Positions 1 through 38,031 of a DNA stretch of 38,031 nt are shown one piece after another; within the stretch, counting starts at the first letter, position 1; each line of letters starts with the position of its first letter. The stretch covers positions 1 to 38,031 of the forward strand of contig JAJRXC010000011.1 of the NCBI GenBank assembly GCA_024276495.1, written 5' to 3'. The notes under the pieces are model-generated. The model did not search any database and was not told the DNA's origin. It saw only the letters and a program-made list of their open reading frames with translations. A program made the position numbers and the translations under genes. Source of the stretch: Actinomycetes bacterium. Lineage in GTDB: Bacteria; Actinomycetota; Acidimicrobiia; Acidimicrobiales; Aldehydirespiratoraceae.

Positions 1-846
1 AGCGGGACCCAGTCGAACCTCTGCGCGTTGATGGCGCACTGCGCCCGCGGCGACGAGTACATCGTCGGGGACATGGCCCACACCTACCGAATGGAGGGTG
101 GCGGTGGCGCCGTGCTCGGCAGCATCCAGCCACAACCGGTCCCGATGCTGGCCGACGGCCTCCCCGACCCCGCGACGATCACGCGCGTGATCAAGCCGAT
201 CGACGACCATTTCGTCCGCACCCGACTCCTGTGCCTGGAGAACACCCACGACGGGATGGCGCAATCGGTCGAACGCATGGACGAGGCAGTCACGATCGCA
301 CGCGCGGCCGGCCTCGCGCTCCATCTCGACGGCGCCCGGATGTGGAACGCCGCCGCGGAGCTCGGCATCTCGGGTGCCGAGTTGAGCGGCGCCTTCGACA
401 CGGTCTCGATGTGTCTCTCCAAAGGACTCGGCGCGCCGGCAGGGTCGGTGTTGGCCGGGCCCGCAGAGCTGATCGACGACGCCCGCCGCTGGCGCAAGGT
501 GCTCGGCGGCGGACTGCGCCAGGCCGGGATCCTGGCCGCGGCCGGTCTCTGGGCGCTCGACCACAACATCGATCGACTCGGCGACGACCACGCCCGAGCC
601 GAACGGCTCGCGAAGGAACTGGCCGAGATCGATCGGGTGACCGTCACCGCCCGCAACACCAACATGGTCTTTGTCGAGATCGATGATCCCGGCGACGATC
701 TGGAGGGGCGGCTGGCTGCCCGAGGGGTCCGCTGCCTGATCTCGACATCGACCGCCGGGGCCTCCACCCGACTCGTCACCCACCTCGACATCGACGACGA
801 CGGCATCGACACGGCAGTCGCGGCCTTCGCGACCGAGCTCGGCTGA
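1..846 (+). CDS. ltaE: Low-specificity L-threonine aldolase, 5' truncated by window edge
   Basis: PLP-dependent fold-type I lyase that cleaves L-threonine/allo-threonine to glycine and acetaldehyde in the cytoplasm. The frame is open from base 1 (SGTQSNLCALMAHC), the conserved stretch near the family's cofactor-phosphate site, so the true start lies upstream and the ATG at 31 is internal. Visible features are RGDEYIVGDMAHTY, the GSIQPQP segment, LHLDGARMWNAA with the Asp that contacts the PLP pyridine nitrogen, and CLSKGLGAPAGS with the Schiff-base lysine (about visible residue 141). 281 residues are visible; family members are about 340-350 aa, so roughly 60-70 residues are missing. It ends with TGA at 844. 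Confidence 0.9.
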   Translation, partial: SGTQSNLCALMAHCARGDEYIVGDMAHTYRMEGGGGAVLGSIQPQPVPMLADGLPDPATITRVIKPIDDHFVRTRLLCLENTHDGMAQSVERMDEAVTIARAAGLALHLDGARMWNAAAELGISGAELSGAFDTVSMCLSKGLGAPAGSVLAGPAELIDDARRWRKVLGGGLRQAGILAAAGLWALDHNIDRLGDDHARAERLAKELAEIDRVTVTARNTNMVFVEIDDPGDDLEGRLAARGVRCLISTSTAGASTRLVTHLDIDDDGIDTAVAAFATELG

Positions 847-909
847 GCGAAGCCACCTCCGGGAAAGGATTGGTAGGGTCCCGGCACTGGATCAGACGGG
901 GGTACGACG

Positions 910-1095
910 ATGATCAACGCCTATCTCGACCCGGCTTCGGGCAGCGCGATCATCAGCGCGGTCGCGGCCGGCACAGCCGGTGTCGGCGTCGCGGCCAGGA
1001 CCATGCGGGCCAAGCTGCGGCTGAAGAAGCGCAGCGCCGAGGTCACCGAAGGGGCCGGTGCCGGCGGCGACGAAACCGTCGAACCGACCCAGTGA
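910..1095 (+). CDS. Small membrane-associated peptide (YLDPxSGS type)
   Basis: 61-aa protein of unknown function. It begins MINAYLDPASGSAII, a motif typical of very small single-helix membrane proteins (YLDPGSGS-like). A hydrophobic Gly/Ala-rich segment (residues about 12-30) is followed by a basic RTMRAKLRLKKR patch, suggesting one membrane helix with a positive cytoplasmic side, and then an acidic tail. The stop TGA (1093-1095) overlaps the GTG start of the methyltransferase gene at 1092, so the two are probably translated together. A G-rich stretch before the ATG (around 896-901) can serve as ribosome binding site; a TAGGGT hexamer at 872-877 lies 32 nt upstream. The membrane placement is inference. 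Confidence 0.65.
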   Translation: MINAYLDPASGSAIISAVAAGTAGVGVAARTMRAKLRLKKRSAEVTEGAGAGGDETVEPTQ

Positions 1096-2528
1096 CGGCG
1101 GCGGGTTCCGAACCCGGCCGACCCTCCTACGACGCCGGATCGTTTCGTGATCCGTCGTCGCGGGTCTGGCGCGTCGGCGATCGGATCCTCCGGGGCCTCG
1201 ACGACTCGGCGGCCGCCGCGTACGAGACGACGTCGACGTCCCGTTTCTTTCGTGAGGCGATCGCCGACCGCCGAATCGTCAAGACGGTCACCGTCGACGA
1301 GCCGAGCCCCGACGAGCGGGACTGGGCCGTCGTGCTCGAACACGAGCGGATCCCCGTCGTCACGTATCCACACGAGTGGTCGTTCTCGATGTTGCAGGAC
1401 GCGGCCCTGCTCACACTCCGGTTGGTGCGCGCCGCGATCGACGAGGGAATCACCACCAAGGACGCCACCGCCTACAACGTCCAGTTCATCGGCGCCCGCC
1501 CGGTGTTCATCGACGTGCCCTCGTTCGAGCCGTACCTCGAAGGTGAAGCCTGGTGGGGGTACCGCCAGTTCTGCCAACTGTTCCTCTACCCCCTCATGTT
1601 CACCGCCTACAAGGACCTCCCGCACCAGCCGTGGCTGCGGGGCTCCGTCGACGGCATCACCCCTGAACACGCCCGGCGGGTTCTCGAGGGCCGCCGGTCC
1701 GGACACAAGGGCTACTTCAGCCATGTCTGGCTCCACGCCAAGGCCGATCGACGGGTGACCGACGCGTCGGCCGACACCATCGACGAGATGAAGAAGGCCG
1801 GCTACACCCGGGCGCTCTACATCGCGACCATCGATCGCCTCATCGCCCTGGTCGAGGGTTTGGAGTGGCAACGCTCGGAATCGACATGGGGCGACTACTC
1901 GACGCGGGGCCACTACCAGTCCAAGGATCTGATCCTGAAAGGTGACTTCGTTCGTACGATCGCCGCCCGTCGCCGCCGATCCGAGGTGTGGGACATCGGC
2001 GCCAACGACGGCATGTTCAGCCGAATCGCCGCGACCCACGCGGATGTCGTGCTCGCGATGGACACCGACGATCTCGTCGTCGACCGGCTCTACCGGGAGC
2101 TCCGGACCGACGGCACCGAAGGAATCGTGCCGATGGTGATGAACTTCGCCGATCCGACCCCCGGCATCGGGTGGAACGGCACCGAGCGGCCCCCGTTGAC
2201 CTCACGCTCCGGTCCCGATCTGGTGCTCGCCTTGGCGGTCGTCCATCACCTCGCCCTCACCCACAACGTGCCCATCGCGGCGATCCTCGACCGGTTCTCG
2301 GCCCTCGACGCCGAGATCGTGCTCGAGGTACCGACGGAGCACGATCCGATGGTCGCGAAGTTGAAACGTCACAAACGGGCCGGAACCCACGACGCCTACA
2401 CGCTGGGCGCGATCGAGTCCCGGATCGACGAACGTTTCGACGTGGCGGAGCGGATGGTCCTCCCGGGCGGCACCCGGATGTTGTTTCATCTGTGCCCCCG
2501 GCGTTCGCCGAGCCCGGCACGACGGTAG
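1092..2528 (+). CDS. NoeA-like class I SAM-dependent methyltransferase
   Basis: 478-aa protein resembling nodulation protein NoeA-type methyltransferases. The N-terminal 290 residues form the family-specific region (RDPSSRVW near the start, TAYNVQFIGARPVFIDVPSF, FLYPLMFTAYKDLPH). The Rossmann methyltransferase core begins near residue 299 with motif I VWDIGANDGMFS, then an acidic loop (AMDTDD) and DLVLALAVVHHLALT as the post-II/motif IV region. The GTG at 1092 is chosen because it overlaps the preceding stop and the sequence from there matches the family's N terminus; the frame further upstream is non-coding-like. Acceptor substrate unknown (NoeA homologues are linked to surface saccharides). 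Its last 43 nt overlap the convergent dioxygenase gene, which ends at 2486. Confidence 0.82.
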   Translation: MTAAGSEPGRPSYDAGSFRDPSSRVWRVGDRILRGLDDSAAAAYETTSTSRFFREAIADRRIVKTVTVDEPSPDERDWAVVLEHERIPVVTYPHEWSFSMLQDAALLTLRLVRAAIDEGITTKDATAYNVQFIGARPVFIDVPSFEPYLEGEAWWGYRQFCQLFLYPLMFTAYKDLPHQPWLRGSVDGITPEHARRVLEGRRSGHKGYFSHVWLHAKADRRVTDASADTIDEMKKAGYTRALYIATIDRLIALVEGLEWQRSESTWGDYSTRGHYQSKDLILKGDFVRTIAARRRRSEVWDIGANDGMFSRIAATHADVVLAMDTDDLVVDRLYRELRTDGTEGIVPMVMNFADPTPGIGWNGTERPPLTSRSGPDLVLALAVVHHLALTHNVPIAAILDRFSALDAEIVLEVPTEHDPMVAKLKRHKRAGTHDAYTLGAIESRIDERFDVAERMVLPGGTRMLFHLCPRRSPSPARR

Positions 2529-3586
2529 GCCCCTTCGAGATCCTCGTGGTTGGTGTAGCAGCCGAGGAAGACCCGCGCGCCCTGGTACTCGGTCCGGCCG
2601 TGGAGCAGCCGCCAGTTGTCGAACAACAGCATCCGGCCGGGCTCCCAGTCGAGGACGAGGGCGCGGGATGCCTCGGTGAACGTCGCCCGGAACGCCTGAT
2701 AGGCGTCGAGCACGTCATCGAGATGGCCGGCGGCGGGGAGGACCGGCGCCCGGTCGTAGTTGTTGAACGACACCTGGCGCAACACGCCGGAGCGGTCGAG
2801 ACGCAACGGGACCCGATCGGCGAGGAGGTCCACACCCGGTTCCACATAGCGCCCGCGGATCTCGTAGCGGCTCAGGAGATCTGCCGCCGTCGGGTCCGAC
2901 GCCGCGAAGTCGGCGGCCGCGGCGAAACCGTCGACCAGCACGCTGTCGCCGCCGTCGCCGCCCCGTCGCTGTTGGGAGAACAGGATCGTGCCGGGGGCAT
3001 CGAAGCTGTACGTGCCGTCGGTGTGGAGGTCGAGGGCGATGGAGTCGTAGGCCGAGTCCCTGTGATCCTGCGCGCCGGCCGCCATCTCCCACACGGCGCC
3101 GAACACGGTCGAGCGGGGATATCCGATCCGGGCGGCGAGCCGTTCGACCGGTGCGCGCCCCGGGGCGGCACCGTCGATCGCGAGCCATCCGTACCGGCGG
3201 AGGTGGGTGAGCGCGTCGATCCATTCGTCGTCGTGGTCGATGACCGTCGCGTCGAAGCGGGTCGGGTCCGCCGGTGGGGCCGGCCAGGGCACCACGCCGG
3301 GGTCGAGGGTGAGCGCGAGGTCGGCGGCGGGTCCCGGCGAACGAGGCGCGGCGATCACTGCCCGCAGCGCGTCGAGGTCGTGGGTGGTGGTCGCGCCGTC
3401 CGACCAGTCGATCGTCAGCCGGCCGTCGCGCTCCTCGACATGACGAGCCGAGACGTCACGGGGGATCGAGAACGTGTCGACGAGCCGCTGGCCCGAGACC
3501 GGATCGAGGCTCGACGGGTCGTCGCCGTGATCGCGCAGCCAGCGAGCCGAGATCTCGTTGCCGCCGATCCGCACGGTCGCTCCCAC
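2486..3586 (-). CDS. Gamma-butyrobetaine dioxygenase-like 2-oxoglutarate/Fe(II) oxygenase
   Basis: 366-aa enzyme of the BBOX1/TMLHE-like TauD/TfdA family, which hydroxylates gamma-butyrobetaine to L-carnitine or related substrates. Residues 1-80 form the DUF971-like N-terminal domain (VRIGGNEISARWLRDH); the catalytic domain follows with Fe ligands H188 and D190 in LHTDGTYSF and distal H329 in LFDNWRLLHGR. The zinc-binding cysteines of human BBOX1 (CPCSDC region) are absent here (WLRDHGDDPSSLD). Start GTG at 3586, 10 nt after the preceding gene's stop; GTG 3574 is an alternative. It is the last gene of a MarR-led cluster with another TauD-like protein, which suggests catabolism of a small zwitterion or carnitine-like compound (inference). 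Confidence 0.8.
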   Translation of the reverse strand: MGATVRIGGNEISARWLRDHGDDPSSLDPVSGQRLVDTFSIPRDVSARHVEERDGRLTIDWSDGATTTHDLDALRAVIAAPRSPGPAADLALTLDPGVVPWPAPPADPTRFDATVIDHDDEWIDALTHLRRYGWLAIDGAAPGRAPVERLAARIGYPRSTVFGAVWEMAAGAQDHRDSAYDSIALDLHTDGTYSFDAPGTILFSQQRRGGDGGDSVLVDGFAAAADFAASDPTAADLLSRYEIRGRYVEPGVDLLADRVPLRLDRSGVLRQVSFNNYDRAPVLPAAGHLDDVLDAYQAFRATFTEASRALVLDWEPGRMLLFDNWRLLHGRTEYQGARVFLGCYTNHEDLEGAYRRAGLGERRGHR

Positions 3587-3596
3587 GGCGGGGAGA

Positions 3597-5159
3597 CTAT
3601 CGGCGACCGGGCTCCCGCAGAATCCGGGTCTTGCCGAACATCGAGCCGAAGAGCAACCGGCCGTCGTCGTCGACGGTGACCCCGGCGCCGAGTGTGTTGA
3701 ACCGCGAACCGCCGAGCACATGGTGGAAGCGGCTCTGTCCGGTCTCCCAGTCGGCGGCTTCGATCGTCCAACGACCGTCGCGCACCCCGCACGTGTAGAC
3801 GAGGCCGCTCTCCTCGGCGACGAACGGCACCGAGTTGGGCGATGAGATGTCGAGGTTGACCCACGCCTGGCGCAGCTCGCGGGTCGCGGGGTCCCACACG
3901 TATTTGTGCATGCCGTGGGGGGTGTACTCGGGTTTGTGGCCGAGCATGAAGCTCAGCATGCGCGCCCCCTGGGCGGGAAACCCGTCGGGAATCGTGGCCG
4001 GCTCGTTGTTGACGGTCATCGCGCCGTAGCCCGACACGGTGATCGACTGCTCGGTCTTGATCTCGGCGAGATCGGGGTCGCCCATGTTCGCGGGACCGAT
4101 TCCGGCGATGCGCCGATGGGGCGCGTCGGGCAACTGCTCCCAATCGTCGGGGATGTCCTCCCGCCACAGCAGAGTGATGTTGACGACGTCGTCGCCATCG
4201 CCGATCACCACGAACTTGTCCTCGGCGGGACCGAAGCCCATCAGCGATGGTGTCGTTCCGGAACCGAGCCCGCCTCCGTTGCGGTAGGGCACGGTCCACG
4301 CGCCGTCGGCGGCGTCGTCGGAGATCCGTTCACCGGTCCAGCGCAGCTTGTGGTGGTGGTCGTTGGACGAGACGTAGATCCCGTTGTCGGCATCGACACA
4401 GATGCTGGTGCGCATCCAGCCGTAGCCGGTGTTGCCCCGCTCCTGTTCGCGCATGGCGCAGTACGCGGCGGCGTGTTCGGCCCCGCCGGCCACCTGGTGG
4501 GCGGTGTACTCGCTTAAGTCGCGGGCGAGCACGACGATCCAGCCGTGGTCGGTCGACATGACGATGCGCCCGTCGAAGGTCATGTTGATGCCGACGAAGA
4601 ATCCGTCGATGTGGTCGGGTTTGTGCCAACGATCCCGTTCCCGGATCTCCGAGGCCGGGTCGGTCGGGTCGGCCTCGACGTAGGCGACGGCATGGTCCTT
4701 GCGGCCGACGAAGAGGGTGTTGTCGCAGTCGACGAGGGCGTAGATGCCGTCCAGGCCGGTCATGAACCGCATGGACAGGTCGATGGCGTGTTCGATCGCG
4801 TCCCGGCCGTCCTTCTCGTCGAGCCCGGCGATGCACGTCTCGAGCTCGGCGACCGGGGTGCGACCCTCGCCGCCGACGAGCTCGTGGTCGGCGAGCACCT
4901 CGAGCGTGTCGTAGTCGAGCTTGACGATGTTCTGACGCCCGTTGCTCCACACCACTCGGCGCCCGTCGGGGTAGGGGCTCGAGATGAGGCCGCCGAAGTG
5001 GCCGGGGCCGAGCCAGGCGTACTGGATGTCGTCGGGGCCGAGCACCTCGGTGGGGCCTTCCGGGCCGCGCCACGGGACATTGTCCTGCTGGTCACACCGG
5101 CCATGGGCCATCGCGTACGAGGAGTCGGCCAGGTAGGGGTTTCGTGGTCCGCCTTGCAT
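3597..5159 (-). CDS. Unrecognised 520-aa protein, probable beta-propeller
   Basis: I do not recognise a named family. The 520 residues contain several blade-like units with alternating hydrophobic strands and turn motifs such as GRRVVWSNGRQNIVKLDY, DGRIVMSTDHGWIVVLARD, DNGIYVSSNDHHHKLRW and DDDGRLLFGSMFGKTRIL, so a cytosolic beta-propeller of the SMP-30/quinoprotein-like type is likely. There is no signal peptide or membrane helix. His/Asp-rich patches (NDHHHK, TPHGMHKYVWD) could bind metal. Neighbours are two 2-oxoglutarate oxygenase-like genes 8 and 10 nt away on the same strand, so it is probably part of the same MarR-controlled unit and could be a hydrolase, lactonase or binding protein for that pathway. 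Function unknown. Confidence 0.7.
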   Translation of the reverse strand: MQGGPRNPYLADSSYAMAHGRCDQQDNVPWRGPEGPTEVLGPDDIQYAWLGPGHFGGLISSPYPDGRRVVWSNGRQNIVKLDYDTLEVLADHELVGGEGRTPVAELETCIAGLDEKDGRDAIEHAIDLSMRFMTGLDGIYALVDCDNTLFVGRKDHAVAYVEADPTDPASEIRERDRWHKPDHIDGFFVGINMTFDGRIVMSTDHGWIVVLARDLSEYTAHQVAGGAEHAAAYCAMREQERGNTGYGWMRTSICVDADNGIYVSSNDHHHKLRWTGERISDDAADGAWTVPYRNGGGLGSGTTPSLMGFGPAEDKFVVIGDGDDVVNITLLWREDIPDDWEQLPDAPHRRIAGIGPANMGDPDLAEIKTEQSITVSGYGAMTVNNEPATIPDGFPAQGARMLSFMLGHKPEYTPHGMHKYVWDPATRELRQAWVNLDISSPNSVPFVAEESGLVYTCGVRDGRWTIEAADWETGQSRFHHVLGGSRFNTLGAGVTVDDDGRLLFGSMFGKTRILREPGRR

Positions 5160-5167
5160 GACTGCTC

Positions 5168-5653
5168 TCAGCTCTCGAAGGGTTCGGCGACGAAACCGAC
5201 GCGGTGGACCTCACGGCGACCCTCGAAGTCGTTGATCGCGTAGTGCTGCGTGCTGCGGTTGTCCCAGATCACGATGTCGCCATCCTCCCAGCGGTGGCGA
5301 TACGTGAACTCGGGCCGCTGCACATGACGCTTGAGGAACGGCAGTATCACATCGCTCTCGTCGGGCGGCAGGTTGCCGATGCTTTCGAACACGCAGATCT
5401 CCTCGTGGTCGGGATGACGGGGCTTCTGGTCCGCGGGCGGCCTCGGGTTGCCGAAGATCGCGGCCAACGCGATGTGTTGCTCGGGGGTCGGTGCCGCTTC
5501 GCGCAACACGAGCACGTGGTGCTCGACCAACGAGTCGCGCAGCGGCGCGTGGAACCGATCGTCGGTGAGGAGATCGACGAGGGGGACGTGCACCTCGGCG
5601 GCGATGTGGCCGGCGAGCGCGGTGATCTCGAGATCGACGGATGTGGCTGTCAT
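5168..5653 (-). CDS. TauD/TfdA-family dioxygenase with central region missing
   Basis: 161-aa protein; family members are about 270-300 aa. The N-terminal part matches TauD (HHVLVLREAAPTPEQHIALAAIFGNP) and the C-terminal part matches it too (RPEFTYRHRWEDGDIVIWDNRSTQHYAINDFEGRR), retaining the distal Fe-ligand His of TQHYA and the 2-oxoglutarate-binding Arg region. The middle of about 110-120 residues, which should carry the HxD iron motif, is absent: ICVFESIGNLPPDESD runs straight into VILPFLKRHV. The frame is intact, so this is an in-frame internal deletion rather than a frameshift. Without HxD it should not bind Fe(II) normally. ATG overlaps the MarR stop (ATGA, 5650-5653), so translation is coupled. 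It could be a decayed enzyme or a non-enzymatic derivative. Confidence 0.75.
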   Translation of the reverse strand: MTATSVDLEITALAGHIAAEVHVPLVDLLTDDRFHAPLRDSLVEHHVLVLREAAPTPEQHIALAAIFGNPRPPADQKPRHPDHEEICVFESIGNLPPDESDVILPFLKRHVQRPEFTYRHRWEDGDIVIWDNRSTQHYAINDFEGRREVHRVGFVAEPFES

Positions 5654-6150
5654 GGAGCGCTCCCGGTGGGGTCGAACACGGCACGGGCGACGAAACCGGT
5701 GCTGCTGGGAAAGCCCTCGACCGCCTCGAACGCCCCGACGAGGGCCCGGACGGTGGTGTCGATCGCGTCGAGCTCGAGCCCGCCGATCGCGGTCATGGTG
5801 CGCGCCACGATGGCCGCGAGGACCCGGTCGTGAAAGGCGCGGCCCGGGTCGGTGAGGACGACCAGTCGACCGCGGCCGTCGTCGGGGTCGCGAACGCGTT
5901 CGATGTGGCCGTCGGTCTCGAGGCGGCGCAGGGTGGCGGTGACCCCGCCGCTGGTCTGGACCACGAAGGTCGCGATGTCGGAGGGGCTGGCGGCCCCGTC
6001 GGTCCGATGGACGAGCAGGGACAGAACTCGCACCTCGGCCGGTGTCGTGGCGTGGTCGGCGCACACGTCGCCGACCGCCGACTCGTGGAGTCGGGCCAGT
6101 CGCCCCAGGAGCAACGTCAGCGTCGTGGGGTCGGCGGGGGCGTCGGTCAC
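5650..6150 (-). CDS. MarR-family transcriptional regulator
   Basis: 166-aa winged-helix regulator. Residues about 30-110 carry the MarR fold: TTPAEVRVLSLLVHRTDG (helix 2), SPSDIATFVVQTSGGVTATLRRLETDG (recognition region) and HIERVRDPDDGRGRLVVLTDPG (the wing with its conserved DxRD-like turn). The C-terminal helices form the dimer interface. GTG at 6150 is chosen because TTAAAT lies 7 nt upstream and TTGACA a further 17 bp upstream, making a near-consensus leaderless promoter inside a palindrome (6161-6190) that is the likely autoregulatory operator. It heads the unit with the TauD-like, propeller and butyrobetaine-dioxygenase-like genes and probably senses their substrate. Confidence 0.85.
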   Translation of the reverse strand: MTDAPADPTTLTLLLGRLARLHESAVGDVCADHATTPAEVRVLSLLVHRTDGAASPSDIATFVVQTSGGVTATLRRLETDGHIERVRDPDDGRGRLVVLTDPGRAFHDRVLAAIVARTMTAIGGLELDAIDTTVRALVGAFEAVEGFPSSTGFVARAVFDPTGSAP

Positions 6151-6157
6151 GAGCCGT

Positions 6158-6190
6158 ATTTAACTTGCCACAAAGCTTTCTGTCAAGTTA
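6158..6190 (-). promoter_or_regulatory. marR promoter and palindromic operator
   Basis: On the minus strand TTGACA (6186-6181) and TTAAAT (6163-6158) are separated by exactly 17 bp, and the GTG start lies 7 nt beyond. A 30-bp imperfect inverted repeat (6161-6190) has TAACTTG at one end, CAAGTTA at the other and AAAGCTTT at the centre; only two symmetric position pairs mismatch. It covers the region from the -35 into the -10, a typical MarR repressor position. The -35 element overlaps the ligD stop codon. Confidence 0.7.
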
Positions 6191-7211
6191 TCGCCCCCCA
6201 CCCACCCTCGCGCTTGGCCCGGCTCGGGCTCACCCGGGGCGGCTCGTTGGGCTGCTTCGGGTACACGGGCGGCCACGGCGCGTCCATGAGGCCGCCCGCC
6301 CAGTCGCGCTCGTGCCAAGCGAGCAGCGGCTCGATCGACTGGAGATCGTCGTCGATCTCAGCCCACGGGTCACCGTGCTCGGCCAACCGGGCCGGCACGG
6401 TCGCCAGCGTGAGCTCGTCGGGCTGAACGTCGACGACCTCGTCCCAGCGGATCGGCGTGGACACCTGGGCACCGACGCGGGGCCGCACCGACCACGCCCC
6501 GAAGACCGTCTTGCGGGGTGCGTTCTGGTTGAAGTCGACGAAGACCCGAGCGCCCCGCTCCTCCTTCCACCATTCGCAGGTGAGGAGATCGGGACGGCGC
6601 CGCTGCATCTCACGAGCCAACGCCACCGCGGCATAGCGGACCCGATAGCTGTCCCACCGCGGCTGCAGACGTACGTGGATGTGGATGCCCTTGCTGCCCG
6701 ACGTCTTGGGAAACGAGACGATCCCGAGCTCGTCGAGCACCGCCTTCACCTCGAGCGCCGCGGCCCGCACATCCTCGAAGTTCGTGCCCGGCTGCGGGTC
6801 GAGATCGATGCGCAGCTCATCGGCGTGAGCGGGGTCGATCGCCCGGCACGGCCACACGTGGAACCCGAGGCATCCCATGTTCACCGCCCACACGATGTGA
6901 GCCATGTCGTGCGCGACGAGGGCGTTCGACGTGGTGCCGTTGGGCGTGGCGACGACCGTGGTCCGCAACCACTCGGGTGCTCCCTTCGGCACCCGCTTCT
7001 GGAAGAACGACTTTCCCCGGGCGCCGTCGGGGTACCGCTCCAACAGCAGTGGGCGCCCGCCCACCGCCCGCAGGAACGGCCCGGCCACTGTGAGGTAGTA
7101 GTGGACCAGGTCGAGCTTGGTCTCGCCCCGCTTCGAGAAGAACACCTTGTCGGGGCTCGTCACCGGCACCTCGATGCCATCGACGTCGAGGAGCACGGGG
7201 TCGGCGGCCAT
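6183..7211 (-). CDS. ligD: LigD-type DNA polymerase/primase domain protein (NHEJ)
   Basis: 342-aa stand-alone polymerase (PrimPol/AEP) domain of the LigD family, which fills gaps with (ribo)nucleotides during Ku-dependent end joining. Motifs seen: SPDKVFFSKRGETKLDLVHYY at the N terminus (family signature), the metal-binding D136-x-D138 in RIDLDPQPG, the phosphate-binding FPKTSGSKGIHIHV, and the third acidic motif ARVFVDFNQNA. No ligase or phosphoesterase domain is attached, so it is the split form seen in many actinobacteria. The ATG at 7211 opens MAADPVLLDVDG and is preferred over upstream codons because the MFS gene ends 8 nt before it. No ku gene is present in the window. Confidence 0.9.
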   Translation of the reverse strand: MAADPVLLDVDGIEVPVTSPDKVFFSKRGETKLDLVHYYLTVAGPFLRAVGGRPLLLERYPDGARGKSFFQKRVPKGAPEWLRTTVVATPNGTTSNALVAHDMAHIVWAVNMGCLGFHVWPCRAIDPAHADELRIDLDPQPGTNFEDVRAAALEVKAVLDELGIVSFPKTSGSKGIHIHVRLQPRWDSYRVRYAAVALAREMQRRRPDLLTCEWWKEERGARVFVDFNQNAPRKTVFGAWSVRPRVGAQVSTPIRWDEVVDVQPDELTLATVPARLAEHGDPWAEIDDDLQSIEPLLAWHERDWAGGLMDAPWPPVYPKQPNEPPRVSPSRAKREGGWGAIT

Positions 7212-7219
7212 GGCCAACG

Positions 7220-8329
7220 CTACTTCTTCGGTCGATACCGCTCGACCGCCACACACGACAGCCCGGCGGTCGCCATGAGCGCGCCACCCACCAGGCCGAG
7301 GCCGCCGAAGGACCACACCGACACCAGCAACCCGCCGAGCAGCGGTCCGATGGCACGTCCGGCGGCCATCGCCGCTTGCGCATCACCGGCTCGTTCGGCC
7401 GGATGAGCGGAACGATCGGCGAGGAGCGTGTAGACCCCCGGCACGCCGGCCCAGAACGCGAAACCCCACACGGTGAGAACCGGCCAGGCCATCCACGCCG
7501 CGCCGATCAGGCCGAGCGCGACCGCGCACATCGAGGTGAGAACCAGCCACAGTCCGGCCAGCGGTCGCGGCCCGCGCCAGCGGGCCGACGGGATGCTGGC
7601 GAGGGCGTTGGCCGAATAGACGAACGACACGGTGGCGGGGGCCATGTCGAGCTTGTCGATCAGGATCACCCCGCCGAAGACGAACACCGCGGACCCGCCG
7701 AGGGTCAACAAGGTGAGGGCGGCGATCAACACCATCGCCTGCGGCACCGCCCGGGTGCGCCTGGCCCGCTCCTCGGCCGCCACGACCGCGAACTCCGGGG
7801 TGAAGGCCAACGGAACCAGCGCCGCCGCGGCCAACGCCGCGAAAACGGCCCGGTCGCCGCCGGCGTGGAGGAGCAGGCCGAAGACCGGCGAGACGACGAC
7901 ACCGGCGAGCGGCCCGACCACGGCGATGTCGCCCTGGCGCTGCTCATCGCCGAACACCTGCGACCAGGCCAGCCACGTCAGCACGCCGAGCGAAAGCCCC
8001 GAGAGGGCGCGGATCACGACGAACGCGAGAAAAACGTCGGTCGCGACGCTGGCGAGATTGGCGGCCGCCAACATGATCAACGCCAGCCGAAACACCCCCC
8101 GGCCCGGCGTGAGGAATCGACCCGACGCCCACGACGCGATGACGAACAGTCCCAGTTGGGCTGCGGAGAAGATGCCCGCGGTGCCGGGTGCCACCCCGAA
8201 ACGATCGGCGATCGACGACAACGAGATCGGCGTGGCGATGAACACCGCGGTCGACACGGCGGTCGCCGCCAGGAGTCCGGGAGCGGTACCCATCCGGGCC
8301 ACACGAAGGAGCCGGATCGGAGCCTGCAT
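7220..8329 (-). CDS. MFS transporter
   Basis: 369-aa polytopic membrane protein of the major facilitator superfamily with about 11-12 hydrophobic helices. MFS-like features are the helix 1 region LLAATAVSTAVFIATPISLSSIADRFG, helix 2 with ASWASGRFLTPGRG (degenerate motif A), and a central basic loop (EERARRTRAVPQ) separating two six-helix halves. The substrate cannot be read from the sequence; the DHA/exporter type is most likely. The ATG at 8329 is supported by TAGGCT 6 nt upstream on the same strand (8341-8336); ATG 8293 is an alternative. LigD follows 8 nt downstream, so the two are likely cotranscribed without an obvious functional link. Confidence 0.85.
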   Translation of the reverse strand: MQAPIRLLRVARMGTAPGLLAATAVSTAVFIATPISLSSIADRFGVAPGTAGIFSAAQLGLFVIASWASGRFLTPGRGVFRLALIMLAAANLASVATDVFLAFVVIRALSGLSLGVLTWLAWSQVFGDEQRQGDIAVVGPLAGVVVSPVFGLLLHAGGDRAVFAALAAAALVPLAFTPEFAVVAAEERARRTRAVPQAMVLIAALTLLTLGGSAVFVFGGVILIDKLDMAPATVSFVYSANALASIPSARWRGPRPLAGLWLVLTSMCAVALGLIGAAWMAWPVLTVWGFAFWAGVPGVYTLLADRSAHPAERAGDAQAAMAAGRAIGPLLGGLLVSVWSFGGLGLVGGALMATAGLSCVAVERYRPKK

Positions 8330-8335
8330 CGCCGC

Positions 8336-8341
8336 AGCCTA
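8336..8341 (-). promoter_or_regulatory. -10 hexamer of the MFS gene
   Basis: TAGGCT on the minus strand ends 6 nt before the ATG at 8329, consistent with transcription starting at or next to the start codon. No convincing -35 is seen. Confidence 0.45.
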
Positions 8342-8433
8342 CGGCCCACTCGTGCAGCGCATCCTCGGGATTCGCGATCGGCGATGGTCGACCCGGGTCA
8401 CACGGACCGACCACCGACGACCCTGGGGCGAAA

Positions 8434-8450
8434 CGGTCTCGGTGAGACCG
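8434..8450 (-). terminator. Putative terminator hairpin after the membrane protein gene
   Basis: CGGTCTC-ggt-GAGACCG is a perfect 7-bp stem with a 3-nt loop. On the minus strand it is followed by TTTCG and lies about 45 nt after the stop at 8496. The T-run is short, so termination is tentative. Confidence 0.35.
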
Positions 8451-8495
8451 ACGTCGACGACCTCGACGCCGGAGGCTCTTTCGAGCCGTCCGAGC

Positions 8496-8966
8496 TCAGA
8501 AGCCCGGCTTGAACACCATGAAGTAGAGCGTCGCCAGGAACATCACCGTGATCAGCGTGCTGCCGATCTCGGCCTTCTTCGCGTTCTCGTCGTCGCCCGC
8601 GGCGATGGCCTTCTCTCCCGGCACGACCATCGCGTGGAGCACACCGTTCATGGCGATCCAGAGCACGATCGAGGGCCACACCCAACTGTCGGTGACCGAG
8701 ATGATCAGTTCGTCGTTGGCGTCCTTGCCGGACATCCCCGCCAGTCCGAACCCGAGCAGGCCGCCGATGATCAACATGGAGCCGTGGATTCGCATCGATC
8801 GCTGGGCGATCGCGCCATAGATCGAGCGGCGGACCGATTCGTCGTCTCGGGTCTGCAGATCCAGGAACGGGTGCACGAACATCGGGGCGAACGCCATGAA
8901 CAGCGTCGCGATGTGCAGGAACAAGATGAGGTTGTAGCCGGTGTCACCGATCTCCGCGAAAAGCAT
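8496..8966 (-). CDS. Four-helix integral membrane protein (DUF2269-like)
   Basis: 156-aa protein with four predicted membrane helices at about residues 10-32, 58-80, 91-113 and 133-153. The first contains NLILFLHIATLFMAF, resembling DUF2269-type proteins (YxxLKxLHxxxxxxxxG); conserved His residues lie in helices 1-3 (LFLHIA, MRIHGSML, GVLHAMVV), a pattern often seen in haem- or metal-binding small membrane proteins, but no ligand role is established. A charged cytosolic loop (EKAIAAGDDENAKKAE) precedes the last helix. The ATG at 8966 has TAGAGT 6 nt upstream on the same strand (8978-8973). The DUF assignment is tentative; function unknown. Confidence 0.7.
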   Translation of the reverse strand: MLFAEIGDTGYNLILFLHIATLFMAFAPMFVHPFLDLQTRDDESVRRSIYGAIAQRSMRIHGSMLIIGGLLGFGLAGMSGKDANDELIISVTDSWVWPSIVLWIAMNGVLHAMVVPGEKAIAAGDDENAKKAEIGSTLITVMFLATLYFMVFKPGF

Positions 8967-8972
8967 GGCGAG

Positions 8973-8978
8973 ACTCTA
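8973..8978 (-). promoter_or_regulatory. -10 hexamer of the four-helix membrane protein gene
   Basis: TAGAGT on the minus strand lies 6 nt before the ATG at 8966, consistent with a leaderless transcript. Confidence 0.45.
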
Positions 8979-9041
8979 GTTCGCCACGGTCGGATCCTCC
9001 GCAGCCGCGGCAAATCCCGGGCTGGTCGCCGCGCGCAGCCG

Positions 9042-9047
9042 TAGGCT
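9042..9047 (+). promoter_or_regulatory. -10 hexamer of ilvD
   Basis: TAGGCT with a 6-nt spacer (ggatcc) before the ATG at 9054. It is the same hexamer and spacing as for the MFS gene at 8329 on the opposite strand. No clear Shine-Dalgarno sequence precedes the ATG, so a leaderless mRNA is likely. Confidence 0.5.
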
Positions 9048-9053
9048 GGATCC

Positions 9054-10907
9054 ATGCCCGAGTACCGCTCTCGAACGACCACCCACGGCCGCAACATGGC
9101 CGGCGCCCGCGCCCTGTGGCGGGCCACCGGCATGAAAGACGACGACTTCGACACGCCGATCATCGCGATCGCGAACTCGTTCACCCAGTTCGTGCCCGGA
9201 CACGTGCACCTCAAGGATCTCGGCCAACTCGTCGCGCGCGAGATCGAGGAGGCAGGCGGCGTCGCGAAGGAGTTCAACACGATCGCGGTCGACGACGGCA
9301 TCGCGATGGGGCACGGCGGCATGCTCTACAGCCTTCCGAGTCGAGACCTGATCGCCGACTCGGTCGAGTACATGGTCAACGCCCACTGCGCCGACGCGCT
9401 GGTCTGCATCTCCAACTGCGACAAGATCACCCCCGGCATGCTGAACGCGGCGATGCGGCTCAACATCCCGGTCGTGTTCGTGAGCGGCGGGCCGATGGAA
9501 GCGGGCAAGACCCGCCTCGCCGGGGTGAGCGTGAAGCTCGACCTGATCGACCCGATGATCAAGGCGGGCGACGCGTCGGTCAGCGACGAGGACCTCCTCG
9601 AGATCGAGCGGTCGGCCTGCCCGACGTGCGGGTCGTGTTCGGGCATGTTCACCGCCAACTCGATGAACTGCCTGACCGAGGCGCTCGGCCTGTCGCTCCC
9701 CGGCAACGGCACCGTCGTCGCGACCCATGCCGACCGCGAACAACTCTTCCTCGAAGCCGGCCGGCGGATCGTCGACATCGCCCGCCGCTACTACGAAAAG
9801 GACGACGAATCCGTGCTGCCCCGCTCGATCTGCACGAAGGCGGCATTCGAGAACGCGATGACCCTCGACATCGCGATGGGCGGATCGACCAACACGGTCC
9901 TGCACATCCTCGCCGCCGCCCAGGAAGGCGGCGTCGACTTCACGATGACCGACATCGACCGGCTCAGCCGCCGGTCCCCGAACATCTGCAAGGTGGCGCC
10001 GAGCAGTGCCGACTACCACGTCGAAGACGTGCACCGCGCCGGTGGGATCATGGGCATCCTCGGCGAGCTCGACCGCGGCAGTCTGATCGACACGAGCCTT
10101 CCGACCGTGCACAGCGAGACCCTGGCGGCGGCGCTCGACCAGTGGGACGTCATGCGCGAGCCGTCGGCGGAGGTCGTCGAGTTCTTTCGAGCCGGACCGG
10201 CCGGCATCCCCACCCAGGTGGCGTTCAGCCAGTCCACCCGCTGGCCCGACCTCGACCTCGACCGCGCCGGCGGATGCATCCGAACCGTCGACAACCCGTA
10301 CACCGCCGAGGGCGGACTGGCGGTGCTGTTCGGCAACATCGCCGAGAAGGGCTGCATCGTGAAGACCGCGGGAGTCGACGAATCGATCTTCACCTTCACC
10401 GGCCCCGCCCGCGTCTTCGAGAGCCAGGAGGCGGCGTGCGAGGGGATCCTCGACGAATCGGTGCTGCAGCCCGGCGACGTCGTGATCGTGCGCTACGAAG
10501 GCCCGCGAGGGGGCCCCGGCATGCAGGAGATGCTGTACCCGACGTCGTACATCAAGAGCCGCGGGCTCGGAAAAGAGTGTGCGCTGCTCACCGACGGCCG
10601 CTTCTCGGGCGGCACATCCGGTCTGGCCATCGGCCACGCATCTCCGGAAGCCGCGGAGGGCGGCGCCATCGGCTTGATCGAGGACGGCGACCTGATCGAC
10701 ATCGACATCCCGAATCGCACGATCAACCTGCGGATCTCCGATGAGGAGCTCGCGGCCCGCCGTGTCGCCATGGAGGCGAAGGGGCCGACGGCGTGGCAGC
10801 CCGCGAGCCGGGATCGTCAGGTGTCGGCGGCGTTGTTGGCCTACGCGGCGATGACGACGTCGGCGGATCGGGGTGCCGTTCGAGACGTGAGTCAGATCCG
10901 ACGCTGA
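9054..10907 (+). CDS. ilvD: Dihydroxy-acid dehydratase
   Basis: 617-aa Fe-S dehydratase converting 2,3-dihydroxy-isovalerate and 2,3-dihydroxy-3-methylvalerate to the 2-oxo acids of valine/isoleucine synthesis. The length matches the E. coli-type enzyme. Cluster cysteines are C122 in [12 protein letters not shown] and C195 in [16 protein letters not shown], at the same numbers as in E. coli IlvD. Other signatures are [19 protein letters not shown] and the C-terminal [23 protein letters not shown]. The start is supported by [16 protein letters not shown] at the N terminus and by the -10 hexamer. No other ilv gene is nearby. The following MFS frame begins 1 nt after this stop. Confidence 0.97.
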
Positions 10908-10908
10908 C

Positions 10909-11124
10909 GTGCCATCCGCCGCACCACGACCGGTGAGCGCCGCCGCGCGCCCACGACCCCTGAAGAACGAAGCCTGACCGATTTCCCCACCGCTCCGCCG
11001 CGACCGTGCGGTCATCAGCTACCTCGCGTTCCTCGCCGTCATTCTCGCCTTCGGGATCGACGCATCGCTTCCCGCGTTCGACGAGCTGAGAACCGAGTTC
11101 GATCTCGCCGACGGCTCCGGGGAG
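10909..11124 (+). other. Interrupted 5' end of the MFS gene (in-frame TGA at 10975)
   Basis: From GTG 10909, 1 nt after the ilvD stop, the frame of the MFS gene reads MPSAAPRPVSAAARPRPLKNEA, then TGA at 10975-10977, then continues through PPLRRDRAVISYLAFLAVIL and DASLPAFDELRTEFDLADG into the annotated gene. This second stretch is the expected first membrane helix and loop of a Bcr/CflA-type exporter. There is no in-frame ATG, GTG or TTG between the TGA and 11125. Either a nonsense change or sequencing error has separated the natural start, or an unusual start (ATT 10981) is used. Confidence 0.55.
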
Positions 11125-12222
11125 GTGTCCCTCGTCGTCACGACCTATTTCCTCGGCATCGGCGCGGGCCAGATGTTCTGGGGTCTGTTGTCGGATCGCT
11201 ACGGGCGGCGCCCGGTCCTCATCTCGGGCCTGGTCCTCTACGGACTCGGCGCGGCCGGTTCCGCGGTGTCGGGGAACATCGCGATGTTGCTGATCGCCCG
11301 GGCCGTCTGGGGTTTCGGCGCGGCCGCGCCGAGCGTGCTGCGCAACTCGATCGCCCGTGACATCTACAGCGGCGACCGGCTGGCCCGCATCACGTCGGTG
11401 ACGATGGCGATCTTCCTTGTCGGGCCGGCGATCGCCCCCTCGGTCGGGGAACTGATCCTTCTCGGCGGATCCTGGCGCTACGTCTTCGCCACCGCGGTCC
11501 CCCTGGCCGTGTTGGGAATCCACTGGACGCTGCGATTCGGCGAGACCCTCGACCCCGCCCACGTGCGGCCGATCTCCGCACGGACGTTCGCGGGCGGGGT
11601 TCGCATCTTCTTCGGGAGTCGCACGACGCTCGGGTTCACGCTCTCGATGATGTTCGCCTCGGGGGCGTTCTTCATCTATCTGGGAAGCGGCCAGCCGGTC
11701 ATCGACGAGATCTACGGCCTCGGCGGATGGTTCGCCCTCCTCTTCGCGGGAACCGCGACGTCGATCGCGACCACCGTGCTCGCCGGATCCCGGCTCATCT
11801 CGCGGTACGGGGCTCACAACGTCGGTGGGGTCGCATCGGCCGCGACCGTCGCCGTCGCGTCGGGCTTCCTGGGAGTCGCCCTGGTCGGCGACGGCCGTCC
11901 GCCGTTTTGGTTCTGGTACGTCGCCGTCACCGCGTTCGCGTCGTTCACCACCGTGACCACGCCCGCCTTCGCGGCCTTGGCCATGACGCCGATGGCCCGG
12001 GTCGCCGGGGTCGCCAGCGGCATGAACGGCCTCCTCGTGATCGGGGGAGGATCACTGCTCGCCGCGATCGTCGACCGCCGGATCAACGACTCGGTCACGC
12101 CGATGGCCGTCGGTTTCCTCGCGTACTCGATCACCGCGTTCGCCGCGATGGCGTGGGCGAGAGGGGGCTCGGCGGAGGTCCTCGACCCGGAACCGGAGAA
12201 GCGGCCGGCCCGGTCGGTCTAA
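11125..12222 (+). CDS. Bcr/CflA-type MFS drug-resistance transporter, N terminus disrupted
   Basis: 365 residues from the first usable GTG; homology extends upstream to about 10981 (413 codons, the usual Bcr/CflA length). Visible features: TTYFLGIGAGQMFWGLLSDRYGRRPVLISG (helix 2 with MFS motif A, G-x-L-SDRYGRRP), ARAVWGFGAAAPSVLRNSIARD (helix 4), VGPAIAPSVGELILLGGSWRYVF (helix 5 motif C-like region), and further helices to about residue 350. If translation really begins at 11125 helix 1 is lost and transport is doubtful. The stop codon TAA (12220-12222) doubles as part of a -10 hexamer for the next gene. Substrate unknown. Confidence 0.75.
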   Translation: MSLVVTTYFLGIGAGQMFWGLLSDRYGRRPVLISGLVLYGLGAAGSAVSGNIAMLLIARAVWGFGAAAPSVLRNSIARDIYSGDRLARITSVTMAIFLVGPAIAPSVGELILLGGSWRYVFATAVPLAVLGIHWTLRFGETLDPAHVRPISARTFAGGVRIFFGSRTTLGFTLSMMFASGAFFIYLGSGQPVIDEIYGLGGWFALLFAGTATSIATTVLAGSRLISRYGAHNVGGVASAATVAVASGFLGVALVGDGRPPFWFWYVAVTAFASFTTVTTPAFAALAMTPMARVAGVASGMNGLLVIGGGSLLAAIVDRRINDSVTPMAVGFLAYSITAFAAMAWARGGSAEVLDPEPEKRPARSV

Positions 12223-12225
12223 CGT
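12220..12225 (+). promoter_or_regulatory. -10 hexamer of the TfoX-like gene, overlapping a stop codon
   Basis: TAACGT with a 7-nt spacer before the ATG at 12233. Its first three bases are the TAA stop of the upstream MFS gene. Confidence 0.45.
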
Positions 12226-12232
12226 CGGCGAG

Positions 12233-12538
12233 ATGAGCGACGAGTTCTGGGACGCGGCGGCCCCCCTCCTGGCCGAGGACCGCCTCGAGGAGGGCACGAT
12301 CATGGGTGGGCCGTGTGCGAGAAGCGGCGGCGAGTTCGTCGGCATGCCCCATCACAAAGGCGACGGCATCGTCGTCAAACTCCCCCGCGAGCGCGTCGAC
12401 GAGCTCATCGCCGCCGGTGCCGGCGCCTCGTTCGCGCCGGCGGGAAAGGTGTTCCGGGAATGGGTCCTGGTCGAGGAACACGACGAGGACCGACGGACCG
12501 AGCTCCTGCGAGAGTCGATCGCCTTCGTGAATCCCTGA
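12233..12538 (+). CDS. TfoX N-terminal domain-like protein
   Basis: 101-aa small cytosolic protein. GTIMGGPCARSGGEFVGMPHHKGDGIVVKL followed by PRERVDELIAAGAGASFAPAGKVFREWVLV matches the TfoX N-terminal-domain pattern (a mini-sheet with a central M/F-A-G-x-x segment, the VxRLPxxRxxELL helix and the final REWV strand). Proteins of only this domain are common in actinobacteria and have no established role; the competence function of Haemophilus TfoX should not be assumed. The start is supported by the -10 hexamer 7 nt upstream. Confidence 0.7.
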   Translation: MSDEFWDAAAPLLAEDRLEEGTIMGGPCARSGGEFVGMPHHKGDGIVVKLPRERVDELIAAGAGASFAPAGKVFREWVLVEEHDEDRRTELLRESIAFVNP

Positions 12539-12701
12539 CCGTGGCCGGGTGATGGACGGTATGCATCACATCGCCCGAGCGGTGATCGAGACGAACGACG
12601 ATCGAGGCGAGAAGGTTCGCGATCGATCCCGAACCGGATCACCGGAACTCTCACCCGGCAGACCTCGAGCACTGAACGATCACCATCGGGGCACTCCTGG
12701 A

Positions 12702-12707
12702 TAGGGT
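12702..12707 (+). promoter_or_regulatory. -10 hexamer of the FAH/AhpD-like unit
   Basis: TAGGGT with a 6-nt spacer (ccgccc) before the ATG at 12714. The 12539-12701 interval otherwise shows no gene I can support. Confidence 0.5.
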
Positions 12708-12713
12708 CCGCCC

Positions 12714-13571
12714 ATGCGCCTGACCACGATCCGTTACGAACACGGCACTCGCGCCGCCCGAGTCGAAGGCGACCGCCTGGTGCTGCTCGACGCCGTCGAT
12801 GTCGGCGCGGTGTTGCGGGGCGCCACCGACGCCCGCAGCGACGGCGAGGAGGTCGCCGCGAGCGATGTCGAACGCGCGCCCCTCGTCGTTCGACCCGACA
12901 AGATCGTGTGCGTCGGCGTGAACTATCGCGATCACATCGCCGAGATGGGCCGCGAGCCACCAACCGCGCCGACCTACTTCGCCAAGTACCGGCGGGCCCT
13001 GATCGGCGCCCGCGACGACATCTCGCTTCCTCCCGTCGACGTGTCGACCCATGTCGACTGGGAAGCCGAGCTCGCGGTGGTCATCGGGTCGGAGCTGCGG
13101 TACGGCTCCGCCTCGGAGGCGATGGCGGCTATCGCCGGGTTCACCGTTCTCAACGACGTCTCCGTGCGCGATTACCAGCGCCGCACGACCCAGTTCCTCG
13201 CCGGCAAGACCTTCGAGGGCATGACCCCGCTCGGACCCGACCTGGTCACCACCGACGAGGTCGGCGACGGATCGGGGCTCGACATCTCCGCGGAGGTCGA
13301 CGGTGTGATCAAGCAATCGAGCAACACCTCCGAGCTCGTGTTCGGCGCGGTCGACATCGTGGCGGACCTCAGCCGGATCATCACGCTCGAACCCGGCGAT
13401 GTCATCGCGACCGGCACCCCGGGCGGCGTCGGCGCCGCCCGGACCCCGCCGGAATGGATGAGAGAGGGCACGGTCCTGCGAACGACGATCGCCCGACTCG
13501 GCGAATGCCGCAACGTCTGCGTTGCCGAAGAACGCAGACCCGACGGCCGGCGTGACAGGATGAAGGGATGA
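12714..13571 (+). CDS. Fumarylacetoacetate hydrolase family protein
   Basis: 285-aa enzyme of the FAH superfamily, which cleaves C-C bonds or decarboxylates/hydrates 2-oxo acids in aromatic and related catabolism. Seen: VRPDKIVCVGVNYRDHIAEMG (substrate-binding start of the FAH fold), divalent-metal ligands E117 and E119 in VDWEAELAVVIG and D148 in LNDVSVRDYQ, GKTFEGMTPLGPDLV, and the closing LEPGDVIATGTPGGVG. The N-terminal 60 residues form the small beta domain. The ATG is supported by the TAGGGT hexamer 6 nt upstream. The stop overlaps the next ATG (ATGA, 13568-13571), tying it to the AhpD-like selenoprotein candidate. The exact substrate is unknown. Confidence 0.88.
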   Translation: MRLTTIRYEHGTRAARVEGDRLVLLDAVDVGAVLRGATDARSDGEEVAASDVERAPLVVRPDKIVCVGVNYRDHIAEMGREPPTAPTYFAKYRRALIGARDDISLPPVDVSTHVDWEAELAVVIGSELRYGSASEAMAAIAGFTVLNDVSVRDYQRRTTQFLAGKTFEGMTPLGPDLVTTDEVGDGSGLDISAEVDGVIKQSSNTSELVFGAVDIVADLSRIITLEPGDVIATGTPGGVGAARTPPEWMREGTVLRTTIARLGECRNVCVAEERRPDGRRDRMKG

Positions 13572-14668
13572 AATCGATGGGCTTGTTCAGTCGCAAGAAG
13601 CGGGAAGTGACCGACGACCCCAGCATCGAGGGATTCCCCACCGTCGACCTGATCGACCTCACCGACGGCGCCGCCGACATCCACGGCGACGACGTTGCCG
13701 CCACGATCTCCCCCATCGACGAGTTCGATCAGATGGTCGACCGCGAATGGGAACGCCTCGCGAGCCCGGGCACGTGGTGGACCGGCGGCGAACGCGTCGC
13801 GATCGCCCACGATGCCCGTCTCGCCGCCGAGGGGCGAGCCGCGACCGGCGTGCTGCCGGCCCCACTCGAAGAAGCGACGCGACGAATCGCGGTGCACGCG
13901 GCGAGCATTCGCGGAACCGATGTCGCCCGCTGGGAGCTCGAAGGACTCGATCCCTTCTCCTTCATCGAGCTCACCGGGATCGTCAGCCGGCTCGCGGCCA
14001 TCGACGTCACCAGCTTCGGCCTCGGCCGAGAACTTCGAGAACTGCCCGAGCCCGAGCTCTTCGGAGACCCGAGCCGCACCAAACCCGAGGGTGCCGTGAT
14101 CACCACCGGTTGGGCGCCGACGATCGGGCCGGCCGGCGCGCCCAGCGCCCTCACCGCTGTACCACCCGAGGCCGAGGCGATGTTCGATCTGCACGGCGTG
14201 CTCTACGCGACCATCGACGAGATGTTCGACCTGCAGCTCGTTCGGGACGGGCTCACCCGCCCCCAGATCGAGCTCGTCGCCGCCCGCACCTCGAGCCTCA
14301 ACGAGTGTTTCTATTGACTGCTCGGACACACCTCGATGCTCCGGGCGAGCATCGCCACCTTCGATTCCGAGGTCATTCCGGAGCCGATCGTCACCGGTGT
14401 CGGTGACACCGGGGTCGAGCACGGCGCCGAGATCGTCGCGTTCGTCGATGCCGTCGTGCTCCGCGACGACGACGAGTACCCCGAGGCCCGCGCCGCCCTC
14501 GAAGCCCTGATCGGCCGCGAGGCCACCGACCGGTCGGCGATGGTGGCGGGCAACTTCTCGATGATGAACCGGGCCCTCGACGCGGTCGGCGCGCCGGTCG
14601 ATCGAAGCCAGGATGCCCTGGCTGCCGAGATGGGGTTGTCGATCCCCTCCCATCTCCGGTCGCGCTAG
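13568..14668 (+). CDS. AhpD/carboxymuconolactone decarboxylase-like protein, candidate selenoprotein (Sec250)
   Basis: Annotated here as one 366-residue protein read through an in-frame TGA at 14315-14317. The part before the TGA (249 aa) and the part after (116 aa) are in the same frame. The junction reads NECFY-TGA-LLGHTSMLRA, which reproduces the AhpD-family redox motif C-x-x-C-x-x-x-H with C247, codon 250 = TGA and H254; family members normally have Cys at 250. Preceding helices (VLYATIDEMFDL, QIELVAARTSSLNECFY) are typical of the CMD fold. The N-terminal 150 residues (SPGTWWTGGERVAIAHDARLA and beyond) match the first half of two-part CMD-like proteins, but without their cysteines. A SECIS-like hairpin follows the TGA. 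Alternative: a nonsense mutation. Selenocysteine would make it a thiol-peroxidase/reductase. Coupled to the FAH-family gene. Confidence 0.72.
14315..14353 (+). promoter_or_regulatory. TGA (Sec) codon and bSECIS-like hairpin
   Basis: TGA at 14315-14317 is followed by a perfect hairpin: GATGCTC (14335-14341), loop CGGGC (14342-14346), GAGCATC (14347-14353). The apical loop begins 25 nt after the TGA and has G at its second position. These values fall within the published bacterial SECIS description (loop about 16-37 nt from UGA, short loop with a G among its first two bases, stem of at least 4 bp). Confidence 0.6.
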
Positions 14669-15742
14669 TCAGATCACCGCGGCGAGCGTGGCGAGAAAGC
14701 GGTCGTTCTCGCGTTCGGTACCGATCGTGACCCGGATCCCCTCGCCGGAGAACGGGCGAACGACCACCCCTCGCTGCTCGAGCGCGAGCGCGACCTCGTC
14801 GGTGTGGTCACCGATCGGCAACCACACGAAGTTCGCGTGGGGATCGGGAAACGTGTGGCCTGCGGCGCGCAACGCGGCCACCACCCGTTCACGTTCGTTC
14901 CGAAGGAACCGAACCCGATCGCGGATCTCCTCGTCGGCGTCGATCGCCGCCCGCGCCGCGGCCTGGGCGATGGCGTTGACCGCGAACGGCACCATCGTCT
15001 TGTCGACGGCTGCGACCACCCGTGGATCACCGATCAGGTAGCCGACCCGGAGACCGGCGAGGCCGTGGGCCTTGGAGAAGGTGCGCAACACCACCGCGTT
15101 GTCGTGGTTCGGCAGCACGTCGCGCACCGGATCTCCGACCGCGTCATCGTTGAACTCCCGATACGCCTCGTCGATCGCGACGATGGTCGTGGAGTCGATT
15201 CGGTCCATGAAGCCGTTGAGGTCGTCGCTGGTCAGCACCGTGCCGGTCGGGTTGTTCGGCGACGCCAAGAAGACCAGTTTCGTCTTCTGGGTGACCACCG
15301 CCACGACCGCGTCGAGGTCGAACGCGCCGTCGACGAGCGGCACCGTCACGGAAACGCCGCCGACGAGTTGCGTGTAGACGGGATAGACCTCGAACGAGCG
15401 CCACGGGTAGACGACCTCGTCTCCGGCATCGACATAGGTGAGGCAGAGTTGTTGGAGCAGGCCGGCCGATCCCGGGCCGACCGTCACCGCGGCCGGGTCC
15501 ACCCGGAGATGTCCGGCCAGCGCCGCACGTAGCTCGCTCGCCCGATGGTCGGCGTAGCGGTTGATGCCGGTCGCGGCCTCGGCGATCGCCGCCGCGACCG
15601 CGGGGACCGGCGGCCACGGCGTCTCGTTGGAGGCGAGCTTGATCGCGTCGGCGATCCCGTGTTCCCGCTCGGCCTGCGCGGCGTCCTTGCCGGGCCGGTA
15701 GGCCGGCAGCCCGTCGATCGTGGCCCGTGGTCGTCCGGTCAT
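14669..15742 (-). CDS. hisC: Histidinol-phosphate/aromatic aminotransferase
   Basis: 357-aa class I/II PLP aminotransferase of the HisC family, transferring the amino group between glutamate and imidazole-acetol phosphate or aromatic 2-oxo acids. Motifs: KLASNETPWPP near the N terminus (SNENP-like), NRYADHRASELRAALA, NNPTGTVLT, VAIDEAYREF with D191 contacting PLP nitrogen, and Schiff-base K224 in RTFSKAHGLAGLRVGY. The C terminus has PHANFVWLP and VVVRPFSGEGIRVTIG. It lies outside any his operon and its ATG overlaps the sulfatase stop (ATGA, 15739-15742), so an aromatic-aminotransferase role is as likely as histidine synthesis. It converges with the AhpD-like gene with no intervening base. Confidence 0.87.
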   Translation of the reverse strand: MTGRPRATIDGLPAYRPGKDAAQAEREHGIADAIKLASNETPWPPVPAVAAAIAEAATGINRYADHRASELRAALAGHLRVDPAAVTVGPGSAGLLQQLCLTYVDAGDEVVYPWRSFEVYPVYTQLVGGVSVTVPLVDGAFDLDAVVAVVTQKTKLVFLASPNNPTGTVLTSDDLNGFMDRIDSTTIVAIDEAYREFNDDAVGDPVRDVLPNHDNAVVLRTFSKAHGLAGLRVGYLIGDPRVVAAVDKTMVPFAVNAIAQAAARAAIDADEEIRDRVRFLRNERERVVAALRAAGHTFPDPHANFVWLPIGDHTDEVALALEQRGVVVRPFSGEGIRVTIGTERENDRFLATLAAVI

Positions 15743-18003
15743 TGGTGCTTCATCATCTCGGCGATCAGGTCCTCGAAGTCGGGCGGTCGCGGCGGTCCCG
15801 CATCGATCACCACGCGTTCGAGACGATCGAGCCGGAAGGGTGGACCGTACTCCTCCGACACCGGGAAGTCCGTGCTGTAGCCGACGGTCAACCACTCCCC
15901 GTTGGTCGTGATGATCCCGGGCACCCGGGCATCGGCGACACCCCGGCCGATCTCGGCCCCGTCGGCGGACATCACCACATCGAGCCCACCTGGCGTCGTC
16001 TCGTCGACAACGAGGCCGAGCACCCGGGCGTCCGTCGGCCGGGGCACCGCGACCCGGAACCCACCCCGTTCCGGCGCATGCACGAAGAAGACCAGCTCGG
16101 CGCCGAGCGCGACCCACGACCATCCGCCGATCCAGTCCCCTTGCTCGCAGATCGTTCCGTCGGCGTCTCCCAATGGATCGGACAACGAAGCCACGGCGGT
16201 GAACCCGCCCCCGAGCAGCGGTCCGGAGTAGATGCTGACCCGCTCTCCTCTGCGCAGCTCGTAGCGGCGGCGGTAGCCGAGGTAGGGAGCGTGCATGAAC
16301 GGGAAGCGAGCCGCGACGGCGTCGTCGAGGGGGAGCACCTGATTGCGCTCGGCCTCCTCCCACCAACGGGCCACCAGTTCCTCGAGCTTGTCGGGGTGCG
16401 ACGCGGACAGGTCGTGGGCCTCCACGAAGTCCGCCGCCGAGTGGTAGAGCGCCCAGTGGTCCGTGCGGAAGTCGGCGCTGCCTTCCATCCGTTCGCGCTC
16501 GTAGGGGTTCAGCTGGTTGACGTGATCGGTGACCACCTTCCAGCCGTCTTCGTACATGGCTCGGCTGCCCCAACACTCGTAGTACTGGGAACGACGCACC
16601 TCGGGCGCGGTCGCGTCGACGATCGTCGGTACGAGCGAGACACCGTCGATCGACATCTGTGGCACCCCCCGCACCTGCTCGGGCATGTCGACATCGAGCA
16701 GGTCGAGCACCGTCGGCAGCAGATCGACGGCGTGGCAGTAGTGGTCGCGCAGACCACCGGCGTCGTCGACTCCGACCGGCCCACGCACGATCAGCGGATC
16801 GCGCACACCGCCCTCGAACGTGTACCGCTTCCACCGCTTGAGCGGTGTGTTACCGGCGTGGGCCCATCCCCAGGGATAGTGGTTGTAGCCGTGGTGCCCA
16901 CCAGCCCGGTCGATCTCGGCGCGGAGCCGGTCGAGATCCTCGAGATGATCGTTGAGCTGGGCGAGATGGTTGACGGACCCGTGGGGTCCTCCCTCTCCCG
17001 ACGCGCCATTGTCGGACATCAACACGACGATGGTGTTGTCGAGCTCCCCGCTCTCCTCCAGCTCGTCGAGGATGCGGCCGATCTGGCCGTCGGTGTGGGT
17101 GAGGAACGCGGCGAACACCTCCTGGAGCCGGGCGTAGAGCCGCTGTTCGCCGGAACGGAGCGAATCCCACGCGGCCACCCACGACGGCCGTTCCGACAAC
17201 TCGACGTCGGGCGGGACGATGCCGAGGTCCTTTTGGCGTTCGAGCGTGCGCTGCCGCGCCACGTCCCACCCGTCGTCGAAGCGGCCGGCGTAGGCCGCGA
17301 TCCATTCCTCGGGAACCTGGTGCGGGGAATGGGGTGCGCCGGTCGCCCAGTACATCATGAAGGGACGGTCCGGCTGGTGTTGACGAAGCTCGCGGATGTT
17401 GCGGATCGCCTCGTCGGCGATGTCCTCGGTGAAGTGGTAGCCGTCAGCCGGAGATCTCGGTCGGTCGACATAGGACTGGTCCCGCACCATGTCGGGAGTC
17501 CACTGGCTGTCCTCACCACCGAGGAAGCCGTAGTAGCGGTCGAACCCCTGACCGGTCGGCCAGGTGTGGAACGGACCGGCCGGCCCGCGGTGATCGCGGG
17601 GGCTCAGATGCCATTTGCCGATCGCCCAGGTGACCCACCCGTGCTCCCGCAGGATCGCCGGCAACGTCGCGGCCTCTCGCGGGATGACGCCGCTGTAGGC
17701 CGGGAACGGCAACGGGATGTCGGGCAGCATGCCCATGCCGACCCGATGGTGGTTGCGACCGGTCAACGCGCAGGCCCGGGTCGGGGAGCACACCGCGGTG
17801 GTGTGGAAGTTCGTGTAGCGCAGACCGCCGGCCGCGAGGCGGTCGATGTTGGGGGTGTCGATGAGTCCGCCGAAACAGCCGAGCTGACCGAAGCCACAGT
17901 CGTCGAGCACCATCAAGATGACGTTGGGTGCGCCTCGCCGATACGGGTCGGGTGGCCGATCGGCCGAGGATTCCGGCAATGTCAACCCGATCTCGTGAGC
18001 CAT
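15739..18003 (-). CDS. Arylsulfatase-type sulfatase without signal peptide
   Basis: 754-aa type I sulfatase hydrolysing sulfate esters. Seen: PNVILMVLDDCGFGQLGCFGG with metal ligands D34 and D35, the formylglycine motif C72-S-P-T-R76 within TTAVCSPTRACALTGRNHH, GKWHLS (catalytic Lys/His region) and IVVLMSDNGASGEGG with the C-terminal Asp-Asn metal ligands. The length fits mycobacterial AtsA-like enzymes. The N terminus (MAHEIGLTLPESSADRPPDP) has no secretion signal, so the enzyme is probably cytosolic and needs a formylglycine-generating enzyme encoded elsewhere. One base separates its ATG from the upstream acyl-CoA ligase stop, and its own stop overlaps the aminotransferase start, so all three are likely one transcript. 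Confidence 0.92.
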   Translation of the reverse strand: MAHEIGLTLPESSADRPPDPYRRGAPNVILMVLDDCGFGQLGCFGGLIDTPNIDRLAAGGLRYTNFHTTAVCSPTRACALTGRNHHRVGMGMLPDIPLPFPAYSGVIPREAATLPAILREHGWVTWAIGKWHLSPRDHRGPAGPFHTWPTGQGFDRYYGFLGGEDSQWTPDMVRDQSYVDRPRSPADGYHFTEDIADEAIRNIRELRQHQPDRPFMMYWATGAPHSPHQVPEEWIAAYAGRFDDGWDVARQRTLERQKDLGIVPPDVELSERPSWVAAWDSLRSGEQRLYARLQEVFAAFLTHTDGQIGRILDELEESGELDNTIVVLMSDNGASGEGGPHGSVNHLAQLNDHLEDLDRLRAEIDRAGGHHGYNHYPWGWAHAGNTPLKRWKRYTFEGGVRDPLIVRGPVGVDDAGGLRDHYCHAVDLLPTVLDLLDVDMPEQVRGVPQMSIDGVSLVPTIVDATAPEVRRSQYYECWGSRAMYEDGWKVVTDHVNQLNPYERERMEGSADFRTDHWALYHSAADFVEAHDLSASHPDKLEELVARWWEEAERNQVLPLDDAVAARFPFMHAPYLGYRRRYELRRGERVSIYSGPLLGGGFTAVASLSDPLGDADGTICEQGDWIGGWSWVALGAELVFFVHAPERGGFRVAVPRPTDARVLGLVVDETTPGGLDVVMSADGAEIGRGVADARVPGIITTNGEWLTVGYSTDFPVSEEYGPPFRLDRLERVVIDAGPPRPPDFEDLIAEMMKHQ

Positions 18004-18004
18004 G

Positions 18005-19594
18005 TCATCCCTCCCCCAGCTCTTCGGCCAGTTCCCTCAGCTTGTTCTTCGCGACCTTGTCGAGGGTGGCCCGGGGAAACTCGTCGACGAAGTGAACCGC
18101 CCGCGGCACCTTGAAGTCCGCGAGCCGTTGGGCACACCGGTCGATGATCGCCCGGGCGTGTTCGTCCTCGTCGCCGGGGGCGTCGGCGGCTCTGATGACG
18201 AAGGCGACCGGGACCTGGTCGAGCATCTCGTGGCTTCGACCGACGACGGCGATGTCACTGATCCCGCCCACCTCACGACAGGTCTCCTCGACTTGACGGG
18301 CCGACACGTTCTCCCCGCCGACCTTGAGCAGGTCCTTGTCTCGTTCCTGATAGAAGAACCGGCCGGCGTCATCGACCTTCACCATGTCGCCGGTGCGAAA
18401 CCAGCCGTCGGGGGTGAACGCCGACTCGTTGGCCTCGACATTGTCGAGATACTCGAGGAAGAGCTGGATGCCACGAACGCCCCGCAACCAGAGCTCGCCG
18501 ACCTGCTCGGGCCCGCACCGATCCCCGGTCGCGGGATCGACGACGAGCGCGTCGTAGCCGGGGGTCGGCCAACCCATCGTCTTGTCGGGAAACGGATGGT
18601 GCAGTGGCGCGTGGATCGCGTGGATGACGGTCTCCGTCATCCCGTAGGCGGGAAGGACCCGGAGCTTCAGCCAGTCCTCGAGCACCGGCATCACGAGACC
18701 GAAGACGCCGACGCGGATCGTGTGGGCCGGCACCGGCTGTCCACCGAGCGCCTTGAACACGAACGGGATCAGCGAGATGTGGGTGACCGAGTTTCGGGCC
18801 ACCACCTCCCAGAACCGGCTGGCCGAGAACTTCGGCTGCAACACGATCGTCGCGCCGACCCCCAGGACACTCCACAACGACCAGGTCTGGGCGTTCACAT
18901 GGAAGAACGGAAGATAGATGAGGTATGTGTCGCCGGGTCGCAGGTCGATGTTGCGGGGCCCGACCCGCGAGGTCCAGATCGCGTTCGCGTGGGTGTGCAC
19001 GACCGCCTTGGGAAGCGATGTCGTTCCCGACGTGAACATGATGCCGACCGGCAACATCGGGTCGGCCGGCCGGTCGGGGACGGAGGCGGCGTCACCGAAC
19101 AGCGCGGCCCAGTTCTCGTACCCGGGCGCTCTCTTCGCGGTCGCGGGTTCGCCGCTGTCGTCGTCGGTGACGACGTACCAGCCGAGGTCGGGGGCCGCGT
19201 CCCGCACGAGCGCGGCATGCTGCGGCTGGGTGATCACACCGACGACGTCGGTGTGGGCCGCGAAATAGGCGATCTCGCTGGCGACGGAGCGGGTGTTCGT
19301 CGTGACTCCCGCCGCGCCGATCCGTGCGCAGGCGTACCACGCCAGCACCATCTCCGGACAGTTGTCGGCGTGGATCAGCACCCGGTCGCCGACACCCACG
19401 CCCCGGTCGAGCAGCCCCGCGGCGATCCTCAGCGTGTCGTCGCGGAACTCGCGGTATGTCCATGTCCGGGAGGCGCCGTCGCGGGGCTCCCAGATCAGCA
19501 GTGGGGTGTCGGGCTGCGACGCGACCCATTCGTCGAGGAGGTGGGGAAGGTCCTGCCCCACCATCTGGAATCGTTCGATCTCGCGCGGATCCAT
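18005..19594 (-). CDS. Acyl-CoA synthetase (AMP-forming, FadD-like)
   Basis: 529-aa ANL-superfamily ligase that activates a carboxylic acid to its CoA thioester via an acyl-adenylate. Motifs: P-loop GIMFTSGTTSLPKAVVHTH (A3), LPAYGMTETV (A5), GWFRTGDMVKVDDAGRFFYQERDKDLLKVGGENVSARQVE (A7/A8 hinge, split here over the domain boundary) and the C-terminal catalytic-lysine region FPRATLDKVAKNKLRE. The ATG at 19594 gives MDPREIERFQMVGQDLPHLL, a normal N terminus; the frame remains open upstream but without coding character. It is the first gene of the sulfatase/aminotransferase unit, so the acid could derive from a sulfated compound (inference). Confidence 0.88.
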   Translation of the reverse strand: MDPREIERFQMVGQDLPHLLDEWVASQPDTPLLIWEPRDGASRTWTYREFRDDTLRIAAGLLDRGVGVGDRVLIHADNCPEMVLAWYACARIGAAGVTTNTRSVASEIAYFAAHTDVVGVITQPQHAALVRDAAPDLGWYVVTDDDSGEPATAKRAPGYENWAALFGDAASVPDRPADPMLPVGIMFTSGTTSLPKAVVHTHANAIWTSRVGPRNIDLRPGDTYLIYLPFFHVNAQTWSLWSVLGVGATIVLQPKFSASRFWEVVARNSVTHISLIPFVFKALGGQPVPAHTIRVGVFGLVMPVLEDWLKLRVLPAYGMTETVIHAIHAPLHHPFPDKTMGWPTPGYDALVVDPATGDRCGPEQVGELWLRGVRGIQLFLEYLDNVEANESAFTPDGWFRTGDMVKVDDAGRFFYQERDKDLLKVGGENVSARQVEETCREVGGISDIAVVGRSHEMLDQVPVAFVIRAADAPGDEDEHARAIIDRCAQRLADFKVPRAVHFVDEFPRATLDKVAKNKLRELAEELGEG

Positions 19595-19656
19595 GCTCGC
19601 CCCCCGGGGTCGTCTCGCAGTACAGCCCACCTCCGCCCACGCAAGCCAGTCACAAA

Positions 19657-19715
19657 CCCTGGTTCTATGACATCTGCGGACCGTATGACGGTCCGCAGAT
19701 GTCATAGAACCAGGG
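19657..19715. repeat. Perfect 59-bp palindrome, copy A
   Basis: 28-bp perfectly paired arms (19657-19684 and 19688-19715) around the 3-nt loop ATG. It lies in the divergent gap between the acyl-CoA ligase (-) and the sulfatase-like remnant (+), so it is not placed as a simple terminator for either. A near-identical palindrome is at 29700-29758; in flipped orientation the two agree at 52 of 59 positions and six of the seven differences form three compensated base pairs. Confidence 0.9.
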
Positions 19716-19727
19716 GGAGGGACGCCC

Positions 19728-19733
19728 TACGAT
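19728..19733 (+). promoter_or_regulatory. -10 hexamer of the sulfatase-like remnant
   Basis: TACGAT with a 6-nt spacer before the ATG at 19740, suggesting that a once-functional start existed here. Confidence 0.35.
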
Positions 19734-19739
19734 CCGGCG

Positions 19740-20045
19740 ATGACCACCGACGATCGGTTCGCACAGCCCGAAACCGTTCCCTACGTCGATGGCGCCGGAC
19801 CCCGCAACGTCATCGTCGTGCGCCAGCGCGGCCACGAGGACGACACGAGGAAGACCCGCCCCGGTCCGTCGTGGACGGGCACTCCGGCGACGCCCGAAGA
19901 CGATGGCCGCGACGGCCCAGTGGCTCGACGACAATGTCGGCCGCCGCGCCCACCTCTCGATGATCGACCATTGGTTCGGCCGGTCTTCGACCGCCTCGAC
20001 GCCCACGATCTCCGGGCCGACACCGCCGTCATCATCTCCGTCGCG
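19740..20045 (+). pseudogene. Frameshifted sulfatase-like remnant
   Basis: No single frame looks like a complete protein. Starting at ATG 19740 the frame reads [20 protein letters not shown] and [16 protein letters not shown] second frame then carries [23 protein letters not shown] (about 19914-19982), and the first frame resumes with [19 protein letters not shown] (about 19983-20040). Joined, the last two pieces resemble the sulfatase segment ...S-x-x-DxWxGRxxDRLDxxxLxxDTAVI... that precedes the metal-binding T/S-D-H/N-G motif, which is missing. At least one single-base deletion (near 19982) is needed to connect them. The family assignment rests on short motifs and is uncertain. It is followed directly by vapBC, suggesting insertion or decay at this site. 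Confidence 0.4.
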
Positions 20046-20047
20046 GG

Positions 20048-20094
20048 GATGCGTACACCTCGATGCGTACACCTCGATGTGTACAATGGTGTGC
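20048..20094 (+). promoter_or_regulatory. vapBC promoter with 14-bp operator repeats
   Basis: GATGCGTACACCTC occurs at 20048-20061 and 20062-20075, and a diverged third copy GATGTGTACAATGG at 20076-20089. Each carries a GTAC core. The -10 hexamer TACAAT (20082-20087) is inside the third copy and the ATG of vapB is 7 nt beyond it, so the transcript is probably leaderless. The repeats are the likely VapB(C) operator sites. Confidence 0.55.
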
Positions 20095-20325
20095 ATGGGC
20101 CGCACCAACATCGACATCGACGACGCGCTGATCGAACGGGCGATGCGGCTGTACGACCTGGAAACCAAACGCGAAGCGGTGCAACTCGCCCTCGAACGGT
20201 TGGTCGGCTCGGGGCCGATGTCGGTCGATGAACAACTCGCCATGCGCGGGTTCGGCTGGGACGGCGATCTCGACGATCTCCGCGGTGACCGCAACCCCGG
20301 ATGGTCGTCCCGTGCCGCTGATTGA
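20095..20325 (+). CDS. vapB: VapB-family antitoxin
   Basis: 76-aa antitoxin. [20 protein letters not shown] and [13 protein letters not shown] form the ribbon-helix-helix DNA-binding half typical of actinobacterial VapB (G-R-T-N-I-x-I-D-D), and the tail [19 protein letters not shown] is the toxin-neutralising segment (GxGWxGDLxxMR-like). ATG 20095 is preferred over the in-frame ATG at 20086 because the protein family begins MGRTN and the -10 hexamer overlaps 20086. It represses its own promoter together with VapC through the upstream repeats (family knowledge). The toxin gene starts 14 nt before this stop. Confidence 0.88.
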
Positions 20326-20698
20326 CACGTCGGCCTGGATCGAGTTCCTGCGAGACACCGGCTCCCCCGCCTGCGAGCAGGTGACCGCCGCGATCCGGGC
20401 GGAAGACGCGACGCTCACCGACCCGGTGCTGCTGGAGCTCATGTCGGGGGCCCGGCCGCAGGATCACGACCGACTCCTTCGCTTCCTCAACGAACAGGAC
20501 TACGCACCGGTCGCTCCCCGCGCCGACTGGATCGACGCGGCCGAGATCTACGCCGGGTGTCGACGAAGCGGCATCACCGTGCGATCCCAGCTCGACTGCC
20601 TGGTCGCGGCGGTCGCCATCCGGCTCGATGCCGATCTCGTACATCACGACCGCGACTTCGACGCCATCGCCCGCATCACCGCGCTGCACATCGCATGA
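20312..20698 (+). CDS. vapC: VapC PIN-domain ribonuclease toxin
   Basis: 128-aa PIN-domain endoribonuclease. The acidic active site is complete: D5 in [15 protein letters not shown]42 in [11 protein letters not shown]95 in [11 protein letters not shown] and D113/D115 in [10 protein letters not shown]. The GTG at 20312 gives the standard N terminus (PLIDTSAW) and overlaps vapB by 14 nt, the usual arrangement for coupled synthesis. Target RNA unknown (many homologues cut tRNA or rRNA). The module sits beside a decayed gene and a palindromic repeat, as expected for a mobile or recently acquired toxin-antitoxin locus. Confidence 0.9.
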
Positions 20699-20803
20699 TC
20701 CGGCTCAACCCCGGCCTCGCGTCGACCACCTCGAGGCTCACGATCGCGGACCGCGCCGACCCGGTTGCTCAGGTCGTCGATCGAGCGATGCCGGGGTCGG
20801 CGG

Positions 20804-21490
20804 TCAGGCCCTCGCCACCGTGAAGTTGTTGCGCATGCCCGCATCCCAGTGACCGGGAACGTGGCATCCGACCCACAGTGATCCCGGCTCGTCGAACTCC
20901 ACGATCATGGTCTGCATCTCGCCCGCCGGCAGCGTGATCGCGGGAACGGAATGTCCGCCGCCGACCTCGTCGTGACCGGCATCCATCTCCGCCATCTCGG
21001 CCATCTCGACCTCCGCGTCGTGCTGCTGGTCGAGGCTGCCGACGACCGCCTCGTGCTCGACGTCCCCGAGATTGGTGAACCGCAGCGCGAGAGTCGTTCC
21101 CTGGTCGATCGTCGGCAACGCGCAGCTGTACTCGAACTCTCGCATCTCGATGTCGACCACGAAGTCGACGTCGTCCATGTCGGGGGCCTCGTCGTGCTCT
21201 TCTTCGCTCACCGGTGCCTCGTCGTGGCCTTCTTCGCTCGCGGCCTCGGGCTCATCGTGATCGGGGTCGGCGACCGACTCCATGTCGGCATCAGTGGGAG
21301 TCCGCAGCTCACACAGCGGCGTGCCGTCGCGGGCCGTCTCGACCGCGTTCTCGTCGGCAGGGTGATCCGCGCCGCAGGCCGCGGCGACGAGGGCGAGGAC
21401 GACCAGCATCGCGGCGAGTCCGAGGCAACGGCGGCGGGAACGAGCGGGGCGAGCCACGATGGTCGGTCGGTTGTCGGGGGAAATGGTCAT
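20804..21490 (-). CDS. Cupredoxin-domain lipoprotein with acidic His-rich linker
   Basis: 228-aa exported blue-copper-type protein. Basic N terminus (RPARSRRR), hydrophobic segment LGLAAMLVVLALVAAACG with lipobox cysteine C39, so it is lipid-anchored outside the membrane. Residues 70-108 are an acidic His-containing linker with the decapeptide repeat SEEGHDEAPV/SEEEHDEAPD. The C-terminal cupredoxin fold has ligands H146 (VEHEAVVGS), C209, H214 and M219 in C-x4-H-x4-M (GCHVPGHWDAGM), and a second acidic/Met-rich insertion (VEMAEMAEMDAGHDE) lies between H146 and C209. Probably electron transfer or copper/metal binding at the cell surface. The start is supported by TAGATT 6 nt upstream. Confidence 0.87.
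   Translation of the reverse strand: MTISPDNRPTIVARPARSRRRCLGLAAMLVVLALVAAACGADHPADENAVETARDGTPLCELRTPTDADMESVADPDHDEPEAASEEGHDEAPVSEEEHDEAPDMDDVDFVVDIEMREFEYSCALPTIDQGTTLALRFTNLGDVEHEAVVGSLDQQHDAEVEMAEMAEMDAGHDEVGGGHSVPAITLPAGEMQTMIVEFDEPGSLWVGCHVPGHWDAGMRNNFTVARA
21186..21245 (-). repeat. 30-bp tandem duplication encoding an acidic His repeat
   Basis: Two 30-bp units (21186-21215 and 21216-21245), nearly identical, encode successive copies of the decapeptide SEE(G/E)HDEAP(V/D) in the cupredoxin lipoprotein linker. Confidence 0.7.
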
Positions 21491-21496
21491 TGTGCA

Positions 21497-21513
21497 AATC
21501 TACCGACCGGTAG
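21497..21513 (-). promoter_or_regulatory. -10 hexamer and inverted repeat upstream of the cupredoxin gene
   Basis: TAGATT on the minus strand (21502-21497) lies 6 nt before the ATG at 21490. CTACCG-AC-CGGTAG (21500-21513) is a perfect 6-bp inverted repeat overlapping its upstream edge, a possible TetR-like operator. Confidence 0.45.
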
Positions 21514-21626
21514 CCCCGTCAGCAGGGCCCTAGGTCCCGGTTTCCGGCCTCGAATCATCGACGACCGATCGGCGGACGCACCCCGAATCGGAGACGATCA
21601 CGGCGTCATCGACGGCGCCGCGACCG

Positions 21627-23168
21627 TCAGGCGAAGCGGTCCCTGAGGTCGCGTTTTCGGACCTTGCCGGCAGGGTTGCGAGGCAGGGAATCCACCAACT
21701 CGACCTGTTCGGGCACGGCCTGGGTGCGCACTCCGTTGCCTCGGAGGAACGCGGCGACCGATTCGACGTCGACGGCGCCGGACGACCCGCCGGGCACGAT
21801 GACCGCGCACACTCGTTCGCCGGTCCGTTCGTCGGGGAGTCCGATGACGGCCACGTCGGCGATGTCGGGATGGCCGAAGAGTTGGTCCTCGACCTCCTTC
21901 GCGGAGACGTTCTCTCCGTTGCGGATGATGACGTCCTTCAACCGGCCGGTGATGACGACATAGCCGTCGGCATCGATCACACCGAGATCGCCGGTGCGGA
22001 AGTACCCGTGCTCGTCGAAGGCGTCGGCATCGAGCGCCGCGTCGACGTACCCCACCATCACCTGCGGGCCCTTGGCCCGGAGCTCACCCTCTTCCCCCGG
22101 TCCACACACCCGACCGTCGTCGGCCACCGCGATCAGATCGACCCCCGGCATCGCTCGCCCTTCGCTGGTCGCCAGCTTCTCGTCGGGGTCGTGCACGTCG
22201 CCGTTGGTGAGGACCGGCGCCTCGGTCAGGCCCCAGCCAGACGCGACACCCACGCCACCGAGCTCGGCGACGACTCGGCTATGGATCGCCGGTGGGATCG
22301 GCGCCCCACCTCCGGGACACACCTTGAGATCGGGGAACAACGGCACGTCGGTCTCCGCCTGCGCAGCGAGATACATCAGGTAGAAGGGCGTGCCGGTCCC
22401 CGCATGGGTACAGCCCTGCTCGGAGAGAAACCTCACCGTGGCGGCCGGGTCGACGGTGTCGTCGAGGAGATGGGTGCACCCGGTCTGCAGCGCCATGAAG
22501 AGAAGGCCGATCCCGCCGATGTGCGGGAACGGGAAGACGAGCGCGTAGCGGTCGCCGGCCTGCACGTCGAGCCGTTGCCCCATGGCCCACGGAAACGCCC
22601 CGACCGTACGGTCGGTGTGGCGGGCCCCCTTCGGGTCGGCCGTGGTCCCCGACGTGTAGGTGATCCAGCGAACGTCGTCGGGGCGGCTCGGGGCCGGCTC
22701 TCCGAGCATCGACGGGTCGCCAGTCGGGAAGTTTCCAGGGGCGACGACCAGATGGCGGAGCCCGACCGCGGCCCCGACCCGCTCCCCCATCGCCGCGAAG
22801 TCGTGGCCGGCGAACTCGCCCGGGGTGATCAGGAATCGGGCGTCGGTCTGTCGACAGCAAAATCCGACCTCGCGGTCTCGGTAGATCGTGATGATCGGAT
22901 TCTGCACCGCACCGATGCGGGCCAACGCCGCAGCCAACACGACGGTGTCGACCCACGTCGGCAGGATCCACGACACCACATCTCCGGCCGCCACTCCGAG
23001 GTCGACGAGACCGGCCGCCATCGTCTCGGCCCGGTCGCGATACTGCGCGAACGTCGCGTCGTCGCCCTGCCGGGACCGCAGCATCGGCGCGCCGGGCCAA
23101 GTCGCCGCGGCGTGCTCGGTGAGGCCCCAGAGCCCGTGGGGCCGACCGTTCGCGCCACCACCCGTCAC
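21627..23168 (-). CDS. AMP-dependent acyl-CoA synthetase/ligase
   Basis: 513-aa ANL-superfamily ligase. Motifs: WITYTSGTTADPKGARHTDRT (P-loop A3), GWGLTEAPVLTNGD (A5), GYFRTGDLGVIDADGYVVITGRLKD (A7), VIIRNGENVSAKEVE (A8) and the catalytic lysine in LPRNPAGKVRKRDLR. It activates an unidentified acid. The GTG at 23168 overlaps the upstream DUF1214 gene's TGA (GTGA, 23165-23168); the frame upstream of it is a shadow. The protein begins MTGGGANGRPHGLWGLTEHAAATWPG, matching cyclohexanecarboxylate/short-chain ligase-like relatives. It lies downstream of paired acyl-CoA dehydrogenases on the same strand, consistent with beta-oxidation of an unusual side chain. Confidence 0.88.
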   Translation of the reverse strand: MTGGGANGRPHGLWGLTEHAAATWPGAPMLRSRQGDDATFAQYRDRAETMAAGLVDLGVAAGDVVSWILPTWVDTVVLAAALARIGAVQNPIITIYRDREVGFCCRQTDARFLITPGEFAGHDFAAMGERVGAAVGLRHLVVAPGNFPTGDPSMLGEPAPSRPDDVRWITYTSGTTADPKGARHTDRTVGAFPWAMGQRLDVQAGDRYALVFPFPHIGGIGLLFMALQTGCTHLLDDTVDPAATVRFLSEQGCTHAGTGTPFYLMYLAAQAETDVPLFPDLKVCPGGGAPIPPAIHSRVVAELGGVGVASGWGLTEAPVLTNGDVHDPDEKLATSEGRAMPGVDLIAVADDGRVCGPGEEGELRAKGPQVMVGYVDAALDADAFDEHGYFRTGDLGVIDADGYVVITGRLKDVIIRNGENVSAKEVEDQLFGHPDIADVAVIGLPDERTGERVCAVIVPGGSSGAVDVESVAAFLRGNGVRTQAVPEQVELVDSLPRNPAGKVRKRDLRDRFA

Positions 23169-24289
23169 AGGCGGACGACCTCGCTGGTGGGTTGGACGGG
23201 ATCGTCGTCGGGGAGCAGGAACCGCCAGAACACCGACCCCCGCCGGTGCGAGTCGGTGTCGAGCCAGTTGGGGTGGCCCGGGTCCGTGGCCGATACCCAG
23301 ATCTCGAAGGTGCCGTCGTCTTCCCGTTGGATCTGCGCGCCGTTGAGCGACGACCGGCGACCGCGGTACTCGAGGGTCTGCATCTGGGCGTTCCACAGCA
23401 TCACGTTGACGAATCGACTGGGCGGGATCGTCCCCCGCATCACGAGCGCTTCGTCGGGCGCGAGGTCCCATCGTCCCATCGCGTAGTGGATGTCGGCCGC
23501 CCCGGGGACGGGGAGGCCCGAGTCGCGAAAGCTGAAGGGAGTCGGGATCACGTTGGCCTCGTCCGCGACGAACGGCACACCGCTCTGGCCACCGAACACG
23601 CCCTGGCCGAGCGTGACCTGGCGCAGGAACCCGATGCCTTCGGTCATCCGGTCGGCCAGGAACTCGTCGGTGAGCGTCGGAGGCGGCGTGTCGACGTCGA
23701 GGCACTCGATGTCGATCTCGACATGGACCCCACTGTCGTTCTGGGCGGACGTCGCCAACTCGAAGTAGCTGCGCACGATGATATTGATCGTGTCGGGCGG
23801 GAGCCCGATCCAATCGCCGCCGTCGGCATCGGCCTCATCGGTACTGATCGTCAACGAGTAGCAGCCCTCGCCATCGAGCGTGAGCGCACCATCGTTGAGG
23901 TCGCCTCGGAGCGGGCCGGCCATGCCACCGTCGTCGGCGGCCGCATGCAGGGTGAACGACGTGTAGCACTCTCGCCCGATCCGCCCCGTCACCCGATAGG
24001 CGTGCGACCCGTCGATGCGGGCGAAGTGGTAGATCGCGTCGGGATTGTCGCCTTGGAGCTTGCGGCCCGGGTCCACGATGGACACGAACCGGGGATGTTC
24101 GGGCCGGGCCTCCCAGTACAGCTCCGACATCGCCGACAGCATCTGGCCGACGTAGCGAAATGCCTCCACCTGCTCGACCGGCTCGGTCCACCGGGCCGCG
24201 TCGAGCGCGTAGCCGTCGCGTATCTCGGTGAGGGCCGCGATGAGATCGTCGAACGCCGCCGTGGCGAGAGGAGCAGGATTGTCGGACAT
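23165..24289 (-). CDS. DUF1214 domain-containing protein
   Basis: 374-aa protein with a C-terminal DUF1214 domain: DIHYAMGRWDLAPDEALVMRGTIPPSRFVNVMLWNAQMQTLEYR, SLNGAQ, and DGTFEIWVSATDPGHPNWLDT are its recognised strands. The N-terminal half (FRYVGQMLSAMSELYWEARPEHPRFV and YHFARIDGSHAYRVTGRIGRECYTSF) is the partner region common in actinobacterial members. No signal peptide. DUF1214 proteins have no established activity but recur beside CoA ligases and lipid or steroid degradation genes. The stop overlaps the GTG of the CoA ligase, so the two are cotranslated. A weak AAGATT hexamer lies 5 nt before the ATG. Confidence 0.82.
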   Translation of the reverse strand: MSDNPAPLATAAFDDLIAALTEIRDGYALDAARWTEPVEQVEAFRYVGQMLSAMSELYWEARPEHPRFVSIVDPGRKLQGDNPDAIYHFARIDGSHAYRVTGRIGRECYTSFTLHAAADDGGMAGPLRGDLNDGALTLDGEGCYSLTISTDEADADGGDWIGLPPDTINIIVRSYFELATSAQNDSGVHVEIDIECLDVDTPPPTLTDEFLADRMTEGIGFLRQVTLGQGVFGGQSGVPFVADEANVIPTPFSFRDSGLPVPGAADIHYAMGRWDLAPDEALVMRGTIPPSRFVNVMLWNAQMQTLEYRGRRSSLNGAQIQREDDGTFEIWVSATDPGHPNWLDTDSHRRGSVFWRFLLPDDDPVQPTSEVVRL

Positions 24290-24381
24290 CGCCGAATCTT
24301 GTCACGCGACGACCGACGACTCCGAACAGGCGCCCCCGGGGTTCGGCCGGCCCGGATCGTCGAATGTTTCCGAAGCTCGAC

Positions 24382-25002
24382 TCAGCCGACCGATTCGATC
24401 CAGTCGAGGGCTTCGCGATACCCGCGGGCCACCGGCAGCTCGGGGTACCTCTCGGGAAGGCCGTCGGGGGGATGGATGAAGCTCGCCGCGTCGGCAGCCT
24501 GCAGCATGGCCACGTCGTTGTGGGAGTCGCCCATCGCGGTCACGTGGAAGTTGAGCGCCTGGTATAGCTCGACCGTGCGTCGCTTCTGCTCGTCGACCCG
24601 CGGCGAGAACGAGACGACGCGGTCGCCCTCCACATGAAGCCGGTGACAAAGCAGATGGGGCCGGCCGAGCTGATCCATGAACGGACCGGCGAACTGCTCG
24701 AACGTGTCGGACAGCAGCACCACCTGATGACGCCCCCGCAGCTCGTCGAGAAACTCGCGGGCACCGTCGAGCACGTCGAGCGTGGCGATCACCGACTGGA
24801 TCGTCGACAGGCCGATTCGGTGCTCGTCGAGGATCGCGATGCGGTAGTCCATCAACGCCTGGTAGTCGGGCTCGTCGCGAGTGGTCCGCCGAAGGGCGTC
24901 GACACCGGTGTGATCGGCGACCGCGATCCAGACCTCGGGGGTGACCACACCCTCCATGTCGAGTGTGATGACCCGTTGCATGCCGCTCATCATGTCGGTC
25001 AT
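24382..25002 (-). CDS. thrH: ThrH-like HAD phosphatase (phosphoserine phosphatase/homoserine phosphotransferase)
   Basis: 206-aa HAD-superfamily protein matching Pseudomonas ThrH nearly end to end. Seen: nucleophile D15 in TLDMEGVVTPEVWIAVA (the ThrH-typical DxEG instead of DxDG), ALRRTTRDEPDYQALMDYRI, motif II VVLLSDTFEQFAGPFMDQLG, LLCHRLHVEG, and motif IV AMGDSHNDVAMLQAADA. ThrH dephosphorylates phosphoserine and can transfer phosphate to homoserine. The start ATG (25002) overlaps the stop of the upstream acyl-CoA dehydrogenase (ATGA), so it is coexpressed with fatty-acid oxidation genes rather than serine or threonine genes. Further ATG codons follow at residues 4, 5 and 8; the natural start may be one of these. 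Confidence 0.85.
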   Translation of the reverse strand: MTDMMSGMQRVITLDMEGVVTPEVWIAVADHTGVDALRRTTRDEPDYQALMDYRIAILDEHRIGLSTIQSVIATLDVLDGAREFLDELRGRHQVVLLSDTFEQFAGPFMDQLGRPHLLCHRLHVEGDRVVSFSPRVDEQKRRTVELYQALNFHVTAMGDSHNDVAMLQAADAASFIHPPDGLPERYPELPVARGYREALDWIESVG

Positions 25003-25964
25003 TGCACCAGACCGGCGGCGAGTTCTTCGGCATGCTCGTCACCGTCACCGAATGCATGGTCCAGCACCCAGGCCCGTTTGAGGTAGAGGTGGGCGTCGAT
25101 CTCCCACGTGTACCCCATGCCGCCGTGGACCTGAACACAGTCCTTTCCGCAGGCGGCGGCCGCGTGGGAGGCGAGGAGCTTGGCGACCGAAACGGCGCGT
25201 TCAGGAGCGTCGACCCCGAAGCCGTCGACGGTCACACCGGCCGCGTACACCGCGGCCCGCAACACCTCGACCCGGGTGATCATGTCGGCACAACGGTGCT
25301 TGACGGCCTGGAAGGCACCGATCGGCCTGCCGAACTGCTCACGCTCCTTGGCGTACGACACCGCCAGGTCGGTCGCGCCGATCGCGATGCCGAGTTGGAG
25401 CGCCGACGTCAGCAGCGCGCCGCGCAGCCGCCAACGAGCCGCGTCGGCCGCACCACCGATCCGCGCACCCTGGGGCAGCGACTCGACCCGGCTGACCGGG
25501 GTCAACGGGTCGAGCGGTTGGGCCGCCGGCGCACCGCGCAACTCCCCCGCACCGACCGACCACAGGCCGTCGGCATCGGAGATCACGAGCACGTCGATCC
25601 ACGACAGATGCTCGACGAGGACCGGCCCGTCACGGCGTTCGATCGCGCCGACGACGACCGTTCCGGACGCTGCACCATCGAGCCGCCCGGCGGCGAGGGT
25701 GTTCGCCACGAGCGGGCCGGGAACGATGAAACGCCCGAGCTGCTCGAACACGACGACGGCCTCGGCCCAACCCAACCCGACTCCACCCTCGGACTCGGGA
25801 ACGCACAGCGAGAACACCCCGGTGTTGGCCAGCTCGCGCCATCGGCCGGGATCGAGACCGGTCTCTCCCATCGCCCGGACCGTGTCGATGTCGAAGCGAC
25901 CCTCGCAGAGGGCGGCGACACCCTCGGCCAGCGCCTCCTGGTCCTCCGAGAGCTCGAAGTCCAT
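24999..25964 (-). CDS. Acyl-CoA dehydrogenase, short subunit (FadE-like)
   Basis: 321-aa flavoprotein-type acyl-CoA dehydrogenase subunit, shorter than the usual 380-400 aa. MDFELSEDQEALAEGV opens the N-terminal helical domain; the middle beta-domain is reduced (VGAIERRDGPVLVEHL to ARIGGAADAARW); the C-terminal helical domain has YAKEREQFGRPIGAFQAVKHRCADM and QVHGGMGYTWEIDAHLYLKRAW. Such short subunits pair with a full-length neighbour in the alpha2beta2 enzymes of actinobacterial steroid catabolism (ChsE1-ChsE2 type). The Glu of GYTWE is the candidate catalytic base by analogy. One base separates it from the partner gene upstream. Confidence 0.88.
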   Translation of the reverse strand: MDFELSEDQEALAEGVAALCEGRFDIDTVRAMGETGLDPGRWRELANTGVFSLCVPESEGGVGLGWAEAVVVFEQLGRFIVPGPLVANTLAAGRLDGAASGTVVVGAIERRDGPVLVEHLSWIDVLVISDADGLWSVGAGELRGAPAAQPLDPLTPVSRVESLPQGARIGGAADAARWRLRGALLTSALQLGIAIGATDLAVSYAKEREQFGRPIGAFQAVKHRCADMITRVEVLRAAVYAAGVTVDGFGVDAPERAVSVAKLLASHAAAACGKDCVQVHGGMGYTWEIDAHLYLKRAWVLDHAFGDGDEHAEELAAGLVQ

Positions 25965-25965
25965 C

Positions 25966-27156
25966 TCAGCGGTCCTTCGGGAGCCCGAGCAGCCGCTCGC
26001 CCACGATGTTGCGTTGGATCTCTGAGGTTCCGGCCGCGATGGTGAGCGTCAACGTGTAGATCCGCTGACCCACATGATCGAGCTCGGACAAGTCGAGCGT
26101 CTCCCCGATGGCGAGCCCGGCCCGGCTGAGAACGCGTTCGGCCAGGTCCGCCATGCGCGTGCGCACGTCGGAGTAGGCGAGCTTGAACACCGAACCGCCG
26201 GGACCGACCATGCCCGTGCGCTGGGCCTGACTCACGTTGCGTTTGGTGAGCGACCACAGTGCGTCGAGCTCGGCATCGAGACGACCGAGTTCGCGGCGGA
26301 TGCCCATGTCGTCCCACGCGGTGCCGGACCGACGGGTCACCTTGCGGGCGACCTGCGCGAGGTCCGCGAGCAGCCGCTGCGAGGAGATGATCTCGCTGAT
26401 GAACGCCGTGCCCCGCTCGAAGGCGAACGTCACCATCGTCACCCGCCAGCCGTCGTTCTCGGCGCCGACCCGGTTCGCTTTCGGGATGCGCACCTCGTCG
26501 AGGAACATCTCGGCGAACTCGCCGGAACCGAGGGCGGTGTCAATCGGCCGGATCTCGATTCCCGGCAGGTCCATCGGCATGATCAACCACGTGATGCCCC
26601 GATGTTTCGGGGCGTCCGGATCGGTACGGACGATCAGCTCGCAATAGTCGGCGACCTGGGCGAACGACGTCCAGATCTTCTGGCCGGTCACGACATAGTC
26701 TTCACCGTCGTCGATCGCCCGCGTCGACAACGAGGCAAGGTCCGAACCGGACCCCGGCTCGGAGAACCCCTGACACCAGACGTGCTCGCCTCTCAGGATC
26801 GGCGCGAGATGGGCGGCCCGCTGCTCATCGTTCGCCTCCGCGATCAATGTCGGACCGGCGTGGAGCTGGCCGACGAAGTTGACCCCGACATAGGGCGCGC
26901 CGGCTCGCTCCGTCTCTTCGAGGAAGATCAGGTGTTCAGTGGGGGTCGAGCCCCGACCGCCGAACTCGGCCGGCCAGTGGATGCCCGCGTAGCCGGCCTC
27001 GTACAAGAGCCGTTGCCAGTCGGTGTCGTAGGCCCGGCGGGCCTTCAGGTCCGTGTGGTCCGATGGCACCGGGGGAACGTTCGGGAGAACGTCGCCGAGC
27101 CACGCCCGCAACTCGTCGCGAAAGTGCCCCTCTTGCTCCGTGTAGCGCAGGTCCAT
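25966..27156 (-). CDS. Acyl-CoA dehydrogenase, long subunit (FadE-like)
   Basis: 396-aa acyl-CoA dehydrogenase. Seen: MDLRYTEQEGHFRDELRAWL (N-terminal helix), WPAEFGGRGSTPTEHLIFLEE, WCQGFSEPGSGSDLASLSTRA and VVTGQKIWTSFAQVADY (FAD and substrate loops of the beta-domain), FAFERGTAFI, and the C-terminal IAAGTSEIQRNIVGERLLGLP. In medium-chain dehydrogenase the residue pair before GTS is YE with the catalytic Glu; here it is AA, so this chain lacks that base and probably relies on the short partner encoded 1 nt downstream. The role is alpha,beta-dehydrogenation of an acyl-CoA, perhaps a steroid side chain. TAACAT lies 9 nt before the ATG. Confidence 0.92.
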   Translation of the reverse strand: MDLRYTEQEGHFRDELRAWLGDVLPNVPPVPSDHTDLKARRAYDTDWQRLLYEAGYAGIHWPAEFGGRGSTPTEHLIFLEETERAGAPYVGVNFVGQLHAGPTLIAEANDEQRAAHLAPILRGEHVWCQGFSEPGSGSDLASLSTRAIDDGEDYVVTGQKIWTSFAQVADYCELIVRTDPDAPKHRGITWLIMPMDLPGIEIRPIDTALGSGEFAEMFLDEVRIPKANRVGAENDGWRVTMVTFAFERGTAFISEIISSQRLLADLAQVARKVTRRSGTAWDDMGIRRELGRLDAELDALWSLTKRNVSQAQRTGMVGPGGSVFKLAYSDVRTRMADLAERVLSRAGLAIGETLDLSELDHVGQRIYTLTLTIAAGTSEIQRNIVGERLLGLPKDR

Positions 27157-27165
27157 CGGGCGCCG

Positions 27166-27171
27166 ATGTTA
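27166..27171 (-). promoter_or_regulatory. -10 hexamer of the acyl-CoA dehydrogenase unit
   Basis: TAACAT on the minus strand with a 9-nt spacer before the ATG at 27156. The rest of the 27157-27393 divergent gap shows no further feature apart from the opposite -10 at 27381. Confidence 0.4.
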
Positions 27172-27380
27172 GGCCGGGCGGAACCGACCCACTACAGCCG
27201 GGTGCCGGCCGGATCGTCCGTCACTGCGGGTTCACGACCGTCACCGGAGTGGCGGAGTTGAGATCGGCCCCGTTGCCGAGCTGATCGGGTGAAGCTCGCG
27301 CGAGGAGTTCGGATCGCAGATGGACGACCCTCCGGCCGATTCGCGCCGTTCGACAAAACGACAGCAGAAGCGGCGACCGC

Positions 27381-27386
27381 TAGCTT
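27381..27386 (+). promoter_or_regulatory. -10 hexamer of the phosphotransferase gene
   Basis: TAGCTT with a 7-nt spacer before the ATG at 27394. It supports that start over the in-frame ATG or GTG-like codons upstream. Confidence 0.5.
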
Positions 27387-27393
27387 CGCCCGA

Positions 27394-28527
27394 ATGACCG
27401 ACAGTGAGGACCTGTCCCAATCCCCCACCCGCTCGAGTCGTGACCGCCGCGAGCTGCGGGATCGACTTCACGGCTGGCTCACCGATCGGCTGCCCGACGA
27501 CGCCGAGCCGGCCCTGGGCGACGTCACCAGCCCCGACGGAAGCGGCATGTCCAGCGAGACCCTGCTGTTCGACGCGAGCTGGAACGACGACTCGGGCCGC
27601 ACCGAACACGCCCTCGTCGCCCGAGTCGAACCCGATCTCGCCGACGTTCCCGTGTTCCCCACCTACGACCTCGAGCTCCAGTACCGCGTGATGGAGCTCG
27701 TCGGTGCCAACAGCTCGGTGCCGGTTCCGACCACCCGTTGGTACGAGCCCGACCCCGAGCCGTTGGGCGCACCGTTCTTCGTGATGGACCAGATCCACGG
27801 CCGGGTGCCGAGCGACATCCCGCCCTACGTGATGGAGGGCTGGCTGCTGTCGGCTTCCCCAGCCGAGCAGCGGACCCTGCAGGACGCCAGCGTCGGTGTG
27901 TTGGCCGAACTGCACGGCATCGATCCCACCGGGCTCGACACGTCGTTCCTGGGTGCCGCGCCCGACGGCACGTCCCCGCTCGCCCACCATGTCGAGCAGC
28001 AGCGCGCCTACTACGACTGGGTCCGCGGCGATCGACGCCATCCGATCATCGAGACGACATTCGAGTGGCTCGACGAGAACTGGCCGGCCGACGAGGGCCC
28101 GACGGTGATCAGCTGGGGCGACAGTCGGATCGGCAACGTGATGTACGCCGCCGACGGATTCACGCTGGTGGCCGTGCTCGACTGGGAGATGGCCGCGCTC
28201 GCACCACAGGAGATGGACATCGGCTGGATGATCTTCATGCACACCTTCTTCCAGGAGATCGCGACCGTGCTCGAACTGCCGGGACTCCCGGGGTTCATGT
28301 GCCGTGACGACGTCATCGACACCTACGAGACACGCTCCGGTCGCCCGGTGCAGAACCTCGAGTGGTTCGAGACCTACGCGGCCCTGCGCCACGGCATCAT
28401 CATGACGAGGGTGACCGATCGATCCGTGCACTTCGGCGAATCCGAGTGGCCCGACGACATCGACTCCGTCATCCCCCACCGTCACGTCCTCGACCAGATG
28501 CTCGCCGGCACCTGGTGGACGAAGTGA
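27394..28527 (+). CDS. APH-family phosphotransferase (ACAD10/11-like kinase)
   Basis: 377-aa protein-kinase-like phosphotransferase of the aminoglycoside phosphotransferase family, close to the kinase part of ACAD10/11 proteins that phosphorylate hydroxy-acyl-CoAs. Seen: an N-lobe with GSGMSSETLLFDASW (nucleotide loop) and HALVARVEP (lysine replaced by Arg), PFFVMDQIHGRVPSD (hinge), VLAELHGIDPTGLD, the catalytic loop variant VISWGDSRIGNVMY (HGDxxxxN-like with Ser-Trp-Gly-Asp) and VAVLDWEMAALAPQEMDIGWM (DFG-like metal-binding Asp). The ATG at 27394 is chosen from the -10 hexamer; the 35 upstream in-frame codons (from 27289) look non-coding. It is followed 10 nt later by an unknown protein on the same strand. 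Confidence 0.85.
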   Translation: MTDSEDLSQSPTRSSRDRRELRDRLHGWLTDRLPDDAEPALGDVTSPDGSGMSSETLLFDASWNDDSGRTEHALVARVEPDLADVPVFPTYDLELQYRVMELVGANSSVPVPTTRWYEPDPEPLGAPFFVMDQIHGRVPSDIPPYVMEGWLLSASPAEQRTLQDASVGVLAELHGIDPTGLDTSFLGAAPDGTSPLAHHVEQQRAYYDWVRGDRRHPIIETTFEWLDENWPADEGPTVISWGDSRIGNVMYAADGFTLVAVLDWEMAALAPQEMDIGWMIFMHTFFQEIATVLELPGLPGFMCRDDVIDTYETRSGRPVQNLEWFETYAALRHGIIMTRVTDRSVHFGESEWPDDIDSVIPHRHVLDQMLAGTWWTK

Positions 28528-28537
28528 GCCGGCCCCG

Positions 28538-29695
28538 ATGACGAATCCGATCGGGCCGATCCTGGCCGAGGACGAAGGCTTCACCCATCAGATCACCGAG
28601 ACGTTCGCCAATGTCGGGTCGAGCGACCCGTCGTGGACGGAGAAGGTCTGTGCGATGGCAATGGCCCGCGACGGGAGCCTCCAGATCGGGTTCGGCCTCG
28701 GGAAGTACACGAATCGAAACGTGATGGACGGTTACGGCGCGGTCAGCCGAGGCATCGAGCAGTTCACCGTCCGGGCCAGCCGGGTGTTGGCCCCGGACCC
28801 CACGACCACCAGGATCGGTCCGCTGCACTACGAGGTCATCGAGCCGCTGCGCCGCGTACGTTTTTGGCTCGAGGCCAACGACACCCAGCCGATCGCGTTC
28901 GACTGGCTCTTCGAGGCCGTCGTCCCGCCCTTCGAGGAGGAACGTTCGCACCGTCGCCGTGACTACCGACTGGCCACCGATCTGGTGCGCTACCACCAGA
29001 CCGGCGTGTGTTCGGGTTGGATCGAGGTCGACGGTGACCGAACCGAGATGACCCCCGACGGCTGGGTCAGTACCCGCGATCATTCGTGGGGTGTGCGCTA
29101 CGACGTCGGCACGCCGCCGACCGACACGCAGTCGAGCGAGGGGATTCCGGACGGCGCCGGTTTCCAGATGATCTGGTGCCCGGTGCTCATGCAACGCGTC
29201 GACGGGTCGTACTACGCGCTGCATCTCCACTACGTCTGGCACGCGCTGGGCGATCACGGTCAGAAGATGGTCACCGCCCGCGTCGAGCACGTCGACGGCT
29301 CGAGCGACCAGATCGTCGACATCGTCCCTCATCTCCGCTTCGATCCCGACAATCGTCGTCTCCTCGGCGGTGAGCTCGACTGTCGCATGGCAGACGGATC
29401 CGAACGGCCGCTCACGATCGAGGTGCTGGGCGACACCGGGGTGCAACTGGGGGCCGGGCTCTATTTCGGTCTCGACGGTCACCACCACGGTGAATGGCGC
29501 GGCGACCTCCACGTCGACGGCGAACACATCGCCGACTGCTCCACCCCCGAGCAGGCCCGTCGGCTCCACCAGATCCGCGACACCACGGTTCGCGTGCTCG
29601 ACCCCGTCGGCGGCGCCGAGGGCTGGGGCAACTGCCAACCCATCGCGGCCGGCCCCTGGCCCGATCTCGGCCTCGGAAACGAGAGCTGGATGTAG
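28538..29695 (+). CDS. Unknown 385-aa protein, possible CrtC/AttH-like fold
   Basis: Cytosolic protein without signal peptide or membrane helix. The pattern of paired beta-strands and Trp/Asp-rich turns (EKVCAMAMARDGSLQIGFGLGKY, EPLRRVRFWLEAN, IAFDWLFEAVVPPFEE, GWVSTRDHSWGVRYDVG, LHLHYVWHAL) resembles hydroxyneurosporene-synthase/AttH lipocalin-like domains, including the TRDHSWGVR signature-like turn. The function cannot be assigned; the immediately preceding phosphotransferase (10 nt gap) is a likely functional partner, since such pairs recur in actinobacteria with lipid catabolism genes (from general familiarity, not verified here). It ends 4 nt before a strong palindrome that can terminate transcription. 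Confidence 0.75.
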   Translation: MTNPIGPILAEDEGFTHQITETFANVGSSDPSWTEKVCAMAMARDGSLQIGFGLGKYTNRNVMDGYGAVSRGIEQFTVRASRVLAPDPTTTRIGPLHYEVIEPLRRVRFWLEANDTQPIAFDWLFEAVVPPFEEERSHRRRDYRLATDLVRYHQTGVCSGWIEVDGDRTEMTPDGWVSTRDHSWGVRYDVGTPPTDTQSSEGIPDGAGFQMIWCPVLMQRVDGSYYALHLHYVWHALGDHGQKMVTARVEHVDGSSDQIVDIVPHLRFDPDNRRLLGGELDCRMADGSERPLTIEVLGDTGVQLGAGLYFGLDGHHHGEWRGDLHVDGEHIADCSTPEQARRLHQIRDTTVRVLDPVGGAEGWGNCQPIAAGPWPDLGLGNESWM

Positions 29696-29696
29696 A

Positions 29697-29761
29697 GATC
29701 CCTGGTTTTCTGACATCTCCGGACCGTCATGCGGTCCGGAGATGTCAGAAAACCAGGGATC
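29697..29761. terminator. 30-bp perfect palindrome, copy B, between convergent genes
   Basis: Arms of 30 bp (29697-29726 and 29732-29761) pair perfectly around the loop TCATG. It sits between convergent genes ending at 29695 and 29765, so it is well placed as a bidirectional terminator, although no T-run follows. It shares its core with the palindrome at 19657-19715 in flipped orientation. Confidence 0.75.
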
Positions 29762-29764
29762 GGT

Positions 29765-31177
29765 TCAGCGGAGGCGGGACTTGGCTTCCTTTTTAAAGGC
29801 GGCGAGCTGCACCCGTTCCTCGCGTGCCTTGTAGAAGTCGTCGAGCGGGTAGCAGCCGGAGACGAGACCGTTGCGAGGGGCCGTGGTGCAGTCGGAGAAC
29901 GTGCGACACAGAAGTCGACGGTCCAGCTCGCGACCGGCGGCCACGTCGGCCGGCATGTGGGGATACGACAGGATCATGCGGCCCAGTCCGACCGCATCGA
30001 CAGCCCCGTTCGCCACCAACGCCTGAGCGACATTGGGCAGCCATTCCTGGAGATAGGAGAGGCCGGCCCCGACGATCCGCATCTCCGGATGATGGTGGGT
30101 GATCTCCGCCGTGGCCGCGACCATGCGAGCCACCCCGACGAGGGGATCCTCCGGTGGCTGATAGCTGTCGGACGGCGGGAAGTACGCGGGTCGTTGCACG
30201 TGGGGGACGTAGTACGGACTCCCCGCAGTGGCACAGATCAGACCGACGCCGAGCACGCGCAATCCGGTGAGCAGCGCGTGGGTCTCGGTCAGGTCGTAGC
30301 CGAGACCGGTGCCGTCGCCGCCGAAGGCGTGGTGATACGCACCGTCGACCTCCGGCACACCGACACCACCTTCACCGGCCACATGGGGAACCAGATCGAA
30401 GAACGACAGCCGTAGCGCCACTCCCAGCCCCGGCGCCCGATCACGGATCCCCTCGATGATCGACCGCACGAACCGGGTGCGGCCGGCGAGATCGCCGCCG
30501 TAACGGCCCGGTCGGTCGTAGGCGCTCAGGAACTCGTGGCCGAGATAGCCGTGACACGCCTTGACGTCGACGAAGTCGAAGCCGGCCTGGTCGGCGAGCA
30601 CGGCCCGGTCGATGAACAGCGCCACGAGTTCGTCGATCTCGGCGTCAGAGAAGATCTCGGCGACGCCGGAGCCGACGCGGGCATCGAGCAGGGGATGGCG
30701 GTACAGCGTGCGCGGTTCGGGTCCGGCCGCGCTCGGTCGGGCGTAGCGACCCGAGTGCGTGAGCTGCAGGACGGTCACCTGCGCGGGATCGAGGCGGGAT
30801 CGCAGCGCGGCGATCTCGTCGACCGTCGTCTCGTCGAGCATCAGTTGGTGGGGATTGGCCTTCCCGTCGGGGCGTACCGCGGTGGCCTCACCCCACACGA
30901 GCCCCGCGCCGCTCGACGCGAACCGATCCCACCGGCGACGGACGAGATCCGAGGGCCGTCCGTCGCTCTCGGCGTCCCAGCCCTCCATCGGGAGCACCGC
31001 CCACCGATTCGGGGCGACCAGGTCGCCGGCCCCTCCGTCGCCGATCGTCAGGGGATCGGCGAGCGCGCCGGCAGGGTCGACGTGTTCGTCGAACGGGATC
31101 TCGATTCCGAGCGACACGAGGTGGCCGCGGAACGCGCCTGCGTCGGCGAGCTTCTTGACCTGGGTCCAGCGAGGCAT
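29765..31177 (-). CDS. NADH:flavin oxidoreductase/OYE-like enzyme
   Basis: 470-aa TIM-barrel flavoprotein of the old yellow enzyme/2,4-dienoyl-CoA reductase N-terminal type, using FMN to reduce activated double bonds. Seen: LVAPNRWAVLPMEGWDAE (barrel start), SSGAGLVWGEATAV, VTVLQLTHSGRYARPS, and the characteristic VDVKACHGYLGHEFLSAYDR followed by PGRYGGDLAGRTRFVRSII with the substrate His and the FMN-contact Arg. VGLGRMILSYPHMP is the phosphate-binding loop. A C-terminal set of cysteines (LLCRTFSDC, SGCYPLDD) is reminiscent of the Fe-S region of dienoyl-CoA reductases but does not form a standard C-x2-C-x3-C motif. The second (FAD/NAD) domain is absent. Its ATG shares one base with the DHDPS-like stop. 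Confidence 0.9.
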   Translation of the reverse strand: MPRWTQVKKLADAGAFRGHLVSLGIEIPFDEHVDPAGALADPLTIGDGGAGDLVAPNRWAVLPMEGWDAESDGRPSDLVRRRWDRFASSGAGLVWGEATAVRPDGKANPHQLMLDETTVDEIAALRSRLDPAQVTVLQLTHSGRYARPSAAGPEPRTLYRHPLLDARVGSGVAEIFSDAEIDELVALFIDRAVLADQAGFDFVDVKACHGYLGHEFLSAYDRPGRYGGDLAGRTRFVRSIIEGIRDRAPGLGVALRLSFFDLVPHVAGEGGVGVPEVDGAYHHAFGGDGTGLGYDLTETHALLTGLRVLGVGLICATAGSPYYVPHVQRPAYFPPSDSYQPPEDPLVGVARMVAATAEITHHHPEMRIVGAGLSYLQEWLPNVAQALVANGAVDAVGLGRMILSYPHMPADVAAGRELDRRLLCRTFSDCTTAPRNGLVSGCYPLDDFYKAREERVQLAAFKKEAKSRLR

Positions 31178-32115
31178 CAGAGCACGCCGAGTCGTTCGCC
31201 GATGTCGCGGAGAATCTCGCGGTCGCTGTCGGGGCGCCGCGGCGCGCCGGCCGGGACGTTGTCGGATTCCGCCCAGCCCCGCAACTCCATGAACATCGCC
31301 GCATTGTGGCGGTAGCCGGGAACCGGCGGACGGAAGGTGAGATGGCCGAGGTACTGAAGCAGGTCGTTGAGCTCGTAGAACCCCGGTTCACCGGCCGCCC
31401 ACAGGCGGTCACGTTCGGCGAAGACGTCGGGGGCGAAGGTGGAGAGACCGAGCAGGTAGTCGGATCCGTACATGACCATGTCGATGCCGAGGTCGTTGCC
31501 GGTGAGGACCATGAAATCGGGTCGGACCTCGTCGCGCAGCGCCAGCCGATCCCACTCGAGCTCGCGGCTCAGCGACGAATGCTTCGCCCCGATGCACTGG
31601 GGGATGTCGAGCAGCGCACGGTACGTCTCGATGGAATAGATCCGGCCGTAGGGCACGAACATCGACCCCAACTCGAACCCGAGAAAGCGATCGAGCTCGC
31701 CGCCGATGGCACCCAGCGCGGCGATCCAGTCGTCTTCGCTCCCGGCATTGAGTCCGTGGCTCGGGAAGATCACCGGCAGACCACCCCGCTCGGCGACGGC
31801 GGTCGCGGCAGCGACGTGGGCGTCGAGATCGAAACGGTCTCCCTCACCGTCGACCACGAATGCGCCCGCCGCGAACCGGCCGCCGGTGACGTCGCGAGCG
31901 AGATCGAGTATCCGCAGCTTCGTGGCGGAGTCGAGCAACTGCACATAGCCGGTGTCCATGTTGACGCCGGGGGTCAGGCCGGCCTCGTGGGTTCGTGCGA
32001 TGTGGGCTTCCGTCGCGGCCCAGTCGATGTCACCGTCGCCGGTGTGGGGCAACAGGACCGCCGACATGCCGGTGATCGTGCGCCCCGGCCGGATTCGAGC
32101 TGGGATGCCGGTCAC
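31177..32115 (-). CDS. Dihydrodipicolinate synthase family aldolase/hydratase
   Basis: 312-aa class I aldolase of the DHDPS/N-acetylneuraminate lyase superfamily. The Schiff-base lysine is K178 in CIGAKHSSLSR; the barrel includes ITGMSAVLLPHTGDGDIDW at the N terminus, NMDTGYVQLLDSATKLRIL (in place of GTTGE), and LGFELGSMFVPYGRIYSIETY. DHDPS proper has a G-T-T-G-E motif and a Tyr at the loop; NMDTGY indicates a divergent subfamily acting on another 2-oxo acid. The GTG at 32115 overlaps the SnoaL-like stop (GTGA, 32112-32115) and its own TGA overlaps the OYE start, forming a three-gene catabolic unit of unknown substrate. Confidence 0.87.
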   Translation of the reverse strand: MTGIPARIRPGRTITGMSAVLLPHTGDGDIDWAATEAHIARTHEAGLTPGVNMDTGYVQLLDSATKLRILDLARDVTGGRFAAGAFVVDGEGDRFDLDAHVAAATAVAERGGLPVIFPSHGLNAGSEDDWIAALGAIGGELDRFLGFELGSMFVPYGRIYSIETYRALLDIPQCIGAKHSSLSRELEWDRLALRDEVRPDFMVLTGNDLGIDMVMYGSDYLLGLSTFAPDVFAERDRLWAAGEPGFYELNDLLQYLGHLTFRPPVPGYRHNAAMFMELRGWAESDNVPAGAPRRPDSDREILRDIGERLGVL

Positions 32116-32543
32116 GAACCCCAGCCGCCCGGCACCGAACCGTCGACGGTGACGGTCCGCTCGGTGAACAACCAGCGGCCGTCGAAACAGCGGTACCGAT
32201 CCAGGTACCGCCCCCAGTGGTCGAGGCCGCGGTCGGTGAGGACCTGGTAGTACGAGCGGCTCGTCGCCTCCTCGGTGGAGCTGAAATCGATCTGCAGCGT
32301 GGCCGTGTGATGACGGATGAAGGAGGCTTTCGCGTCGTCCCCCGCCCCGGTCTTGCGCGCCGCGTTGGTGAACATGGCCTCGATCTCGTTCCGGCCGCGA
32401 TGCGAACCGCTCGGGATGTGCATCACCGCGTCCGCACCGAACAGCTCGAGGACCTGCGGGTAACGACCGGAATCACCGTTGGCGTTGTAGCGCGCCACCA
32501 GATCGCGAATCTGTTCGCGGCCATCGAGTTCCCAGGGCTCCAT
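32112..32543 (-). CDS. SnoaL-like/NTF2 family protein
   Basis: 143-aa cone-shaped NTF2-fold protein, a scaffold used for isomerases, hydratases and ring hydroxylase small subunits. The order is: ELDGREQIRDLVARYNANGDSGRYPQVLELFGADAVMHIP (helices and first strand), SHRGRNEIEAMFTNAARK, RHHTATLQIDF, EATSRSYYQVLTDRGLDHWGRYLDRYRCFDGRWLFTERTV. The hydrophobic-cone Tyr/His/Asp residues are present but a specific catalytic set cannot be assigned. ATG 32543 is preferred to GTG 32549 because TAGAGA lies 9 nt before the ATG but only 3 nt before the GTG. It leads the DHDPS-like/OYE-like unit. Confidence 0.83.
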   Translation of the reverse strand: MEPWELDGREQIRDLVARYNANGDSGRYPQVLELFGADAVMHIPSGSHRGRNEIEAMFTNAARKTGAGDDAKASFIRHHTATLQIDFSSTEEATSRSYYQVLTDRGLDHWGRYLDRYRCFDGRWLFTERTVTVDGSVPGGWGS

Positions 32544-32552
32544 ACGCACTGT

Positions 32553-32581
32553 TCTCTACCACTGTTCGACCGCACTAGCGT
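32553..32581. promoter_or_regulatory. Back-to-back divergent -10 hexamers
   Basis: TAGAGA on the minus strand (32558-32553, 9 nt before ATG 32543) and TAGCGT on the plus strand (32576-32581, 7 nt before GTG 32589). Only 45 bp separate the two start codons, so the -35 region of each promoter must lie in the other gene. Confidence 0.5.
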
Positions 32582-32588
32582 CGCCGAC

Positions 32589-33905
32589 GTGAGCGATCTG
32601 TGCGACGACTACTCCGGTCCGTTCGATCCGGACTGGACACTGGAGCAGCTCTCGCGTGCGGGGCTCGCCCGGCTCTGCCGGGAGTACCAGATGCTGTCGA
32701 TGTTCCACGACCGCGCGTGGATGCCCCACGTCGCGGCCGTCGGCGGAATGGATGCCTCCGTCGTCATGGCCGACGGCGAGTGGATGGGTTCCAGCCCGAT
32801 CTACACCCGGCGCAACCTGGCCAACGTGGGGGCCCGAGGGGACACGGTCGCCTCGATCTTCAAGGGCATCCAACTCGACATCGGTGGCCCCGACCACTTC
32901 CTCGACTTCAGATTCGAGGTCGTGTCCGACGACGAGGGGTTCTTCTGGACCGAGTTCTGCGGACCCCACGATCATCTCCGTCGCCTCACCGGGAACGACG
33001 CGGCCACCGTGTCGATGATGTGCCACGACATGGAGGACCGCACCTTCGACGCCACGTTCGGGGCCACGAACCCGAAGGCCCGGTGTGAGCCGGTCTTTCG
33101 ACCGCCGCGACCCGACGAGTTCACCGGCCACCATTGCCGCTGGCGACTGTTCATCGACCACGACGCTGTGCAGGCCCCGCCCGCGAATCCGAGCCTCGCG
33201 TTCATGGAGACGACCGTCGCGGCGACGTTCGCGATCCCGTTGGGGGACGCAGGCGAGCCGGGTGGGCTCACCGACTACTCCGGGCCGCTGCTCGAGTGGT
33301 TCCGACTCGAAGAGTTCTCCCACCCCTTCCTCGTTCGCCAGGCCCGGGAGTATGCGTTGGACGACCATCTGCTGATGCGGGCCGCGTGTTGGACCGCCGA
33401 ACGGCATTGGGGCGCCGAGTTCCTCGCGTCGACCGTCCCCCAACATCGCGCCGCGTTCGCGCCGGGACTGACAACCCGTCTCCGCGACGCATTGGCGATC
33501 CACGGCGAGGGAATCGAGGCAGTCGCCAAGATGATCCAGGTCGATCCGGTCCACGTCCCCGGCTACACCGCGTTTCGGGTCGACCTCGACGGCGACGACG
33601 CGATCGTCACCCTCGATGACTGTGCCGCGCTCCACGACGACCCCCGCAGTCCGCTGGCTCCACTCACCGCCACCCCCTCGACGCCCGGGTTCGAACACAT
33701 GGCCGAGGCGATCAACCCCCGGGCCCGGGTCGAGATCGTCGACCCGCCCGCCGGCGCGGTCGCCCGCTGGCGGGTGTTCATCGACTCCGCCGCCGAGCCG
33801 GCCGCGCCCCACCCCTTCGCCGACATGGTGAATCTGCACGACATCACCACGTTCGATCTTCGGGCCCGGCCCGAGACACCCGTCGTTCTCGGAAGGAACC
33901 CATGA
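32589..33905 (+). CDS. Unknown 438-aa protein with internal duplication
   Basis: I do not recognise a named family. The protein consists of two homologous halves. DYSGPFDPDWTLEQLSRAGLARLCREYQML near residue 7 recurs as DYSGPLLEWFRLEEFSHPFLVRQAREYALD near residue 228, and CRWRLFIDHDAVQAPPANPSLAFM recurs as ARWRVFIDSAAEPAAPHPFADMV near the C terminus. Each half has a helical start, a mixed alpha/beta centre and the RWRxFID strand. No signal peptide or membrane helix. GTG 32589 is supported by TAGCGT 7 nt upstream. The last codons overlap the crotonase ATG (ATGA, 33902-33905), so it acts with acyl-CoA metabolism (inference). Possibly a two-domain binding protein or enzyme with an active site between halves. 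Confidence 0.72.
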   Translation: MSDLCDDYSGPFDPDWTLEQLSRAGLARLCREYQMLSMFHDRAWMPHVAAVGGMDASVVMADGEWMGSSPIYTRRNLANVGARGDTVASIFKGIQLDIGGPDHFLDFRFEVVSDDEGFFWTEFCGPHDHLRRLTGNDAATVSMMCHDMEDRTFDATFGATNPKARCEPVFRPPRPDEFTGHHCRWRLFIDHDAVQAPPANPSLAFMETTVAATFAIPLGDAGEPGGLTDYSGPLLEWFRLEEFSHPFLVRQAREYALDDHLLMRAACWTAERHWGAEFLASTVPQHRAAFAPGLTTRLRDALAIHGEGIEAVAKMIQVDPVHVPGYTAFRVDLDGDDAIVTLDDCAALHDDPRSPLAPLTATPSTPGFEHMAEAINPRARVEIVDPPAGAVARWRVFIDSAAEPAAPHPFADMVNLHDITTFDLRARPETPVVLGRNP

Positions 33906-34711
33906 CGCCCTATCCCGACGCGGTCGACGGTCTCGTCGTCGATCACGACCCCGGCGTGGTCCGCATCACGATCGACCGCACCGAACGCCGCAACGCGGTG
34001 ACCGACGAGGTCGTCCAGGCCATGCTCGCGGCGATCGAGGCCGCTGGCTCCGATGACGACGTCCGCGTCATCCACCTCCGTGGCGCCGGCGATCACTTCT
34101 GCTCAGGCTTCGACCTGACCGGTCGCGCCATACCCGAGACGCCGCCGCGCACCGGGTCCACGCAGCGGCGAATGCGGAGCCAGGTCAATGAACTGATCCC
34201 GGCGATGCTCGAGGTCCAGACGCCCATCGTCGCTTCCGTCCGGGGTGTCGCGATGGGACTCGGGCTGAGCCTCGTGCTCGCGGCCGACTTCGCCGTCGTG
34301 GCCGACGATGCCCGTCTCGCATCGCCGTTCGTGGGCTCGGGCTTCTCGCCCGACAGCGGCAGCTCATGGCTCCTCCCCCGCCTGGTCGGCGTGGCTCGGG
34401 CCAAGGACATGCTCCTGCTCGGCCGCGAGGTCGACGGAGGCACCGCGGCCGAATGGGGCATGGTCCACCGCTCTGTTCCCGCGGCCGATGTCGATGCCGC
34501 CGCGGAGGCCCTCGTCGCCGGGCTCGCCACCTCGGCCACGGTCGCCGTGGGATTGGCCAAGTCGCTCGTCCATCGCTCTCTCACCGCCGATCTCGATCGC
34601 CACCTGGCCGACGAGGCGATGGCGATCGAGTTGTCGAGCCGGTCCGCCGACTTCAAGGAGTGGAGCCGGGCCCGGCGCGACGGGCGCGACCCCGGGTTCA
34701 CCGGCTACTGA
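33902..34711 (+). CDS. Enoyl-CoA hydratase/isomerase (crotonase) family protein
   Basis: 269-aa crotonase-fold enzyme. Seen: GVVRITIDRTERRNAVTDEVVQAM (N-terminal strand/turn), GDHFCSGFDL (first oxyanion-hole segment), VRGVAMGLGLSLVLAADFAVVADDAR (second), and GFSPDSGSSWLLPRLVG. In hydratases two Glu residues (rat E144 and E164) act; here the first lies in a shortened loop with no Glu (ASPFVGSG) and the second position is Asp (D151 of SPDSG). This resembles PaaG/isomerase-like members, so isomerisation of an enoyl-CoA is more likely than plain hydration. It is coupled by ATGA to the duplicated unknown protein and converges with the SDR gene 9 nt away. Confidence 0.9.
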   Translation: MTPYPDAVDGLVVDHDPGVVRITIDRTERRNAVTDEVVQAMLAAIEAAGSDDDVRVIHLRGAGDHFCSGFDLTGRAIPETPPRTGSTQRRMRSQVNELIPAMLEVQTPIVASVRGVAMGLGLSLVLAADFAVVADDARLASPFVGSGFSPDSGSSWLLPRLVGVARAKDMLLLGREVDGGTAAEWGMVHRSVPAADVDAAAEALVAGLATSATVAVGLAKSLVHRSLTADLDRHLADEAMAIELSSRSADFKEWSRARRDGRDPGFTGY

Positions 34712-34720
34712 TCGGGCGAT

Positions 34721-35488
34721 TCAGCGGGGCGCGAACCGTTGGCCGGCATCGAGTCGGATGCAGCCGCCGTTGAGCATGGGGTTCTCGATGATGGCGACCG
34801 CGAGTCGGGCGTATTCGTCGGGATGGCCGAGTCGTCGCGGGAACGCCGCGTCCTTGGTGAGGGCCTCGGCGAACTCGTCGGGAATCCCCTTGGTGATGCC
34901 GGTGGCGAAGAGGCTCGGCGCGATGGCGTTGACCCGGATTCCCAACGAGCCGAGGTCGCGCGCCATCGTCAGGCACATCCCGGCGATGCCGGCTTTGGCC
35001 GCCGTGTAGGCGACCTGGCCGATCTGGCCTTCGAACGCGGCGATCGACGCCGTGTTGATCATCACCCCGCGCTCGCCGTCGTCGTTGGGTTCGTTCGTGC
35101 TCATCGCGGCCGCAGCCAGCCGATTGATGTTGAACGATGACACGAGGTTGAGATCGATCACCCGACGGAAGTCGTCGAGCGGATGCGGCCCGTCCTTCGA
35201 GAGGGTGCGCTTGGCGACCCCGCCACCCGCGGTGTTAACGACGGCATCGAGGCCGTCGAGCGCCTCGACGGCGCCGGTCAGGACGTCCTCCATTCCATCG
35301 AAGTCGGTGACATCACACGGGTGGAAGCTCGTCCCTCCACCGATCTCGGCGGCCACCGCCTCGCCCTCCGACGACGCGAGGTCGAGGATCGCGACCGTTC
35401 CGCCGCCGGCGACGATCCGTTCGGCCGTCGCCCGCGCCATTCCGGACGCACCGCCCACCACTGCTGCCCGAAGCCCGTTGATGTCCAT
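34721..35488 (-). CDS. SDR-family 3-hydroxyacyl-CoA dehydrogenase-like oxidoreductase
   Basis: 255-aa short-chain dehydrogenase/reductase close to HSD17B10-type enzymes. Seen: cofactor motif AAVVGGASGMARATAERI (TGxxxGxG variant), D36 after the second strand (ILDLA), favouring NAD, VVNTAGGG (NNAG variant), active-site S148 in INTASIAAFEG and Y161-x3-K165 in YTAAKAG, and RVNAIAPSLFATG. Probably oxidises a 3-hydroxyacyl-CoA in the same pathway as the neighbouring crotonase and CoA ligase. The ATG at 35488 opens MDINGLRAAVVGG; upstream in-frame codons to 35632 are not conserved-looking. It is divergent from the FadD3-like gene, 92 bp away. Confidence 0.9.
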   Translation of the reverse strand: MDINGLRAAVVGGASGMARATAERIVAGGGTVAILDLASSEGEAVAAEIGGGTSFHPCDVTDFDGMEDVLTGAVEALDGLDAVVNTAGGGVAKRTLSKDGPHPLDDFRRVIDLNLVSSFNINRLAAAAMSTNEPNDDGERGVMINTASIAAFEGQIGQVAYTAAKAGIAGMCLTMARDLGSLGIRVNAIAPSLFATGITKGIPDEFAEALTKDAAFPRRLGHPDEYARLAVAIIENPMLNGGCIRLDAGQRFAPR

Positions 35489-35566
35489 GCCTGGCGTCTG
35501 CTTTCTCTGGATGATCGAGCGCAGATCCTCCCACAACCGCCTTTCTCGGAGCGAGCCGACAGCCGG

Positions 35567-35572
35567 TAGTGT
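35567..35572 (+). promoter_or_regulatory. -10 hexamer of the FadD3-like gene
   Basis: TAGTGT with an 8-nt spacer before the ATG at 35581. It supports that start over the in-frame codon at 35569. Confidence 0.45.
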
Positions 35573-35580
35573 CGGCGGCC

Positions 35581-37161
35581 ATGAGTACCGCTCCCTGGGC
35601 GACGATCCCCGATCTGATCGACGACGCGGCACAGCGCTTCCCCGAGACCGAGGCGATGGTCGACGGCGATGTCCGCTGGAACTTCGTCGAGTTCCGCGAT
35701 CGGATCCATCGCTGTGCCCGCGCCCTCATGGCAAGTGGTGTCGAAAAGGGCGACACGGTCGCCGTTTGGGCACCGAACATCTGGGAGTGGGCAGTGGCGG
35801 CCCTCGGCGCGCATGTCGCCGGTGCAGTGGTGGTGCCGGTCAACACCCGTTGGAAGGGGCGCGAAGCGGCCTACGTGCTGTCGAACAGCGCGGCCACGAT
35901 GCTGTTCACCGTCACCGACTTCCTCGACACCGACTATGTCGCCGCGCTTCGTGAGGTCGATGTCCCGTCGACGCTCCGGGAGATCGTCGTGATGCGAGGG
36001 GCGACACCCGAGGGCACCACCACATTCGCCGACTTTCTCGACCGAGCAGAACAGGTCGACGAGGCCGATCGACTCGCCCGGGCCGCCGACATCACCGGCG
36101 ACGACCTCTGCCACATCATGTTCACATCGGGCACCACCGGCGATCCCAAGGGTGCGATGTTGATCCATTCCGCGATCTGCCGCGCCTACCTCAGCTGGGC
36201 CAACGTGATCGGTCTCGACCGGGACCGCTACCTCATCGTCAACCCGTTCTTCCACTCGTTCGGACTCAACGCCGGCATCCTCGCTTGTCTCATGACCGGA
36301 TCGACGATCATCCCGCACCCGGTCTTCGATGTTCCGTCGGTGATGAGACGCATCCCCGAGGAACGCATCTCGATGCTGCCCGGAGCGCCCGCGATCTACC
36401 AGACGATCCTGAACACTCCCGACCTCGACACGTGGGACCTGTCGTCACTCCGACTCGCGGTCACCGGTGCGGCCGCGATCCCGGTCGAGATGATCGTGCA
36501 GATGCGGGACAGACTCGGCTTCGAAAAGGTCGTGACCGGTTACGGCCTCACCGAGTCGTCGGGCATGGCCACGATGTGTCGCCACGACGACGACCCCGAG
36601 ATCATCGCCAAGACGAGCGGACGGGCCATCGACGACGTCGAGGTCCGGGTCGTGGATCCGGAGGGAATCGAACTCCCCCGAGGCGAGCCGGGCGAGATCG
36701 TGGTGCGGGGCTACAACGTGATGAAGGGCTACCTCAACGATCCCGAGAAGACCGCGGAGACGATCGATGTCGACGGTTGGCTGCACACCGGTGACATCGG
36801 CATCATGGACGACAATGGCAACATCGACATCACCGACCGCGTGAAGGACATGTTCATCAACGGCGGCTTCAACGCCTACCCGGCCGAGATCGAGAATCTC
36901 ATGATGAACCATCCCGGAATCGGCCAGGTCGCCGTGGTCGGCGTTCCCGATCAGCGCCTCGGCGAGGTCGGCTATGCCTTCGTGGTGCCCGCACCCGGCG
37001 CGGAGCAGGACACCGACGCGCTGATCGCCTGGTGCCGGGCCGAGATGGCCAATTACAAGGCACCCCGCCACATCGAATTCGTCGACGAGTTGCCGCTCAA
37101 CGCCAGCGGCAAGGTGCTCAAGTACGAGCTGCGCGATCGTGCGGTTGCCTCCCTCCGCTGA
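35581..37161 (+). CDS. FadD3-like acyl-CoA ligase
   Basis: 526-aa AMP-forming CoA ligase. Motifs: CHIMFTSGTTGDPKGAMLIH (P-loop A3), NPFFHSFGLNAGILACL (A4), VVTGYGLTESSG (A5), GWLHTGDIGIMDDNGNIDITDRVKD (A7), MFINGGFNAYPAEIE (A8, the GGFNxYPAEIE form seen in FadD3) and catalytic lysine in LPLNASGKVLKYELR. FadD3 activates the steroid CD-ring propanoate HIP in actinobacteria, so a steroid or terpenoid degradation role is plausible but unproven; FadD17/FadD-type ligases share these motifs. ATG 35581 is supported by the -10 hexamer and the N terminus MSTAPWATIPDLIDDAAQRF. Confidence 0.88.
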   Translation: MSTAPWATIPDLIDDAAQRFPETEAMVDGDVRWNFVEFRDRIHRCARALMASGVEKGDTVAVWAPNIWEWAVAALGAHVAGAVVVPVNTRWKGREAAYVLSNSAATMLFTVTDFLDTDYVAALREVDVPSTLREIVVMRGATPEGTTTFADFLDRAEQVDEADRLARAADITGDDLCHIMFTSGTTGDPKGAMLIHSAICRAYLSWANVIGLDRDRYLIVNPFFHSFGLNAGILACLMTGSTIIPHPVFDVPSVMRRIPEERISMLPGAPAIYQTILNTPDLDTWDLSSLRLAVTGAAAIPVEMIVQMRDRLGFEKVVTGYGLTESSGMATMCRHDDDPEIIAKTSGRAIDDVEVRVVDPEGIELPRGEPGEIVVRGYNVMKGYLNDPEKTAETIDVDGWLHTGDIGIMDDNGNIDITDRVKDMFINGGFNAYPAEIENLMMNHPGIGQVAVVGVPDQRLGEVGYAFVVPAPGAEQDTDALIAWCRAEMANYKAPRHIEFVDELPLNASGKVLKYELRDRAVASLR

Positions 37162-37245
37162 GCCGCACGTGCCGATCGCGTTTCTGCGACCCGAACCGCT
37201 CCGAGAGACTGCGACGTTCATCGACGAGCCGTCATCGGACTCCTC

Positions 37246-37710
37246 GTGAGCAGGACCGTCACCGGCCTCCGCAGGTTGGTGTTTCGCGCTCCCAATGTGC
37301 TCTTCCGGCGGGGACTCGGCGGCGTCGTTCCGACGCGCTTTCTCTACCTCGAGCACATCGGTCGTCGTTCGGGCAGGCTGCGCAACACCGTGCTCGAAGT
37401 GGTCGCCCACGATGCCGAGACCGGCACCTTCCATGTGGCGGCCGGCTTCGGTGCCGACAGCGACTGGTACCGCAACGTTTCACGCACGCCCGAAATGACC
37501 ATCCAGGTCCGTCGATCCCGGATACCGGCGCGCGCCGTGCCCCTCGATCCCGAGGAGTCGGGCGAAGCCATGGTCGCCTACGCCCGCCGATACCCCCGGG
37601 CGGCTCGCCGGATCATGTCGATCGTGGGGGCGGACACCGATGGCACCGACGAGTCGTACCGCGAGATCGGCCGGCGTCGGATCCCGTTCGTGCGGTTCGA
37701 TCCTCGGTGA
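37246..37710 (+). CDS. Ddn-like nitroreductase family deazaflavin-dependent oxidoreductase
   Basis: 154-aa protein of the DUF385/Ddn family, split beta-barrel F420-binding reductases. Seen: FLYLEHIGRRSGRLRNTVLEVVAHD (the LTTxGRKSGxxRxTPL-like F420-phosphate region), FHVAAGFGADSDWYRNV (SxGGxxxxPxWYxNL-like region, cofactor contact), and TPEMTIQVRRSRIPARAV. These enzymes reduce quinones or nitro compounds using F420H2, typical of F420-producing actinobacteria. GTG 37246 is the first start in frame that keeps the basic N-terminal helix (TGLRRLVFRAPNVLFRRG). 84 nt separate it from the CoA ligase, so cotranscription is possible. The 3' end is 5 nt from the convergent coiled-coil gene. Confidence 0.87.
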   Translation: MSRTVTGLRRLVFRAPNVLFRRGLGGVVPTRFLYLEHIGRRSGRLRNTVLEVVAHDAETGTFHVAAGFGADSDWYRNVSRTPEMTIQVRRSRIPARAVPLDPEESGEAMVAYARRYPRAARRIMSIVGADTDGTDESYREIGRRRIPFVRFDPR

Positions 37711-37715
37711 GGCGT

Positions 37716-38031
37716 CTATGTGGCGAGCGAGTTCACCCCGACGGTGAGGACGAGCACCGCGAGCGTCACCGCCATCGCCATGACCGCCAAGACGATCGCG
37801 CGGCTCATCGAGTGCATGTCGGACGTCAGTGTCCGCAGGTCGGACGAAATCGTGTCGAGGCGGCTGTCGACCCGATCGAATCGGGCGTGCATCCCATCGA
37901 GCCGGGCGTCGATCCCGTCGAGTCGGGTGTCGATGCCTGCGAAGCGCACGTCGATCGCATCGAAGCGCCGACCGACACCGTCGAAACGGGTATCCATCTC
38001 GCTGCGACGAGCGATGTCGGACCAGTCGAAC
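37716..38031 (-). CDS. Coiled-coil protein with C-terminal membrane helix, 5' end outside window
   Basis: The frame is open to the window edge, reading FDWSDIARRSEMDTRFDG from 38030, so the start is probably upstream rather than at ATG 37997. A heptad-repeat segment follows (IDTRLDG, IDARLDG, MHARFDR, VDSRLDT, ISSDLRT), a long parallel coiled coil with hydrophobic a/d and charged flanking positions. A membrane helix (MSRAIVLAVMAMAVTLAVLV and following) ends the protein at residue LAT. The type (DWxxxA at the N terminus, Asp/Arg heptads, terminal helix) is common in actinobacterial hypothetical proteins. Function unknown. Confidence 0.65.
   Translation of the reverse strand, partial: FDWSDIARRSEMDTRFDGVGRRFDAIDVRFAGIDTRLDGIDARLDGMHARFDRVDSRLDTISSDLRTLTSDMHSMSRAIVLAVMAMAVTLAVLVLTVGVNSLAT

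Follow-up and report, generated by a model that had tools for sequence, protein, structure and literature searches.

An AhpD-related protein with a predicted fused-dimer fold and a probable selenocysteine at its redox site

A gene in the 38,031-nucleotide stretch of actinomycete DNA analysed here (the window) carries an in-frame TGA that is almost certainly decoded as selenocysteine, to judge from the conserved decoding machinery, the codon found in homologues and a conserved hairpin. The preliminary description had read the TGA at 14315 as selenocysteine residue 250 (Sec250), and these lines of evidence support it. Taken as a whole, the observations are very probably best explained by a selenoprotein of the NCBIfam family NF041238 with a SelB/SECIS-dependent Sec250, folded as a fused AhpD pseudo-dimer and likely engaged in hydroperoxide reduction. 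By its profile match, the window gene is a member of an already described selenoprotein family. New here are a CFYUL group beside CFYUT, selection on the SECIS at the codon level, a natural loss of selenocysteine, and a high-confidence model in which the protein is a fused AhpD pseudo-dimer and matches Sestrin2 over both halves. The features are collected in Table 1.

Table 1. Coordinates of the selenoprotein gene, its predicted elements and its neighbours in the window.
Feature	Position	Strand	Evidence or remark
Fumarylacetoacetate-hydrolase-family (FAH) gene, upstream	12714..13571	+	4-base overlap with the selenoprotein ATG start
Putative AhpD-related selenoprotein gene, 366 residues with Sec250	13568..14668	+	NF041238 229 bits, alignment, model
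Predicted active-site stretch E235, C247, Y249, U250, H254; AhpD/CMD helix-turn-helix	14270..14329	+	Roles from PMC4674687 (in part)
In-frame TGA, probable selenocysteine 250, second redox position of AhpD CxxC	14315..14317	+	Homologue codons
Candidate bacterial SECIS hairpin within the coding region, 8-bp stem, loop CGGGC 14342-14346	14334..14354	+	Codon bias, covariation, bSECIS model
Class I/II (HisC-like) aminotransferase gene, convergent, downstream	14669..15742	-	Neighbourhood comparison

Reading frame

The frame opens with the ATG at 13568, encodes 249 amino acids up to the TGA (13568-14317) and continues to a TAG at 14666-14668. As the preliminary description had stated, the TGA at 14315-14317 is the sole interruption between the two same-frame segments. 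Translation across it gives C247-F-Y-U250-L-L-G-H254 in the context NECFY-U-LLGHTSMLRA, and the proposed AhpD/CMD motif with TGA at its second redox position stands as written. GC content at the three codon positions is 0.695/0.502/0.843 before the TGA and 0.724/0.474/0.897 after it, which is coding-like on both sides, again in line with what had been claimed. A gene caller stopping at 14315 would truncate the protein within its active site. Eight of the nine other Pfam-supported ORFs checked in the window end in TGA and one in TAA, which agrees with the earlier view of TGA as a normal stop codon here; because eight of these nine use it as a stop, a reassignment of UGA was rejected.

Family membership and codon 250 in relatives

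The protein matches NF041238 at 229 bits (cut-off 175) over positions 4-346 of the 357 in the profile, and the CFYU motif of the family is present as NECFYU, followed by L and not T. In the genome search it scored 212.8, against 417.3 for the best member in the order sample. NF041238 is named AhpD_rel_CFYUT, "alkylhydroperoxidase-related (seleno)protein", and a table in the review PMC13188914 (in part) equates it with "hypothetical protein 1" of PMC1088965, which comprised four CXXU sequences from the Sargasso Sea in 2005; SECIS-like stem-loops were stated for all new selenoproteins of that study (PMC1088965, in part). A full-text literature search for NF041238 or CFYUT returned only this review. 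On a midpoint-rooted tree, 13 sequences form a CFYU-T/A clade (support 0.995), and the remaining 25, the window protein and the sequence from L042 among them, make up a CFYU-L/M group whose own support is low (0.211). Both groups occur in several genomes, for example in G020, where loci L021 and L056 have T and L052 has L.

We aligned 38 sequences, namely 37 over-cut-off matches spanning the codon (window included) and one below the cut-off (from G053); the other below-cut-off rows, which are distant AhpD/CMD proteins, were left out, and the matches in G014 and G015 were not added, being N-terminal fragments of genes that the count includes. Codon 250 is TGA in 37 of the 38, across several genera and families, and GGG in one (locus L042 of genome G004). 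A further 37 loci read at this codon gave TGA in 34 and TGC in three (L118, L119 and L121). In an order-wide sample of 397 genomes, 83 had a family match over the cut-off, and, of the matches listed, those extending across the codon contain TGA except in G646, G510 and G572 (the last below the cut-off), which are the three TGC cases. A Marinomonas locus (L068) has TGT. The preliminary description had proposed to see whether homologues carry Cys or TGA at this position, and apart from the single GGG the aligned relatives and these four Cys-codon loci do so; unrelated stops or frameshifts downstream, which would have spoken against the reading, were looked for in relatives and not seen. Since TGA accounts for 37 of the 38 and 34 of the 37, with three TGC, selenocysteine is, as read from the codons, the rule within the order and Cys the rare alternative. 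Sampling across the phylum yielded few members, with matches at E up to 1e-30 in four of 396 genomes, the window's genome included. A contig scan with the pattern N[ED]CFYC.. found four loci, all with TGC or TGT and one of them (L070) a short match only; as the pattern has Cys at the selenocysteine position, it could find only Cys-codon forms or short chance matches.

Some further matches were noted in passing. In the order-wide sample, the family match in G636 is split (1-237 and 238-356), perhaps by a frameshift, and a match on G670:C18 is listed with two TGA codons, with TGA at the aligned one. In many genomes there are shorter AhpD/CMD-like matches, of about 200 amino acids and below the cut-off, for which one in-frame TGA is listed; some of these genomes (G019, G024, G032) are without the long family. 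One such below-cut-off locus, L049 (G033:C4:19120-19521), has TGA at the aligned codon in the context CHYULVHH; the below-cut-off loci L045-L048 have TGC or TGT there.

Selenocysteine machinery

The window's genome (4.33 Mb in 111 contigs, 97.42% complete, 4.02% contaminated) was searched for selA, selB, selD and tRNA-Sec, as the preliminary description had proposed, and all four are present; a genome lacking them would have counted against selenocysteine. The tRNA-Sec scores over the Rfam cut-off and was confirmed by ARAGORN, SelB has the SelB-wing_3 winged-helix domain, and selA is adjacent to selB. SelD has an in-frame TGA of its own (L018 1531-1533, GAGUGCK), after which a GC-rich inverted repeat can be seen by eye.

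Among 61 genomes (the window's own and 60 relatives), 24 have the family over the cut-off, 47 have selA over the cut-off and 45 have tRNA-Sec. Either selA over the cut-off or tRNA-Sec is found in 24/24 of the family genomes vs 26/37 of the others (Fisher p 0.002), and selA alone in 23/24 vs 24/37 (Fisher p 0.005), both tests being uncorrected for kinship.

The SECIS hairpin

Positions 14334-14341 pair with 14347-14354 downstream of the TGA, with the first loop base being the 25th after the TGA (spacing 24 nt) and G at loop position 2. The loop CGGGC, its second-position G and the distance are as the preliminary description gave them, while the stem is 8 bp rather than 7 bp. The published bSECIS model allows a loop of 3-9 nt, a stem of 4-16 bp, G in the first two loop positions, a spacing of 16-37 nt and a minimum free energy of at most -7.5. 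The window hairpin, with its loop of 5 nt, stem of 8 bp, spacing of 24 nt and -11.3 kcal/mol when folded alone, lies within these limits. The third loop base is G in the window (GG, 4/37 sequences) vs U in 33/37, and the model permits both. To estimate chance, TGA trinucleotides were counted on the two strands of the window, leaving out those less than 70 bases from its ends; of these 779, six (the one at 14315 among them) precede a comparable hairpin, with a perfect stem of at least 8 bp, a loop of 3-9 nt that has G among its first two bases, and a spacing of 16-37 nt. An Rfam scan of the window at gathering scores gave no SECIS or other match, and our verdict on the SECIS is independent of Rfam.

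Scoring against the bSECIS model, which had been suggested earlier, thus held for the model constraints and for conservation at the RNA level; the single-sequence folding energy is its weak spot. The minimum-energy fold of the 45 nt after the window TGA (-12.1) differs from the SECIS hairpin and pairs bases directly after the UGA; these should lie under the ribosome while it pauses at that codon. Compared with synonymous shuffles, this 45-nt fold is not significantly stable (z -0.92, p 0.195), and over 37 sequences the mean z is -1.32, with p < 0.05 in 10/37. We therefore regard single-sequence folding energy as weak evidence for a SECIS.

We also ranked synonymous codon bias over the 80 columns with a conserved, synonymously variable residue in 37 sequences, treated as independent; the sequence from L042 was left out here and from the covariation and RNAalifold analyses. 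The five most constrained columns are R259 (CGT 23/27), S261 (AGC 32/37), A260 (GCG 29/29), Y249 (TAT 33/35) and L258 (CTC 37/37), four of which lie within the hairpin and the other, Y249, directly before the UGA; L244 and V133, next in rank, are both outside hairpin and motif. In the same 37 sequences, 91.6% of hairpin cells are paired, three of the eight stem pairs never vary, and two have both bases changed, one pair in 7 sequences and the other in 14. Covariation scores 0.250 vs 0.146 in shuffles (sd 0.014), with 0/500 shuffles as high and slid versions of the hairpin reaching at most 0.166. Two of five covariation measures were no higher than in shuffles (pairs changed on both sides, 2 vs 2.1; further pair types, 8 vs 7.3). 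RNAalifold recovers the same helix unprompted, with seven pairs. The hairpin is, on these patterns of codon use and covariation, selected as RNA. This family of high-GC relatives is well suited to SECIS work: its synonymous codons reveal selection acting on the RNA.

The exceptional sequence at L042 (G004:C10:74871-75764) comes from the same genus and sits inside the selenocysteine clade on the tree. It has LCRCAHG where the window protein has LNECFYU, its hairpin codons now read CGC GCC GGC, and its genome retains selA and tRNA-Sec. By comparison with its relatives, selenocysteine is lost in this sequence without a direct change to Cys and the SECIS hairpin is decayed, which makes it a natural control for SECIS selection. 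By eye, the hairpin is gone in the Cys forms L118 and L121 and still present in L119. We also observed that the Cys-codon relative at L119 / L067 keeps the SECIS-like codons CTC CGG GCG AGC, as if its change from selenocysteine to Cys were recent. Around the motif, L119 and L121, both of the window's order, look identical to L067 and L069, which come from records of Acidimicrobiia and Acidimicrobiales, so the window is probably from the actinobacterial class Acidimicrobiia.

Predicted fold and chemistry

The Pfam CMD match of the window protein is just over the gathering score (23.6 bits; gathering score 23), and a CMD match at E up to 10 occurs in all 38 aligned sequences. E235, C247 and H254 are invariant among the 38, and U250 is found in 37. 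In the putative alkylhydroperoxidase YP_296737.1, redox and relay roles fall to Glu74, Cys86, Tyr88, Cys89 and His93; E235, C247, Y249, U250 and H254 are spaced alike, the E-12-C-3-U-4-H spacing being identical to that of Glu74/Cys86/Cys89/His93 (PMC4674687, in part).

An AlphaFold2 model built from the alignment is mostly helical, with a mean pLDDT of 91.0 and a pTM of 0.88. With Foldseek, AhpD-type structures come out best, at E of 0.001 or higher in every case, and a profile search of PDB sequences found the AhpD 6k40 (9.3e-11) and peroxidase-related proteins. When the Foldseek candidates were realigned with VIA-align, Sestrin2 came first (Z 16.3, 234 residues, 3.4 A, 9% identity, both halves), followed by 16 AhpD/CMD-type entries (Z 10.5-13.4), of which ten begin at or after model residue 178. 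The protein is thus predicted to be a fused AhpD pseudo-dimer, in which both halves have the fold, the N-terminal one lacks the Cys pair and the C-terminal one bears the active site. Within the N-terminal half, E134 never varies and D146, 12 positions further on, hardly does; these may be a worn copy of the active site without Cys. An old "hypothetical" selenoprotein family is hereby tied to a predicted fold, which makes its enzymology testable.

From the AhpD-type residue spacing, the fold and the Cys-bearing fused-dimer analogues, we infer a putative selenocysteine alkylhydroperoxide reductase. SelB with Sec-tRNA would bind the hairpin just after the UGA and so place selenocysteine at residue 250. 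Sec250 would then attack organic hydroperoxides and form a selenenic acid, which C247 would resolve to a selenenylsulfide, with E235 and H254 moving protons and a thiol reductant restoring the enzyme. By analogy with AhpD and Sestrin2 chemistry, an alkylhydroperoxide is the substrate that we favour, with some reserve.

Selenocysteine could also serve a different chemistry of the CMD fold, for instance thiol-disulfide transfer or a reductive dehalogenation like that of Bmp8, and we consider this possible though rather unlikely. With a Z of 12.9, the debrominase Bmp8 ranks among the closest single-domain folds, and the genomic surroundings also count in favour of such a chemistry. No AhpC or peroxiredoxin was found among the ten window proteins scanned, and the neighbours are the FAH and aminotransferase genes, which flank the L-group gene in 7/7 same-genus loci examined (that of L042 among them); the aminotransferase is also beside the gene in 5/14 other loci (L081, L082, L123-L125). 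This neighbourhood comparison covers L-group loci; gene lists based on longest ORFs were set aside as too noisy. The two neighbours suggest no particular substrate, and no peroxide either. Against other chemistries stands the fact that selenocysteine is typical of peroxide chemistry; moreover, the residues of the redox pair and proton relay described in PMC4674687 (in part) are invariant or nearly so here.

Two accounts dispense with selenocysteine, and we judge both very improbable. In one, translation really ends at the TGA and the functional protein has 249 residues, with the remaining sequence either unused or forming an ORF of its own; an ORF of 110 amino acids does begin at ATG 14336. 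Such a stop would cut the protein inside its active-site motif. Beyond it would lie three invariant residues (H254, L258, F330), two that are nearly so (S261, G316) and a large part of the C-terminal half in the AlphaFold2 model, whereas the Cys-codon relatives L118 and L119 read through without a stop. The other, a nonsense mutation in a pseudogene or a sequencing error for TGC or TGT, draws on the assembly sequence being the evidence and on Cys-codon relatives one base away from TGA, but is excluded as a general account by the recurrence of TGA across genera and families together with a conserved hairpin, and by the open, coding-like frame that follows. Decoding of this TGA as selenocysteine is about as sure as sequence allows.

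Elsewhere in the window, we observed two long near-perfect palindromes at 19657-19715 and 29698-29760, whose arms (TTCTATGACATCTGCGGACC and TTTTCTGACATCTCCGGACC) are related without being the same. Each arm is matched by an inverted copy of its own, so that changes are compensated in both arms. They are perhaps a repeated palindromic element or a strong bidirectional terminator.

Comparison with known systems

The window protein shares with NF041238 a score over the cut-off, the CxxU motif and a candidate SECIS after the UGA; it belongs to the CFYU-L/M group, whereas the model is named for the CFYU-T/A group. The AhpD-like 1 and AhpD-like 2 selenoproteins of the Global Ocean survey also have CxxU at an AhpD/CMD-type site but differ in being filed under COG2128 and pfam02627 (PMC2398784). 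AhpD-like (COG2128), CMD-domain (Pfam02627) and hypothetical protein 1 are separate rows in PMC1088965 (in part).

The match to human Sestrin2 is one of fold, with model residues 46-343 aligned to 66-476 of the chain. In Sestrin2 the active half is N-terminal and only the first Cys is kept (PMC4674687, in part), and the window protein has, in the model, its CxxU helix-turn-helix at the place of the sestrins' hinge (PMC11429811, in part). Membership of the sestrins was ruled out by the definition in PMC11429811 (in part), as the C-terminal half keeps the CxxU helix-turn-helix (helices 231-244 and 248-263). The Pfam PA26 domain matched one of the 38 members (E 0.0057), and not the window protein. 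A literature search for sestrin, selenocysteine and AhpD together returned a single paper, PMC7066401, on p53. Conceivably, the protein follows the sestrin ground plan in a bacterial, selenium-bearing form, with a C-terminal selenocysteine peroxidase and a Cys-less N-terminal half that is ligand-sensing or regulatory. We consider this doubtful; it draws on the spacing of E134 and D146 in the N-terminal half, equal to that between Glu and the first Cys in the active one. If true, the link to sestrins would be one of architecture, possibly of descent.

Bacterial Cys-bearing fused dimers have themselves been discussed as sestrin analogues (PMC11429811, in part). The fused-dimer alkylhydroperoxidases of Corynebacterium ureicelerivorans and Comamonas aquatica have two AhpD-like domains with the redox pair in the C-terminal one only, which is the arrangement modelled here; these enzymes have two cysteines, whereas in the window protein the second is a probable selenocysteine (PMC11429811, in part).
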